A DNA stretch of 64,000 nucleotides from Gordonia westfalica. GTDB lineage: Bacteria; Actinomycetota; Actinomycetes; Mycobacteriales; Mycobacteriaceae. The stretch is taken from positions 682,001 through 746,000 of the forward strand of contig NZ_FNLM01000034.1 in the NCBI RefSeq assembly GCF_900105725.1. The letters are read 5' to 3'. The notes below the pieces were generated by a model. The model saw only the letters and a list, made by a program, of their open reading frames with translations, did not search any database and was not told where the DNA came from. How positions within the stretch are numbered: the first letter of the stretch is position 1; each line of letters begins with the position of its first letter. Made by a program: the position numbers and the translations under genes. Of the stretch, positions 1 through 64,000 are shown one piece after another.

Positions 1-67
1 CGACACCCCCACCGACCTGCGCTACTGCATCAACTCGATCAGCCTGAAGCTCGAGCCGGCCGAGTAG
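1..67 (+). CDS. C-terminal fragment of an unidentified protein
   Basis: The window opens inside a plus-strand reading frame (codons in register from base 2) that closes with TAG at 65-67. The 21 visible residues end in LKLEPAE and contain one cysteine followed by INSIS. That is too little to assign a family. Codons are GC-rich at the third position, so the frame is probably real. The next genes on this side are on the opposite strand, so this gene converges on them. Confidence 0.55.
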   Translation, partial: DTPTDLRYCINSISLKLEPAE

Positions 68-142
68 GACTGTCGCACCCGAGGTCACGGCCGGACAGAC
101 TGCCGTGACCCCGACTGCGGTGGGCTCCTACTGCAGTGACCC

Positions 143-389
143 CTAACTCGGCGCCGACTGCTCCCGTTCCTTCTGCTCCTTCTCCTGCTGTTCCTTCTCC
201 TCCGGCTGCGGAATCGAGATCTTGTCGTCGTCGACCGGCTTCTCTTCGGCCGGCTTCTCTTCGACCGGCGCCGGGGCCGGCGGCGAGACGTCGACGAGCG
301 TGTGCGCGAAGGGCGCCGGGTCCAACGCCGAGAGCGGCCGAGAACATGAGCGCTGCGATGATGCGGACCGCGGGGACGATATGAGTCAT
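143..389 (-). pseudogene. Small secreted protein, frame broken after the signal peptide
   Basis: A good ribosome binding site (GGAGGAAC) precedes ATG 387-389, which starts a typical signal peptide (MTHIVPAVRIIAALMFSAAL). Past about base 330 this frame gives arginine-rich junk. A frame offset by one base instead gives a Pro/Glu/Lys-rich mature domain with EEKP repeats, very high GC3 and a TAG stop at 143-145. The signal peptide and mature part therefore lie in different frames, so the gene carries either one extra base or two missing bases near 321-332. It is a paralogue of the intact gene at 621-902, sharing the leader (RBS and first ~20 residues). Function is unknown. It could be a decayed copy or a sequence error; the direction of the shift differs from the other frameshifts in this window. 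Confidence 0.55.
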
Positions 390-556
390 CGGGGGGTTCC
401 TCCACGTCGAGTAGAACGTTGATGCGTCCTCGGTGAGACCAAGATCACATTCCACTTCATAACAGAGGTTACGGGCGCTTTGTCCGGTTTTCGTCAACTG
501 CCCTTTCGTGGGTCGATTGACCAAGTCGCTTGTGCCAGAGTGCAACTCATGAGAAG

Positions 557-587
557 AAGGGTGCCCGCAGTCTTTGCGGGCACCCTT
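557..587 (-). terminator. Strong stem-loop terminator
   Basis: A perfect 13-bp stem (557-569 with 575-587) with a five-base loop lies just downstream of the minus-strand secreted-protein gene ending at 621. Read on the minus strand, the stem is followed by a pyrimidine-rich TTCTTCTC tail. Confidence 0.75.
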
Positions 588-620
588 TCAGATACTTCTC
601 GGGTCAGGACAGTGCGACCC

Positions 621-902
621 TCACTTCTCGACTGACGGGTCTTCAGGTTCTTCCGGTGCCGGCTCGGGGAAACTGTGCTCCAGCGGCACATGCACGAACT
701 CGGCCGGCTCGGACGCCGCGTCGTTGCCGCCACCCGGGTCGCCCGGCTGCGTCGAGACGACACCGGGAGCGCACGGCGCGACCTGGCCGTTCGCGAGGTC
801 GATCTGGCAGGGCTGAGCGTTGGCGACCGCGGCTCCGCCGGCGAGCGCGGCCGAGAAGGCCAGGGCTGCGATGACGCGTGTCGCGGGGACGATTCGGACC
901 AT
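621..902 (-). CDS. Small secreted hypothetical protein
   Basis: 93 residues. A signal peptide runs through about residue 29 (MVRIVPATRVIAALAFSAAL, then AVANA), predicting export and cleavage before QPCQ. The mature ~64 residues have two cysteines about 14 apart (possible disulfide) and a Pro/Glu/Asp-rich acidic tail. GGAGGAACCC sits upstream of the ATG, the same leader as the neighbouring paralogue at 143-389. Function is not recognised. Size and layout suit a small actinobacterial cell-wall or extracellular protein. A terminator stem-loop follows at 557-587, so the gene is probably monocistronic. Confidence 0.7.
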   Translation of the reverse strand: MVRIVPATRVIAALAFSAALAGGAAVANAQPCQIDLANGQVAPCAPGVVSTQPGDPGGGNDAASEPAEFVHVPLEHSFPEPAPEEPEDPSVEK

Positions 903-1035
903 CTGGGTTCCTCCACGTTGAGTCGAGCGTTGTTTGCCTCGTGTTGAGGCTCCGTTTACGCTCCGCTTCCCTTCGCGTCACCCGTGGCGTTTTCTGTCCG
1001 ATTTCATTCGTTCCGGTGACACCGGTCACACAGAA

Positions 1036-1072
1036 ACAGAGGTTCTCGCCTTTCGCGGGCGAGAACCTCTGT
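1036..1072 (-). terminator. Stem-loop terminator after hemQ
   Basis: Perfect 15-bp inverted repeat (1036-1050 with 1058-1072), seven-base loop, starting 20 bases past the hemQ stop on the minus strand. It would end the hemE-hemY-hemQ transcript. Only a short T-rich tail follows. Confidence 0.75.
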
Positions 1073-1091
1073 CGTCGTGTGTCGCGGTGGG

Positions 1092-1796
1092 TCAGGGCAG
1101 GGCGTCGATGAGCGCCGAGACCTCGACGCGCGGCCCGGTGAAGAACGGGGTCTCCTCGCGGACGTGCATGCGGGCCTCGGTGGCACGCAGGTTGCGCATC
1201 AGGTCGACGATGCGGTGCAGTTCGGGGGCTTCGAAGGCGAGCAGCCATTCGTAGTCGCCGAGAGCGAACGACGACACCGTGTTGGCGCGGACGTCCTTGT
1301 ACTCGCGGGCGGCCTTGCCGTGATCGGCGAGCATCTTGCGACGCTCCTCGTCGGGTAGCAAGTACCACTCGTAGGACCGCACGAACGGATACACGCAGAT
1401 GTAGTTGCCCGCTTCCTCACCGGCGAGGAAGGCCGGGATGTGGCTCTTGTTGAACTCGGCGGGCCGGTGCAGCGCCACGTTGCTCCAGACAGCGTTGCAG
1501 GCACGGCCGAGGACGGTCTCGCGACGGAATTTCGCGTAGGCGGCCTGAATGGATTCGACGTCCGCGGCATGCCACCAGATCATGAAGTCCGCGTCGGCGC
1601 GGAGTCCCGAGACGTCGTACACGCCGCGGACCACGACGCCGGTGTCCTCGAGGGACTTGAAGAAGTCGGCGGCATCCGATTTCGCCTGGTCACGGTCGGC
1701 GCCGAGCTCGCCGGGGCGGACGGCGAAGACCGAGAACATGAGGTAGCGGATCGTGGAGTTGAGTTCTGAGTAATCCAAGCGGGCCATGTCTGACAT
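1092..1796 (-). CDS. hemQ: Coproheme decarboxylase HemQ (ChdC)
   Basis: 234 residues, normal for the actinobacterial clade. HemQ removes two propionates from coproheme with hydrogen peroxide, the last step of the coproporphyrin-dependent heme pathway. The key residues line up with the Corynebacterium diphtheriae enzyme at a constant offset of one: catalytic Tyr136 (VYPFVRS), proximal His159 (ADHG), distal His119 (KSHIPAF). It sits 29 bases after hemY in a minus-strand operon hemE-hemY-hemQ. ATG 1794-1796 is chosen; an in-frame ATG nine bases later (MARLDY) is a possible alternative since neither has a strong RBS. M. tuberculosis equivalent: Rv2676c. Confidence 0.93.
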
Positions 1797-1825
1797 GGTG
1801 CCACCGCCGCCGGGACGACGAACAG

Positions 1826-3235
1826 TCAGGTCAGCTCGGTCAGCAGCGCCGACACGGCGCGTCCGGCCTGGCCGATGCAGGCCGGGACACCGACCCCCGC
1901 ATACGACGACCCGGCGAGTGCGAGTCGACTCGGCCGCGACGCGGCGACCTGTGCCATAGCGGCCAGGTGCCCCGGTCCGTAGACCGGTAGGCCGTTGGTC
2001 CAGCGCTGCACATAGGTGTCGAGGACGTTCGGCGACGCGGGTGCCACACCTGCGGCCCGGCACACCTCGTCGAGATCCTCGAGCGCCTCGGCCCGCAGCC
2101 GGTCGTCGACGCCCGGTTCGGCGTCGACGTCGGGTACCGGCGCTCCGAACCGGCCGAACGACGCCCGCACCGAGGCCGGCGCATCGTCGTGCGACAGATG
2201 CCCCCACTTCTGCGAGCTGAGGGTGAAGGCCTTGGCGCGCAGGCTCTCCCCGGTCCCGACGAGCACCCCGGAACGATCGGGTAACGGCGTGCCGGGGGCG
2301 AGCGCGATCGACACCACGACCGACGACGCCCCCCGAACCGCGCGCAGCGGGGCGGCGAAGTCGGGCAGCGAGCGCCGTAGGAGGTGTCCGGCCTGCCAGG
2401 CGGGGACGGCGAGGATGACGCCGTCGTAGTCGCGCACGCCCTCGCGGGCCCCACCGGCGACGTCGAGCGCCCAGCCGGTGGCCGTCGGTTCCAGACCACG
2501 GACGTAGGAGCAGAGTTCGGGTTCCACGGCCGCGGCGGTTCGTAGTGCGTCGAGGAGGACCCGGTAGCCGCCCACGAGGGTGCCGAACACGGGACCCGAA
2601 CCGGAGGCGTCGGCGACGAGACCGGCGACGGCCTCGGTGAGGTTCGCCGCACCGGCGTCGAGTCGCGCCGCCAGCGCGGGGAGCGCCTCACGTAGTCCGA
2701 TGTCGGCGGCGAGGCTCGAGTAGACGCCGCCGAGCATGGGATCGACGCTGCGGGCGACCACCGATGCCCCGAAACGGTCGGCGACGAGGTCCCCGACCGT
2801 CGGGTCCGACGACGGGTCCCAGCGCCAGGGGCGTTGTGTCTCGGAGTGGATGAGTTCGAGGTCGGCAGGTTCGGCGAGGCCGGCAACCGCCTCGGGAGAC
2901 GCCGGGATGCCCATCAGCGCCGGGGTCGGCAGCGGGTGCAGGCGTCCGCCGGACCACACGGCCGGACGCCGGCCGGTCGGTGAGACGACCCGATCCCCCA
3001 GTCCGAGTTCGTCGACAAGACCCAGCGCTTCCGGCCGTCGGACGATGAACGCCTCGGCCCCGACATCGACGGACTGCCCGCCGACCGTCGTGGTGTGCAG
3101 GACACCGCCGAGTCGTTCGCTCGCCTCGAGGACGTCGATCCGCGCGTCGGCGCCGAGTTCGCGACGCAGCCGGTACGCCGCCGTCAGACCGGAGACACCC
3201 CCGCCGACGACCGCGATCCGGCGCCGGGCACTCAT
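1826..3235 (-). CDS. hemY: Coproporphyrinogen/protoporphyrinogen oxidase (CgoX/HemY type)
   Basis: 469 residues. A flavin amine-oxidase-fold enzyme with the N-terminal FAD dinucleotide motif GGGVSG at residues 11-16 followed by the VLEA strand end near 36, and the C-terminal FAD-contact segment [15 protein letters not shown]. In organisms with HemQ this enzyme oxidises coproporphyrinogen III to coproporphyrin III rather than acting on protoporphyrinogen. The ATG overlaps the hemE stop by one base (TGATG), indicating translational coupling. Often labelled hemG in actinobacteria (Rv2677c). Confidence 0.92.
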
Positions 3236-4296
3236 CAGAGGCTGTGGATCAGTTCGACGGCGCGGGTGAGGACGTCCGGGTCGGTGCCCGGCAGCACCCC
3301 GTGGCCGAGGTTGAAGATGTGGCCGATCGCACCGGCCTCGATCGCCCGGTCACCGTCGGCGACCACGCGACGCACCTCGGTGTCGACGACCTCCGGGCCC
3401 GCGAAGAGCAGCGTCGGGTCGAGGTTGCCCTGGACCGCCTTGCCCGGCCCGACGCGGCGGACGGCCTCGTCGAGCGGCACCCGCCAGTCGACGCCGATCA
3501 CGTCGGCCCCGACGTGGGCCATGGGCGCGAGCAGTTCGCCGGTCCCGACACCGAAGTGGATGCGCGGGACGCCGTATCCGGCGACCTCGGCGAGGACGCG
3601 GGCGCTGTGCGGCGCGACGAAACGCTGGTAGTCGGCGGCCGACAGCATGCCCGCCCAGGAGTCGAAGAGCTGGATGGCATCGACGCCGGCGTCGAGCTGG
3701 ACCTGCAGGAAGGCGATGGTGATGTCGGCTAGGCGGGCCATCAGTTCGGCCCAGGTCTCCGGGTCGCCGTGCATCATCGCCTTGGTGCGCTCGTAGTTGC
3801 GGCTCGGCCCGCCCTCGATGAGGTAGGACGCGAGGGTGAACGGCGCACCGGCGAAACCGATCAGCGCGGTGTCGCCGAGCTGGGCGAGCAGCAGCTCGAT
3901 GGCATGGGAGATCGCGCCCACCGAGGCTGGTTCCAGCCGCGGGATGCGGGAGACGGCCTCGGCCGACCGCACCGGTTCGGCGATCACCGGGCCGGTGCCG
4001 GCGACGATGTCGAGGTCGATGCCCGCGGCCTTGAGCGGCACGACGATGTCGGAGAACAGGATCGCGGCGTCGACGTCGTGGCGACGCACCGGCTGCATGG
4101 TGATCTCGCAGACCAGCTCGGCGTCGAAGCAGGATTCGAGCATGCCGTGGTCCGCGCGGATCGCGCGGTACTCGGGCAGGGAACGGCCCGCCTGCCGCAT
4201 GAACCACACCGGACGGCGTGACGGGGTCGCTCCCGTGGCCGCGGCGACGAGCGGCAGGTGCGACCGATGGACCCGGGTACCAGTTACGTTCGACAT
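3235..4296 (-). CDS. hemE: Uroporphyrinogen decarboxylase
   Basis: 353 residues from ATG 4294-4296; a GTG directly before it (4297-4299) could also serve. It decarboxylates the four acetate side chains of uroporphyrinogen III to give coproporphyrinogen III in the cytosol. The family signature [12 protein letters not shown] is at about residues 27-38, and the catalytic aspartate lies in ILFSDIVVP. First gene of the hemE-hemY-hemQ operon. A weak RBS (AGAG) precedes the start. The divergent DUF3000 gene begins about 130 bases away. Confidence 0.94.
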
Positions 4297-4417
4297 CACC
4301 GTTTACTCTGCCATGTTCGGAGTTCCGGCCCGCCACTGCCGCACATCCGTGCCCGCCTCCGGCGATTCGGGGGCCGCCGACTCGGCGCGCCTCCGCCGCG
4401 GCCAGGCACGACACCCC

Positions 4418-4430
4418 TACGGTCGAACGG
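4418..4430 (+). promoter_or_regulatory. -10 hexamer of a leaderless promoter for the DUF3000 gene
   Basis: TACGGT (4418-4423) matches TANNNT and is followed after six bases by the GTG start at 4430. No ribosome binding site is present, so the transcript likely begins at the start codon. Confidence 0.5.
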
Positions 4431-5082
4431 TGACTTCTTCGGGAGCTCCGGACGAGCCTGCTGATTTCCGCGCGGCAGTGGAGTCGCTGCATGCTGCCCG
4501 CGTCCGCCGGGAGATCGAGGTCGGGCCCATCCGCCCGCCGCAGCGTCTGGCGCCGTACAGCTATGCCGTCGGCGCCGAGGTGCGCCCGCCCGACGACCCC
4601 GACATCGTGCCCACCGACTCCCAGGGCACCGCATTCGGACGGCTGATCCTGCTGTACGACCCGGCCGGGCAGGAAGCCTGGAACGGGACGATCCGACTCG
4701 TCGCCTATCTCCAGGCCGAGGTCGAGGCCGCGCTGGCGATGGATCCGCTGCTGCCGGAGGTGGCCTGGAGTTGGCTGTCCGACGCCCTCGGCGTCCCGGT
4801 CGGTGAGAGCAGCACCCCGAGCACTCCCCCGACGGCCCGTCCCCGAACGGCACCGCCCACCGCATCGAGGTCACCGCGCTCGGCGGCACCGTCACCTCGA
4901 CCACGTCGGTCCGCTACGGCGACATCGCCGGGCCGCCGCGCGCCCACCAGCTCGAGGTCCGGGCGTCGTGGACTGCGCTGACCGCCGACGGCCTCAACGG
5001 ACACCTCGAGGCCTTCTGCGAGGTGTTGGCGTCCGCGGCCGGCCTGCCTCCGGCGGGCGTGACCCAACTCGGCGCGACGTGA
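4430..5082 (+). pseudogene. DUF3000 family protein, reading frame interrupted
   Basis: The N-terminal half (GTG 4430 to about 4830) reads as a DUF3000 protein: an APYSYAVGAEV segment, then GRLILLYDPAGQEAWNG, then WSWLSDALG. The C-terminal half (HRIEVTALGGTVTSTTS ... LEVRASW ... AAGLPPAG) continues in another frame to TGA 5080-5082. The frames join smoothly if one C is restored to the CCCCC run at 4826-4830, giving STPPDGPSPNGTAHR. Restoring one base makes the length a multiple of three (217 residues). The stop overlaps the GTG of the RNase D gene by four bases, as expected for a working operon. Homologue of Rv2680; biochemical function unknown. A homopolymer sequence error is more likely than true gene loss. 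Confidence 0.75.
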
Positions 5083-6380
5083 GCACCGTGGACACCGCAC
5101 CCGAGAACCAGACAGCCGAGAATCAGGCACCAGGAGACGACGAGGCTCCCGAGGTCGAGCCGTTGCTCGCCCCCGCCGACGGTGTCCCGCCGGTGCTGTC
5201 GACCGCGGCGGAGTTCGCCGACGCGGCCCGAGCACTCGCCGCGGGTGAGGGCCCGATCGCCGTCGACACCGAACGTGCCTCCGGCTACCGCTACTCACAG
5301 CGCGCGTACCTGATCCAGATCAAACGACGCGGCGCCGGCAGCTTCCTGCTCGACCCGATCGCCGATCCCGAGGCCCTCACCCCGGTGATCGACGCGCTAC
5401 GCGGACCCGAATGGGTGCTGCACGCCGCCGACCAGGATCTCCCGTGCCTGCGCGAGCTCGGCTTCGAATGCGTCGAGCTGTACGACACCGAACTCGCCGG
5501 ACGCCTCCTCGGGCTGGCGAAGGTGAACCTGGCGGCGATGGTCGCCCAGTTCCTCGGCCTCGGTCTGCTCAAGGGGCACGGCGCGGCGGACTGGTCGCGG
5601 CGGCCCCTCCCCGACGACTGGCTGAACTACGCCGCGCTCGACGTCGAGGTGCTCGTCGAGCTGCGCGACGCGATGGACGCGGCACTGGCCGAATCCGGCA
5701 AGGACGGCTGGGCCCGTGAGGAGTTCGCCTACGTGCTGTCCCGTCCGCCGGCGCCGCCACGCACCGACCGGTGGCGCAAGACGTCGAACATCCACACCGT
5801 GAAGTCTGCCCGCGCCCTCGCCGCGGTACGCGAATTGTGGACGGCACGTGAGGAATTGGCCGAACGTCGCGATGTCGCCCCCGGCCGCGTGCTGCCCGAC
5901 ACCGCGATCGTCAACGCCGCGACCGTCGACCCCAAGTCGAACAACGAACTGACCCGCCTGCCGATCTTCGGCGGCCCCCGCCAGCGGCGCCAGGCCGGAA
6001 TCTGGCTCAGTGCCTTGCAGCGGGCGCGCGAACTGCCCGAGAGCGAGCTGCCGGACCGCAAGACCACCGGTCCCGGACTACCACCGGTGAGCCGGTGGGA
6101 TCAGCGCAACCCGGAGGCCGCGGCCCGGATGCAGAAGGTCCGTCCCGCACTCAAAGAGGTCGCCGAGAACCACACCCTCCCGGTGGAGAACCTCCTCGCC
6201 CCGGACGTCGTCCGCCAGCTGTGCTGGGACGGCCTGGACGAACCGGTCACCCCCGAGGCCGTGGATGCGCATCTCGCGGCCGCCGGGGCCCGTGAGTGGC
6301 AGCGCCGGCTCTGCGTCGACCCGCTGGCCGAGGCCCTGCGCGACGCCGGACCGGCCGGGAATCAGGGCACCGGCGAATAG
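5079..6380 (+). CDS. rnd: Ribonuclease D-like 3'-5' exonuclease with HRDC domain
   Basis: 433 residues from GTG 5079, overlapping the upstream stop by four bases (GTGA). The N-terminal ~60 residues are an acidic extension. The DEDD exonuclease domain (about 70-240) shows Exo I (AVDTERA), Exo II (HAADQDLPCL) and Exo III with Tyr-type spacing (WLNYAALDVEVL). An HRDC nucleic-acid-binding domain follows around residues 260-340 and a second HRDC-like C-terminal region after that. The family trims 3' ends of structured RNAs such as tRNA precursors. Matches Rv2681 in position and layout. Confidence 0.88.
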   Translation: MSTVDTAPENQTAENQAPGDDEAPEVEPLLAPADGVPPVLSTAAEFADAARALAAGEGPIAVDTERASGYRYSQRAYLIQIKRRGAGSFLLDPIADPEALTPVIDALRGPEWVLHAADQDLPCLRELGFECVELYDTELAGRLLGLAKVNLAAMVAQFLGLGLLKGHGAADWSRRPLPDDWLNYAALDVEVLVELRDAMDAALAESGKDGWAREEFAYVLSRPPAPPRTDRWRKTSNIHTVKSARALAAVRELWTAREELAERRDVAPGRVLPDTAIVNAATVDPKSNNELTRLPIFGGPRQRRQAGIWLSALQRARELPESELPDRKTTGPGLPPVSRWDQRNPEAAARMQKVRPALKEVAENHTLPVENLLAPDVVRQLCWDGLDEPVTPEAVDAHLAAAGAREWQRRLCVDPLAEALRDAGPAGNQGTGE

Positions 6381-6459
6381 GCCGGCGCCGACCTGGGTAA
6401 GAGACACTCCGACAGGAACGACCTCGCACAGGCACGACCTCACGGAATGGGAGCACTCA

Positions 6460-6888
6460 GTGGCCACAGTCTCTGTCGGTATCGACTCGGACCTCGACCC
6501 CGGTACGGCATGGGCACTCGCCAGTGATCTGTCGCGATTCGACGAGTGGATGACGATCTTCGGCGGATGGAAGTCCCCGATCCCGGACACGATCACCGAG
6601 GGGACGAAGATCTCGTCGCTGATCAAGGTCAAGGGGTTCCGCAACATCATCCACTGGTCGGTCACCGACTACGACGAACCCCGCCTGATCGCCCTGTCCG
6701 GTTCGGGCCGGGGCGGCGTGCAGATCGATCTGGCGATGAAGGTCGACGAGATCGTTGACGGCTCCTACTTCGACCTGTCCGCCGAACTGTCCGGCGGACT
6801 GCTCAACGGACCGGTCGGGCGACTCGTCGCGAAGGTACTGGAATCCGATGTGCACAAGTCGATCTCGAATCTCGCCACCCTGCGCTGA
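6460..6888 (+). CDS. SRPBCC (START-like) family protein
   Basis: 142 residues from GTG 6460, which has GGGAG six bases upstream. The sequence fits the SRPBCC helix-grip fold: an N-terminal strand (VSVGIDSDLDPGTAWALASDLSRF), a central beta sheet and a long C-terminal helix (PVGRLVAKVLESDVHKSISNLATL). Such proteins form a deep hydrophobic pocket that binds lipids, polyketides or other ligands; no ligand can be named here. It lies between rnd and the convergent dxs. Confidence 0.75.
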   Translation: MATVSVGIDSDLDPGTAWALASDLSRFDEWMTIFGGWKSPIPDTITEGTKISSLIKVKGFRNIIHWSVTDYDEPRLIALSGSGRGGVQIDLAMKVDEIVDGSYFDLSAELSGGLLNGPVGRLVAKVLESDVHKSISNLATLR

Positions 6889-6923
6889 GGTACTCGGGTC
6901 ACCCGTCGGGATCGACTCGGGTG

Positions 6924-8882
6924 TCAGTCCTCCGCGCGACTCGGCGCCGGGTCCGCGGGCTTCTCGATCTGGCCTTCCAGCGCGGGGCCGGCCTGCATCC
7001 CCGACACCGTCGCGGTGATCGAACGGGCCAGATCCTGTGCGGTCAGACCGAGTTCGCCGAGGATCTGCCCACGCGAGGCGTGCTCGATGAACTCCTGCGG
7101 AATGCCCTTGATCTGCACCGGAACCGGCACCTCGGCCGCCGAGAGTGCTCCCGCGACAGCCGATCCCACACCGCCGCTGACGCATCCGTCCTCGAGGGTG
7201 ACGACCAGGCGGTGACGACGGGCGACCTCGACGACCGAGGTCGGCACCGGCAGCACCCAGCGCGGGTCGATGACGGTGGCCACGATGCCCTGCTGGGCCA
7301 GGCGTTCGGCGGTGTCGACCGCGAGGCCGCAGAAGGCGCCGACCGCGACGATGAGCACGTCGCCGGTCGCCGGACCCAGGTCGCGGTCGCTGCGATGCAG
7401 CACGTCGACACCGCCGTCGAGTCGCTCGACCGCCCGGATGTCCTCGGGGACAGCACCTTTGCAGAACCGGAGCGCGGTCGGCCCGTCGTCGACACCGAGT
7501 GCCTCGTCGAACTCCTCGCGCAGCCGGAGTGCGTCGCGCGGCGCGGCCACCCGCAGGCCGGGGACCATCGCCATCAGCGACAGATCCCACATGCCGTGGT
7601 GGCTGGGCCCGTCGGGTCCGGTGATGCCCGACCGGTCGAGTACGAGGGTGACCGGTTGCTTCAGCAGTGCGACGTCCATCAGCAGCTGGTCGAAGGCGCG
7701 GTTGAGGAAGGTCGAGTAGATGGCGACGACCGGGTGCAGACTGCCAAGGGCCAGACCCGCCGCCGAGGTCATCGCATGCTGTTCGGCGATCCCGACGTCG
7801 AACATCCGGTCGGGGTAGCGCTCCCCGAACGGCGTCAGTCCGGTGGGTCCCGGCATGGCCGCGGTGATCGCGACGACGTCGGGACGATTGGCACCGGCGT
7901 CGAGCAGGGCCGCGGAGAAGACCTTGGTCCAGTCCTGCGGTGCGACGCTGGTCGGACGGCCGGTGACGGGGTCGATGATGCCGGTGGCGTGCATCTGGTC
8001 GGCGACGTGGTTCTCCGCGTGGGCATAACCCATGCCCTTGCGGGTGACGGTGTGCACGATGACCGGTCCGCCGAAGTCGTGGGCGTGCCGCAGAGCCGAC
8101 TCGACGGCTCCGATGTCGTGTCCGTCGACCGGTCCGACGTACTTGAGTCCGAGGTCGGTGAACATCGCCTGGGGCGCCAGCAGGTCCTTGAGGCCGCTCT
8201 TCATGCCGTGGAGCACCGCATAGGCCGGTTCGCCGACGACGGGCACCTGCTTGACGACGCGGCGGCTCTCGTCGAGGAACTTCTCGTATCCGGGCTGCAG
8301 GCGCAGACCCGAAAGGTGGCTCGCCAGACCGCCGATGGTCGGGGCGTAGGAGCGGCCGTTGTCGTTGACGACGATCACGACGCGTCGGTTGCAGGCGGCG
8401 ATGTTGTTGATCGCCTCCCAGCACATGCCGCCGGTGAGGGCGCCGTCGCCGACCACCGCGACCACGGTGCGGTCTGGCTGGCCGGTCAGCTCGAAGGACT
8501 TGGCCAGGCCGTCTGCGTACGACATGGCGGCCGAGGCGTGCGAGGACTCGATCCAGTCGTGCTCGGATTCGGCTCGCTCCTGGTAGCCGGTCAGGCCGCC
8601 GCGCTGACGCAGCTCGTCGAAGCCGTCCTTGCGGCCGGTCACGATCTTGTGAACGTAGCACTGGTGGCCGGTGTCGAAGAGGATCGGATCGTGCGGTGAG
8701 TCGAAGACGCGGTGGATCCCGAGTGTCAGTTCGACCACGCCGAGGTTGGGTCCGAGGTGCCCGCCGGTGGCCGCGACCTTCTCGATCAGGAACGTCCGGA
8801 TCTCGGAGGCGAGAGTCTCCATCTCCGCTTCCGACAGCGACCGCAGATCGGCCGGCGAGCTGATCCGGTCGAGCACACCCAT
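6924..8882 (-). CDS. dxs: 1-deoxy-D-xylulose-5-phosphate synthase
   Basis: 652 residues. Condenses pyruvate and glyceraldehyde 3-phosphate, using thiamine diphosphate and Mg2+, to start the MEP isoprenoid pathway. Visible signatures are the substrate-binding histidine in TGHQCYVHK (near 73), the ThDP-binding GDGALTGG...NDN (145-175) and the transketolase pyrimidine-domain segment [19 protein letters not shown]. The start ATG 8880-8882 has GGAGGAA five bases upstream. The gene stands alone on the minus strand. Equivalent to Rv2682c (dxs1). Confidence 0.95.
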
Positions 8883-9030
8883 CGTTTCCTCCATCACGTG
8901 ACGTCCCCGGGGGAATCCCGGTTCACGATCCCGGGAGAAAACCCCCGGCCCATAACCCGTCAGTCTACGGAAGCATTCGACGCCACCCCGCCCCGCGGAT
9001 GGCCGACGGGCGTTCACCGGAAGTGTCGGC

Positions 9031-10323
9031 TCACGCGCGGACCAGACACGCGACGGCCTCCACATGGTGTGTCAGCGGGAAAGCGTCGAAGCCGCGCACC
9101 TGCGCCACCCGATATCCGTGCCGGACGAAGAGACCGAGATCACGTGCGAACCTCGCCGCGTCACAACCGACGTGCACCACGACGGCCGGTTGCGCGGCCG
9201 TGATCGCCTCGATCACCCGCTCGCCGGCACCGGTGCGCGGCGGGTCCAGGACGACGATGTCGGGGGCCTCGCCGAGATCGTGCAGCCGGGCCGCCACCTC
9301 ACCCCGGTGGGTGACCACCCGGTCGCCGTCGGCGTCGAAGGTCCGGGTCGCGGCCGCCAGCGCCCCGGCGTCGGAGTCGACGATGTGCACCCGCTGGAGC
9401 CCGCCGTCGAGGCCGTCGAGCAGCGCACCCGCGAACACTCCGGCACCGCCGTAGAGGTCCCAGGCGACCCGCGGCGTCGAATCCAGACGGCCCCGGACGT
9501 AGTCGACCACCGTGTCGGCGTAGGTCTGAGGCGCGGCGCGGTGCGCCTGCCAGAATCCGGTCACCGGGATGTCCCAGGTCCGGTCGCCTACGCGGTGCAC
9601 GGCGTAATCGGCGCCCTCGACGACCGTCTGGGCGCGGGGTCGGGACCTGCGCCGGCGGTTCTGCTGTGCGCGTCGCCGTGCGTCGCCGTGACGGACCTCG
9701 GCGACCGGCGCGAGCTCGGTGATGTGCCGGACGCCGTCGGCGTCGAGGACGACCGCCAGTTCGGCGTGCGGGGTGAACCGGCGACCGGCGAGGTCGTCGA
9801 CCATCCCCGGCGTCGGCTGGACGCAGACGTCGTGGATCACCGCGGAACCGCGGAACGCGTGCTGACCCGCACGACCGCGTCCGTCGACGGCCAGCCGCGT
9901 CCGGATGCGCCAGCCGGTGTCGGTACCCGGCAACCTGTCGACCCCGCGCGTCGCGAGGTCGGTGGCGGCGATCGTCGTCTCGTCGAGATGGCCCACCCGA
10001 CTCAGGACGTCTAGCAGTACGGCCTGTTTCAGGTCGCGCGCGTGCCCGGGTTCGATGTGGGCGAGGTCGCAGCAGCCCGCTCCCCCGGCCGCCGCCGGAC
10101 ACGCCACTGGAATCCGGCGCGGGGACCGATCGAGGATCTCGACCGCGTCGCCCCGCCAGTACGAGTCGTGGCGGTCGTCGGTGATCTCGGCGACCACCCG
10201 CTCCCCGGGGATCGCACCACGCACGAACAGCACCCGGCCGTCGGCGCGGCCGACCGCCTCCCCGCCGTTGGCCGGGCGATCGACGGTGACCTCGACGCGA
10301 TGCGTCGTCGCCGGGGGTGTCAT
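9031..10323 (-). CDS. TRAM-domain class I SAM-dependent RNA uridine methyltransferase (TrmA/RumA family)
   Basis: 430 residues. An N-terminal TRAM RNA-binding domain (about 1-65) is followed by cysteines C75, C84 and C85 (IPVACP, GAGCCDL) that fit a [4Fe-4S] site. The C-terminal Rossmann methyltransferase has motif [12 protein letters not shown], motif [12 protein letters not shown] and the nucleophilic cysteine in [14 protein letters not shown]. The family makes 5-methyluridine in tRNA or 23S rRNA; the target here is not determinable. The start codon overlaps the APC permease stop by four bases (ATGA), so translation is coupled. Equivalent of Rv2689c. Confidence 0.88.
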
Positions 10324-12335
10324 AGCGTGCGCTCCGATTCGCCCAGGGCGCGGCGGGTCTCGCCGGGCGCCCAGTATCTCTTGGTCTCCTTGCGGCGGTC
10401 CGACGAGGTGAGCTGCCAGGGCACCGAGGTCACCATCACCCCGGGTTCGAACAGCAGGCGTCCCTTGAGCCGCAACGCGGACTGGTTGTGCAGGATCTGT
10501 TCCCACCAGTGTCCGACGACGTACTCCGGGATGAACACGGTCACCACGTCGCGCGGGTTCTCGCGGCGCACCCGGCGCACGTACTCGATCACCGGCCGGG
10601 TGATCTCGCGGTACGGGGAGGCGATGACCTTCAGCGGGACCGTGATGTCGCTGGCCTCCCACTCGGAGACGAGTTTGCGGGTGTCCCGGTCGTCGACGTT
10701 CACCGTGATCGCCTCGAGGACGTCCGGTCTCGTCGCCCGGGCATAGCGCACGGCCCGTTTGGAGGCCATGTGCAGACTCGACACGAGAACGATGGAATGC
10801 GTCCGGCTGGGCAGCACGCCCTCGTCGTCGGTCTCGGCGCGGTCGAGTTCGCGCTGGACCGACGCGTAGTGGTGGTGGATCAGCTTCATCAGCACGAAGA
10901 TCGAGACCATCGCCAGCACCGCGATCCACGCGCCCGCGGTGAACTTCGTGATCAGAACCACCACGAGGACCGTTGCCGTCATCACCAGGCCGACCGAGTT
11001 CACCACCCGCGACTGCATCATCCGGCGACGGGCGCTGGGGTCGGTCTCGGTACGCAGCAGACGGGTCCAGTGCCGCACCATGCCGGTCTGGCTCAGGGTG
11101 AACGAGACGAACACGCCGACGATGTAGAGCTGGATCAGTGCGGTCACCTGAGCCCCGAACGCGACCACGAAGATGATCGCGGCCGCGGCCAGGAAGATGA
11201 TGCCGTTGCTGAACGCGAGGCGGTCGCCGCGGGTGTGCAGCTGACGCGGCAGATACCGATCCTGGGCCAGCACCGAACCGAGCACCGGAAAGCCGTTGAA
11301 CGCGGTGTTCGCGGCGAGCAGCAGGATCAGCGCCGTGACGATCGCGACGAAGAAGAAGCCGGCCGGGAAGGAGTCGAAGACGGCGTGCGCGAGTTGCGCG
11401 ATCATCGCCTTCTGCTGATACCCCTCGGGAGCACCGACGAGGTCCTTCGCCGGATCCATCACGTATTTCGCGCCGATCTCCTGGGCGAGCAGCACGATGC
11501 CCAGCAGCAGGGTGATCGAGAAGCCACCGAGCATCAGCAACGTGGTCGCGGCGTTGCGCGACTTGGGCTTCCGGAAGGCCGGGACGCCGTTGCTGATGGC
11601 CTCGACTCCCGTCAGAGCGGCACATCCCGAGGAGAACGACCGGGCCACGAGGAACACCAGAGCGAGACCGGTGAGGTTGTCCTGTTCGGCGGCGATACCG
11701 AAGTCGGCGGTCTCCGAACGGATCTCCTCGCCGAGGACGAAGATCTCGGTGAACCCCCAGATGAGCATGCCGAGCACACCGATGATGAAGGCGTAGGTCG
11801 GGATGGCCAGCACCGCGCCGGATTCCTTGATGCCGCGCAGGTTCACCGCGGCGATGATCATGATCGCCCCCACGCAGAACCAGACCTTGTGCTCGTTCAC
11901 GAACGGGACCGCCGAACCGATGTTCTCCGCCGCGGACGTGACCGACACCGCGACCGTCAGGACGTAGTCGACGAGCAGGGCGCTGCCCACCGTCAGGCCG
12001 GCGTTGGGCCCCAGATTGACGGTGGCGACCTCGTAGTCGCCACCACCCGACGGGTAGGCGTGCACGTTCTGCCGGTAGCTGGCGACCACCACCGCGAGCA
12101 CCACGGCGACGGCGAGCGCCACCCACGGGGTGAAGGCGAGTGCGGTGATCCCGGCGACCGACAGGACCAGGAAGATCTCCTGTGGCGCATAGGCCACCGA
12201 GCTCATCGCGTCGGAGGCGAAGACCGGGAGGGCGATGCGCTTGGGAAGCAGGGTGTGGCCCAGCTTGTCGCTGCGGAAGGGCCTGCCGAGCAGGAGTCGC
12301 TTCGTCGCAACGGACACCTTGGAGACGGTGGACAC
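10320..12335 (-). CDS. APC superfamily amino-acid/cation permease with cytosolic C-terminal domain
   Basis: 671 residues from GTG 12335. The first ~440 residues hold about 12 hydrophobic segments; the early APC signatures FASDAMSSVAYAPQEI and YPSGGGDYEVA are clear. The last ~200 residues are soluble with alternating strands and helices (HSIVLVSSLHMASKRAVRYARA), like universal-stress-type C-terminal domains of KUP-like and APC transporters. The substrate is unknown. Divergence from the TrkA-type genes ceoB/ceoC, as in Rv2690c-Rv2692, hints at a potassium-related or osmotic role. That is inference from context only. Confidence 0.85.
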   Translation of the reverse strand: MSTVSKVSVATKRLLLGRPFRSDKLGHTLLPKRIALPVFASDAMSSVAYAPQEIFLVLSVAGITALAFTPWVALAVAVVLAVVVASYRQNVHAYPSGGGDYEVATVNLGPNAGLTVGSALLVDYVLTVAVSVTSAAENIGSAVPFVNEHKVWFCVGAIMIIAAVNLRGIKESGAVLAIPTYAFIIGVLGMLIWGFTEIFVLGEEIRSETADFGIAAEQDNLTGLALVFLVARSFSSGCAALTGVEAISNGVPAFRKPKSRNAATTLLMLGGFSITLLLGIVLLAQEIGAKYVMDPAKDLVGAPEGYQQKAMIAQLAHAVFDSFPAGFFFVAIVTALILLLAANTAFNGFPVLGSVLAQDRYLPRQLHTRGDRLAFSNGIIFLAAAAIIFVVAFGAQVTALIQLYIVGVFVSFTLSQTGMVRHWTRLLRTETDPSARRRMMQSRVVNSVGLVMTATVLVVVLITKFTAGAWIAVLAMVSIFVLMKLIHHHYASVQRELDRAETDDEGVLPSRTHSIVLVSSLHMASKRAVRYARATRPDVLEAITVNVDDRDTRKLVSEWEASDITVPLKVIASPYREITRPVIEYVRRVRRENPRDVVTVFIPEYVVGHWWEQILHNQSALRLKGRLLFEPGVMVTSVPWQLTSSDRRKETKRYWAPGETRRALGESERTL

Positions 12336-12413
12336 CAGGCAACCCTAGAGCGTCCGCGTCGCGGCGGGTAGGTTCGACTCGCGGCACGCACGCCGCATCG
12401 GGAGAGGAATGCC

Positions 12414-13079
12414 GTGCAGGTAGTCATCATGGGTTGCGGGCGGGTCGGATCGTCGCTCGCGATGGCGATGCAGAAACGCGGACACGACGTCGCGATCATC
12501 GACCGAGACCCGTCCGCGTTCGCGCGCCTGTCCGTCGATTTCGCGGGCCGCACCATCACCGGCGTCGGCTTCGACCGCGACATCCTCGTCAAGGCCGGGA
12601 TCGAGAACGCCGACGCCTTCGCCGCGGTGTCCTCCGGCGACAACTCCAACATCATCGCCGCCCGCGTCGCGCGGGAGACCTTCGACGTCGAACGTGTCGT
12701 CGCACGGATCTACGACGCCAAACGCGCCGAGGTCTACGAACGGCTCGGCATACCGACCGTCGCGACCGTGCCGTGGACGACCGAACGATTCGTGTCCGCG
12801 CTCGGCGAGACCGCCACGGCGGAGTGGCGCGACCCGTCGGGTTCGCTGGCGGTCGCCGAGATCCACGTCGACGAGTCGTGGATCGGGGTCTCGGTCGCCA
12901 GGTTCCAGGAACAGACCGGTGCGCGGGTGGCCTTCCTCAACCGGGTCGGCCGGCCGGTCCTCCCCGACGCCAAAACCGTTCTGCAGCAGGACGATGTGAT
13001 CTACGGCGCGGTCCTTCTCGACAACCTGGCGAACGCGCGTCGCGTCGCCGCGGAACCGTTCACCCAGGCCGAGTCGTGA
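12414..13079 (+). CDS. ceoB: TrkA family potassium channel/transporter regulatory subunit CeoB
   Basis: 221 residues from GTG 12414 with GGAGAGGA just upstream. An N-terminal RCK/TrkA-N Rossmann domain carries the nucleotide motif GCGRVG (7-12), the acidic residue ending beta-2 in IIDRD, and VSSGDNSNIIAARVAR. A TrkA-C domain occupies about residues 140-210. It binds NAD(H) or other nucleotides and gates a K+ uptake system at the membrane. It forms an operon with ceoC 49 bases downstream. Equivalent of Rv2691. Confidence 0.92.
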   Translation: MQVVIMGCGRVGSSLAMAMQKRGHDVAIIDRDPSAFARLSVDFAGRTITGVGFDRDILVKAGIENADAFAAVSSGDNSNIIAARVARETFDVERVVARIYDAKRAEVYERLGIPTVATVPWTTERFVSALGETATAEWRDPSGSLAVAEIHVDESWIGVSVARFQEQTGARVAFLNRVGRPVLPDAKTVLQQDDVIYGAVLLDNLANARRVAAEPFTQAES

Positions 13080-13128
13080 TCCCCCGGAGCCCCGGACACC
13101 GAGGGCCGAACCACCGAGGAGTAGTCCT

Positions 13129-13791
13129 GTGAAGGTCGCCATCGCCGGAGCCGGCGCGGTCGGGCGTTCGATCGCCCGCGAGCTCCTCGTCAACTCACAC
13201 GACGTCACGCTGATCGAGCGAAAGGCCGACCACGTCGACCCGGACTCGGTGTCGGGCGCGAAGTGGATCCTCGCCGACGCCTGCGAACTCGCGAAACTCG
13301 AAGACGCGCAGTTGCAGACGTTCGACGTGATGATCGCCGCGACCGGCGACGACAAGGCCAATCTGGTCGTGAGCCTGCTGGCCAAGACCGAGTTCGCGAT
13401 CAACCGCGTCGTCGCCCGGGTCAACGACCCGCGCAACGAGTGGCTGTTCGGCGAGGACTGGGGCGTCGACGTCGCGGTGTCGACCCCGCGCCTGCTCGCC
13501 TCCCTCGTCGAAGAGGCGGTGTCGGTGGGTGACCTGGTCCGTCTCATGACGTTTCGCCAGGGTCAGGCCAACCTCGTCGAACTCACCCTGCCGTCGAACA
13601 CACCGATGGCCGGAAAGCCGGTGCGCAGGCTCGAACTGCCGCGCGACGTGGCCCTGGTCGCGATCCTGCGGGGCGGGCGGGTCATCGTGCCGCAGAGCGA
13701 CGATCCGATCGAGGGTGGGGACGAACTGGTCTTCATCGCCCCGGCGGAGGCCGAACCGGCCCTCTACGACGCCATGCAGATCACGCGCTGA
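13129..13791 (+). CDS. ceoC: TrkA family potassium uptake regulatory protein CeoC
   Basis: 220 residues from GTG 13129 (GAGGAG upstream). Same architecture as ceoB: a TrkA-N domain with GAGAVG (7-12), TLIERK and AATGDDKANLVVSLLAK, then a TrkA-C domain (about 140-215) with a conserved LPRDVALVAILRGGRV segment. The two proteins probably pair to control one K+ transporter. Its 3' end overlaps the convergent DUF3159 gene by 11 bases. Equivalent of Rv2692. Confidence 0.92.
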   Translation: MKVAIAGAGAVGRSIARELLVNSHDVTLIERKADHVDPDSVSGAKWILADACELAKLEDAQLQTFDVMIAATGDDKANLVVSLLAKTEFAINRVVARVNDPRNEWLFGEDWGVDVAVSTPRLLASLVEEAVSVGDLVRLMTFRQGQANLVELTLPSNTPMAGKPVRRLELPRDVALVAILRGGRVIVPQSDDPIEGGDELVFIAPAEAEPALYDAMQITR

Positions 13792-14461
13792 CGGTGTCCT
13801 CCTCGCGGACCGCGCGGCGGACGAGTACGACCGTCGCGAGCACCGCCAGAGCCGTCAGCGGCCATCCCATCGCGATCCGCGCGAAGGCCAGCCAGCCGGT
13901 CGCGCCGAGGTCGTAGAGCTCGGACTGGGTGAGATACCGCGCCGCGAAGACCAGTGCCCACAGTGCGGTGGCGATGTCATAGGCGCGCAATGTCCGACGA
14001 TGCCTGCGCCAGGCGGTCCCCTGGCCGTTCACCAGGTGCCAGGCGACGCCGATCAGCGGCCAGCGGACCATGATGGAGACCACGAACACGATCGCATAGG
14101 CGAGAGTGGTCCAGATCCCGAAGAGGAAGTATCCCTTGGCGTCGCCCACCCGATCGGCGATGAAGACGCAGATCGCGACGCCGAGGAGGCCGGAGATCGC
14201 CGGGGTGAGTCCTTCGCGGCGGACGATCCGGATCAGGAAGACGAGTGCCGCGGTGGCGAGCGCGGCGACGATGGCGGCTCGGAGGCCGAAGAACGAGTTC
14301 ACCGGCACGAACACCACGACCGGGATCGTGGAGTAGATCAGGCCGGAGACGCCACCCATCTGCTCCAGCACCGTGGGGGTTTGCTCGGGGCTCGAATCCT
14401 GTTCGACGTCGTGGCCGGCGGTCCCGTCCGCCGACCCGTCGGCACCACTCGTGGGTGTCAC
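13781..14461 (-). CDS. DUF3159 integral membrane protein
   Basis: 226 residues from GTG 14461. After a ~35-residue polar N-terminus there are about six transmembrane helices in three hairpins (IPVVVFVPVNSFFGL, AIVAALATAALVFLI, TLAYAIVFVVSIMV and others), with the conserved NGQGTAWRRHRRTLRAYDIATALWA region. The start overlaps the stop of the upstream OB-fold gene by four bases (GTGA). DUF3159 proteins lack an established function; equivalent of Rv2693c. Confidence 0.85.
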   Translation of the reverse strand: MTPTSGADGSADGTAGHDVEQDSSPEQTPTVLEQMGGVSGLIYSTIPVVVFVPVNSFFGLRAAIVAALATAALVFLIRIVRREGLTPAISGLLGVAICVFIADRVGDAKGYFLFGIWTTLAYAIVFVVSIMVRWPLIGVAWHLVNGQGTAWRRHRRTLRAYDIATALWALVFAARYLTQSELYDLGATGWLAFARIAMGWPLTALAVLATVVLVRRAVREEDTVSA

Positions 14462-14835
14462 TCGTCGTCGCTGCCCTGCAGCTCGTAGTACGGGTTGTAG
14501 ATCACCTTGTGACCGTCCTGCAGGGCCAGCCGACCCCGCACGGTCACCTTGCGGCCGGGTTCGATACCGGCGATGCGATTGCGGCCCAGCCACTTCAGGA
14601 TGACGATGTCGGAGCCGTCGAAGAACTCCGCCTTCACGCCGGCCTTCGCCGTGCGCGAACACGTCTCCACCGCGCGCAGCTCACCGTGCATCGTGACCTC
14701 GTCACCGCGGGCGCAGTCCGACGCGCGTTGTGCGCCCGTCGCCTTCGATTCCTGCGCGATTCGCTCCGCGTCGACGTCCCCGAGGTCTTCGGTGAGTCGG
14801 CGGGTCAGTCGCTTGAGATAACCAGCTGTGGGCAT
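14458..14835 (-). CDS. OB-fold nucleic acid binding domain protein
   Basis: 125 residues with GGAGG five bases before ATG 14835. An N-terminal helical segment (YLKRLTRRLTEDLGDVDAERI) precedes an OB-fold (about 40-120) with strands EVTMHGELRAVET, VKAEFFDGSDIVILKWLG and RKVTVRGRLAL, like the anticodon-binding/RecG-type OB family. First gene of a two-gene unit with DUF3159, read from the promoter at 14925-14953. Equivalent of Rv2694c. Nucleic-acid binding is inferred from fold only. Confidence 0.83.
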   Translation of the reverse strand: MPTAGYLKRLTRRLTEDLGDVDAERIAQESKATGAQRASDCARGDEVTMHGELRAVETCSRTAKAGVKAEFFDGSDIVILKWLGRNRIAGIEPGRKVTVRGRLALQDGHKVIYNPYYELQGSDDE

Positions 14836-14924
14836 CCCAACCTCCCAATGGATTTCAGCCGGATGCCGAGGCTTCCGCCGACAGCGTCCGTGGCCACCGA
14901 ACGAATGATCGGTGGCTGTCCGCC

Positions 14925-14953
14925 AGCGTAGACCCGGCATCGGCGGGTGACAA
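14925..14953 (-). promoter_or_regulatory. Sigma70-type promoter for the OB-fold/DUF3159 operon
   Basis: On the minus strand TTGTCA (14953-14948) is followed after exactly 17 bases by TACGCT (14930-14925), a good -35/-10 pair about 90 bases before the OB-fold start codon. Confidence 0.55.
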
Positions 14954-15035
14954 CGTAAACGACCGGGGCGCACCCGCGGTCCCGGGCCACCCTAGGGGAT
15001 GATCTCCTGGTGCCCCGCATCCGGATCGACATTTG

Positions 15036-15758
15036 ATGCCCCGCATGGACAGTCCGCAGCCCCGAACACCCACCGCGCTGGTCGTGATTCCCGGGACCGG
15101 CTCCGACGCCGACCACGTCACACGTGCCTTCGGTCACGCCGCGTCGTCGCTGGGCGTGGAGCTCGTGGCACTCGAACCGACCCCGGCGCTCGTCGACGGG
15201 CATCGGCGAGGTCTCGACCGCGCGGCCGCCGGGCACCGGTCGGTCCTGGTCGGCGGCGTGTCGATCGGCGCCGCGATCGCTCTCGAATGGGCACTCGCCG
15301 ACACCGGCGGACGCTGCGCGGGTGTGTTCGCGGCGCTGCCCGCATGGAGTGGCGACGCCGACTCGGCGCTCGCCGCCGCGAGCGCACAGGCCACCGCCGA
15401 CTCGATGGAACGCGACGGCCTGGACGCCACCGTCACCGCGATGGCCGCCGGCAGTCCGGACTGGCTGGCCGCCGAACTCTCCCGCTCCTGGCGGCGACTG
15501 CACCCCGGAGTCGTCGGCCAGCTGCGCGACGCGGCGCGCTACCGGGCGCCCACGCCGGAACAGATCACCGGACTGACCGTGCCCCTGGCACTCGTCGCGG
15601 CCCCGGACGACGCCATTCATCCGATCGAGGTCGCGCGCACCTGGCGCGACGCGGCGCCGCGATCGGGCCTGGTCGAGGTCACGCTCGAAGGATGGGGCCG
15701 TGATCCGGCGCTCCTCGGCGACAGTTGTCTCGACGCGTACACGCGCCTGTCCGGGTGA
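15036..15758 (+). CDS. Alpha/beta-hydrolase fold protein
   Basis: 240 residues. Starts with ALVVIPGTGSDADHVTRAF (oxyanion-type loop after strand 3), has the nucleophile-elbow-like LVGGVSIGAAIALEWAL, in which Ser sits in a G-V-S-I-G context, and a late PLALVAAPDDAIHPIEVARTW segment holding the usual Asp and His. This fits an alpha/beta hydrolase of about 240 residues; the substrate is unknown. ATG 15036 is chosen; ATG 15045 is possible. Neither has a clear RBS. Equivalent of Rv2695. Confidence 0.75.
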   Translation: MPRMDSPQPRTPTALVVIPGTGSDADHVTRAFGHAASSLGVELVALEPTPALVDGHRRGLDRAAAGHRSVLVGGVSIGAAIALEWALADTGGRCAGVFAALPAWSGDADSALAAASAQATADSMERDGLDATVTAMAAGSPDWLAAELSRSWRRLHPGVVGQLRDAARYRAPTPEQITGLTVPLALVAAPDDAIHPIEVARTWRDAAPRSGLVEVTLEGWGRDPALLGDSCLDAYTRLSG

Positions 15759-15771
15759 ACCGGCGGCGGAT

Positions 15772-16653
15772 TCAGCGCCGGCGGAAGAACCGCTGCATCG
15801 CCGAGCCGGACGACGGCGGCAACGGAGCGTCGTCCTCGGGATCGGGATCGGCGGTGAACGACGGGTCGTCGTGGCCACCCGAACCGCCCTCGGCGGGAGT
15901 ATCGGAGTAGGTGTTCTCGCCGTAGACCGTCGCGTGCGCCACCTGGTCCAGCGCTCCCCCGGCGACCGCTTCCGACTCGTCGGCACCGGCGACCTGACCG
16001 GCAGGCGGCTGGGGCTGAGTCTGCTGGGGCTGGGCCTGGGCGCCTTCACCCGCCTCCGCGTCGGCGAAGATCTGCTGCTGGGCCGCGGCCACCTGATCGG
16101 CGAGGACCGGCGGCAACACGATCGGGAGCGGCTCCCGGGGAGGGTGCGGATCCGAACCCCGGCGCACGACGGTCTCGGCCAGCACGGCACGACTCAGCCG
16201 GGCGAGGTCCTCGGCGTTCTCCGACGGGCCGCTGCCGACGCACCGCACCAGCCACCGCGGGCCGTCGACGCCGATGAAGCGGTGCGTGGCGCCCTCGACC
16301 TCGGCGACCACCTCACGGCCCCAGTGGCCGTCCTCGATGCTGGTGGCGGCACCGCCGTCACGCAGCGACTCGGCCAGCTCGCGGACCACCTCGCGCCACA
16401 TGCCCGGCGACTTGGGCGCGGCGAACGCGCTCACCGAGATCCGGCCGATCGGCGTGACCAGGTAGACGTTCTGCGGCTCGTGTGTCTCCGACATCTCGAC
16501 GGTCACCTGACCGCCCTCGACCACCGGCACCAGCACCGAACCCAGGTCGAGGTGGGAGTTCTCCAGCTCGCGCGGCTCCGTCGCGAGGGCGTCGATGTCG
16601 TAGGGACCGAGGGCCTGTCCGACCCGCAGCTCGTCCGAACCGTTCTTCGTCAT
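15772..16653 (-). CDS. DUF3710 family protein
   Basis: 293 residues with GAGGAG before ATG 16653. The DUF3710 region covers about residues 5-190 (LGPYDIDAL, VYLVTPIGRISVSAFAAPKSPGMW, GVDGPRWLVRCVG). The C-terminal ~90 residues are low-complexity, Gln/Pro-rich and acidic and end in the basic FFRRR. The family is conserved next to dut in Mycobacteriales (Rv2696c) without a known function. It lies 76 bases after dut on the same strand and may be co-transcribed. Confidence 0.85.
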   Translation of the reverse strand: MTKNGSDELRVGQALGPYDIDALATEPRELENSHLDLGSVLVPVVEGGQVTVEMSETHEPQNVYLVTPIGRISVSAFAAPKSPGMWREVVRELAESLRDGGAATSIEDGHWGREVVAEVEGATHRFIGVDGPRWLVRCVGSGPSENAEDLARLSRAVLAETVVRRGSDPHPPREPLPIVLPPVLADQVAAAQQQIFADAEAGEGAQAQPQQTQPQPPAGQVAGADESEAVAGGALDQVAHATVYGENTYSDTPAEGGSGGHDDPSFTADPDPEDDAPLPPSSGSAMQRFFRRR

Positions 16654-16729
16654 CGCCTACTCCTCGTTGATCCGCGTTCGTGTTGAACATTAATCGACGC
16701 TGCGGCGGGCGACGCCCGGCGTGTCGTGC

Positions 16730-17200
16730 TCAGCCCAGGACGGCGTGGCCGCCGCTGGATCCGTATCCGCCGTCGCCGCGGCTGGTGTCGTCGAGTTCGT
16801 CGACCTCGACGAACTCGGGCAGCTCCACGCGCTGCACGATCAGCTGCGCGATCCGGTCACCGCGCGAGATGGTGATGGACTGCTCGGGGTCGAGATTGAT
16901 CAGGCAGACCTTGATCTCCCCGCGGTACCCCGCGTCGACGGTGCCCGGGGTGTTGACGATGGACAGGCCGGCACGGGCGGCCAGCCCGGAGCGCGGATGG
17001 ATCAGGCCGACGGTGCCGAAGGGCAACGCGATCGCGATCCCGGTACCGACCAGCTGACGCCGCCCGGCAGGCAGCTCCAGGTCGATCGTCGAGCACAGGT
17101 CCACGCCCGCGTCCCCGGGATGAGCTCGGGTGGGCAACGGCAGATCGGGGTCGAGTCGTCGTACCGCGATGGGCGGCAGAGGGGGGAGATCTGGGGTCAC
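16730..17200 (-). CDS. dut: dUTP diphosphatase (dUTPase)
   Basis: 156 residues. Hydrolyses dUTP to dUMP and PPi, keeping uracil out of DNA; trimeric cytosolic enzyme. All five family motifs are present: HPGDAGVDL (1), [18 protein letters not shown] (2/3, with the catalytic Asp in VDAGYRGE), [11 protein letters not shown] (4) and the flexible C-terminal [11 protein letters not shown] (5). The start GTG 17200 has no RBS and lies six bases after a TAGTCT hexamer, so it is probably leaderless. The divergent DUF3093 gene starts only 23 bases away. Equivalent of Rv2697c. Confidence 0.95.
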
Positions 17201-17206
17201 GCACGC

Positions 17207-17216
17207 AGACTACGCT
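17207..17216. promoter_or_regulatory. Overlapping divergent leaderless promoters of dut and the DUF3093 gene
   Basis: The minus strand carries TAGTCT (17212-17207) six bases before the dut GTG. The plus strand carries TACGCT (17211-17216) seven bases before the DUF3093 GTG at 17224. The two -10 boxes share bases 17211-17212. Neither gene has a ribosome binding site in the 23-base gap. Confidence 0.6.
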
Positions 17217-17223
17217 GGTCAAC

Positions 17224-17778
17224 GTGACCGCACCTCAATCGCCTGACAACACCGGCGGCACGTCGGAGAATCCGGCGAACCGCCGGGACTCCGGACCCGC
17301 AGACCTCTTCGACGAGCGTCTGCACGTGCCGTGGTGGTGGTGGCTCGCCGCCGCCGTCGTGACCGGCGTGGTGGGCTACGAGATCCAGTTGTCCGCCCAC
17401 GGAAGCAAGTGGAGCGTGATCGGCTACGTCGTCACCGCGATCCTCAGCGTCCTGATGCTGTGGTCGATGGGCCGCACCCGTGTCCAGGTGACCGCCGACC
17501 ACGAACTGCGGGCCCACCGGGCGCGTCTGCCACGGGCCGTCGTCGCACGCGGGGCCTCGATCCCGGCGACCGCCAAGAGCGCCGCCCTCGGCCGCCAACT
17601 CGACCCCGCCGCCTACCTGGTGCACCGCTTCTGGGTGAAGACCATGGTGCTCATCGTCCTCGACGATCCCGACGACCCGACCCCGTACTGGCTGGTGTCC
17701 ACCCGCCGCCCGGCCGAACTGCTGGCCGCCCTCGACATCCCGGACGCCGCGGCCGACCGCCCCGAGCCCACCGCCTGA
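17224..17778 (+). CDS. DUF3093 membrane protein
   Basis: 184 residues. After a polar N-terminus, ERLHVPWWWWLAAAVVTGVVGYEIQL and IGYVVTAILSVLMLW form two transmembrane helices. The remaining ~100 residues are a cytoplasmic beta-rich domain (VQVTADHELRAHRARLP, MVLIVLDDPDDPTPYWLVSTRRPAELLAAL). Typical DUF3093 layout; function unknown; equivalent of Rv2698. Probably translated from a leaderless transcript that starts at GTG 17224. Confidence 0.85.
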   Translation: MTAPQSPDNTGGTSENPANRRDSGPADLFDERLHVPWWWWLAAAVVTGVVGYEIQLSAHGSKWSVIGYVVTAILSVLMLWSMGRTRVQVTADHELRAHRARLPRAVVARGASIPATAKSAALGRQLDPAAYLVHRFWVKTMVLIVLDDPDDPTPYWLVSTRRPAELLAALDIPDAAADRPEPTA

Positions 17779-17792
17779 CCCGAACACCGAAC

Positions 17793-17834
17793 ACGAAGAA
17801 GGGGCCGCGCCGGATGGCGCGGCCCCTTCTTCGT
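17793..17834. terminator. Bidirectional terminator between DUF3093 and DUF4193 genes
   Basis: Perfect 19-bp stem (17793-17811 with 17816-17834) and a four-base loop between two convergent genes. The stem edge gives TTCTTCGT on both strands, so it can end transcripts in either direction. Confidence 0.85.
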
Positions 17835-17901
17835 CAGGCCCTGCGTCAGAACTCCGTCTGCCAGGGACTCGTCGTGCGCATCCGCGGGTGACCCGCGGAA
17901 C

Positions 17902-18201
17902 TCATGCGCAGTCGACGCAGATGAGCGAGTTGCCGTTCTCCTCTGCCAGCCGACTACGGTGGTAGACGAGAAAGCAGCTGGTACAAGTGAATTCGTCAGC
18001 CTGCTTGGGGACGACCCGAACCGACAGTTCTTCACCGGAGAGGTCTGCACCGGGCAGTTCGAAGGATTCCGCGGTGTCACCTTCGTCGACGTCGACCGCC
18101 GCCGACTGTGCCTCGCTTCGGCGGGCCTTCAGCTCCTCGAGCGAGTCTTCGTTGAGATCCTCGGTCTCGGTGCGTCGTGGCGCGTCGTAATCAGTAGCCA
18201 T
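17902..18201 (-). CDS. DUF4193 family protein (small zinc-ribbon-like)
   Basis: 99 residues from ATG 18201. The acidic N-terminal half (RTETEDLNEDSLEELKARR) is followed by a C-terminal pair of cysteine motifs, CTSC and CVDC, about 24 residues apart, separated by VYHRSRLAEENGNSLI; these suggest a four-cysteine metal site. Widely conserved in actinobacteria (Rv2699c) and close in style to RNA polymerase-associated small proteins, but function is not established. Confidence 0.88.
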   Translation of the reverse strand: MATDYDAPRRTETEDLNEDSLEELKARRSEAQSAAVDVDEGDTAESFELPGADLSGEELSVRVVPKQADEFTCTSCFLVYHRSRLAEENGNSLICVDCA

Positions 18202-18361
18202 TGTGTGCCTTACTTGGTTGAGAGTGTGAGGGGGCGCTCTCGGTTCCGGCTGGTGGCCGTCACCCAGGGGTGTGCGCACGACTCCGCCGGGATTGTCTTG
18301 CCGGTGGGGTCACTACAACGTCGACTCGAGCGAGATTCGTACCCGAGAATCCGACGTATTG

Positions 18362-18377
18362 TGTGACTTCGGTCACG
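18362..18377. promoter_or_regulatory. Crp/GlxR-type cAMP receptor binding site
   Basis: TGTGACTTCGGTCACG matches the palindromic TGTGA-N6-TCACA consensus with one mismatch. It lies in the 471-bp gap between the divergent DUF4193 and cei genes, about 160 bp from the DUF4193 start and 295 bp from the cei start. Nothing else clear is seen in this gap apart from AT-richer DNA near 18340-18480. Confidence 0.55.
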
Positions 18378-18672
18378 GTTCGATTTCGACTACTCCCCGG
18401 GGCTGGAAGCGCGGGCGCCCGAAGAATAGACCATGTCCAGTCAATCGTCAATGTGGCAACGCGAACTTGTCCGAAATCTGGTGTTTGTCGCAGGTAGGGG
18501 CCCTCGACGGCGGCGCGAAACGTCAACTGCGGCGAGGCTCGCACCCGCCGCGCTGCCGACCCTCTAGAGTGTTGCCATTGCGCGGGGAGTCGCTCGCGGT
18601 GATGTACATCCGCTCGAGAAGTGCGCCCTCGGCGTAGCCGAGTGAGAAATCCCAGTGAGGAGTCGTTCCACG

Positions 18673-19365
18673 GTGGTCTCGAAGATTACGACCGGCTACC
18701 CGACCGACGAAGAGGGCCGTCCGTATCCGCGGCGGCGCTATGTCCCGGCGATCGTGACGGTGGTGGTTCTCCTGGTCGTCGGCGTCGTCATGTGGGCGGT
18801 GGTCCTCGGCGGCGACGACAGCGAATCGGTCCCCACCGCCTGCAATCAGCCGACTCCCCCGACCGCGGTCGAACCCGGCTCCCCGGAGTCGGTGGAACCG
18901 CCCGCCCTCACCCCGGTCCCCCGCGACGAGATGGTGGAGGTGGCGCCCGCGCCGCTGTCCACCTTCCAGGTCCGGGTCCTCAACGCGTCCGAGGAGCGGG
19001 GTGCCGCCCGATCGGTGTCCGAGGACCTCGCGGCCCAGGGCTTCACCCCGACCGCCGACACCCCGTTCGGCGACGACCCCGTCTACGTGAACCGGGATCT
19101 CGACTGCGTGGCGCAGATCCGGTTCGGGCCCGCCGGACGCGCCGCCGCCGCGGCGACCTGGCTGGCGTTCCCGTGCGCACAGCTCGTCGACGACGGACGC
19201 CGCGGCACCGCGGTCGACGTCGCGCTCGGCACCTACCACTCCTCCGGCGAACTCTCCCAGGACTCGCAGGCGGCCCTCGAGGCGCTGCGATCGGCCGATC
19301 CCAAGAACCCCGAGACCGGCGCCGACCCCGCCCTGGTGAAGGCAGTCCACTCGGCCCCGTGCTGA
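18673..19365 (+). CDS. cei: Envelope integrity protein Cei (LytR C-terminal domain)
   Basis: 230 residues from GTG 18673, ten bases after GAGGAG; GTG 18655 is an alternative. A short cytoplasmic N-terminus (PRRR) leads into one transmembrane helix (YVPAIVTVVVLLVVGVVMWAVVL). A Pro-rich linker follows, then an extracellular LytR_C domain (about 100-205) beginning FQVRVLNASEERGAARSV. Three extracytoplasmic cysteines are visible. Equivalent of Rv2700, required for envelope integrity in M. tuberculosis. Converges on suhB with a seven-base gap. Confidence 0.85.
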   Translation: MVSKITTGYPTDEEGRPYPRRRYVPAIVTVVVLLVVGVVMWAVVLGGDDSESVPTACNQPTPPTAVEPGSPESVEPPALTPVPRDEMVEVAPAPLSTFQVRVLNASEERGAARSVSEDLAAQGFTPTADTPFGDDPVYVNRDLDCVAQIRFGPAGRAAAAATWLAFPCAQLVDDGRRGTAVDVALGTYHSSGELSQDSQAALEALRSADPKNPETGADPALVKAVHSAPC

Positions 19366-19372
19366 GCGGGCC

Positions 19373-20256
19373 CTAGGCGAGCGGCTCCCGCGCTCCGGCC
19401 TCGTCGAGCAGGCCGAGGAACTCGTCGGCGATCCCGGGTGCGACCGCCACGGTGATGTGGCCCTCGTCCGCCCGCGAGTCCGGCGGCGGGGTCACCACGA
19501 CGGCACCCGCCTCGGCGGCGATCAGGCCGCCGGCCGCCCAGTCCCAGGGACTCAGGCCGTGTTCGTAATGGGCATCGACGGCGCCCGAGGCCACCATGCA
19601 GAGATCCAGGGCCGCGGCACCGATCCGCCGGATGTCCCGCACCTGCGGGAGCAGCTCCGCGACGATCCGTCCCTGCGCGCGCCGACGGTCCGCGGCGTAG
19701 CCGAAACCTGTTGCGACGAGCGCGAGTTCTGCACGATCGACGGGATTGCACCGCAGCGGCACACGGGTGCCGTCGCCGTCGGCCACCCAGGCGCCGCCAC
19801 CCAGGGTGGCGCCGTAGACCACCTCGCGCGCCACGTCGACGACGACGCCGACGACCGAGTGGCCGTCGACCTGCGCGGCGACCGACACCGCGTAGGCCGG
19901 GACGCCGTACATGAAGTTGACCGTGCCGTCGATGGGATCGACCACCCAGCGCACACCGGACGGGACGGCCCGACTCCCGCCGTGTTCCTCACCCAGGACC
20001 TCGTCGGCGGGCCGGGCCTCGTGCAGGCGCTGCCGGATCAGGCGTTCGGTCTCGGTGTCGGCGACGGTGACCGGATCGGCTTCCGTCGACTTCGTCGACA
20101 CCGGAGCCACGGTCGACACCGATTCCCCCGTCGGCTCCCCTGCCCCCCGAACAATTCGGGCCGGCGTCGTCGCACGTGTGCCGCCGCCTCCTGCGCCACG
20201 TCCACCGCGATGGCGGCCAGTTCGTCCACCGGAATTGTCTGATCCACGTGTTCCAT
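19373..20256 (-). pseudogene. suhB: Inositol-1-monophosphatase SuhB, reading frame interrupted
   Basis: The N-terminus (MEHVDQTIPVDELAAIAVD ... RRRRPELFGG) is read from ATG 20256. The rest, starting GESVSTVAPVSTKS and ADPVTVADTETE, is in another frame down to 19373. The frames join if one G is restored to the six-G run (minus strand; 20143-20148), giving LFGGAGEPTGESVST and a 294-residue protein, close to the 290 of Rv2701c. Active-site motifs of the Mg2+-dependent phosphatase family are intact: GEEHGG, WVVDPIDGTVNF and LSPWDWAAGGLIAAEAG. It dephosphorylates inositol phosphate for phosphatidylinositol and mycothiol supply. Probably a sequencing error in a working gene. Confidence 0.85.
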
Positions 20257-20385
20257 GTCAGCACATCACCGGCCGGAGACGCTCACCGGTGACGTGATGG
20301 ACCCATCAGAGGGATGCCGCGCGGCCGAGGCCGGGCGCCGATAGCCTGAGGTCGATCACCGCCGGCCGCCGAAGGGGACTCCGCC

Positions 20386-21174
20386 ATGACCGACACGCCC
20401 GCCACCGAAAGCTCGCCGACTCCCACGAATCTGGGTTTCGGGGTCGATGTCGGGGGCTCCGGGATCAAGGGCGGCATCGTCGATCTCGACACCGGCGAAC
20501 TCGTCGGTGAGCGATTCAAGGTGCTGACCCCGCAGCCTGCCACCCCGGAGGCGGTCGCCGCCGGGGTCGCGGAGGTCGTCGCGCATTTCGACTGGGCGGG
20601 CCCGGTCGGCATCACCCTCCCGGGCGTCGTGACCGAGGGCATCATGCGGACCGCCGCGAACATCGACAAGGGCTGGATCGGCACCGACGTGTACGAGCTG
20701 TTCAGCCGGCACCTCGGCGGGCGTGCGGTGTCGGTCCTCAACGACGCCGACGCGGCCGGCATGGCCGAGGACGCCTACGGCGCCGGCAAGGGTGTGGACG
20801 GCGTGGTGATGTTGCTGACGTTCGGCACGGGCATCGGATCGGCGATCCTCATCAACGGCAACCTCGCGCCCAACACCGAACTCGGCCACATGCAGGTCGG
20901 CAAGAAGGAGGCCGAGCATCAGGCGTCCTCGCGGATCAAGGAGGAGAAGGACTGGTCCTACGAGAAATGGACCGAGAAGGTCTCGGACGTCCTCGGGGCC
21001 TACGAGGCGCTGTTCTGGCCCAAGCTGTTCATCGCCGGCGGCGGGATCAGCCGCAAGGCCGACAAGTGGATTCCGCTGCTCACCAACAAGACCCCGGTCG
21101 TTCCCGCCACGCTGTTGAACACCGCCGGGATCGTGGGCGCGGCGATGGCGGTCTCCCAGGGCCTCAAAACATAG
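20386..21174 (+). CDS. ppgK: Polyphosphate glucokinase
   Basis: 262 residues, GAAGGGGA upstream of ATG 20386. A ROK/hexokinase-fold enzyme that phosphorylates glucose with polyphosphate (or ATP). Motifs: phosphate-1 loop [15 protein letters not shown], the catalytic-base region [12 protein letters not shown], phosphate-2 [11 protein letters not shown], and the polyP-glucokinase-specific [17 protein letters not shown]. Located directly before sigA exactly as Rv2702-Rv2703. In this setting glucose arriving without a PTS would be phosphorylated here. Confidence 0.94.
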
Positions 21175-21225
21175 ACCACACGTGGAATGACCAGGCCTTT
21201 GTCACATCGGGCCCGCCGATGTCGT

Positions 21226-21231
21226 TACAAT
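21226..21231 (+). promoter_or_regulatory. -10 box upstream of sigA
   Basis: TACAAT is a near-consensus -10 hexamer 122 bases before the sigA GTG. The only TTGNCA upstream (21199) is 21 bases away, too far for an ideal -35, so recognition may rest mainly on the -10. The stretch 21175-21352 otherwise holds no gene. Confidence 0.5.
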
Positions 21232-21352
21232 GGTCGTCACCGGTCATCTGAACCGATAAACCAAGCCCTTGTCCACGGCGGCTCATGCTGCCGTGTCACG
21301 TCTCGCAAGACTCGACAAAGACAACGTAGAAGAGAAGTTCGAAAGGTTGTAC

Positions 21353-22774
<1,422 letters not shown>

Positions 22775-22803
22775 GCCCCATCCGGACTCCGAACGCAGTC
22801 TGC

Positions 22804-22840
22804 TTCGCCCCCGTCGCCGTCACCCGGCCACGGGGGCGAA
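22804..22840 (+). terminator. Stem-loop terminator after sigA
   Basis: Eleven-base arms TTCGCCCCCGT (22804-22814) and their complement (22830-22840), with a short inner GCC/GGC pairing, 30 bases past the sigA stop. The tail is not T-rich. Confidence 0.6.
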
Positions 22841-23047
22841 TGCGTTGTCGGGACCCGGCCGCAGTTCCCGGACGTCGACGACCGCGGCGTCCTCGGCCCA
22901 GTCCGCCACCGTGATGAGATGGGTCAGAACGGAATTCTCGGGCGCGGCCACCCCTGGATTGACCACGACGCCGCGCGGTTCGTCAAGGGTTGTACGCGCA
23001 CGGATTCTGACGCGGCCGCCGACTTCGCCGTTTCCGCAGGTTGATGC
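22820..23047 (-). pseudogene. Orphan coding remnant between sigA and the TauE gene
   Basis: On the minus strand the frame from 23047 to a TGA at 22820-22822 has coding-like third-position GC and reads as plausible protein (GEVGGRVRIRAR, LDEPRGVVVNPGVAAPENS, LITVADWAEDAAVVDVREL). There is no start codon near its 5' end and a stop lies at 23048-23050. A second coding-like stretch in the same register lies just upstream (23066 to about 23205: IEATRRRS, GRVTKRGPRLLPDDVNA). These look like pieces of one or two small genes that are decayed or disrupted. The rest of the 508-bp gap 22775-23282 shows nothing else. Confidence 0.35.
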
Positions 23048-23282
23048 CTACGATGTGCCGGTGCCTTATGCGTTGACGTCGTCCGGAAGCAGCCGTGGCC
23101 CCCTCTTGGTGACCCGCCCGGCCGTGGACCTCCTGCGCGTGGCCTCGATGTTGTGTCGGTGACGCGACCGACCCCACCCGGGAACCTTCGTGTCCCCCCC
23201 TTCATCACGAGCCGCTCGTAGCGCTCGCCCCGCCTCGGCGCGCCCCTGACCCGCGCGCGCGTCAGCCCCGGAAAGTACCTCT

Positions 23283-24305
23283 ATGAGAACGATTGTCCTG
23301 ATCGGCCTCGTCGGCTTCGCCGCTCAGCTCGTCGACGGCAGCCTCGGAATGGCCTACGGCGTCACCACCACCACTCTCCTGCTCGCGATCGGCACCAATC
23401 CGGCCGCGGCGTCGGCCACCGTCCACCTCGCCGAGATCGGCACCACCCTGGTGTCGGGTGTCTCGCACTGGAAGTTCGGCAACGTCGACTGGCGCGTGGT
23501 CCGCCGCATCGCGATCCCGGGAGCCATCGGCGCCTTCCTCGGCGCGACGATCCTGTCGAAGCTGTCGACCGAGGCCGCCGCACCCGTGATGGCCGTGATC
23601 CTGTTGCTGCTCGGCCTCTACATCCTGATCCGCTTCACCTTCCAGGGCATCCCCCGACACAACCTGGGCAAGCCGCTGCGCAAGCGCTTCCTGAGCCCGC
23701 TGGGCTTCGTCGCCGGATTCGTCGACGCCACCGGCGGTGGCGGGTGGGGTCCGGTCGGCACCCCGGCGATCCTGGCCAGTGGGCGTCTCGAGCCCCGCAA
23801 GGTGATCGGTTCGATCGACACCAGCGAATTCATCATCGCGGTCGCCGCGAGCCTGGGCTTCCTGTTCAGCCTGGGCTCGCAGGGCATCAACTTCGCCTGG
23901 GTCGGTGCCATCCTCGTCGGCGGTGTCATCGCCGCGCCGATCGCCGCCTGGCTGGTCCGTCACATCCCGCCGCGCCTGCTCGGCGCCTCGGTCGGCGGCC
24001 TGATAGTCCTCACCAACACGCGCAGCCTGCTCAAGAGCGACTTCATCGACGCGCCCGGCGGCGTGCGGAACGTCTTCTACGTCGTGATCGTCATCGGCTG
24101 GGCGGCTGCGTTCGCCTACTCGCTCCGCGAGTACCTGCGCGACCGCGACAACGAGTCCTCCGACGCGGTCACCCACTTCCGTGAGGAGCAGGAGGTGGCG
24201 CTCGTCGGCACCCGGACCGACGACGTTCCGGCGCCGGGCCCGGACCCGGATGCCACCGAGAAGCGGGACGTTGTCGGATTGTTGCCTGAGGTAAACGGTG
24301 AGTGA
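23283..24305 (+). CDS. Sulfite exporter TauE/SafE family membrane protein
   Basis: 340 residues from ATG 23283. Two TauE/SafE repeats with about eight transmembrane helices: IVLIGLVGFAAQLVDGSLGMAYGVT (repeat 1 signature), VMAVILLLLGLYILI, then FVAGFVDATGGGGWGPVGTPAIL (repeat 2 signature) and the following hydrophobic segments. A ~60-residue polar C-terminal tail lies in the cytoplasm. The family moves sulfite, sulfoacetate or related organic anions; the substrate is not assignable. No sulfur-metabolism gene is adjacent. Confidence 0.88.
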   Translation: MRTIVLIGLVGFAAQLVDGSLGMAYGVTTTTLLLAIGTNPAAASATVHLAEIGTTLVSGVSHWKFGNVDWRVVRRIAIPGAIGAFLGATILSKLSTEAAAPVMAVILLLLGLYILIRFTFQGIPRHNLGKPLRKRFLSPLGFVAGFVDATGGGGWGPVGTPAILASGRLEPRKVIGSIDTSEFIIAVAASLGFLFSLGSQGINFAWVGAILVGGVIAAPIAAWLVRHIPPRLLGASVGGLIVLTNTRSLLKSDFIDAPGGVRNVFYVVIVIGWAAAFAYSLREYLRDRDNESSDAVTHFREEQEVALVGTRTDDVPAPGPDPDATEKRDVVGLLPEVNGE

Positions 24306-24442
24306 CGACACACCGATAGCACCTGCCGGAACAATACGAAGGCGCCGAGCGTCTGACAGAGTGAGGTCTGACGCATCGCCCGGATGTGTCGGCTCGAAGG
24401 GAAGGCGCTCGGACACCGGCGCCGGACCGGGACGGAGGAACA

Positions 24443-24652
24443 ATGACTGACATCGCCACCACCACAGCCCCGATCTACCTACCGCTCACCGCCGCCGATC
24501 GCTGTGATCGCTGCGGCGCCGCAGCCAAGGTACGCGCCGTCCTGCCCAAGGGCGGCGAGCTTCTCTTCTGCCGTCATCACTTCAACGAGCACGAAGCCCG
24601 CCTGGTGGAGCTCAGCGCCACCGTCGTCGAATCCGCGGGCGAACTGGTCTGA
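24443..24652 (+). CDS. DUF7455 family small protein
   Basis: 69 residues, GGAGGAA upstream of ATG 24443. Core LTAADRCDRCGAAAKVRAVLP, GGELLFCRHHFNEHE is typical of this short actinobacterial family. The CDRC and CRHH pairs form a likely four-ligand zinc-binding knuckle. No known function. Commonly found near sigA/sigB in this order. Followed by a strong terminator. Confidence 0.85.
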   Translation: MTDIATTTAPIYLPLTAADRCDRCGAAAKVRAVLPKGGELLFCRHHFNEHEARLVELSATVVESAGELV

Positions 24653-24690
24653 CAGTCGTCATGGCCTGACGGGCGACAGCCACAGACGAA

Positions 24691-24730
24691 ACGAGAGAAC
24701 CCGGCCGGATCACCGGCCGGGTTCTCTCGT
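24691..24730. terminator. Bidirectional terminator between DUF7455 gene and helicase gene
   Basis: Perfect 18-bp stem (24691-24708 with 24713-24730) and a four-base loop between two convergent genes. Confidence 0.85.
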
Positions 24731-24762
24731 GTTCGGGGTCAGCGCTCAGCGCCGGATCCGCC

Positions 24763-26523
24763 TCAGCGCCATGTCCGCAGCGCGGCGATGCGTTCCTTGA
24801 GCTGGTCGGCGGTCGCCAGCGCCGTCGGCGGCCCGCCCAGACTGGTCCGCAGCTCGTTGTGCACCATGCCGTGCGGCTTCCCGGTGCGGTGGTGATGCAT
24901 GGCGACCAGTGTGTTGAGTTCCTTGCGCAGCGCGTGGAGGTTCTCCGCGGTGGTGCCGGCAGCGCGCCCCGGATCGGCGGGTGCGGGCGTGGGCTCCGAC
25001 GCCGGGGCCGACATCCGGGCCACGACCTGCTCGGACTGACGCTTCTGGAGGAGCGCGCGCACCTGGTCGGCGTCGAGGAGACCCGGCAGACCGAGATAGT
25101 CCGATTCCTCGTCACTGCCGGAGAAGGTCGACGTGCCGAACGACGCGCCGTCGAAGATGACCTGGTCGAGTTCGGCGTCGGCGTGCAGCGACTGGAACGC
25201 GGGCTCGTCCTCCCCCGGTTCGTCCTTCTGCTTGTTCGCGTCGATGAGCAGTTGGTCGTCGAGACCGTCACTCTCGCGATGCGGCTTGCCGAGGACGTGG
25301 TCGCGCTGGGCCTCCATCTGGCTCGCGAGGTCGAGCAGCACCGGGACGGACGGCAGGAACACGCTCGCGGTCTCGCCGGGGCGTCGCGAACGCACGAAGC
25401 GACCGATGGCCTGCGCGAAGAACAGCGGCGTCGACGAACTGGTGGCGTAGACGCCGACCGCGAGGCGCGGCACGTCGACGCCCTCGGACACCATGCGCAC
25501 CGCGATCATCCACTCGTCCTTCGACGCGGCGAACTCGGCGATCCGCGACGACGACTTGGGGTCGTCGGAGAGGACCAGCGTCGGCTGTTTGCCGGTGATG
25601 GCGGTGAGCAGCTCGGCGTAGTCACGGGCCGTCGACTGGTCGGTCGCGATGACCAGGCCGCCGGCGTCCGGCATGCCGCTGGCACGCAGCTGGCCGAGCC
25701 GGGTGTGCGCGGCGGTGAGGACCGCCGGAACCCAGTCGCCGTGGGGGTCGAGGGCGGTTCGCCAGGCACGGGCGGTGTGTTCGGCCGACAACGGCTCACC
25801 GAGACGCGCGGTGAACTCCTCGCCGGCGCTGGTCCGCCAGCTCGCCTCACCGGAGTACGCGAGGAACACCACCGGACGGACGACGCCGTCCTTGAGTGCG
25901 TCGGCATAGCCGTAGGTGTGATCGGCCTTGGAACGCTGGTTGCCGCCGGGTTCGGGTTCGTAGACGACGAACGGGATCGGCGAATCGTCGGAGCGGAACG
26001 GCGTACCGGTGAGCAGCAGGCGGCGTTCGGCATCGTCGAAGGCCTCGCGAATGGCCTCACCCCACGACTTGGCGTCACCGCCGTGGTGGATCTCGTCCAG
26101 GATCACGAGCGTGCGCCGGTTCTCGGTGCGGACGCGGTGCTTGGTCGGGTGTGCGGCCACCTGGGCGTAGGTGAGGACCACGCCGTGGTAGTCGGAGCTG
26201 GTCTGGCCGGCCGAGTTGGAGAAGTGCGAGTCCAGTGCGATGCCCACGCGCGCGGCCGCCTCCGCCCACTGGTGCTTGAGGTGCTCGGTGGGCGCGACGA
26301 CGGTGATCTGCTGGACGGTCCGGTCGTCGAGGAGCTCGCGGGCGACCCGCAGGCCGAAAGTCGTCTTACCGGCACCCGGCGTCGCCACCGCGAGGAAGTC
26401 CTTCGGCTTGCGCGTCAGGTACTTGGTGAGCGCACGACGCTGCCAGGCACGGAGCGATCCGGGGTTGGGAGCGGCGGTTCCCGAAGCGTTGGTACTGCTG
26501 GTGGAGGGTTCGGCTGACGTCAC
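24763..26523 (-). CDS. DEAD/DEAH-box (superfamily 2) helicase
   Basis: 586 residues from GTG 26523 (AGGAG about ten bases upstream). Helicase motifs run in order: Q-like LRAWQRRAL, Walker A ATPGAGKTT (48-56), motif II as DEIHHG, motif III LLTGTPFRSDD, and in the second RecA lobe VIATDQSTARDYAELL, MVSEGVDVPRLAVGVYATSS and the arginine-finger motif QAIGRFVRSRRPGE. The layout resembles XPB/ResIII-like helicases of actinobacteria. The C-terminal ~150 residues are helical and charged with a Pro-rich linker. Likely a DNA-dependent ATPase; the specific job is unknown. Confidence 0.85.
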   Translation of the reverse strand: MTSAEPSTSSTNASGTAAPNPGSLRAWQRRALTKYLTRKPKDFLAVATPGAGKTTFGLRVARELLDDRTVQQITVVAPTEHLKHQWAEAAARVGIALDSHFSNSAGQTSSDYHGVVLTYAQVAAHPTKHRVRTENRRTLVILDEIHHGGDAKSWGEAIREAFDDAERRLLLTGTPFRSDDSPIPFVVYEPEPGGNQRSKADHTYGYADALKDGVVRPVVFLAYSGEASWRTSAGEEFTARLGEPLSAEHTARAWRTALDPHGDWVPAVLTAAHTRLGQLRASGMPDAGGLVIATDQSTARDYAELLTAITGKQPTLVLSDDPKSSSRIAEFAASKDEWMIAVRMVSEGVDVPRLAVGVYATSSSTPLFFAQAIGRFVRSRRPGETASVFLPSVPVLLDLASQMEAQRDHVLGKPHRESDGLDDQLLIDANKQKDEPGEDEPAFQSLHADAELDQVIFDGASFGTSTFSGSDEESDYLGLPGLLDADQVRALLQKRQSEQVVARMSAPASEPTPAPADPGRAAGTTAENLHALRKELNTLVAMHHHRTGKPHGMVHNELRTSLGGPPTALATADQLKERIAALRTWR

Positions 26524-26809
26524 GTGTGTGCTGCTCCTGACGGCGTTCGGATTCCCTACCGGGCATGAAACGACCCCTCGCGTTGGGAGGACCCGCGCCG
26601 AAGGGGACCCGGCAATCGTACCGCCGGGCGACCCCTCCCCCCGCATCGCGACACCCCCTCCGCGCCGTTCGCCGCCGGGTGCGCGGAGATCTCGGTGTGG
26701 TCACTCCGAACGACGCGCCTGGTGACCCGGGTACCCACATGGACCCCCGATCGGGGATATTGAACTCATCACAACGCGTAAGAGGAACCCGGTCCCGCTG
26801 GCCGGCGAC

Positions 26810-28075
26810 GTGACGTCGCCGGTGGTTGCCGTGCATCCGAATCCGTCGAGCGCGGTGACCGCTCCGCTCGACACCCCCACCCGGAAGCAGCGCCGGCCGG
26901 CACCTCTCGCCGGGGACACCGACGTACCCGGCGACACCGCGCCCGCCTCACGCGACGTCGCGATCGTGCCGGAGAAGACCCCGCCGACGGAGAAGCTCCG
27001 CAAGCCCGAAGGCACCGACGATCCGGTCCCGGCGAGCCGGCCCGACGCGGCGCCCGGCCCGGACGACGCCGACGACGAACCGGGGCCGCCGGTACTGCCC
27101 AACATCCACCGGGTGGTGTGGCGCACGATCGTGAAGTCCTGGGACGACGGGATCATCGGCTGGGCAGCCCAGGCCGCGTTCTGGCAGGCGCTCTCGCTGC
27201 CGCCCCTGCTGCTCGGGCTCCTCGGCTCCGTGGGTTACGTCGCGGGCTGGTTCGGCCCGGGCACCGTCGACATCGTCTACGACCGCATCATCGAGTTCGC
27301 GCAGCGCACGTTCACCGAGACCGTCGTCGACGACCTGATCACCCCGACCGTGGACAGCGTCCTGGGACGGGGTCGGATCGGGCTGATGTCGGTGGGCTTC
27401 ATCCTGTCGCTGTGGGCCGGTTCGTCGGCGATGTCGTGTTTCATCGCCTCGATCGCCAAGGCCCACGACCAGCACGAGGTCCGGCATCCGGTGTGGCAGA
27501 GGTTCTTCGCGCTGTTCCTCTACGTCGGCTTCCTGTGCGTCGCGGTGTTCCTGCTGCCGCTGGTCGCACTCGGACCGAACTACCTGCGGGCGATCGTCCC
27601 GGAGTCGTGGGGGTCCTTCGTGACCACGCTCATCGACTACGGCTACTTCCCGTTCGTCACGGTGCTGCTGTTGTTCGTGCTGACGACGCTCTACCACCTG
27701 GCGCTGCCCAATCCGCTGCCGTGGCACCGGCTCATCGGCGGCGCGATCGTCGCGGGCGTGTTCTTCTGGGTCGCCAGCTACGTGCTGCGCATCTACCTGA
27801 CGAAGATCACCGAGGCCGGCGTGTCCTACGGTGCGCTGGCCACGCCGATCGCCTTCCTGCTGTTCACGTTCTCGCTCGGCTTCGGCATCGTGATCGGCGC
27901 CGAGTTCAACGCCGCGGTGCAACAGTTCTGGCCGGCCAAGGCGTCCACGACGACCCAGGTCCGGCACTGGGTCAACTCGCAGACCTCGGACATCACCGGT
28001 CAGCTCAAGACGATCCCCGACCGGCTGTCGTCGGGACCGATCCGACGGCCCACGCGTGACCGCGAGAGCGACTGA
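26810..28075 (+). CDS. YihY/virulence factor BrkB family membrane protein
   Basis: 421 residues from GTG 26810. The first ~95 residues are a Pro/Asp-rich cytosolic extension. The YihY domain (about 100-375) has six hydrophobic helices with the conserved AAFWQALSLPPLLLGLLGS, SVGFILSLWAGSSAMSCFIASI, LYHLALPNPLPWHR and FLLFTFSLGFGIVIGAEFNAA. Function of the family remains unsettled despite older RNase BN labels. Equivalent of Rv2707. The short gap upstream (26524-26809) contains no other gene. Confidence 0.87.
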   Translation: MTSPVVAVHPNPSSAVTAPLDTPTRKQRRPAPLAGDTDVPGDTAPASRDVAIVPEKTPPTEKLRKPEGTDDPVPASRPDAAPGPDDADDEPGPPVLPNIHRVVWRTIVKSWDDGIIGWAAQAAFWQALSLPPLLLGLLGSVGYVAGWFGPGTVDIVYDRIIEFAQRTFTETVVDDLITPTVDSVLGRGRIGLMSVGFILSLWAGSSAMSCFIASIAKAHDQHEVRHPVWQRFFALFLYVGFLCVAVFLLPLVALGPNYLRAIVPESWGSFVTTLIDYGYFPFVTVLLLFVLTTLYHLALPNPLPWHRLIGGAIVAGVFFWVASYVLRIYLTKITEAGVSYGALATPIAFLLFTFSLGFGIVIGAEFNAAVQQFWPAKASTTTQVRHWVNSQTSDITGQLKTIPDRLSSGPIRRPTRDRESD

Positions 28076-28111
28076 CCGGTCCCGGCGACCCCTCGTGCTG
28101 TTGCGCGGGGT

Positions 28112-28384
28112 CTACTTGCGCAGCTTGCTGTAGATCTTCTTGCACTTCGGGCACACCGGCGAACCGGGCTTGGCCGAGCGGGTCACCGGGAAGGTCTCGC
28201 CGCAGAGGGCAACCACATGGCTGCCCATCACGGCGCTCTCCGCGATCTTGTTCTTCTTGACGTAGTGGAAGAACTTGGGCCGATCGTCGTCCGTACCGTC
28301 GGTGGCGTCGGCGTCGGACCGCTCGTCGGTCTCGGTGTCGGTCAATTCGTCGAGATCGGGGCGTTCGATGGTTTCAGTTGCCAT
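28112..28384 (-). CDS. DUF3039 family protein
   Basis: 90 residues from ATG 28384. An acidic N-terminal ~40 residues (LDELTDTETDERSDAD) is followed by a conserved core FFHYVKKNKIAESAVMGSHVVALCGETFPVTRSAKPGSPVCPKCKKIY. One Cys plus a CPKC pair with the upstream His suggest a zinc site. Equivalent of Rv2708c; function unknown. A CACAAT hexamer six bases before the ATG could be a leaderless -10. Confidence 0.88.
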   Translation of the reverse strand: MATETIERPDLDELTDTETDERSDADATDGTDDDRPKFFHYVKKNKIAESAVMGSHVVALCGETFPVTRSAKPGSPVCPKCKKIYSKLRK

Positions 28385-28503
28385 TGCTCTATTGTGCGTC
28401 ACCGGGGAAGCGACAGCACACATAGGCGTTGCCCCGGAATCCGCGAGTGCAATGAGCAACCGAAAGTGGGACAGTGGAGAGGGTGTTCGAACAAAGGGAT
28501 TCC

Positions 28504-28941
28504 ATGGGCGCGACCGGCCGTGAGCCGCACGGCCATGACGAGAGCTCGAGACGGTTCGGCAGGTCGGAGAACTCTGCGGTGTCCGCCGATACCTTCCTGA
28601 TCACCGACGCGCAGGACTCGCTCGAAGCACAGCAGAAGGCTCGTGTTCGCAAGTACCTGATCATGATGGCGTTCCGCGTCCCCGCGCTGATCATCGCCGG
28701 CATCGCCTACTCGATCACCGGTTCCGGGCTCCTCGCGCTGGCCATCGTCGCCATCTCCATCCCGCTGCCGTGGATGGCGGTGCTGATCGCCAACGACCGC
28801 CCGCCCCGCAAGCGCGGTGAGGTCCCCCACTACAAGTACGGCGCCGACCACGACGTCATCGGCCCGCCCGCCCTGACGCGCACCGAACAGCAACTCGATC
28901 GGGGAACCGTCGAGGGGCACGTCGTCGATCCCGACGACTGA
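28504..28941 (+). CDS. DUF3099 family membrane protein
   Basis: 145 residues from ATG 28504, six bases after AAAGGGA. An N-terminal polar segment contains the family start SADTFLITDAQDSLEAQQKARVRKY. Two transmembrane helices follow (MMAFRVPALIIAGIAYSITG, LLALAIVAISIPLPWMAVLIAN), then a conserved basic and acidic C-terminal tail. Equivalent of Rv2709; function unknown. Lies upstream of sigB on the same strand with a 260-bp gap that carries the sigB promoter. Confidence 0.83.
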   Translation: MGATGREPHGHDESSRRFGRSENSAVSADTFLITDAQDSLEAQQKARVRKYLIMMAFRVPALIIAGIAYSITGSGLLALAIVAISIPLPWMAVLIANDRPPRKRGEVPHYKYGADHDVIGPPALTRTEQQLDRGTVEGHVVDPDD

Positions 28942-29067
28942 GTCACCCCTCGGCCCCGCGCGGTTCCCCCGCGCCCGACATCTCAGCAACTTCTCAGCCG
29001 CCCCGCGAATCGTGGAAAGTCTTCGCAGGTCACCAAGCCTCCTCCGGGTTTGCGCCGAATCACTTTC

Positions 29068-29094
29068 GGGAACTATCGCCATCACATGGACGTT
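29068..29094 (+). promoter_or_regulatory. ECF (SigE/SigH-type) promoter for sigB
   Basis: GGGAAC (29068-29073) is followed after 17 bases by CGTT (29091-29094), matching the mycobacterial SigH/SigE consensus GGAAC-N16-18-CGTT. It lies 35 bases before the RBS and ATG at 29129. In M. tuberculosis sigB is transcribed from such a promoter. Confidence 0.7.
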
Positions 29095-29128
29095 GAACCC
29101 AGTGAACGCATTCAAGTCAGGAGGCCGC

Positions 29129-29209
29129 ATGTCACGCTCGACAGTTGCACGTTCGACCCCGACCACAGGTTTCGCAGATCCTTCCGCCCGGGTACCCGCC
29201 CGGCGATGA
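29129..29209 (+). CDS. 26-residue leader ORF, or displaced N-terminus of SigB
   Basis: ATG 29129 has the best RBS in the region (CAGGAGG, five bases upstream) and encodes [19 protein letters not shown] and seven more residues. It stops at TGA 29207-29209, overlapping ATG 29206 of sigB (ATGA). Either this is a translationally coupled leader peptide, or it is the true SigB N-terminus separated by a missing base in one of the C/G runs at 29187-29201. Restoring one C gives [17 protein letters not shown], a normal-looking SigB start. Confidence 0.5.
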
Positions 29210-30144
29210 CGGAGCAGGATCTCGACGCCCAGTCGCCGGCCGCGGACCTCGTCCGCGTGTACCTCAACGGGATCGGACGCACCGCTCTCCTCAACGCAGA
29301 GCAGGAGGTCGAGCTCGCCAAGCAGATCGAGGCCGGCCTCTACGCCAAACACGTCCTGGCTACCAAGAAGCGGCTCTCGGCCACCAAGAAGCGCGACCTC
29401 GCGACGATCGTCCGCGAGGGTGAGGCCGCACGGGCCCACCTTCTCGAGGCGAACCTCCGTCTCGTCGTCTCGCTGGCCAAGCGCTACACCGGCCGCGGAA
29501 TGCCCCTCCTCGACCTCATCCAGGAGGGCAACCTGGGCCTGATCCGCGCCATGGAGAAGTTCGACTACGCCAAGGGCTTCAAGTTCTCGACGTACGCGAC
29601 GTGGTGGATTCGTCAGGCCATCACCCGCGGCATGGCCGACCAGAGCCGCACGATCCGGCTCCCCGTCCATCTCGTCGAGCAGGTGAACAAGCTCGCCCGG
29701 ATCAAGCGTGAGCTCCATCAGCAGCTCGGTCGCGAGGCCACCGACGACGAACTGGCCAACGAGTCGGGCATCCCGGCCGAGAAGATCGCCGATCTCCTCG
29801 ACCACAGCCGCGACCCGGTGAGCCTGGACATGCCGGTCGGCAGCGACGAGGAGGCACCGCTCGGCGACTTCATCGAGGACGCCGAGGCCACCTCTGCCGA
29901 GAACGCCGTCATCGCCGGTCTTCTCCACTCCGACATCCGCGCGGTCCTCGCGACCCTCGACGAGCGTGAGCAGCAGGTCATCCGGATGCGCTACGGCCTC
30001 GACGACGGCCAGCCGCGCACCCTCGACCAGATCGGCCGCATGTTCGGACTGTCACGCGAGCGCGTTCGTCAGATCGAGCGCGAGGTCATGGGCAAGCTGC
30101 GTCAGGGCGATCGTGCCGAGCGCCTGCGCGCCTACGCCAGCTGA
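29206..30144 (+). CDS. sigB: RNA polymerase sigma factor SigB
   Basis: 312 residues from ATG 29206 ([20 protein letters not shown]); the full protein may begin at 29129 (see the leader ORF entry). A principal-like sigma factor for stress and stationary phase. Region 1.2 is [21 protein letters not shown], region 2 [22 protein letters not shown], region 3 [16 protein letters not shown], and region 4 [20 protein letters not shown]. It lacks the Lys-rich N-terminal arm of SigA. Driven by the ECF-type promoter at 29068-29094. Equivalent of Rv2710, in conserved order before ideR. Confidence 0.93.
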
Positions 30145-30175
30145 CGTCCTCGAGGTCTACTGACCCAACCGTCCC

Positions 30176-33049
30176 TCAGCTCAATCGTCTCGGTCCGGTG
30201 TCCCGCCTGTCGGGCACCGGACCGACGCGTATCTGGGCGTTGAGCACCGACGCGCCGTCGACCGAGACGAGGATCGGGTCGCACAGCACCTCGCGCACCT
30301 CGGGGATGTCGTCGACCAGCGTGGAGATCCGCAACAGCAGGTCGACCAGCGCCTCCTTGTCGGCCGGCTCCTCGCCCCGGTATCCGGACAGCAGCGGCGC
30401 CGACCGCGGCTCGTCGATCAGTTCCCGCGCGTCGAGTTCGGCGAGCGGGATCGCGCGGTAGCCGTGGTCGCCGAGCAGCTCGAAGGTCCGTCCGGACAGC
30501 CCGAACGAGATCACCGATCCGAAGGACTCGTCGTCGCGGACGCGGATGACCGTGCCGACCCCCTTCTGGGCCATCTTCTGGACGTGCAGAACGTGGTCGC
30601 CGGTGAGTTCGCTCAGTTCGGCGAAGGCGTTGACGACCGCGGTTGCGTCGGGCAGGTCGAGTCGGGCGCCCTCCCGGTCCAGGCGTCCACGCCACTTGGA
30701 CGAGGTGGCCTTCACCGCCACCGGGAAACCGAGTGCGCGGGCCGCCGCCGACGCCTCGTGCATCGTCCTGACCTCGCGGAACGGGACGACCGAGATGCCG
30801 TACCACCGCAGCAGTTTCGCCGACTCGACCTGGCCGAGGAGACGATCCGACGATTGCCCGTCGGAGTCCATCGCCTCGCGGACGTACATGCGGGCCGCCT
30901 CCGGGTCGGCGCCCTCGGCCCGGTGGACCACCGACTCGGGCCGCATCCGCCACTTGGCGTACTGCCAGGCACGAGCGAGTGACGCCGCGGCCCGCTCCGG
31001 GCTGGCGTACGACGGGATGGACCCGCGTTCGGGCATACCGTTGGGGCCGGGTTTGGTGAGACCCGGCGGGATGCCGTCCACCGCGAGGAACGTGGTGACG
31101 ATCGGTTTGGCACCGTCGGCGCCGGGTGTGTTGGCCGCCGCCATGAGGGCTCGGGCATGCCAGTCGGCGTCGACGGCCACCGGTGGGACGAAGACGACGA
31201 TGATCGCGTCGACGCCGGTGTCGGTCATCGCCGCCGAGACGGCGTCCTCGAACAGTTCCTCCGACGCGCCCGCGCCGAGATCGATGTTGTCGACCACCTC
31301 GAGGCCGCCGTTGCGCGCGTGATCGGCGGCGAGGCTGCCGAGCACCGACGAGTTGCCGATGATGCGGACGCGGGGTCCTCGCGGCAACGGTTGATAGGCG
31401 AACAGCGCCGCGCAGTCGAACAGTTCGGGGATCGTGTCGACCTGGATGACGCCGGCCTGCTCGAGCATCATGCGCGCGATCTGGTCGTCGAAGTTGGCCG
31501 TCGACCGGGCGGCGCGCACCGGGCTCATCGCGCCCTTGCCCGACTTCACCGCGATGATCGGCTTGGCCCGCGACACCCGCCGGGAGATGCGGGAGAACTT
31601 GCGCGGGTTACCGAAACTCTCCAGGTAGAGCAGGATCACGTCGGTCGAGGCGTCACTGTCCCAGTACTGCAGCAGGTCGTTGCCGGAGACGTCGGCGCGG
31701 TTGCCGGCCGAGACGAACGTCGACAACCCGATCTGGCGCCGCGCGGCGGTGTCGAGGATCGCGATGCCCAGCGCGCCGGACTGGCAGAAGAACCCAACCC
31801 GACCGGTCGCGGGGATGCGCGGCGCGAGCGTGGCGTTCAGGGCGATCCCGGCGTCGTTGTTGGCCACGCCCAGTGCGTTCGGGCCGACGAGGCGCATGCC
31901 GTGTTCGCGGACCTGCGCGACGAGACGCCGCTCGTTCTCCAGCCCCTCCTCCTCGCCGGAGTCACCGAAGCCCGACGACACGACGACGAGCGTGCGCACG
32001 CCTTTCACCAGACAGTCGTCGAGGACGTCGTCGACCCGTGACGCGGGGACCGCGACCACTGCGAGGTCGACCGGATCCGGGATGTCGCGCACCGTCTCGT
32101 AGGCGCGGATGCCGCGGACCGACGGCGGCCGCTCGCGGGAACGCCGCCGGCTCGGGGTCGTCGGGCGGCCGGGGCGCCGTGAACCCGGCTGCTCCGGCTC
32201 CTCCTCGACGCGGGCGGGCCCGTTCACCGGGAACACCGGCCCGGTGAAACCGCCGGCGATGATGTTGGCCAGCAACGCGTTTCCGACCTTGTTCGGATCG
32301 GTCGACGCGCCGATCACCGCCACCGACGTCGGGCGCAGCAGGTTCGCGACGCTACGGGCCTCCGACGCGTTCTCGCGGGCGTTGCGCACCGACAGCAGCG
32401 CCTCGGTGGGGTCGATCAGGAATTCCACGTGCACCGTCGAACCGTCGAAGCTGCGGGCGAGTTGGTAACCCGCGTCCCGGAACACGGCGACCATGTTCGG
32501 GTTCTCGCTGAGCACCTCGGCCTCGAAACGGGTGAAGCCGTTCTCCGCGGCCGCACCCGCGAGATGTTCGAGGAGGATCGGGCCGAGACCGCGTCCCTGG
32601 TGTTCGTCGGCGACGACGAAGGCGACCTCGGCCGACTCCGGTTTGCCGTCGAAGGCGAGTCCCTCGTAGATGCCGACGGCGATGATCTCGCCGCCGAGGA
32701 CCGCCACGATCGCGACGCGCTGCTGGTGGTCGACGGTCGTCATCCGCGCGACCTCGCGCGGCGGCAGCGTGGGCGTCGGACCGAAGTACCGCATGTAACG
32801 GGTGCGTTCGGACAGCTTCGAGTGGAAGGCGACGATCCGGTCGGCGTCGTCGGGCACGATCGGCCGTAGGTGGACGACACCGCCGTCGGAGGCCAGCACG
32901 TCGGCGATCCAGTGCCGCGGGTAATCCCAGGCGCTGCGGGGTTCGGGTTGATCCGCCAGTGCTCCCGGCGCCGTGGGTTGCTCTGGGGTCGTGGAGCGTT
33001 CTGAGGTCGTGGAGCGTTCTGGGGTGGACGACACGTCCTGATCAGTCAC
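30176..33049 (-). CDS. GNAT acetyltransferase fused to an acyl-CoA synthetase-like (NDP-forming) domain; probable protein lysine acetyltransferase
   Basis: 957 residues from GTG 33049. Residues ~1-40 are a low-complexity linker with an 18-bp DNA repeat. A GNAT domain (about 50-215) has the acetyl-CoA loop VVADEHQGRGLGPILLEHL. Next come a CoA-binding Rossmann domain (SVAVIGASTDPNKVGNALL), a ligase-CoA domain (QSGALGIAILDTAA, SAGNRADVSGNDLLQYW) and a C-terminal ATP-grasp domain (LLRWYGISVVPFREVRT). The segment that in active ADP-forming synthetases carries the phospho-histidine (SHTG) reads here AARSTANFDDQ without any His, as in enterobacterial Pat/PatZ, so synthetase activity is probably lost. 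An Arg/Pro-rich insertion lies at ~280-310. The start overlaps acuC by eight bases. Confidence 0.88.
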   Translation of the reverse strand: MTDQDVSSTPERSTTSERSTTPEQPTAPGALADQPEPRSAWDYPRHWIADVLASDGGVVHLRPIVPDDADRIVAFHSKLSERTRYMRYFGPTPTLPPREVARMTTVDHQQRVAIVAVLGGEIIAVGIYEGLAFDGKPESAEVAFVVADEHQGRGLGPILLEHLAGAAAENGFTRFEAEVLSENPNMVAVFRDAGYQLARSFDGSTVHVEFLIDPTEALLSVRNARENASEARSVANLLRPTSVAVIGASTDPNKVGNALLANIIAGGFTGPVFPVNGPARVEEEPEQPGSRRPGRPTTPSRRRSRERPPSVRGIRAYETVRDIPDPVDLAVVAVPASRVDDVLDDCLVKGVRTLVVVSSGFGDSGEEEGLENERRLVAQVREHGMRLVGPNALGVANNDAGIALNATLAPRIPATGRVGFFCQSGALGIAILDTAARRQIGLSTFVSAGNRADVSGNDLLQYWDSDASTDVILLYLESFGNPRKFSRISRRVSRAKPIIAVKSGKGAMSPVRAARSTANFDDQIARMMLEQAGVIQVDTIPELFDCAALFAYQPLPRGPRVRIIGNSSVLGSLAADHARNGGLEVVDNIDLGAGASEELFEDAVSAAMTDTGVDAIIVVFVPPVAVDADWHARALMAAANTPGADGAKPIVTTFLAVDGIPPGLTKPGPNGMPERGSIPSYASPERAAASLARAWQYAKWRMRPESVVHRAEGADPEAARMYVREAMDSDGQSSDRLLGQVESAKLLRWYGISVVPFREVRTMHEASAAARALGFPVAVKATSSKWRGRLDREGARLDLPDATAVVNAFAELSELTGDHVLHVQKMAQKGVGTVIRVRDDESFGSVISFGLSGRTFELLGDHGYRAIPLAELDARELIDEPRSAPLLSGYRGEEPADKEALVDLLLRISTLVDDIPEVREVLCDPILVSVDGASVLNAQIRVGPVPDRRDTGPRRLS
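30191..30224. terminator. Hairpin at the sigB / GNAT-gene junction
   Basis: CGGTCCGGTG (30191-30200) pairs perfectly with 30215-30224, extended by CCCG/CGGG with one bulged T. It lies 47 bases after the sigB stop, inside the last codons of the convergent gene. It could terminate sigB transcripts, although no T-tract follows. Confidence 0.4.
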
Positions 33050-34298
33050 GGGGATCCTCCGGGTCGAGACCGTGCAGAGGGTACACCGCGCGACGGGTCG
33101 CGAGGATCGCGCGATCGGTCTGTCGCTGGGCGGTTGCGCTCACTCCCTCGAGCGGCTCCTGGCCGGCGTCGCCGTCCCACGGCTGATAGTCGACGTCACC
33201 GCCGTCGCCCATCACGTCGACCGGCGGCCGGGCATAATCCGAATGCACTTGCGTCGAGATCTGTTCGGCTGTCGCGCACCAGGATTCGTCGATCTTCGCG
33301 GTGACGTCGACCTCCCGGCCGAGTGCGACCCCGAGCAGGTGGGTCCAGCTCCGCGGCACCACGTTGACGACGCCGTACCCGCCGCCGCCGACGGCGATCC
33401 AGCGTCCCTCGCAGTATTTGTCGGCAAGATCACGCATCGCGATCATCGCGGCGCGCTGGCCGTCGACGGTGAGCGACAGGTCGGTGAGCGGGTCCGCACG
33501 GTGGCTGTCGGCACCACACTGACTGATGATGATCTGCGGTTTGAACTCGGCGATCAGCGACGGCACGACCGCGTGGAAGGCCCGCAGCCACAGTCGATCC
33601 TCGGTGTTGGGCATCAGCGCGAGGTTGACCGCACTCCCCTGCGCGTCGCCGTCGCCGACCTCGGTGGGCCATCCGGTCCCCGGCCACAGCGTCGCCGGAT
33701 GCTGGTGCAGCGAGACCGTCATCACGCGCGGGTCCGCCGCGAACTCGACCTGCACCCCGTCGCCGTGGTGGGCGTCGACGTCGATGTAGGCGATCCGGTC
33801 GAATCCCTTGTCCAGCAGGTACCTGATCGCGATCGCGCAGTCGTTGTAGATGCAGAATCCCGCCGCCCGCGCCCGCATCGCGTGGTGCATGCCGCCGCCG
33901 ATGTTGACCGCGCGGGTCGCGGCCCCGGAGGCGACGGTCTGGGCGGCCGCGAGAGTGCCGCCGACGAGGAGTCGGGCGGCCTCGTGCATCCCGGCGAAGA
34001 CCGGGTTGTCGGCGTCGCCGAGCCCGAACAACCGCTCGAGGAGCGGACCCGACAGCGATGCCGTCCCGGAACCGACCGCGCGGACGGCATCGACGTAGTC
34101 GCGCGAGTGGACGACGGTGAGCGCGTCGTCGTCGATGGCCTGCGGCGGGACGGTCTCGACCTCGTCGAGCACCCCGAGGCTCTGGGCGAGGGTCATCGTC
34201 AGCGCGAGCCTCACGGGGTTCATCGGGTGGGTGTGGGCCCACCGGTAGGACAGGAAGTCCTCGCTCCAGATGACGGCCGTCGCGGAAGTGTCGGTCAC
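33042..34298 (-). CDS. acuC: AcuC-type histone-deacetylase-family protein
   Basis: 418 residues from GTG 34298. Zn2+-dependent deacetylase fold: VNIGGGMHHAMRARAAGFCIYND (tandem catalytic His), the metal ligands in YIDVDAHHGDGVQVEF, Asp in QCGADSHRADPL, and the catalytic Tyr in VGGGGYGVVN. The ~75-residue C-terminal extension is typical of actinobacterial AcuC. The family removes acetyl groups from acetyl-CoA synthetase. Its overlap with the downstream GNAT acetyltransferase gene makes an acetylation/deacetylation pair. Leaderless start: TAGCCT lies six bases before the GTG. Confidence 0.9.
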   Translation of the reverse strand: MTDTSATAVIWSEDFLSYRWAHTHPMNPVRLALTMTLAQSLGVLDEVETVPPQAIDDDALTVVHSRDYVDAVRAVGSGTASLSGPLLERLFGLGDADNPVFAGMHEAARLLVGGTLAAAQTVASGAATRAVNIGGGMHHAMRARAAGFCIYNDCAIAIRYLLDKGFDRIAYIDVDAHHGDGVQVEFAADPRVMTVSLHQHPATLWPGTGWPTEVGDGDAQGSAVNLALMPNTEDRLWLRAFHAVVPSLIAEFKPQIIISQCGADSHRADPLTDLSLTVDGQRAAMIAMRDLADKYCEGRWIAVGGGGYGVVNVVPRSWTHLLGVALGREVDVTAKIDESWCATAEQISTQVHSDYARPPVDVMGDGGDVDYQPWDGDAGQEPLEGVSATAQRQTDRAILATRRAVYPLHGLDPEDPRD

Positions 34299-34304
34299 AG
34301 GTTC

Positions 34305-34310
34305 AGGCTA
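34305..34310 (-). promoter_or_regulatory. -10 box of the leaderless acuC promoter
   Basis: TAGCCT on the minus strand, six bases before GTG 34298 and without any RBS, drives the acuC-GNAT operon. Confidence 0.55.
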
Positions 34311-34459
34311 GTGGTTCAGCTCGCGGGCGGGTGCACGATGTCGGTCCGGCCACATCTGGGTACCGTCGGGGTCGTGCTGCAACGCCGACGAGCGCCTGAG
34401 AGGGCGGTCACCGTGGGTAAACAGGGTAATCTTGGCGGGGACGAAAGGGATTGGGCACA

Positions 34460-35155
34460 GTGAACGATCTGGTTGACACCACCGAGATGTATCTGCGGAC
34501 GATCTACGACCTCGAGGAGGAAGGGATCGTGCCGCTCCGGGCACGGATCGCCGAACGTCTGGACCAAAGCGGCCCGACCGTATCCCAGACCGTCGCCCGG
34601 ATGGAGCGCGACGGACTGCTGCGCGTCGCAGGCGACCGCCACCTCGAACTCACCGAACGCGGCCGCTCGCTGGCCGTCGCGGTGATGCGCAAGCACCGTC
34701 TGGCCGAGCGGCTCCTCGTCGACGTGATCGGCATGCCCTGGGATCAGGTCCATGAGGAGGCCTGCCGCTGGGAGCACGTCATGAGCGAGAACGTCGAGCG
34801 TCGTCTGCTCGCCGTGCTCGAGTACCCGACGACCTCGCCGTACGGCAACCCGATCCCGGGTCTTGAGCTGCTCGGGGTCGAGGTGCCCGGGACCGACGAC
34901 GGCGCGACCCGCCTTGCCGACCTGCCGGCGGGTGACACCATCGCGGTCATCGTGCGGCGGCTCTCCGAGCACGCACAGTCCGACGTGGGGCTCATCTCGC
35001 AGCTGCGGGAGGCAGGCGTGGTGCCGAACGCGCGTGTGACGGTGACCAACGCCGCCGGCACCATCACGATCAACACGCCCGGACACGACGGTCTGGAGCT
35101 CTCCGCGGACATGGCACATTCGGTGTTCGTCGAGAAGGTCGTCGAGAAGGTCTGA
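34460..35155 (+). CDS. ideR: Iron-dependent transcriptional regulator IdeR (DtxR family)
   Basis: 231 residues from GTG 34460 (AAAGGGA upstream). Fe2+-activated dimeric repressor/activator of iron uptake and storage genes. N-terminal winged helix (residues 1-70), metal-binding and dimerisation domain (71-140), C-terminal SH3-like domain (about 150-230). All DtxR metal ligands are at the canonical positions: Met10, Cys102, Glu105, His106 (primary) and His79, Glu83, His98 (ancillary). It follows sigB and acuC, as Rv2711 follows sigB. A TAATCT box at 34427-34432 could be its -10. Confidence 0.95.
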   Translation: MNDLVDTTEMYLRTIYDLEEEGIVPLRARIAERLDQSGPTVSQTVARMERDGLLRVAGDRHLELTERGRSLAVAVMRKHRLAERLLVDVIGMPWDQVHEEACRWEHVMSENVERRLLAVLEYPTTSPYGNPIPGLELLGVEVPGTDDGATRLADLPAGDTIAVIVRRLSEHAQSDVGLISQLREAGVVPNARVTVTNAAGTITINTPGHDGLELSADMAHSVFVEKVVEKV

Positions 35156-35194
35156 CGCGCTGAGGCCGTGACGGTCTGAGGCGAAGGGAATCAC

Positions 35195-35227
35195 AGAGAT
35201 CACCCGGCGGCGCGCCGGGTGATCTCT
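35195..35227. terminator. Stem-loop between ideR and the convergent DUF4192 gene
   Basis: Perfect 15-bp stem (35195-35209 with 35213-35227) with a three-base loop, 40 bases after the ideR stop and spanning the DUF4192 stop codon. Confidence 0.65.
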
Positions 35228-36318
35228 GGCATTCCGACCCCCAGTTCCCGGGCGGTGGCGTAGGAGCCGTCGATCATCTCCCACAGTCTGGTGGGCCGGA
35301 CTCCCGAGCGCAGGCAGCCGTCGAGGAGTTCGGCGAGCTTCGCTTCCGGGTCGGATTCGAGGGCGACGTCGAGGGCGACGCCGGCGTACGCCCCCTCCCC
35401 GCCGATGTAGTGCAGGTGGGCCAGCAGCGTCGCCGCGGCGGCCCGTCCGGGCCCGGCGAGACGTCGGATGAGCTCCCGCCAGGCCGACTCGGCGTGGTCG
35501 CGGAGGTCGGTGACCGCGAGGGCGAGTGCGGCGTCGCGTACCCGGGGTCGTCGGACGGCCTGCTCCAAGAGGGCGATCTCCGAACACGGCAGAGGCCTTC
35601 TACCGTCGGCGACCGAACCGATCACCAGATCCAGCAGTTGCGCGTCGGAGAGCGGGCGGCGGGGCGCGACCGCGGCCCGGCTGCCGCAGCCGTCGCAGTC
35701 CCGGCCCGGCCGGGCAGCGCTGCACTCACCGTCGACGGGTTCGAGCATGGCTCTCATCTCCGAACGGCGCGTCAGGATCCGGCGGCCTGATCTCACCGCC
35801 TCGGCGATCGCGGTCGGGGAGGTCTGCGGATCGTCGAGGATCCCGCCCCGGTCGTCGAGGACGTCGACCGACCAGGTCTGTCCGTCGGGACACCAGACGA
35901 CCGACCACGCCGCACCGGCATCGAACGCGGACAGGACGAATCCGGCGGCGACGCCCCCGATCGCGTCGAAGTGGCGGTCGGCGATCTCCAGCACACGCCG
36001 GTACGGCGCGCTGTCGGCCGGATAGCGGTCGTCGGCGACGACCGCCACGACCTCCTCGACGCCGTACGAGTGGGTGATCGTGCCGAGCCCTTCCAGCACC
36101 GACTCCAGCTCGCGGGTCGGGTTGCCCGCGTCGTCGAGTGCGAGGTCATGGCGCATGGTGGCCGAGATACCGCGGTCGGACGCGAAGGCGACCACGATGA
36201 TCGAGCGCTCCGGAAGGAAGCCGAGCAGCGCGGGGACCGCCGTCAGGAGCGTCGTCGGATCGATGGGGCCACGGGCGGACCGGGAGGATGCGGGGAGTGC
36301 TGGCATGCACGTCAGCAT
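35200..36318 (-). CDS. DUF4192 family protein
   Basis: 372 residues from ATG 36318; ATG 36306 is also possible and neither has a clear RBS. The DUF4192 region begins at about residue 15 (DPTTLLTAVPALLGFLPERSIIVVAF) and extends to the end. A CDGC pair with upstream Cys residues lies near the middle (GECSAARPGRDCDGCGS). The family is common in actinobacteria downstream of ideR (Rv2712c) with no known biochemical role. Confidence 0.85.
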   Translation of the reverse strand: MLTCMPALPASSRSARGPIDPTTLLTAVPALLGFLPERSIIVVAFASDRGISATMRHDLALDDAGNPTRELESVLEGLGTITHSYGVEEVVAVVADDRYPADSAPYRRVLEIADRHFDAIGGVAAGFVLSAFDAGAAWSVVWCPDGQTWSVDVLDDRGGILDDPQTSPTAIAEAVRSGRRILTRRSEMRAMLEPVDGECSAARPGRDCDGCGSRAAVAPRRPLSDAQLLDLVIGSVADGRRPLPCSEIALLEQAVRRPRVRDAALALAVTDLRDHAESAWRELIRRLAGPGRAAAATLLAHLHYIGGEGAYAGVALDVALESDPEAKLAELLDGCLRSGVRPTRLWEMIDGSYATARELGVGMPEITRRAAG

Positions 36319-36397
36319 CTGCCGGGCGGGGCCCCCACGACGGCGCGTCGGAAGGCCTGTGGACAACGGGCGCGATCCGTCCACAGGCAGGCACAAC

Positions 36398-37111
36398 TCA
36401 GCCGAAGGCCGCCGAGACCGCCTTGGTGAAGAGCTCGTCGAGCGCAGCCGAGTCCTCGGCGGGCACGGGACCCGCAGCAGGCCAACGATATTCGGCGTAC
36501 ACCCGCACCCCGTCGCGCTCGCCGATCAGCGACAGCGAGCTGGTGGTGGTGGGCACGGTGCCGCCGCCGGTGAGGATCGTGCGGCGGATGGTCGCGGTCT
36601 CGACGCCGTCGCGCGCCGGCGGTGCCGGCAGGACCTCGGTGGTCACCGTCGACGACGCGCCGAACGTGGTCGTCGTCAGTTCCGGGCATTTCTCGGCGCG
36701 TCGCACGACCTCGGCGAGCGGCGTGTCCACGTGGGCGACGACGGTGGTCAGCGTCGAACGCTCCGCGGTCCCGGGACCGAGGAAGGCGACCGCGCCGTCG
36801 GCGGACACCGGTGGGGGTGCGCACTCGGACGGCGAGATCTCGGTGTTGCTCCCCTGCCCCGGCGACGGGCTGCCGGTGATGTCGGCGAGCGCGTTGGCCA
36901 CCGCCTGCGGCGGGATCGGGCTGGCCGGGGTCGGGAAGTCCGACGCCGACACCGACCTCGAGGACAGGTCCGGGTTCGACGGTTGGGCGTCTCCCCCGAC
37001 CGAACACGCCGAGAGGACACCACCGGCGAGAACGGCGCAGGCCGCGGCCAGCACGAGTGCGGGCAGACGGCGTCCAGAGGGCGTACGGGGTGAAGCGGTT
37101 GCCGGGGTCAC
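36398..37111 (-). CDS. Secreted lipoprotein, function unknown
   Basis: 237 residues from GTG 37111. N-terminal lipoprotein signal: basic n-region (SPRTPSGRRLP), hydrophobic core LVLAAACAVLAGGV and lipobox LSAC with the modified Cys near residue 36. The mature part starts with a Ser/Pro-rich linker and carries two further cysteines (SECAPPP, EKCPELT) about 50 residues apart, which could form a disulfide. The beta-rich remainder resembles the extracellular sensor-like domains of mycobacterial lipoproteins, but no family is assigned with confidence. Confidence 0.72.
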   Translation of the reverse strand: MTPATASPRTPSGRRLPALVLAAACAVLAGGVLSACSVGGDAQPSNPDLSSRSVSASDFPTPASPIPPQAVANALADITGSPSPGQGSNTEISPSECAPPPVSADGAVAFLGPGTAERSTLTTVVAHVDTPLAEVVRRAEKCPELTTTTFGASSTVTTEVLPAPPARDGVETATIRRTILTGGGTVPTTTSSLSLIGERDGVRVYAEYRWPAAGPVPAEDSAALDELFTKAVSAAFG

Positions 37112-37313
37112 AGCGATCTACTGTGCCACCGAGACCGCCCGCCTGTGCGGGTGACACACCCGGGCCGGGAATCCCTGACGAGGCGATGTCGTTGGATAGT
37201 TGGTGTTTGGCCGGATGCAGGTACTCACCCGCGACCCCGGTGCGAGACAATGAGACAGATGACGAGAATCCAGCTGTGCTGTATGACGGCTGCCACGTGT
37301 AAGGAGGGATGAC

Positions 37314-38294
37314 GTGGACGATCAACCCGCGCGGAACGACGCGCTGTACGAACTCGCCTTTCCCGCTCCGCAGGTCACCCGTGCCGACGGTACGGGCCCG
37401 GTACTGATCCATGCGCTCGAAGGGTTCGCCGACGCCGGCCACGCCGTCGCGCTCGCGGCCACCCATCTCCGGGACAGCCTGGAGTCGGAACTGGTCGCGA
37501 CGTTCTCCTCCGACGAGCTGATGGACTACCGCTCCCGGCGCCCGACCATCTCGTTCAGCGGTGAGACCTTCACCGACGTCGAGATGCCCGCACTGACGCT
37601 GCACGCGATCCGCGACAACGCGGGCAAGGGCTTCCTGCTGCTGGCCGGCTCCGAACCCGATCTGCGCTGGGAACAGTTCGTGGACGCGGTGCGTCGCCTG
37701 TCCGACCGGCTCGGCGTCACCGATGTGATCGGCCTCAACGCGATTCCGATGGCGGTGCCGCACACCCGGCCGCCGTCGATCACCGGGCACGGCAGCGATC
37801 CCGACGCCCTCGGCGACCTCCCCCGCTGGGGTTCGGCGATGAAGCTGCCGGCCAGCGCATCGATGCTGCTCGAGCTGCGGATGGGCGAGCACGACTACCG
37901 GGCGTCCGGGCTGTCGGTCCACGTGCCGCACTATCTGGCGCAGACCAACTACCCGGCCGCCTCCGCCAAACTGCTCGCCGCGGTTGCCGAGCTGGCCGGT
38001 CTCGACCTGCCGCTCGCCGCGCTGGAGAGCGCCGCCGAGAAGGTGCGCGCACAGGTCGACACCGAGGTCGAGGGCAACGCCGAGATCGAGTCGGTCGTCG
38101 CCGCGCTGGAGACCCAGTACGACACGTTCACCCAGGCCGCAGAGGAACGGGCATCCCTGCTCGCCGCCGAGGAATCGCTGCCGAGCGGTGACGAACTCGG
38201 TGCCGAACTCGAACGCTTCCTCGCCGAGCAGGCCGCCGAGCAGAGCCGGACGGACGACGAGCCCGGAGACGAGGGACCGCAATCGTCGATCTGA
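37314..38294 (+). CDS. PAC2 family protein (proteasome assembly chaperone-like)
   Basis: 326 residues from GTG 37314 (AAGGAGG upstream). The PAC2 domain (about residues 25-230) shows PVLIHALEGFADAGHAVALAA, FSSDELMDYRSRRP, FLLLAGSEPDLRWEQF, VIGLNAIPMAVPHTRPP and HVPHYLAQTNYP. A helical, acidic C-terminal tail (~90 residues) follows. Equivalent of Rv2714. Its role is unclear; actinobacterial PAC2 proteins form trimers and are not proven proteasome chaperones. The 200-bp gap upstream has no gene. The helicase gene begins within a few bases of its stop. Confidence 0.88.
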   Translation: MDDQPARNDALYELAFPAPQVTRADGTGPVLIHALEGFADAGHAVALAATHLRDSLESELVATFSSDELMDYRSRRPTISFSGETFTDVEMPALTLHAIRDNAGKGFLLLAGSEPDLRWEQFVDAVRRLSDRLGVTDVIGLNAIPMAVPHTRPPSITGHGSDPDALGDLPRWGSAMKLPASASMLLELRMGEHDYRASGLSVHVPHYLAQTNYPAASAKLLAAVAELAGLDLPLAALESAAEKVRAQVDTEVEGNAEIESVVAALETQYDTFTQAAEERASLLAAEESLPSGDELGAELERFLAEQAAEQSRTDDEPGDEGPQSSI

Positions 38295-40395
38295 CCACGA
38301 GTTCGACGGCCCTGGTCCCCGTCGACGACGAGGACCAGGCGCTCGACACCTACACACAGTGGTGGACCGATCGCGGCCTCGACCTGTACGAGCATCAGGA
38401 GGAGGCGCTGCTCGAGCTGCTCGCCGGCAGCCACGTCATCCTGGCCACCCCGACCGGTTCGGGTAAGTCGCTGGTGGCTGCCGGCGCACTGTATTTCGCG
38501 CGGTGCCGAGGCGAGCGGGCGTACTACACCGCGCCGATCAAGGCTCTCGTCAGCGAGAAGTTCTTCGAACTGTGCGCGATGTTCGGCGCCGACCAGGTCG
38601 GTCTGCTGACGGGTGACGCCGCGGTCAACCCGGACGCGCCGATCATCTGCGCGACCGCCGAGATCGTCGCCAACCTCGCCCTCGCGGCCGGTGGCGACAG
38701 CGACATCGGCACGCTCGTCGCCGACGAGTTCCACTACTACGGCGAACCCGACCGCGGCTGGGCCTGGCAGGTTCCGCTCATCGAGCTGCCCTCCACCCAG
38801 TTCCTGCTCATGTCGGCGACTCTCGGCGACGTCTCGTTCTTCGTCGACGACCTCACCCGGCGTACCGGCCGGGACACGGTCGAGGTCACCGGCGCCCAGC
38901 GTCCCGTGCCCCTGGAACACGGCTATGCGATGACCCCGATCCACGAGACGATCGCCGATCTCGTCGACCGCGGGCGCGCACCGATCTACGTGGTGCACTT
39001 CACCCAGGCGGCCGCGGTCGAACGCGCCCAGGCACTGCTGAGCGTGAAGATCTGCGACAAGGACCAGAAGGCCGCGATCGCCGAGGCGATCGGCGACTTC
39101 CGCTTCTCCACCGGCTTCGGCAACACCCTGTCGAAGCTGCTGCGCTCGGGTATCGGCGTCCACCACGCCGGGATGCTCCCCGCTACCGGCGCCTCGTGGA
39201 ACGTCTTGCGCAACAAGGGCTGCTGAAGGTCATCGCCGGCACCGACACTCTCGGCGTCGGCATCAACGTGCCGATCCGGACGGTGCTGTTCGCCGGACTG
39301 AGCAAATACGACGGCCGCCGGGTCCGACGCCTCCGGGCGCGTGAGTTCCACCAGATCGCGGGCCGCGCCGGTCGGGCCGGCTTCGACACCGTCGGCTACG
39401 TGGTCGCCCAGGCGCCCGAGCACGACGTGGAGAACGCCCGCGCGGTCGCGAAGGCCGGTGACGATCCCAAGAAGCTGCGGAAACTGGTGCGCCGCAAGCC
39501 TCCCGAGGGTTTCGTGTCGTGGGGCGAGAAGACCTTCACCCAGCTGATCGACGCACCCGACGAGCCGTTGCGGTCACACTTCCAGATGACCACCGCCATG
39601 CTGCTCGAGGTCCTCGGCCGTCCCGGCGACTGCTTCGTCGCCGTGCGGCACCTGCTCGAGGACAACCACGAACCGCGCGACCGTCAGCTGCGCCACATCA
39701 AGCACACGATCGAGCTGTACCGCGGTCTGCGCGACGCCGGGATCGTCGTGCAGCTCGAGGAACCCGACGAGACCGGTCGTCACATCGCGCTCAGCGTGGA
39801 CATGCCGGAGAACTTCGCCCTGACCAACCCGCTGTCGGCGTTCGCGATGGCCACCTTCGAGATCCTCGACCCCGAATCCTCCACGTACGCCCTGGATGTC
39901 GTCTCGATTCTCGAGTCGACGCTGGAGAACCCGCGGCCGCTGCTGCTTGCCCAGCGCAAGGTCGCGCGGGATGCGGCGATCGCCGAGATGAAGGCCGACG
40001 GGATCGAATACGAGGAACGGATGGCCAAACTGGAGGACATCACTTGGCCGCAACCGCTTTTCGAGGAGATCTTCGGCGCCTTCGAGATCTACCGGCGCGG
40101 ACACCCCTGGGTGGCGTCGTTCCCACCCAACCCGAAGTCGGTGCTCCGGGAGATGCTGGAGAAGGCGATGACCTTCACCGAGCTGATCTCCGCCTACGGC
40201 CTCGCCCGCAGCGAGGGCGTGGTGCTGCGCTACCTGTCCGACTGCTACCGGGTTCTGCGCCAGGGGGTCCCGACGAGCGCCGTGACACCGGAGATCGAGC
40301 AGATCGTCGCCGATCTCGGCACCATGGTCCGCGAGGTCGACTCCAGCCTGGTCGACGAGTGGGAGGCGCTCGCCGCACAGGCCGCTGAGGTCTGA
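38291..40395 (+). pseudogene. DEAD/DEAH-box helicase with DUF3516 domain, reading frame interrupted
   Basis: A large SF2 RNA helicase-like protein (Ski2/HelY style). Part one (to about 39180) holds ELYEHQEEAL-type Q motif (here LYEHQEEALLELL), Walker A ATPTGSGKS, motif II ADEFHYY and motif III LMSATLGD. Part two, in another frame from about 39180, has IAGTDTLGVGINVPIRTVLF, HQIAGRAGRAGFD and the C-terminal DUF3516 domain through PSYG-like ARSEGVVLRYLSD. Restoring one C in the CCCC run at 39178-39181 fuses them (GMLPRYRRLVERLAQQG) and yields ~701 residues. No ATG, GTG or TTG start exists in frame before Walker A; the frame is open back into the PAC2 stop, so start 38291 (CTG) is provisional. 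Likely a sequence error, not decay. Confidence 0.8.
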
Positions 40396-40398
40396 GCC

Positions 40399-41331
40399 CT
40401 ACACTGGCGCGACGGCGCCCGTCTCGGCGACGAGCTCACCGATGATCGCCGCGAGTTGCCGGTACGCCTCGTCGTGGCGTGCGGAACGCCGGAACACGAC
40501 CCCGATCTGACGGCCCGGCCGCGGCGAGGCGAACGTGGCGATCGCCAGGTCCCCCGACGCGGTCTCCGAGGCGACCGCGGTCTGCGGGATGAGGGTCACG
40601 CCGAGTCCGCCGACGACACAGTGCACGGCGGTCGTCAGCGACGCCGCGCGGGTCTGCCCGAGGTCGGGCCGAACGCCTGCGAGCGCACACACCTCGAGCG
40701 CCTGATCCCGCAGACAGTGCCCCTCGTCGAGAAGCAGCAGCGGCAGGTCGGCCAGTGCGTTCGGGTTCACCCGGCGCTTTCCGGCGAGAGCGTGCCCGGC
40801 CGGCAGGGCGAGGACGAAATCCTCACGGTAGAGCGGGACTTCGACGATCCCCGGTACGTCGAGCGGCAGTGCGAGCAGCGCGACGTCGAGCGTGCCGCCC
40901 CGCAACTGTTCGACGAGCCGCGCGGTCTGTTCCTCCACGACGCGGGGGCGGAGGTCCGGAAGCCGCTCGGCGAGACCGCGCAGTACGGCGGGCAGCACAT
41001 AGGGTGCGACGGTCGGGATCACGCCGAGCCGGATCGCCCCGTGCAGCGGCCGTCCGGCACCGGCAGCGGCCGCGGTGAACTCGTCGACCGCGTCCACTGC
41101 CGCGATCGCCCGCGGCAGCAGCTCCTCGCCGTCCGGGGTCAACAGGACCCGGCGCGTCGTGCGTTCCACGAGCGTCACGCCGAGACCAGCCTCGAGCGCC
41201 GACAGTGCCTGCGAAAGCGAAGGTTGGCTGACACCTAGATCCGTTGCTGCGGAACCGAAGTGCCTGCGCTGCGCAAGCGCGACGAAGGCACGCAAACCGG
41301 CTATGGTCGGCTGATAAGTTTTATCGGGCAT
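40399..41331 (-). CDS. oxyR: Hydrogen peroxide sensor/regulator OxyR (LysR family)
   Basis: 310 residues from ATG 41331. N-terminal winged helix-turn-helix ([24 protein letters not shown]) and C-terminal LysR effector domain. The redox pair is conserved: Cys206 and Cys215 in [18 protein letters not shown], so peroxide can form the activating disulfide. Divergent from ahpC-ahpD, which it should control. An inverted repeat CTGATAA-N16-TTATCAG spans its own start codon, fitting autoregulation. Confidence 0.94.
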
Positions 41332-41340
41332 GGTTATCAG
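41311..41340. promoter_or_regulatory. Probable OxyR operator over the oxyR start codon
   Basis: CTGATAA (41311-41317) and TTATCAG (41334-41340) form a perfect 7-bp inverted repeat with a 16-bp spacer, which contains the oxyR ATG (41329-41331). A nested GATAA/TTATC repeat lies at 41312-41324. Position fits oxyR autorepression and ahpC activation; two more palindromes (41342-41351, 41370-41383) lie toward ahpC. Confidence 0.55.
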
Positions 41341-41457
41341 TGTAGTGCTACTAATCACGTTTCACTTTTGCCGGATTTCCGGCACGATGGTACTCGTACG
41401 TTGCGAAAGTTCTTCGCGCGCAAGTTCGGTACACCACCCCAGCTGAAGGAGCGATAT

Positions 41458-42045
41458 ATGGCCCTGCTCACCATCGGTGACCAGTTCCCCGCCTACAACC
41501 TGACCGCCGTGATCGGCGGCGACCTCAGCAAGGTCAACGCCCAGCAGCCCGATGACTACTTCACCACCGTCACCTCCGACGACCACCCCGGCCAGTGGCG
41601 CGTCGTCTTCTTCTGGCCGAAGGACTTCACCTTCGTGTGCCCGACGGAGATCGCCGCATTCGGCAAGCTGAACGACGAGTTCGCCGATCGTGACACCCAG
41701 GTGCTCGGCGCCTCGGTCGACAACGAGTTCGTCCACTTCCAGTGGCGTGCACAGCACGAGGACCTGAAGACCCTCCCCTTCCCGATGCTGAGCGACCTGA
41801 AGCGCGAACTGGCTACCGCTGCAGGCGTTCTCAACGCCGACGGCGTCGCCGACCGCGCCACTTTCATCATCGACCCGAACAACGAGATCCAGTTCGTGTC
41901 GGTCACCGCCGGCTCGGTGGGCCGCAACGTCGACGAGGTCCTGCGCGTCCTCGACGCCCTGCAGTCCGACGAGCTGTGCGCCTGCAACTGGAAGAAGGGC
42001 GACCCGACGATCAACGCCGGCGAGCTCATGTCCTCGGGCGTCTAG
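41458..42045 (+). CDS. ahpC: Alkyl hydroperoxide reductase peroxiredoxin AhpC
   Basis: 195 residues, AAGGAG upstream of ATG 41458. Reduces hydrogen peroxide, organic peroxides and peroxynitrite. Peroxidatic Cys61 in FTFVCPTE and resolving Cys174 and Cys176 in ELCACNW match the numbering of M. tuberculosis AhpC exactly. It forms an operon with ahpD (11 bases apart), which recycles it, and is divergent from oxyR. Confidence 0.97.
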
Positions 42046-42056
42046 GAGGAGACCGG

Positions 42057-42590
42057 ATGAGTATCGACAATCTCAAGGAAGCCCTTCCGGAGTACGCGAA
42101 GGACCTCAAGCTCAACCTCGGCTCGATCAGCCGGACCACCGCGCTGAACGAGGAGCAGCTGTGGGGCACCCTGCTGTCGACCGCTGCCGCCACCCAGAAT
42201 GCCAAGGTGCTCACCGAGATCGCCGACGAGGCCGCTGACATCCTGTCGGCCGAGGCATACAACGCCGCGCTGGGCGCCGCGTCGATCATGGGCATGAACA
42301 ACGTGTTCTACCGCGGTCGGGGCTTCCTCGACGGCAAGTACGACGATCTGCGTCCCGGCCTGCGGATGAACATCATCGGCAACCCGGGCGTCGACAAGGC
42401 CGCTTTCGAGCTGTGGTCGTTCGCCGTGTCCTCGATCAACGGCTGCGGCCACTGCGTCGCCGCCCACGAGAACACCCTGCGTGAGGCCGGCGTCGACCGT
42501 GAGGCCATCCTCGAGGCCCTCAAGGTCGCCTCGATCGTGACCGGCGTGGCCCAGGCCATCGCCACCACCGAGGTGCTCGCGAACGCCTGA
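42057..42590 (+). CDS. ahpD: Alkyl hydroperoxide reductase AhpD (thioredoxin-like adaptor)
   Basis: 177 residues; GGAGGAGA upstream of ATG 42057. All-helical carboxymuconolactone-decarboxylase fold. Catalytic Cys130 and Cys133 in CGHC plus Glu118 and His137 of the proton relay are all at the M. tuberculosis positions. It passes electrons from lipoamide/dihydrolipoamide succinyltransferase to AhpC. Second gene of the ahpCD operon, followed by a strong terminator. Confidence 0.96.
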
Positions 42591-42610
42591 TAGCGCGTCA
42601 CAAGAAACCA

Positions 42611-42645
42611 CAAGGCCCGGTTGCCGATTCGGCGACCGGGCCTTG
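42611..42645 (+). terminator. Rho-independent terminator after ahpCD
   Basis: A 17-base arm (42611-42627) pairs with 42629-42645 with one G-T pair and is followed by TTGTGTG, 21 bases past the ahpD stop. Confidence 0.8.
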
Positions 42646-42750
42646 TTGTGTGGGCTGGTGCCCGAGGTGCGAGCGAACGGCCCTTCGGGACGCCCTCAGC
42701 AAGCTCGGGCCTCCTCGAGGAGTGGGGCTGGTGCTGCGTTGAGCTGTGAC

Positions 42751-42882
42751 ACGACTCTCGCTCCCTGAGGCGCGAGGAGCGCAAGCGACGAGCCACGACT
42801 CTCGCTCCCTGAGGCGCGAGGAGCGCAAGCGACGAGCCACGACTCTCGCTCCCTGAGGCGCGAGGAGCGCAAGCGACGAGCC
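42751..42882. repeat. Three tandem copies of a 44-bp repeat
   Basis: Identical 44-bp units start at 42751, 42795 and 42839. The unit contains CTCGCTCCCTGAGGCGCGAG and then GAGCGCAAGCGACGAGCC. It has no spacers, so it is not CRISPR. Part of its core recurs in inverted orientation at about 43086-43107. It sits in the non-coding stretch 42646-43108 together with the palindrome at 42995-43028; no gene is supported here. Confidence 0.9.
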
Positions 42883-42994
42883 ACGAAGGGCCGGCGAGTT
42901 CGCCTCGCCGCGCAACCACATCCGGAAACGAGGTCGCGCGCGACCTCAACCCGCCCTTCAGGAGCGTCCGGAGCCCCACTGCCGAACCTCAACT

Positions 42995-43028
42995 CGACCG
43001 GCAGACGTCGATCGACGTCTGTCGGTCG
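42995..43028. repeat. 34-bp near-perfect palindrome
   Basis: A perfect 20-bp palindrome CAGACGTCGATCGACGTCTG (43002-43021) extends to 17-base arms with a single mismatch (42995-43028). It could form a cruciform or bind a dimeric protein. It lies between the tandem repeats and the IS110 element. Confidence 0.8.
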
Positions 43029-43083
43029 GGTTGCCGTCGACCGGTGGTTGGGTGGGCGACGGTGTCTCACCCGGCCTTCGAGG

Positions 43084-43108
43084 CTCGTCGCTTGCGCTCC
43101 TCGCACCT
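43084..43108 (-). repeat. Inverted partial copy of the local repeat, cut off at the IS110 left end
   Basis: CTCGTCGCTTGCGCTCCTCG is the reverse complement of the core of the 44-bp repeat unit. It runs through CACCT to 43108 and then stops abruptly where unrelated IS sequence (AGTAATAG) begins. Confidence 0.65.
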
Positions 43109-43137
43109 AGTAATAGCTCCAAGGTGGTGAAATGAGG

Positions 43138-43195
43138 GACATCCTCCTGTTGTGGTCATAAGGGCTTGGTGTCCCAACCACAAAAGGAGGATGTC
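43138..43195 (+). promoter_or_regulatory. Hairpin sequestering the transposase ribosome binding site
   Basis: GACATCCTCCTGTTGTGG (43138-43155) pairs with 43178-43195 at 17 of 18 positions, with a 22-base loop. The right arm contains the RBS AAAAGGAGG (43182-43190) and reaches to the base before last ahead of the ATG at 43197. Transcripts entering from outside would fold and hide the start; shorter transcripts from an internal or junction promoter would not. Confidence 0.75.
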
Positions 43196-43196
43196 G

Positions 43197-44540
43197 ATGT
43201 TCGAGGCTAGTCCGTTGAGCCGAGGAGCGAAACGCCGAAACGACCGGTTGACCCGGTTCCGAGAAATCGTGGGCCGCGATCACGCGGTGGTGGCGATCGA
43301 CCTGGCAGCCAAGAAGCAGGTGATCGTGGTCGCCGATCACGACTCCCGCATCCTGGCCCGCAAAACGTTTACCTGCACCCCGTGGAAGTTGGGGCCGGCG
43401 ATCGCCTGGGCCCGCACCCAGGCCGAGGTGGCCGGATTCGCCGGCATCGTGATCGCCTGTGAACCGACCGGGCACCGCTGGAAAGTGGTGGCCGACTTGG
43501 CCGCCGCAGCCGGAGCGCAGATGGTGTGCGTGCAACCGATGGTCGTGGCCCGCGCTCGGGAAACCGAAGACTTCACCCGCGACAAATCCGACGACAAAGA
43601 CGCCCTGCTGATCGCTCGCCTGACCACCCAACTCCACATCTACCTGCCCGAACACGCCGATCAGCACTGGGCACGGCTGCGCCACCTCGGCGTGCGACGG
43701 GCCGAGCAACTCACCCGCCGAGCCGCGGCCCGCCAACAAGTGCGTGACCTGCTCGACAGTGCCTGGCCACAGGTGCTCGAGTGCGCCGCCCAACCATTGG
43801 ACTCGGCCACCTGGCTGGCCACCATGGCCATCATCGGCTGCGATCCGCGCACTATCACCGCCTTGAGAACCCCTGCCCGTGCCGATACCCGGCTCCGGGC
43901 GAAGCTGCGCCGTGAACTTGCCCGCTGGGGTGTGCGCCGCATCCACGGACCGATCCTGACCGCGATCATCACCGCCGCTTTCGCGACCACCATGCCGCCC
44001 GAGCGGACCGGAGCGTTGGAACGTGCCCACTACGCTCTCAACGACTTTCACCACGCCACCGTCGAGTGCCGCGAGGTCGAACACCGGATGCTCGCCGTCC
44101 TTAACGACCTGCACCTGAACGAGTTGGCCAGCAGCATTCCCGGCGTCACCGCGGTCTCGGTCGCGGCGATCCTCGCCGAAACCGGTGACCTGTCCCGCTT
44201 TAATTCCGCACGGGCAGTGGTCAAACACGCCGGCCTATGCCCGCGGGAGAACTCCTCGGGCAGCTACCAGGGCAAAACCACCATCAGCGGACGCGGGCGG
44301 CCCCGCCTACGGACCGCCGCCTGGCGTGCGGCGTTCGGCGCGTTGCGGCACAACCCGGTCTACGCCGCCCGCTACCAACACCTGACCACCCGCACCCACA
44401 ACCGACTGCAACCCAACCAGGCCTATGTGGCCATCGCCGCTGCCTTGCTACGCCAGCTGCACGTGGTGATCACCACCGCCACTCCCTGGGACCCAACCCT
44501 GGCCGGCGCACCCCAGACCGCGGAGGTGAACGCCGCCTGA
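43197..44540 (+). CDS. IS110-family transposase (DEDD recombinase)
   Basis: 447 residues from ATG 43197, six bases after AAAAGGAGG (ATG 43191 is too close to the RBS). The N-terminal RuvC-like DEDD domain has Asp35 (AIDLAAK), Glu89 (ACEPTGHRW), Asp132 and Asp135 (DKSDDKDALLIAR). The C-terminal Tnp20/IS116-IS902 domain has IPGVTAVSVAAILAE and the nucleophile-bearing NSSGSYQGK (Ser353-356). The family recombines through a circular intermediate and, in the studied members, is guided by an element-encoded bridge RNA. All catalytic residues are present, so the enzyme looks active. Confidence 0.93.
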   Translation: MFEASPLSRGAKRRNDRLTRFREIVGRDHAVVAIDLAAKKQVIVVADHDSRILARKTFTCTPWKLGPAIAWARTQAEVAGFAGIVIACEPTGHRWKVVADLAAAAGAQMVCVQPMVVARARETEDFTRDKSDDKDALLIARLTTQLHIYLPEHADQHWARLRHLGVRRAEQLTRRAAARQQVRDLLDSAWPQVLECAAQPLDSATWLATMAIIGCDPRTITALRTPARADTRLRAKLRRELARWGVRRIHGPILTAIITAAFATTMPPERTGALERAHYALNDFHHATVECREVEHRMLAVLNDLHLNELASSIPGVTAVSVAAILAETGDLSRFNSARAVVKHAGLCPRENSSGSYQGKTTISGRGRPRLRTAAWRAAFGALRHNPVYAARYQHLTTRTHNRLQPNQAYVAIAAALLRQLHVVITTATPWDPTLAGAPQTAEVNAA

Positions 44541-44600
44541 ACCGAAAACCCCACCGACCGGGACAAGCTCGCCGCACCTAGGGCACAACCCGCGCCTGAG

Positions 44601-44817
44601 CCTGAGCAGTCCCACCCGGCGCGACCCGAGCTCGGATGAAGGCTGTTGGGTACCAACCCGTTTGACCGCTAGGTAGAGCCCGCGCCAGGCAACGACCCCG
44701 GCCGCCCAACCGATCACCAGCACCTATCCCGGACAGCGTCCAGGCCGCCCGGCAATACCCACACGCCCACACCCCACCACAGGACCCATTGACACAAACC
44801 CTCATAGGCTGCTCAGG
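44601..44817. other. Structured non-coding region bounded by a 9-bp inverted repeat
   Basis: CCTGAGCAG (44601-44609) and CTGCTCAGG (44809-44817) enclose 199 bases that contain smaller inverted repeats (CCGAGCTCGG near 44627, GTTGG-GTA-CCAAC near 44645-44657) and no convincing gene. It lies 60 bases after the transposase stop and directly abuts the 37-bp tandem repeats. It could be the IS right end holding a guide RNA, or unrelated chromosomal DNA. Confidence 0.4.
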
Positions 44818-44926
44818 CAGCGGAGCTGGGTGCGTCGCGCTCTTTCGGATCAACCAGCGGAGCTGGGTGCGTCGCGCTCTTTCGGATCAACCAGCGGACC
44901 TGGGAGCGTCGCGCTCTTTCGGATCA
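44818..44926. repeat. Three tandem copies of a 37-bp repeat
   Basis: Units begin at 44818, 44855 and 44892, each starting CAGCGGA and ending in CGCGCTCTTTCGGATCA. The first two are identical; the third has two or three changes and is cut after GGATCA. No spacers are present. The array ends 14 bases before the stop of the convergent aminotransferase gene. Confidence 0.85.
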
Positions 44927-44940
44927 GGGAGCGATGTCGT

Positions 44941-46179
44941 TCAGCTCAGCGCGGCCCGCATGCGGTCGGCGAGTTCGCCGACCTCCTCGGTCGTCATGAC
45001 GAAGGCCGGCGAGACCTGCAGCGCACCCTGACCGGCGGCACGTGTGCTGACACCGTGCTCACGCAGCTTCAGCACCGTCGCGGGTGCGGACGCCGGGTCG
45101 GCGAGCTGCACCGCGGTGACCGCACCGAGCCCGGTGCGCACCTCGGCGACCGAGTCGAGTTCGGCCAGCGGCGACAGCGCCGCCGCGAGGTCGCCCTCGA
45201 GTCGCGTGGCCTCCGCGAGCAGGTTCTCGCGCCGGATGATCTCGAGGTTGGCAAGCGCGGCGGCGGCGGCCGCGGCGTGCCCGCCGTAGGTGTAGCCGTG
45301 ACGCCACCAGACGCCGCCGGCGAAGAACGGCTCGGCCACGCGCGGGGCGATGAAGACAGCACCCATCGGGACATATCCGGAGGTCAGGCCCTTGGCGGTG
45401 GTGATCATGTCCGGCTGCAGGTCGAAGCGGGCCGACGCGAACCACGAGTCGCCGCCGATGCGACCGAAGCCGGTGACGACCTCGTCGACGACGAACAGGA
45501 TGTCGTGGTCGCGGCAGATCGCGCGGACCTCTTCCAGGTAGCCCGCCGGCGGCAGGTAGATGCCACCGGCACCGATGATCGGCTCGCAGAAGAACGCGGC
45601 GATGTTGTCCGCGCCGACCCGCTCGATGAGCCCGAGGAGGCTCTTCGCGTCGTCCCAGTCGACGTTCTGCACGTCGTGCATGAGCTCGCCGTAGCCGTCG
45701 TGGTTGAGCGGGATGCCCGCCAGCGACGTACCCGCCGCGTGCATGCCGTGATAGGCCTTGGTGCGGCTGACGACGACGCGCTTGCCGGGCTTGCCCTGCT
45801 CCACCCAGTAGCGGCGGGCGAGCTTCACCGCGGTGTCGATCGAGTCGCTGCCGCCGGAGGTGAAGAAGATCTTCGATCCGGGCACCGGTGCGATCGCCGC
45901 CAGCTCGTCGGCGAGCTGCAGTGTGACGTCGCTCGCGATGTCCCCGAAGTTGGAGTAGTGCGCGATGGTGCCGAGCTGACGCGACACCGCGTCCGCGATC
46001 TCGGTGCGGCCGTGGCCGACGTTGGTGAACCAGAGGCCGGCGGTCGCGTCGAGATAGGACTTGCCGTCGCGGTCCCAGATCCGGGTTCCCTCACCCCTGG
46101 TCACGACGAACGGACCGCTCGCGGTCACCGCACCCATGTCGGCGAAACCATGCCACAGCGCACCAGAATTCTCAGCCAT
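44941..46179 (-). CDS. Class III PLP-dependent aminotransferase
   Basis: 412 residues from ATG 46179; ATG 46188 is possible. Fold-type I transaminase of the omega-aminotransferase group: GLWFTNVGHGRTEI near the start, FFTSGGSDSIDTAVKLAR (cofactor phosphate region), AYHGMH, the Asp that holds the PLP pyridine in LFVVDEVVTGFGR, and the Schiff-base lysine in MITTAKGLTSGYVPMG. Substrates may be putrescine, beta-alanine, GABA or similar; they cannot be read from sequence. Divergent from hrpA with a 61-bp gap. Confidence 0.88.
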   Translation of the reverse strand: MAENSGALWHGFADMGAVTASGPFVVTRGEGTRIWDRDGKSYLDATAGLWFTNVGHGRTEIADAVSRQLGTIAHYSNFGDIASDVTLQLADELAAIAPVPGSKIFFTSGGSDSIDTAVKLARRYWVEQGKPGKRVVVSRTKAYHGMHAAGTSLAGIPLNHDGYGELMHDVQNVDWDDAKSLLGLIERVGADNIAAFFCEPIIGAGGIYLPPAGYLEEVRAICRDHDILFVVDEVVTGFGRIGGDSWFASARFDLQPDMITTAKGLTSGYVPMGAVFIAPRVAEPFFAGGVWWRHGYTYGGHAAAAAAALANLEIIRRENLLAEATRLEGDLAAALSPLAELDSVAEVRTGLGAVTAVQLADPASAPATVLKLREHGVSTRAAGQGALQVSPAFVMTTEEVGELADRMRAALS

Positions 46180-46240
46180 GGCCACCATGATGCCGGGCGA
46201 GGTGAGCACCTTCGTCATCGCCCCATATCCTGGAGGCATC

Positions 46241-50197
<3,957 letters not shown>

Positions 50198-50224
<27 letters not shown>

Positions 50225-50665
50225 GGCGGCGCGCAGATCGTCGATCTCCCGCTGGAAGTCCTCGACGGAGTCGAACGAGCGGTACACCGACGCAAAACGG
50301 AGGTAGGCCACCTCGTCGAGGTCGCGCAGGGGCTTCAGGATCGCGAGGCCGACCTCGTTGCTGGGGATCTCGGCCGACCCGCTGGCCCGCACGGTGTCCT
50401 CCACCTGCTGTGCCAACTGGGCGAGGGCGTCTTCGGCGACGTGGCGTCCCTGGCATGCGCGCCGGACACCCCTCATCACCTTCTCGCGACTGAACGGCTC
50501 GGTGACGCCGTTGCGTTTGACCACTGCGAGCACGGCGCTCTCCACGGTCGAGAAGCGTCGCCCACACTCCACGCAGGAGCGGCGACGCCGGATGGCCTGC
50601 CCCTCATCAGCGACACGCGAGTCGATGACCTTGGTGTCGTCGTTCTTGCAGAAGGGGCAGCGCAT
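50198..50665 (-). CDS. nrdR: Transcriptional repressor NrdR
   Basis: 155 residues from ATG 50665. N-terminal zinc ribbon with Cys3, Cys6, Cys31 and Cys34 (CPFC, CVEC), then an ATP-cone domain (about 45-140; [25 protein letters not shown]). It senses ATP/dATP and represses ribonucleotide reductase genes through NrdR boxes. Equivalent of Rv2718c and adjacent to the LysM-lexA pair as in mycobacteria. Confidence 0.96.
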
Positions 50666-50764
50666 CGTATCCTCACGCACGTCACGGGACACTGTGGTGC
50701 AGCCGCGCCGCACGCCAGGCCGGTACTCGGCCGGTCCCTGTGACATCGAGGATACCGCCCGGGG

Positions 50765-51301
50765 TCAGTGGTACCGGGGGGTGAGGAGCGGCTGACCGAC
50801 GCGCAGCCCGCTGGACGCCAGGTCGTTCATCTGGATGATCTCGTCGACCACCGCTTCACGCGGCATCTCGGGGGCGATCCGCGACGCGATGGTGCTCAAC
50901 GAGTCGCCGGACCGCACGTGCACGACCTCGGTGCCGACCGAGGCGGGCGTGACCGATGCGGCGTAGTTCTGCCCGACGATCGCGATGACCCACACGGCCA
51001 GGGCGAGCCCGACGCCGGCGAGGACCGCCGTGGCGGTACGACGACGGCGGCGGATGACAGCCGCGGGAGCCGGAGCGGCGGGACGCGCGGCCGGGACCAC
51101 CGGTCCGCGCCCACGGGTACCGACCGGTGCGGCGCACTGGGTGGAGTTGACGCGGCGGACCCGGATCGCCGACTCCGGCACCGGACGGTTGTCGACGGGC
51201 CGGCGACCGTCGGTGCGTCGGGGCGCGCGGGGACGATCCAGGACGTCACCGCGGACGGTGTCGGTGTGGCGGACGGGGTCGATGAGAGTGGCGGTGCGCA
51301 T
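50765..51301 (-). CDS. LysM domain membrane protein (Rv2719c-like, SOS-linked)
   Basis: 178 residues from ATG 51301 with GGAGGG upstream. A ~95-residue basic Arg/Pro-rich cytosolic region leads to one transmembrane helix (ATAVLAGVGLALAVWVIAIVG) and a C-terminal extracellular LysM peptidoglycan-binding domain (VVHVRSGDSLSTIASRIAP ... LRVGQPLLTP). In M. tuberculosis the equivalent Rv2719c is damage-induced and affects cell division. An SOS box lies 73 bp upstream at 51374-51389. Divergent from lexA. Confidence 0.85.
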   Translation of the reverse strand: MRTATLIDPVRHTDTVRGDVLDRPRAPRRTDGRRPVDNRPVPESAIRVRRVNSTQCAAPVGTRGRGPVVPAARPAAPAPAAVIRRRRRTATAVLAGVGLALAVWVIAIVGQNYAASVTPASVGTEVVHVRSGDSLSTIASRIAPEMPREAVVDEIIQMNDLASSGLRVGQPLLTPRYH

Positions 51302-51373
51302 GGTGCCCTCCGTGTTTCCGGTCGAACGGGGTTCGTACTGCGACGGCGTCGTCGCGTTCGAACCGTTCGAATG

Positions 51374-51389
51374 TCGATCATCTGTTCGA
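51374..51389. promoter_or_regulatory. LexA (SOS) box upstream of the LysM gene
   Basis: TCGATCATCTGTTCGA differs at one position from the mycobacterial/Gram-positive TCGAAC-N4-GTTCGA palindrome. It lies 73 bp from the LysM start and suggests LexA control of that gene. Confidence 0.7.
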
Positions 51390-51442
51390 TGAACTGATGT
51401 TCGATTTGTAGCACGGCGCTCCGACAATTGTCTCGCGACACG

Positions 51443-51483
51443 TCGAACAAATGTTTGATGCGGTCGGCATTCTCGGCTAGGGT
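51443..51483 (+). promoter_or_regulatory. lexA promoter with overlapping SOS box
   Basis: TCGAACAAATGTTTGA (51443-51458) matches the SOS-box palindrome with one change. The -35 TTGATG (51455-51460) overlaps its right end and is followed after exactly 17 bases by the -10 TAGGGT (51478-51483). LexA bound here would block its own promoter. Confidence 0.75.
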
Positions 51484-51537
51484 CGTGGACAGACAAGCGG
51501 TCTACCAGCACGTTCGGAATCGAGAGGAAACCCGATC

Positions 51538-52245
51538 ATGAGCGATGACGGCGGTAAGCGCACCGGAGCGCGGGGCGCCGACGAGCCCGTCACCCCGGCG
51601 GATGTGGCGGCGGCAGAGGCCTCGCTGACGCCCCGCCAGCGCGGAGTTCTCGAGGTGATCCGCAAATCCGTGCGCGAACGCGGCTACCCCCCGAGCATCC
51701 GGGAGATCGGTGACGAGGTGGGTCTCACGTCCACGTCGTCGGTCGCCCATCAGCTGCGGACGCTGGAACGCAAGGGGCTCCTCAAGCGCGACGCCAACCG
51801 GCCGCGTGCGGTCAACATCGCACCGAGCGATCCACCGCCGCCCACCTCGCCCGCCGGCGGCGCGCTGCCCGAGCCCACCTTCGTGCCCGTCCTCGGCCGG
51901 ATCGCCGCCGGCGGTCCCATCCTCGCCGAGGAGGCCGTCGAGGACGTGTTCCCGCTTCCCCGCGAACTCGTCGGCGAGGGGTCACTGTTCCTGTTGAAGG
52001 TCGTCGGCGAATCGATGATCGACGCCGCGATCTGTGACGGTGACTGGGTCGTGGTCCGTCAGCAGAACGTGGCCGACAACGGCGACATCGTGGCCGCGAT
52101 GATCGACGGCGAGGCCACGGTCAAGACGTTCAAACGCCGGCAGGGACACGTCTGGCTGATGCCGCACAACGAGTTGTTCGACCCGATCCCGGGCGACGAG
52201 GCCGTCATCCTCGGCAAGGTCGTCACCGTGATGCGGCGAGTCTGA
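51538..52245 (+). CDS. lexA: SOS response repressor LexA
   Basis: 235 residues from ATG 51538 (GAGAGGAAA upstream). N-terminal winged-helix DNA-binding domain (about 30-95; [23 protein letters not shown]) and C-terminal self-cleaving peptidase domain. The cleavage bond is Ala124-Gly125 (IAAGGP); the catalytic dyad is Ser159 (VVGESMID) and Lys196 (ATVKTF). Cleavage is triggered by RecA filaments after DNA damage. Equivalent of Rv2720. Its 3' end overlaps the convergent ptsI by 23 bases. Confidence 0.97.
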
Positions 52246-53923
52246 CCTCGTCACTGTCCAGGATCGCGGCGGCAGCCGCGCGGGCCGCAGCCGGATCGGT
52301 GGCGGCCAGCGCCGCTGCCGCCGCTTTCTTGCATGTCTCGAGGGTGACCGCGCCGAGCTGGGCGCCCACCGCGGGGGCCGCCACCGGAGCACTCGACAAG
52401 GACGTCACCCCCAGGCCGACGAGTACGCAGGCGAGGTACGGGTCCGCGGCCGCCTCACCACAGACACCCACCGGCTTCCCCTGATCGCGTCCGGCCTGCG
52501 CGACCATCGAGATCAGGTGCAGCACAGCGGGTTGCCACGGATCGGTCAGCGCCGCGAGGTCGGCCGACATCCGGTCGGCGGCCATCGTGTACTGCGTGAG
52601 GTCGTTGGTGCCGATCGAGACGAAGTCGACCTCGGCGAGGATCGCCGGCGCGAGGATCGCCGCGGCCGGGACCTCGACCATCACCCCGGCGACGAGACCG
52701 CGTTCGCGCACCTGTGCGGCGAACGCCGCGGCCTCGGCGGGTGAGGCGATCATCGGCGCCATGACCCATGGCCGGGCTCCCGATTCCTCTGCGGCGCGGG
52801 CGATCGCGTCGAGCTGATGGGCGCGGATCTCGGGGTGCGCCAGGGCGATCCGATCGCCGCGGACACCGAGTGCCGGGTTGGCCTCGTCGGGGTGGGAGAC
52901 GAACCGAAGCGGTTTGTCCGATCCGGCGTCTAGGGTCCGCACGACGACCTTCCCGCCTGCGAACGCGTCCAGCACCTCGCGGTAGATCGCGGCCTGCTCC
53001 TCCACCGACGGTTCGTCGGCGCGCTCGAGGAACGCCAACTCGGTACGGAACAGTCCGACCCCTTCGACCGGCTGGCCGGTGGCAGCGCGGGCCGACGCGC
53101 CGTCGGCGACATTGGCCAGGATCGCCACCTCGACGCCGTCGGCGGTCCGGCCGGGACCCGACCAACCGGCGACGCGCGCGGCGTGGTGCCGGTACTCCTC
53201 GACCCGGGCGGACGCGACGGCGTCGTCGGGGTCGACGACGATCTCGCCGGTGGTGCCGTCGACGAGAATCGCGGTGCCGGATTCGATCTCGCCGAGTCCG
53301 CCGACCGCCACGACACACGGGATGCCGAGTTGACGGGCGATGATCGCGGTATGGCTGGTGGGTCCGCCGAGTCGTGTCACGAGCGCGATCGTGGCGGCGG
53401 GATCGAGGCCCGCGGTGTCGGCGGGGGCGAGATCGTCGGCCAGGAGGATCGAGGGCACCTCAGGCGTGGGTACACCGGGTTCGGGAAGGCCCAGCAGTTC
53501 GGCGACGACGCGGTCGCGAACATCGTTGAGGTCGGTGACACGTTCGGCCATCAGCCCGCCGAGCTTGGTGAACACCGCGGCGAACTGTTCGGTGGCGGCG
53601 ACGGCCGCGGACGGCGCCGAGGCGCCCTTCGCGATCAGTGCCGATGCCGCGCCGATCCAGCCGCGGTCCTCCGCGAGCCCGGCCGTGGCGGCGAGCACCT
53701 CGGCGGCGACGCCGGTGTTCTGTGACGCACGCTCGCGCAGCCGCGCGGCGACGGTGGCCGCAGCCTCGGTGAACCGCGCGCTCTCCTCGGCGCGCCGGCC
53801 CTCCGCGATCTCGACCCCGGCGCCGAGTGCCTCCGCGGAATGGTCGGGGCGGCGTCCCGGCCAGAGCGCGGGCCCGTGAGCCACTCCACCGACAACCGGC
53901 GTCCCCGTCAAAATCTCCGTCAT
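52223..53923 (-). CDS. ptsI: PTS phosphoenolpyruvate-protein phosphotransferase (Enzyme I)
   Basis: 566 residues from ATG 53923. Starts the PTS phosphate relay by taking phosphate from PEP and passing it to HPr. The phospho-histidine is His191 in [15 protein letters not shown]. The PEP-binding C-terminal TIM barrel shows [33 protein letters not shown] and the catalytic Cys in [10 protein letters not shown]. It is transcribed away from fruR-fruK-fruA-ptsH and shares their 136-bp regulatory gap. No clear RBS. Confidence 0.95.
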
Positions 53924-53983
53924 GTGACCACGGTTACAAATTCTTCTTGACTTGTCAACACAAACAGGCGTAAACACAGTTAC
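53923..53983. promoter_or_regulatory. Shared control region of ptsI and the fru operon
   Basis: Three palindromes lie in this AT-rich gap. TGTGACCACGGTTACA (53923-53938) is one change from the Crp/GlxR consensus and abuts the ptsI start. TTGACTTGTCAA (53947-53958) is a perfect 12-bp repeat that also offers a minus-strand TTGACA. GTAAACACAGTTAC (53970-53983) is a weaker one. These are plausible sites for a cAMP receptor and for the DeoR-type regulator encoded next door. Confidence 0.45.
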
Positions 53984-54059
53984 TACAACACGCAAAGTCA
54001 CATGTTCCCACATTCACGGGAGCGGCCAGACTCGCGGGAACGATCAGAACGGAGCCGGT

Positions 54060-54830
54060 GTGTACGCCGAGGAGAGACAGCAGGCCATCGCCGAGGAGGT
54101 GCGCGTCGCAGGGCGCGCCTCGGTCGCCGAGCTCGCCACGAAGTTCGACGTGACCAGCGAGACGGTGCGGCGTGACCTGGCCGCCCTCGAGCGGGCCGGC
54201 CATCTGCAGCGCGTCCACGGCGGTGCCGTCCGGCCCGAGATCACGCGCGTGATCGGCGAACTCGGCATCGACGAACGCGAGACCGAACAGACCGAGGAGA
54301 AGGCCGCCATCGGCCGCGCCGCCCTCCGCTTCTTCCCGCCCGACGGCGGATCGGTGCTCTTCGACGCCGGGACCACCACCTTCCGGGCCGCCGAGGCCAT
54401 GCCGCGGGACCGCGACCTCACACTCATCACCAACAGCCTGCCGATCGCCGGGCTGCTCGCCGGACGTCGCGCCGACGGTCTGCATTCGCTCGGTGGCCGT
54501 GTCCGCGGCCTCACCCAGGCCACCGTCGGCTCCGAAACCGTCGCCGCACTGGGCCGGCTGCGCGTGACCACCGCGTTCATCGGCACCAACGGCCTGAGCG
54601 AGTCACACGGCCTGTCCACCCCGGACCCCGACGAGGCGGCGGTGAAGGCGGCGATGGTCGCCGCGGCCCGACGTGTCGTCGTCCTTGCCGACAGCTCGAA
54701 GATGGAGCGCGAGGAGTTGTCCGGATTCGCCGGCGTCGACGACATCGACGTCCTGATCACCGACTCCGGGATCGATCCGAGGTTCTCGGCCGCACTGTCG
54801 GCCCGCGGCGTCGAGGTCGTGATCGCGTGA
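54060..54830 (+). CDS. DeoR-family transcriptional regulator of the fructose PTS
   Basis: 256 residues from GTG 54060 (GGAG five bases upstream). N-terminal DeoR helix-turn-helix (VYAEERQQAIAEEVR, SVAELATKFDVTSETVRRDLAALE) and C-terminal sugar-phosphate-sensing DeoRC domain (about 75-235; LFDAGTTTFRAAEAM, LITNSLPIAGLLA, AFIGTNGLSESHGLSTPD). The stop overlaps the fruK GTG by four bases. Likely senses fructose 1-phosphate and represses the fru/pts genes, like FruR or SugR of corynebacteria; that ligand is inferred from context. Confidence 0.9.
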   Translation: MYAEERQQAIAEEVRVAGRASVAELATKFDVTSETVRRDLAALERAGHLQRVHGGAVRPEITRVIGELGIDERETEQTEEKAAIGRAALRFFPPDGGSVLFDAGTTTFRAAEAMPRDRDLTLITNSLPIAGLLAGRRADGLHSLGGRVRGLTQATVGSETVAALGRLRVTTAFIGTNGLSESHGLSTPDPDEAAVKAAMVAAARRVVVLADSSKMEREELSGFAGVDDIDVLITDSGIDPRFSAALSARGVEVVIA

Positions 54831-55792
54831 TCCTCACCGTCACGGCCAACCCCAGTGTCGACCGCACCCTCGAACTCGCCACCCCGCTACGGCGCGGCGA
54901 GGTCCAGCGCGCCGGCGTCGTCCGGGCGCAACCGGGCGGAAAGGGCGTCAACGTCGCCCGGACCGTCGCCGCCGCCGGACTCGTCACCCGCGCCCTGCTA
55001 CCGGCGCGTGCGGGTGATCCGCTGCTCGCGGCCCTCGACGACCTCGGACTCCCCTACGACGCGGTCCCCGTCGACGGCGAGGTCCGCTCCAACGTCACCA
55101 TCGCCGAGTCCGACGGCACCACCACCAAGATCAATGCACCCGGCGTCACCCTGGCGCCGGCCCAACTCGAGGCGCTGGGCACGCTGATCCGTTCCCACGC
55201 GAACGGAGCGGACTGGGTCACCCTGTGCGGATCGTTGCCGCCTGGTGTACCCGACGACTGGTATCGGACCGTCGCCGACGCCCTGGTCACCGCCGGCTGC
55301 CGCGTGGCGGTGGACACCTCGGGCGCACCGCTGCGTGCAGCCGCCGCCGGACGTGTCGACCTCATCAAGCCCAACGAGGACGAGCTCGCCGAACTCACCG
55401 GCGCGGATGCGGACGAGCTCCGGGAATCGCTGTCCCACAACGATCTCCGTCCGGTCGTGACCGCATCGAGAGTTCTCGTCGAGCAGATCGGCGGCAGCGT
55501 CCTGGCCACTCTCGGGGCGCGGGGCGCCGTGCTGGTCACCCCGGCGGGCACCTGGTGCGCGACCCCGCCGCCCATCGTGCCGCGCAGCACCGTCGGCGCG
55601 GGTGACTCCTCCCTCGCCGGCTTCCTCATCGCCCAGACGCGCGGCGCCTCGGCGCCCGAATGTCTGCGATCCGCCGTCGCCTACGGTTCGGCGGCCGCCG
55701 CCCTGGCCGGCACCGCCTCACCCACCCCCGACCACCTCGACCTGTCCGGGGTCTCGGTCACGGAGCTGTCCGGGGCCGCCCCCATGAACTGA
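54827..55792 (+). CDS. fruK: 1-phosphofructokinase FruK
   Basis: 321 residues from GTG 54827, overlapping the regulator stop. PfkB-family kinase: substrate-side VTANPSVDRTLEL and PGGKGVNVARTVAAAG, ATP-side IKPNEDELAELTG and the anion-hole/catalytic-base loop VGAGDSSLAGFL. It phosphorylates fructose 1-phosphate, the product of the PTS permease encoded next, to fructose 1,6-bisphosphate. Confidence 0.93.
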   Translation: MILTVTANPSVDRTLELATPLRRGEVQRAGVVRAQPGGKGVNVARTVAAAGLVTRALLPARAGDPLLAALDDLGLPYDAVPVDGEVRSNVTIAESDGTTTKINAPGVTLAPAQLEALGTLIRSHANGADWVTLCGSLPPGVPDDWYRTVADALVTAGCRVAVDTSGAPLRAAAAGRVDLIKPNEDELAELTGADADELRESLSHNDLRPVVTASRVLVEQIGGSVLATLGARGAVLVTPAGTWCATPPPIVPRSTVGAGDSSLAGFLIAQTRGASAPECLRSAVAYGSAAAALAGTASPTPDHLDLSGVSVTELSGAAPMN

Positions 55793-55839
55793 CCGAACCC
55801 CGACCCGCTCACCGACCTCTCCACTCCGAAGGACATCCC

Positions 55840-57870
55840 ATGACCGAGCAGATCATCACCGCCCAGACGGTGAGTCTCGACGTCGACGCCGGTGCAGACC
55901 CCGCCGCCGTCATCACCACCCTCGCCGACGCCCTGGCTGCTGCCGGACGGACCACCGACCCCGCCGATCTGGCCCGCGCGGCACTCGAGCGGGAAGCCAA
56001 GTCGGCCACCGGCCTGCCCGGCGGCATCGCGATCCCGCACGCGCGCACCGCATCGGTGACGACGGCGAGCCTCGCCATGGCGCGCCTGTCCCGCAAGGTC
56101 GACTTCGGGGCCCCCGACGGCCCGGCCGACCTCGTCTTCCTGATCGCCGCCCCCGAGGGCGGTGCGGCCGCGCACATGAAGCTGCTGAGCTCCCTGGCGC
56201 GCTCGCTGGTCCGTCCCGACTTCGTGGCGGCCCTCCGCGAGGCCGAGAGCGACGAACGCGTCATCGAACTCGTCACCGAGGCCGTCGATCCCGAGGCCAA
56301 GAAGAAAGAGGCCGCTCCCCCGGCCGCCCCGGCCGCCCCGGCCGCCGAGACCCGGCCCCGCATCCTGGCGATCACCGCATGCCCCACGGGCATCGCGCAC
56401 ACCTACATGGCCGCGGACGCACTGAAGTACGCCGCGGAACGAGCCGGTGTCGAGTTCGCGGTGGAGACGCAGGGATCGTCGGCCACCACGCCGTTCGACC
56501 CCGAGGTGATCGCGGCCGCCGACGCCGTCATCTTCGCCACCGACATCGGGGTGAAGGGCAAGGGCCGCTTCCACGGCAAGCCGGTCATCGCATCGGGCGT
56601 CAAACGCGCGATCAACGAACCCGACAAGATGATCGCCGAAGCCGTTGCGGCCGGCCGCGATCCGAGTGCTCCGCGGGTGACCGACGACGGTGGCACCGAG
56701 TCCACCTCGACCGGATCGTCGCGCGTCGGTCTGGCAGGTCGGACCCGCCAGGCACTCATGACCGGCGTCAGCTACATGATCCCCTTCGTCGCCGCGGGCG
56801 GTCTGCTCATCGCGCTGGGCTTCCTGCTCGCCGGCTACGAGATCGCCAACAGCACCCTCGATTCGGGCGGCTCGCTCAACGACGCCGCGTTCATCGCCCT
56901 CAACAACAGCCTCTGGGATCTGCCATCGGGCGGTCTGCTCCAGTATCTGGGCGCGGTCAGCTTCGCGATCGGGTCGGGGGTGATGGGACTCGCCGTCCCG
57001 GTCCTCGCCGGATACATCTCCTTCGCCATCGCCGACCGGCCCGGCATCGCCCCCGGTTTCGTCGCGGGCCTGGTGTCACTCGCGGTCGGTGCGAGCTTCA
57101 TCGGCGCACTCATCGGTGGTCTCATCGCCGGCGCGGTCTGCCTGTGGATCTCGCGGCTTCCGGTGCCGCAGTGGGCACGCGGGCTGATGCCGGTGGTGGT
57201 CATCCCGTTGTTCGGCAGCATGATCGTCGGCGGACTGCTCTACATGGTCCTCGGCAAGCCGCTCGCCTGGCTGACCGAGCAGATGAACTCCGGGCTGGAG
57301 AGCATGTCCGGCGGATCGGCCGTCGTCCTCGGCATCGTGCTCGGCCTGATGATGTGCTTCGACCTCGGCGGACCCGTCAACAAGACCGCCTACCTGTTCG
57401 CCACCGCCGGAATCGCCGACGCCGCGACCGCCGGTCCCGCGCAGTTCCAGATCATGGCCGCGGTCATGTGCGCCGGCATGGTGCCGCCGCTGGCGCTTGC
57501 CCTCGCGACCGTGCTGCGACCCGGCCTGTTCACCGAACCCGAACGGGAGAACGGCAAGGCCGCATGGCTTCTCGGCGCGTCGTTCATCTCCGAGGGCGCC
57601 ATCCCGTTCGCCGCGGCCGACCCGTTCCGCGTCATCCCCTCGATGATGGCCGGCGGCGCCCTGTCCGGCGCGCTCATCATGGCGTTCGGCGTGGAGCTCC
57701 GCGCCCCGCACGGCGGCATCTTCGTCTTCTTCGCCATGAACAGCTGGGTGCTGTTCCTCGTGGCCCTCGTCGCCGGCACCGTGGTCAGCGCGGTCGCGGT
57801 GATCGCTGCGAAGCAGTTCGGCAGGACCCGCGAGGTCGCAGCGGCCGAGCTCGAAGCCGTGGCAGCCTGA
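55840..57870 (+). CDS. fruA: PTS fructose transporter subunit IIABC (FruA)
   Basis: 676 residues from ATG 55840 (GAAGGA upstream). Domain order IIA-IIB-IIC: IIA with phospho-His67 (IAIPHART), an Ala/Pro linker near 160-170, IIB with phospho-Cys181 (ITACPTGIAHTYMAADAL), then a IIC membrane domain with about nine to ten helices (ISYMIPFVAAGG-type start at GVSYMIPFVAAGG, and FDLGGPVNKTAY). It imports fructose with phosphorylation at carbon 1. Confidence 0.95.
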   Translation: MTEQIITAQTVSLDVDAGADPAAVITTLADALAAAGRTTDPADLARAALEREAKSATGLPGGIAIPHARTASVTTASLAMARLSRKVDFGAPDGPADLVFLIAAPEGGAAAHMKLLSSLARSLVRPDFVAALREAESDERVIELVTEAVDPEAKKKEAAPPAAPAAPAAETRPRILAITACPTGIAHTYMAADALKYAAERAGVEFAVETQGSSATTPFDPEVIAAADAVIFATDIGVKGKGRFHGKPVIASGVKRAINEPDKMIAEAVAAGRDPSAPRVTDDGGTESTSTGSSRVGLAGRTRQALMTGVSYMIPFVAAGGLLIALGFLLAGYEIANSTLDSGGSLNDAAFIALNNSLWDLPSGGLLQYLGAVSFAIGSGVMGLAVPVLAGYISFAIADRPGIAPGFVAGLVSLAVGASFIGALIGGLIAGAVCLWISRLPVPQWARGLMPVVVIPLFGSMIVGGLLYMVLGKPLAWLTEQMNSGLESMSGGSAVVLGIVLGLMMCFDLGGPVNKTAYLFATAGIADAATAGPAQFQIMAAVMCAGMVPPLALALATVLRPGLFTEPERENGKAAWLLGASFISEGAIPFAAADPFRVIPSMMAGGALSGALIMAFGVELRAPHGGIFVFFAMNSWVLFLVALVAGTVVSAVAVIAAKQFGRTREVAAAELEAVAA

Positions 57871-57932
57871 GAACCACGCCCGCACACAACAACCACGTCC
57901 AGACAACAGCAACCACCAACACAGGAGGCACC

Positions 57933-58193
57933 ATGCCCAGCACCACCGCCACCGTCGGATCGGCCGTCGGCCTGCACGCCCGCCCGGCCACCATCATCGC
58001 CGAGGCCGTCGCCGACGCCGGCACGACCGTCACCCTCGGCCTCGAGGGCGGCGATCCGGTCGACGCCGGTTCGGCGCTGATGATCATGACCCTCGGCGCC
58101 GAGAAGGGCACCAAGGTCGTGGTGACCGCCGACGACCAGGCGGCCCTGGACAAGATCGTCACCCTCGTCGAGACCGACCTGGACGCAGACTGA
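57933..58193 (+). CDS. ptsH: Phosphocarrier protein HPr
   Basis: 86 residues, AGGAGG upstream of ATG 57933. Carries phosphate from Enzyme I to FruA. Active His15 in GLHARPAT. Ser47 in AGSALMIM sits where Ser46 is phosphorylated in low-GC Gram-positives; no HPr kinase is seen nearby. Last gene of the fru operon, 62 bases after fruA. Confidence 0.95.
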   Translation: MPSTTATVGSAVGLHARPATIIAEAVADAGTTVTLGLEGGDPVDAGSALMIMTLGAEKGTKVVVTADDQAALDKIVTLVETDLDAD

Positions 58194-58229
58194 TCCGACG
58201 CCGATCTATCCGACGCCGAACGGTTTCGG

Positions 58230-59684
58230 CTAGACCCTGAGGTCCGCGATCTCGCCCGCGAAAGCGGCCGGGACGCGGACCTTCATCGTCGTCCCCGACT
58301 CGGTGTGATCGGACGTGAGGACCTCGCCCTCACTGTGGATGCGCGACACGATGTCACCGCGCGAGAAGGGCACCTCGATGGTGATCTCGACGTCTTCACG
58401 CCCCACGAATTCGCGGATGCGGTCGAACAGTTCGGGCAGTCCCTCGCCGGTGCGGGCCGAGACGAACACCGCGTCGACGCCGAGGGCGCCGCGCAGCTCG
58501 GTGAGCCGGTTGCCGTCGATCGCGTCGATCTTGTTGATGACCAACAGTTCCGGCGGCGCCTCGGCCTTCTCCTCGGCGACGATCTCGCCGATGACCTGAC
58601 GGACGGCCGAGATCTGTTCCATCGGGAACGGATCCGATCCGTCGACCACGTGCAGGAGGAGATCGGCGTCGACGACCTCCTCGAGGGTCGAGCGGAAGGC
58701 CTCGACGAGTTGGGTCGGCAGGTGCCGGACGAAACCGACGGTGTCGGTGAAGACCACGGCCCGACCGTCGTCGAGGGTGGCCCGCCGCGTCGTCGGGTCG
58801 AGGGTCGCGAACAGTGCGTCCTGGACGAGGACACCGGCGCCGGTCATTGCATTCACCAGGCTGGACTTGCCGGCGTTGGTGTAGCCGGCGACGGTGATCG
58901 ACGGGATCGCCGAACGGTTGCGCGCCGCCCGTTTGGTGGTGCGCGCCTTCTTCATGTCGCGGATCTCGCGGCGCAGCTTGGCCATCCGCTCACGGATGCG
59001 CCGGCGGTCGGTCTCGATCTTGGTCTCACCGGGACCGCGCAGGCCCACGCCGCCGTTGCTGCCGGCACGACCACCGGCCTGCCGGGACATCGACTCACCC
59101 CAACCACGCAGGCGCGGGAGCATGTACTCCATCTGGGCGAGCGAGACCTGCGCCTTGCCCTCGCGGGACGTGGCGTGCTGGGCGAAGATGTCGAGGATCA
59201 GTGCGGTCCGGTCGATGACCTTGACCTTGACGACCTTCTCCAGCGCGGTCAGCTGGGCGGGTGTGAGCTCACCGTCGCAGATGACGGTGTCGGCGCCGGT
59301 GGAGAGGACGATCTCGCGGAGTTCCTCGGCCTTGCCACTGCCGATGTAGGTGGCCGAGTCCGGTTTGGAGCGGCGCTGGATCAGCGCGTCGAGGACCTGC
59401 GAACCGGCGGTCTCGGCCAGGGCGGCGAGCTCGGCCATGTTGGCCTCGGCCGATGCGGCGCTGCCCTCGGTCCAGACGCCGACGAGCACCACCTTCTCGA
59501 GGCGGAGCTTCCGGTACTCGACCTCGGTGACGTCGGTGAGTTCGGTGGAGAGTCCCGCGACGCGCTGCAGTGACGCGCGCTCGGAGAGTTGGAGTTCGCC
59601 GACCGTCGGATCGTCGTCCCGGATGTCACCGGTGCGATCGTCGAGGTCCGCTGAGGAAAGGATCTGTGCTGATGATTCGGTCAT
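58230..59684 (-). CDS. hflX: GTPase HflX
   Basis: 484 residues from ATG 59684. An N-terminal HflX domain with the glycine-rich GWGESMSRQAGGRAG...GLRGPGETKIETDRR helical linker precedes the TRAFAC GTPase domain: G1 GYTNAGKSS, G3 DTVGFVRHLP, G4 NKID, G5 SARTGEG. A C-terminal acidic domain completes the protein. HflX binds 50S subunits and splits stalled or heat-damaged ribosomes. Equivalent of Rv2725c, upstream of dapF and miaA on the same strand order. Confidence 0.94.
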   Translation of the reverse strand: MTESSAQILSSADLDDRTGDIRDDDPTVGELQLSERASLQRVAGLSTELTDVTEVEYRKLRLEKVVLVGVWTEGSAASAEANMAELAALAETAGSQVLDALIQRRSKPDSATYIGSGKAEELREIVLSTGADTVICDGELTPAQLTALEKVVKVKVIDRTALILDIFAQHATSREGKAQVSLAQMEYMLPRLRGWGESMSRQAGGRAGSNGGVGLRGPGETKIETDRRRIRERMAKLRREIRDMKKARTTKRAARNRSAIPSITVAGYTNAGKSSLVNAMTGAGVLVQDALFATLDPTTRRATLDDGRAVVFTDTVGFVRHLPTQLVEAFRSTLEEVVDADLLLHVVDGSDPFPMEQISAVRQVIGEIVAEEKAEAPPELLVINKIDAIDGNRLTELRGALGVDAVFVSARTGEGLPELFDRIREFVGREDVEITIEVPFSRGDIVSRIHSEGEVLTSDHTESGTTMKVRVPAAFAGEIADLRV

Positions 59685-59735
59685 ACGGGATCCATGGTCT
59701 CACGCCCGACCCCTGCTCAGCACGTGATTATCGGC

Positions 59736-60632
59736 TCAGCGGTCCCAGCCGGGCCGGAGGACGCCGTCGGCGACCAGCGCGGAGGGCCCGCGCAGGGTCG
59801 AGCCGTCGGGCCGGATGGTCACCGTGACCTCGCCGCCCGGGATTCCGATCCGCAGCTCACCGGCGTCCTGACCGCGCGCATCGAGGGCGGCGCGCGTGGC
59901 CGCGACCAGGCCCGTTCCGCAGCTGCGCGTCTCGCCGACGCCGCGTTCGAAGACCCTCATCCGGGCGTACAGACAGCCGTCGGCGTCCTCGACCGGCGGG
60001 GTCAGCAACTCGACGTTGGCCCCGTTCGGGAAGTCTCCGGGTTCGATGACCACACCGGCGGTGAAGTCGACCGCCGCGAGGTCGTCGGCGGTCAGATCGG
60101 CGACCACGCAGGCCAGATGCGGGTTGCCGACGTCGACCTTGGCGCCGGGGTAGATGTCGTCGCCGATGCGCACCACCGAGGTGCCGTCGAGGCGTGCGAC
60201 ACCCATCTCCACGGTCACCTCGGCGTGCACGTCGTCGAAGGAGTGGATGATGACCGGCCGTGCTCCGGCGCGCGAGCCGACGGTGAAGGTGTCGACGTCG
60301 ACGAGGCCGGTGGCGCGGACGTAATGCGCGAAGACGCGGACCCCGTTGCCGCACATCTCGGCGATCGAGCCGTCGCCGTTGCGGTAGTCCATGAACCAGT
60401 CGTCGGCCGCGACGCCGTCGGGCAGCGCGTCGAGAACACCGCGTTCGACGAGCGCTCCCGTGCGCGCGACGCGCAGCAGACCGTCGGCGCCGATCCCCCG
60501 CTGCCGATCGCACAGCGCCGCGACCATCTCGGTGTCGAGGGTCAGTTCGGCGGCCGGGTCGGCGAGCACGACGAAATCGTTCTGGGTGCCGTGACCCTTG
60601 ACGAAACGCAGGCCGCTCTGGTGGGAACTCAC
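59736..60632 (-). CDS. dapF: Diaminopimelate epimerase
   Basis: 298 residues from GTG 60632. Converts LL- to meso-diaminopimelate for peptidoglycan and lysine synthesis. Two-base mechanism cysteines: Cys94 in AEMCGNGVRV and Cys238 in TRSCGTGLVA. The substrate loop GHGTQNDFVVL is near the N-terminus. A GTG six bases upstream (60638) is also in frame, but TAGTCT at 60645-60640 sits seven bases before GTG 60632, which favours a leaderless start there. Equivalent of Rv2726c. Confidence 0.95.
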   Translation of the reverse strand: MSSHQSGLRFVKGHGTQNDFVVLADPAAELTLDTEMVAALCDRQRGIGADGLLRVARTGALVERGVLDALPDGVAADDWFMDYRNGDGSIAEMCGNGVRVFAHYVRATGLVDVDTFTVGSRAGARPVIIHSFDDVHAEVTVEMGVARLDGTSVVRIGDDIYPGAKVDVGNPHLACVVADLTADDLAAVDFTAGVVIEPGDFPNGANVELLTPPVEDADGCLYARMRVFERGVGETRSCGTGLVAATRAALDARGQDAGELRIGIPGGEVTVTIRPDGSTLRGPSALVADGVLRPGWDR

Positions 60633-60639
60633 GCGCACC

Positions 60640-60645
60640 AGACTA
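60640..60645 (-). promoter_or_regulatory. -10 box of the leaderless dapF promoter
   Basis: TAGTCT on the minus strand, the same hexamer used by dut, with seven bases to GTG 60632 and no RBS. Confidence 0.5.
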
Positions 60646-60677
60646 CTTCGCGTGCCGGCACCCGGACGCCGGTGACC

Positions 60678-61595
60678 TCACACGGCGACGGCCGCCAGGG
60701 CACGGTCGGCGAGATCGGGCGCGGCGGCGTCGAGCCAGACGGCACGGTGATCGCGCCGGAACCACGACCGCTGCCTGCGCACATACCGTCGGGTGCCGAT
60801 GAAGGTGAGTTCCTCGGCCTGGGCCAGGTCGTACTCGCCGTCGAGCGCGGCGAGGACCTGCTTGTAGCCGATCGCCTGCGACGCCGTGCGGCCCTCGCGC
60901 AGACCGTACGCGCACAGCGCCTCGACTTCGTCGACCAGACCGGTGGAGAACATCAGCCGGGTGCGTCGCGCGATCCGGTCGTCGAGTTCGGCGGTCTCCC
61001 GATCGAGCGCCAGAATCGCAGTGCCCCATCGAGGTTCACCGATCGTCGGCTGCGACGCCGCGAACGGCCGCCCGGTCAGTTCGACCACCTCCAGCGCGCG
61101 GACGATGCGCCGGCCGTCGGTGTCGAGAATGGTCGCGGCGGCCGCCGGGTCGACCGACGCGAGCAGCCGGTGCATCTCGGCGACCCCGCGCTCGGCGAGC
61201 ATCTCCTCGTACCGGCCGCGGACCTCGGGATCGGTCGCCGGGAACTGCCAGTTGTCGAGCAGCCCCTGGATGTACATCATCGACCCGCCGACGATGACCG
61301 GCACCCGGCCCGCGGCGAGCAGGCGTTCCACGTCGGCGGTCGCCGCCTGCTGATACCGGGCGACGGTGGCCACCTCGGTGACGTCGAGGACGTCGATCTG
61401 GTGATGTGCGATGCCGCGGCGTTCGTCGACCGGCACCTTGGCGGTCCCGATGTCCATGCCGCGGTACTGCTGCATCGCGTCGATGTTGATGATCTCGCCG
61501 CCCAGGCGCTCGGCCAGGTCGAGGGCGAGGTCGGATTTACCGCACGCCGTCGGACCGACCACGATGATGGGCCGCGGCCCCGGATGGTCGCTCAT
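60678..61595 (-). CDS. miaA: tRNA dimethylallyltransferase MiaA
   Basis: 305 residues from ATG 61595. Transfers the dimethylallyl group to A37 of tRNAs that read UNN codons. P-loop GPTACGKS (14-21), DMAPP/tRNA-binding [25 protein letters not shown] and the C-terminal QAIGYKQVL and [14 protein letters not shown] tRNA-contact segments are all present. The start overlaps the upstream gene's stop by four bases (ATGA). Equivalent of Rv2727c. Confidence 0.95.
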
Positions 61596-62325
61596 GCCCG
61601 ATCCCCGGTGACGGTCCACGTGGCGACGATGTAGCCGACCCCGAACGGTTCGTCGGCGTATTCCGTCTTCGCGACGACGGCGGACCCGCAGTTCTCCACC
61701 GCGGCGGCCGCGACCTGCCAGGCCACCCGCCCGCCCACACCCTCGGTGTCGCAGGGCTCGGGCCGGAGTGCGGCGAGGGCGGCGGTGTCGGCGCCGCCGA
61801 TCGCGGCGACGATCGCATCGTTGAGGGCGACCGCGGAGTCGCGTCGGCCCCCGCCCGGCGCCTTGGGCGTCAACGCCGTCGAGCCGTCGCCGACCACGAG
61901 GAGCCCGATCCGCTCCGGCGACTCCCCCAGCCGGGCGGCGAGCTCCGCACCGATCCCGGCGCACTCGTCGGGCGTCGACTCCCGGCCGACGACGCAGGCG
62001 CTCGCCGGACCGAGCGAGGCCCACTCGTGCAGCCAGGCGCCGACCAGCATCGACAGGCTCATCCGGGGTCCGGTCTCATCGTTCAGGCTCACGCGGACAT
62101 CCACCCGAACCGGGCGAAACCGCCCGATCCGGCCTCCCGGACCGGACCGGTCACCGGGTCGTCGGAGGCGCCGACCACGACCCAGCGGTCGACCCCGACC
62201 GCCACCGCGCCGGCCAGGGCATCACCGACCGCCGACCGGACGGGTTCGGTGTCGAACGCCGACGGACCGGCCAGTTCGGGTACCAGCAACGGGGCACTCG
62301 GTACGAAGACGACGGCCGCAAGCAC
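61592..62325 (-). pseudogene. Rv2728c-like protein (class III extradiol dioxygenase-like), reading frame interrupted
   Basis: The N-terminus (GTG 62325: MLAAVVFVPSAPLLVPELAG ... VDRWVVVGASDD) runs into a TGA at 62089. The rest ([28 protein letters not shown] ... [24 protein letters not shown]) is in another frame to 61592. Adding one G to the GGG run (minus strand; 62104-62106) joins them as FARFGVDVRVSLN and gives 244 residues, near the size of Rv2728c. The stop overlaps miaA by four bases, so the frame is expected to be translated. The fold resembles LigB/MEMO-type proteins, but enzymatic function is unproven. Probable homopolymer error. Confidence 0.75.
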
Positions 62326-62539
62326 ACCACGACGCTAGTCGAACCGGGGATGCCCACCGACGGCCGAACCCCGACACGGATCCCGGCAAGTCGGCGCGCA
62401 CGCCACATGCACGCGCCTGAACTGCTTGAATGGATCCGTACTGTCGGCTGTCGACGGGGCGTTACGATGCCCGGCGAGAACCGACCCAGCGACCGGCAGC
62501 CGTGACGCGCGGCACCAATGAGCGGCAGGACATGTGCAG

Positions 62540-63919
62540 ATGACCCACCCGATCGATCCCTCCCCGGCCACCGAGGAGACCCAGGCGAGCACCCCGAGCC
62601 CGGCCCCGAGCCCCACGCCGGGGCCGAAGCCCGGCCCTCGTCCCAAGCCGGGTCCGCGGCCGGGCGCGGCACACGAGCCCGTCATCACGCACATCAGCGC
62701 CGGCGACCCGCACCGCTACGGACGCATCGACTCCGAGGGTGTCGTGTGGCTCAAGACCGCCGACGGTGAACGCGAGATCGGCCAGTGGCAGGCCGGCACG
62801 ATCGAAGAGGGCCTCGCCCACTTCGCCCGCCGCTTCGACGATCTCGCCACCGAGGTGGAGATCCTCGAGGAACGACTCGGCGCCCGGTCGGGGGACCCGC
62901 GCAAGGCGCAGACCGCCGCCAAACACCTGCTCGACGGCCTGCCCGATGCCCACGTCATCGGTGATGTCGCCGCCTTGCAGCGGCGGCTGGAGGCCATCGT
63001 CGGCAACGCCGACGAGGTGGCCGAGTCGCAGCGCGCCGAACGCGAGAAGGCCCGCGCCGCCGCCATCGCCCGCAAGGAGACCCTCGCCGGCGAGGCCGAA
63101 CAGATCGGTGCCGAGGCCACCAACTGGAAGGGTGCGGGCGACCGGCTCCGCGAGATCCTCGACGAGTGGAAGACGATCAAGGGCATCGATCGCAAAACCG
63201 ACGACGCCCTGTGGAAGCGCTACGCGAAGGCGCGCGATGCCTTCAACCGCCGCCGCGGCGCTCACTTCGCCGAACTGGACCGTGAACGCGCGGGCGCCAA
63301 GGAACGCAAGGAAGAGCTGATCGCCCGCGCCGAGGAACTGTCCTCGTCGACCGACTGGGGTCCCACGTCGGCCAGGTTCCGCGAACTGCTGGGTGAGTGG
63401 AAGGCCTCCGGCCGGGCTCCCCGCGACACCGACGAAGCCCTGTGGCAGCGCTTCAAGGCCGCCCAGGACGTGTTCTTCAGCGCCCGCAACGCGGCCACAT
63501 CCGAACGCGATGCCGAGTTCACGGCCAACGCAACCGCCAAGATCGCACTGCTCCACGCGGCCGAGAAGGCCATCGACCCGGCCGCCGACCTCGACGCCGC
63601 CCGCCGCGAATTCCGCGCGTTCCGCGACAAGTGGGACGAGCTCGGCAAGGTGCCGCGCGATCAGATGCAGTCGCTGGAGGGACGCGCCCGCGCCCTCGAG
63701 AAGCGCATCCGCGACGCCGAGGACGCCCAGTGGCAACGCACCGACCCCGAGGCCCTGGCCCGCGCCGCCCAGTTCGCCGATCGCGCCGCGCAGTTCGAGG
63801 AGCAGGCGCGCAAGGCCGCCGAACGCGGCAAGGATCGGGAAGCAGCGAAGCTACGCGATCAGGCGACGCAGTGGCGCGAATGGGCCGAAGCCGCCCAGAG
63901 CGCCGTCACCGACCGCTGA
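62540..63919 (+). CDS. DUF349 domain-containing coiled-coil protein
   Basis: 459 residues from ATG 62540 (AGGA nine bases upstream); GTG 62534 is possible. Residues ~1-45 are a Pro-rich tract with [10 protein letters not shown] repeats. A small beta domain follows ([16 protein letters not shown]). The remainder is a long helical array with about four DUF349 repeats recognisable by W-K/DW patterns ([60 protein letters not shown]). Equivalent of Rv2731; function unknown, likely a structural or RNA-associated protein. A possible -10 (TACGAT) is at 62463-62468. Confidence 0.87.
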
Positions 63920-63951
63920 GCGGCCCCGCCGGGCGCGGGTGCCAACGGCCC

Positions 63952-64000
63952 TCAGGACTGGTCGTCGGGGTGCTTGCGGTAGAGCGCGGACGCATACGCC
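63952..64000 (-). CDS. C-terminal fragment of a convergent gene (probably Rv2732c-like membrane protein)
   Basis: The minus strand closes with TGA at 63952-63954 after residues ending ASALYRKHPDDQS. Only 15 residues are visible. By synteny the gene next to and convergent with the DUF349 protein is the Rv2732c-type membrane protein; the assignment rests on position. Confidence 0.55.
   Translation of the reverse strand, partial: AYASALYRKHPDDQS

Follow-up and report, generated by a model that had tools for sequence, protein, structure and literature searches.

We analyzed a 64,000-nucleotide stretch of Gordonia westfalica DNA (hereafter the window) that carries a recombinase gene flanked by a short left and a long right non-coding end, inserted into a repetitive chromosomal sequence (Table 1). 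The recombinase matches both the N-terminal DEDD and the C-terminal Pfam domains of the IS110 family above their gathering scores, as well as an NCBIfam model, which upholds its first identification as an IS110 recombinase. The candidate catalytic residues D35, E89, D132 and D135, along with a C-terminal SG pair at positions 354-355, are invariant in 51 aligned sequences and presumably have the catalytic role that they have in the IS110 family. IS621 and ISCro4 were the only solved structures that matched the recombinase at E 0.01. Relatives of the protein, counting the host genome, occurred in 4 of 101, 3 of 59 and 6 of 394 genomes at E 1e-60 and in 8 of 397 genomes at 1e-90, in overlapping samples taken from the host's own kin. 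A genome of the same genus (G006) carries an element, the recombinase is 93% identical to a protein named from G. namibiensis, and 13 further relative loci in named genomes all bear actinobacterial titles. Plasmid records yielded no match at 1e-50, and none of 35 stretches of viral contigs that fit a pattern encoded a relative.

Table 1. Features of the element and its surroundings, in window positions unless a contig of the host genome (C34, C36) is given.
Feature	Position	Strand	Basis
Left target half CGCTCCTCGCACCT, part of REP-like chromosomal repeat	43095..43108	+	134 exact CGCACCTCAGGSAGC sites genome-wide
Left CT core dinucleotide	43107..43108	+	Empty-site overlap exactly CT; dinucleotide common to both sides in 17 of 17 elements
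TAGTAA, -10 half of candidate junction promoter	43108..43113	+	TAGTAA in 11 of 17; TAnnnA in 17 of 17
Whole IS110-family element	43109..44813	+	Copies L002 and L003, five empty sites, layout common to 17 elements; last two bases are the right CT core copy
Left non-coding end, 88 nt	43109..43196	+	Layout in 17 elements
Leader hairpin pairing ribosome-binding site AGGAGG (43185-43190)	43138..43195	+	Window z -4.08; AGGAGG pairing 0.99; strands covary
IS110-family DEDD recombinase gene, 447 aa	43197..44540	+	PF01548 66.7 bits (gathering 29), PF02371 82.1 bits (gathering 21.3), NF033542 172.5 bits (cut-off 140)
Candidate bridge-type guide RNA, modeled extent	44554..44703	+	Alignment A4, RNAalifold, covariance model R1, helix swap test
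Putative left target guide (LTG) CCGCACCT	44572..44579	+	Identical to left target at 7 of 8, core included
Putative right target guide (RTG) CGCCTGAG	44593..44600	+	Complementary to right target at 7 of 8, core included
Putative left donor guide (LDG) AAGGCTGTT	44639..44647	+	Against right IS end TAGGCTGCT; pairing partial, by-eye reading
Putative right donor guide (RDG) CTAG	44669..44672	+	Complementary to core plus AG of left IS end
TTGACA, -35 half of candidate promoter formed only in circle	44789..44794	+	TTGAC, 17-19 nt to core T, in 17 of 17; TTGACA in 8 of 17
Right CT core dinucleotide	44812..44813	+	Empty-site overlap exactly CT; dinucleotide common to both sides in 17 of 17 elements
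Right target half CTCAGGCAGC	44812..44821	+	Empty sites, genome-wide site count
Chromosomal tandem repeat of ~37 nt, outside element, beside REP-like target	44814..44924	+	Like repeats after target at empty sites L011-L013
Empty sites in host genome	C34:1463480-1463645, C34:1918009-1918233, C34:3214752-3214862, C34:1074813-1074919, C36:666990-667150		Three read as sequence: L012, L013, L011
REP-like site copies at ends of L033	C34:3346136-3346150 and C34:3347555-3347569		
Predicted circle junction, ..GGCTGCT followed by AGTAATAG..			

The extent of the element, 1,705 bp, was fixed by two further copies in the host genome (L002 and L003, 77% identity to the window element) and by five empty sites. 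The right end lies at 44813 because all five empty sites join 43108 to 44812, the window's flanks meeting with an overlap of exactly two bases, CT. The alignment with L002 and L003 reaches 44822, nine bases beyond this point; these nine are target letters common to the copies, with one mismatch. The same layout was found in 17 elements, namely the window's own and 16 of 43 loci whose two ends could be recognized by eye, the remaining loci being further copies or truncated or broken; element ends and guide anchors were picked after inspection of the sequences. The left end spans 88-117 nt across the 17 and the right end, which holds the RNA described below, 212-310 nt (273 nt in the window element), and each element has the same core dinucleotide, CT, GT or AT, on both sides. 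A left end of about 88 nt, as had been estimated for the window element, is confirmed when counted to the ATG at 43197, a start picked by its distance from AGGAGG. Elsewhere in the host genome, an 80-bp piece identical to window positions 44739-44818, the right IS end plus five target bases, stands alone beside an apparent IS3-type transposase gene (by eye) and is a relic of another copy (L009, G000:C34:2235657-2235736).

These ends settle part of the original prediction, which had allowed the element to run to about 44924, where chromosomal repeat letters would resume. The letters CAGGGAGCGA are indeed present at 44925-44934, but the longer extent is wrong because repeats like 44814-44924 also follow the target at empty sites; this tandem repeat is absent beside L002 and L003. 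The same prediction had described a 217-nt region bounded by CCTGAGCAG. Its two arms exist, at 44601-44609 and inverted at 44809-44817 (two or more occurrences in 9 of 100 shuffles), but the region does not stand as a unit: the left arm supplies the 3' strand of a helix in the RNA and is kept in relatives with other targets, and the right arm consists of five bases of the IS end and four of the target.

The chromosomal sequence at the insertion site belongs to a REP-like palindromic family with the core CGCACCTCAGGSAGC, often in tandem, and the element is inserted at its centre. The core occurs at 134 exact sites in the host genome, versus 1 for the reversed pattern. Within the window, the repeat is found at 42768-42898 and 43000-43108, and a longer 5' extension common to many copies reaches back to about 43000. 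A different element of the host genome, of the usual left-end IS110 type (L033, G000:C34, approximately 3346138-3347602), carries the REP-like site, in exact copies, at or within each of its two ends and may represent a second recombinase that is attracted to these repeats. A single genome, G130, contains seven guide-RNA matches of equal score (L094, L098-L103). In the four copies there whose left targets were examined (L059, L062, L065, L067), the target ends in CTTCGT (three copies) or CCTCGT (one), followed by GATCATGCARTCCCGCCACC, which looks like a further repeat family.

Alignment of the right ends revealed a block of approximately 150 nt with two domains, each consisting of a stem, an internal loop with two putative guides and a capping hairpin. 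The RNAalifold consensus for the 17 elements has 18 pairs, 5 of them with two-sided changes. The outer helix of the second domain is blurred in the RNAalifold alignment, and covaries strongly when strands are exchanged between lineages (-23.3 kcal for own strands versus -15.7 kcal for swapped ones; 0 of 20,000 permutations, 10 lineages). Four of the 17 RNAs (L043, L058, L071 and L072) missed the anchor pattern of the helix swap tests, leaving 10 of 13 lineages in both tests.

A covariance model built from the 17 RNAs (R1) matched 35 of 44 loci, the 17 training rows among them and two matches being cut by the locus end (L057 and L073); L029 was left out of this locus set. The nine loci that lacked a match include truncated, broken or relic pieces (L009, L044, L046 and L068). 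R1 likewise had no match at other IS110 elements of the host genome (L027, L028, L033 and L034) or in the R751 stretch with IS4321. It matched 8 of 301 and 7 of 396 whole genomes, the host being counted in both, and in the host genome a covariance-model search, a check proposed with the original prediction, recovered only the three copies at E 0.001. An Rfam scan of the window gave nothing at gathering scores. In a genome of the same genus (G010), one match, L085, is a relic that retains a leader hairpin, a gene start and a guide RNA, with an apparent IS3-type element (by eye) between them. We considered L085 as a solitary guide RNA, as the fetched stretch had no recombinase match, and rejected this reading given that the leader hairpin and gene start remain.

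If the block acts as a guide RNA, its target guides should match the flanks of the element that carries them better than the flanks of others. Across 13 guide lineages, the LTG agreed with its own target at 6.0 of 8 positions versus 3.7 for swapped targets, and the RTG at 6.8 versus 3.5, with none of 20,000 permutations reaching the value for own targets. This test used fixed anchors and Watson-Crick pairs only, included the core, and omitted four of the 17 elements as near-copies (L048, L039, L045 and L071). With all 17, the values were 5.9 versus 3.9 for the LTG and 6.7 versus 3.8 for the RTG (0 of 20,000, also under eight scoring variants). When the right end was scanned without anchors, the LTG was the site of the best match to the left target in 15 of 17 elements, and the RTG was that of the best match to the right target in 14 of 17, with ties counting as hits. 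The fit between guide and flank is poor on both sides in L036 and L039, and the right target of L045 fits better elsewhere. On the donor side, the final RDG base is complementary to the first base of the core in all 17 elements. Judged by the swap and scan comparisons, the putative target guides follow their own targets across lineages. The second GCACCT (44574-44579), around which complementarity to the flanks had been anticipated, belongs to the LTG, and the repeated GCACCT thus represents one target half and one guide. In G047, the corresponding guide CTGCTCCT reads GCTCCT and four left flanks end in GCTCCT (two) or GCTGCT (two), where the window has GCACCT in both guide and flank; this would be a natural redirection of the target guide.

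We conclude that this is very probably an IS110-family element in which the recombinase works with an RNA derived from the 3' non-coding end, a reading to which we assign a probability of roughly 0.9. The 17 elements and the guide swap and scan tests bear out the candidate guide RNA downstream of the recombinase, in an IS1111-like position, that the original prediction put forward. The link to the IS1111 group that this position implied is not supported. Downstream RNA, a short left end and a long right end are reported for IS1111 (PMC11208160, PMC11187229), and the window element shares all three; its GLCPRENSSG stretch also agrees with the IS1111 motif GL-P----S(t)G. Nevertheless, we consider it unlikely that this is a true IS1111-group element, with downstream RNA, subterminal inverted repeats and the IS1111 guide order. 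As an IS1111-group yardstick, we used IS4321 from plasmid R751, which is named an IS1111 family member in a paper title. With the same script as for the clade, an RTG-like AAAACGGAAA precedes an LTG-like TATTTTC in IS4321. The clade shows the reverse, which is the IS110 order: all 17 of its elements place the LTG before the RTG. In IS621, too, a bottom-strand match comes before a top-strand match. The same succession is reported for the IS110 element ISEc21 (PMC11187229).

The remaining comparisons with IS1111 concern inverted repeats, protein length and phylogeny. The window has no inverted repeat at matching distances that is common to close relatives, where the IS1111 group has subterminal ones of 7-17 bp; its longest, ATGAGGG (7 bp), lies at unequal offsets (23 and 8) and is 4 bp in the close relatives L048 and L049. 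Inverted repeats occur in other elements, namely a 9-bp pair in L043, a 7-bp GTAAGAG pair near the core in L069 and GTAAG in L070 and L063. At 447 amino acids, the recombinase is longer than that of IS4321 (334) and than the 330-350 reported for IS1111. In the tree, the clade (100/100) and six IS4321 relatives (100/99) are separate groups; both fall, with L111 and the left-end IS110 element L028, in a 25-row group (87/80) that is drawn open, long branches meeting there, and that would favor the IS1111 assignment. For this tree, stops were set to X; the genes of L045 and L063 are broken or shifted, which puts their N-terminal parts in the wrong frame. The NCBIfam model NF051857, tried as a group marker, does not separate the groups. 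Two further IS110 types in the host genome show the usual long left end: judged by the extent common to copies, they have approximately 300 nt on the left and 41 nt on the right (L027/L029) or approximately 320 nt and 65 nt, possibly with some target repeat included (L033/L034). The clade thus appears to combine an IS1111-like RNA position with an IS110-like target-guide order.

Two other explanations fare worse. It is very improbable that the conserved downstream block is only a 3' UTR or terminator structure with guide matches arising by chance: on its own the window RNA indeed folds no better than shuffled sequences (z 0.58, 143 of 200 as good), but the match between guide and target tracks lineage and, in the scan above, peaks at the guide position. 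The original prediction also entertained, from the 9-bp direct repeat CGCACCTAG, a compact IS110 element that stops near 44581 and encodes no guide RNA. The only two positions of the repeat in the window are 43102-43110 and 44573-44581 (two or more in 4 of 100 shuffles). This reading has almost no chance of being right, because other copies continue 232 bases past 44581, the empty sites refute it, the second GCACCT falls within the RNA block, where the G047 copies have GCTCCT (2 of 4 with a GCTCCT target), and no copy ending at 44579 without RNA was found in the host genome, where the two other copies share the end at 44813.

The left end has a conserved feature of its own: a predicted leader hairpin that pairs the ribosome-binding site of the recombinase gene. 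Leader fold z-scores have a median of -3.1 (-6.2 to -0.6) in the 17 elements versus approximately 0 (-3.0 to 1.6) in 12 controls, which are the leaders of other IS110 genes after removal of 4 of 16 that had no motif resembling a ribosome site. Pairing of AGGAGG ranges from 0.65 to 1.00 (median 0.92) in the 17; on its own, this measure separates elements from controls less well because the control range, 0.40-1.00 with a median of 0.78 for looser motifs, overlaps. The strands of the hairpin covary (own -30.5 versus swapped -23.7 kcal; 0 of 20,000, 10 lineages), and 3 of 13 consensus pairs show two-sided changes. We suggest that the hairpin most likely keeps translation of the recombinase low, a repression that is perhaps autoregulated.

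The hairpin loop reads GGGCTTGGNNTCCCA in 13 of 17 leaders (alignment A3) and is one base longer in two more, which seems a stronger conservation than a simple block of the ribosome site would need. We considered pairing between this loop and the first RNA helix and rejected it, as changes in the common GTCCC do not track those in the RNA from lineage to lineage (by eye). A search of the open literature for an IS110 leader hairpin at the Shine-Dalgarno sequence returned a sole match, on Amoebophilus; such a hairpin may nevertheless have been published already.

A junction promoter has been reported for the IS110 family (PMC11208160), and the ends of this element contain candidate halves of one, of which the -10 half is a weak match to TATAAT. 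In linear form, the stretch 43000-45000 gave no hit in a promoter scan, which is to be expected if the circle alone brings the halves together. In the mechanism we propose, excision would join the element ends into a circle, in which TTGACA from the right end and TAGTAA from the left would make a promoter. One transcript could then span the recombinase and the guide RNA, in line with a general proposal by Siddiquee et al. (PMC11187229), and the guide RNA would be cut from the 3' UTR and loaded into the recombinase. The first RNA domain would read the left target through the LTG and then the right target through the RTG, and the second would read the right IS end through the LDG and the left IS end through the RDG. 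The complex would insert the circle at the CT in the centre of the REP-like palindrome, with its ~134 copies.

How does this arrangement relate to what has been described? According to published accounts, both RNA position and guide order distinguish the two known groups (PMC11208160, PMC11187229): RNA position closely predicts the group according to Durrant et al. (PMC11208160), and the guide order of IS1111 is the reverse of that of IS110 according to Siddiquee et al. (PMC11187229). For the vast majority of the IS110 group, the RNA is reported in the left end. The downstream position alone is not new, because a 3' non-coding region in some IS110 elements was already noted by Siddiquee et al. 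2024 (PMC11187229). As far as sequence can tell, the additions to the published picture are the guide order and the conserved leader hairpin over the ribosome-binding site. With its ends corrected and a putative guide RNA behind the recombinase gene, the element would be of the RNA-guided type, as a variant in a family that is already known. A clade with an IS1111-like position and an IS110-like order separates the two traits and could be an evolutionary intermediate or a switch. A more speculative idea, which we offer only tentatively and think somewhat improbable, is that RNA position and guide order are independent, that the whole two-loop RNA of IS110 order moved behind the gene, and that the left end became a translational switch, formed by the conserved hairpin with its GGGCTTGGNNTCCCA loop at the ribosome-binding site, by which the recombinase or its RNA would limit recombinase synthesis. 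The hairpin suggests copy-number control, which is not described in those parts of the published text that we compared. Bridge-RNA recombinases are in development as programmable DNA insertion tools, and the clade also offers natural reprogrammings, with CT, GT and AT cores and 13 distinct guide sets among 17 elements.

Overall, the element appears to be related to known RNA-guided recombinases, with its features in an unusual combination. Like IS621 and ISCro4 (PDB 8wt6, 9t56), it has a DEDD recombinase with RuvC-like and C-terminal domains, and it shares with IS621 or its family a CT core, a target loop before the donor loop, REP targets and a junction promoter (PMC11208160). It differs in that the RNA of IS621 occupies the left end, ahead of the gene, and opens with a 5' stem-loop, whereas here the RNA lies in the right end; moreover, the solved chains of IS621 and ISCro4 have 328 and 341 amino acids, compared with 447 here, where the left end holds a ribosome-site hairpin. 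With the IS1111 group (IS4321, ISEc11, ISPa11) it shares a guide RNA region downstream of the gene and a short left end, but the guide order is reversed, the window lacks conserved subterminal inverted repeats and the recombinase is longer. The 'green' group in Fig. 1b of Siddiquee et al. 2024 (PMC11187229), for which the portions of text compared name neither guides, guide order nor a leader hairpin, resembles the clade in pairing an IS110-type recombinase with a downstream non-coding region. Compared by description rather than by member list, this 3'-region IS110 group is probably the nearest described kind.
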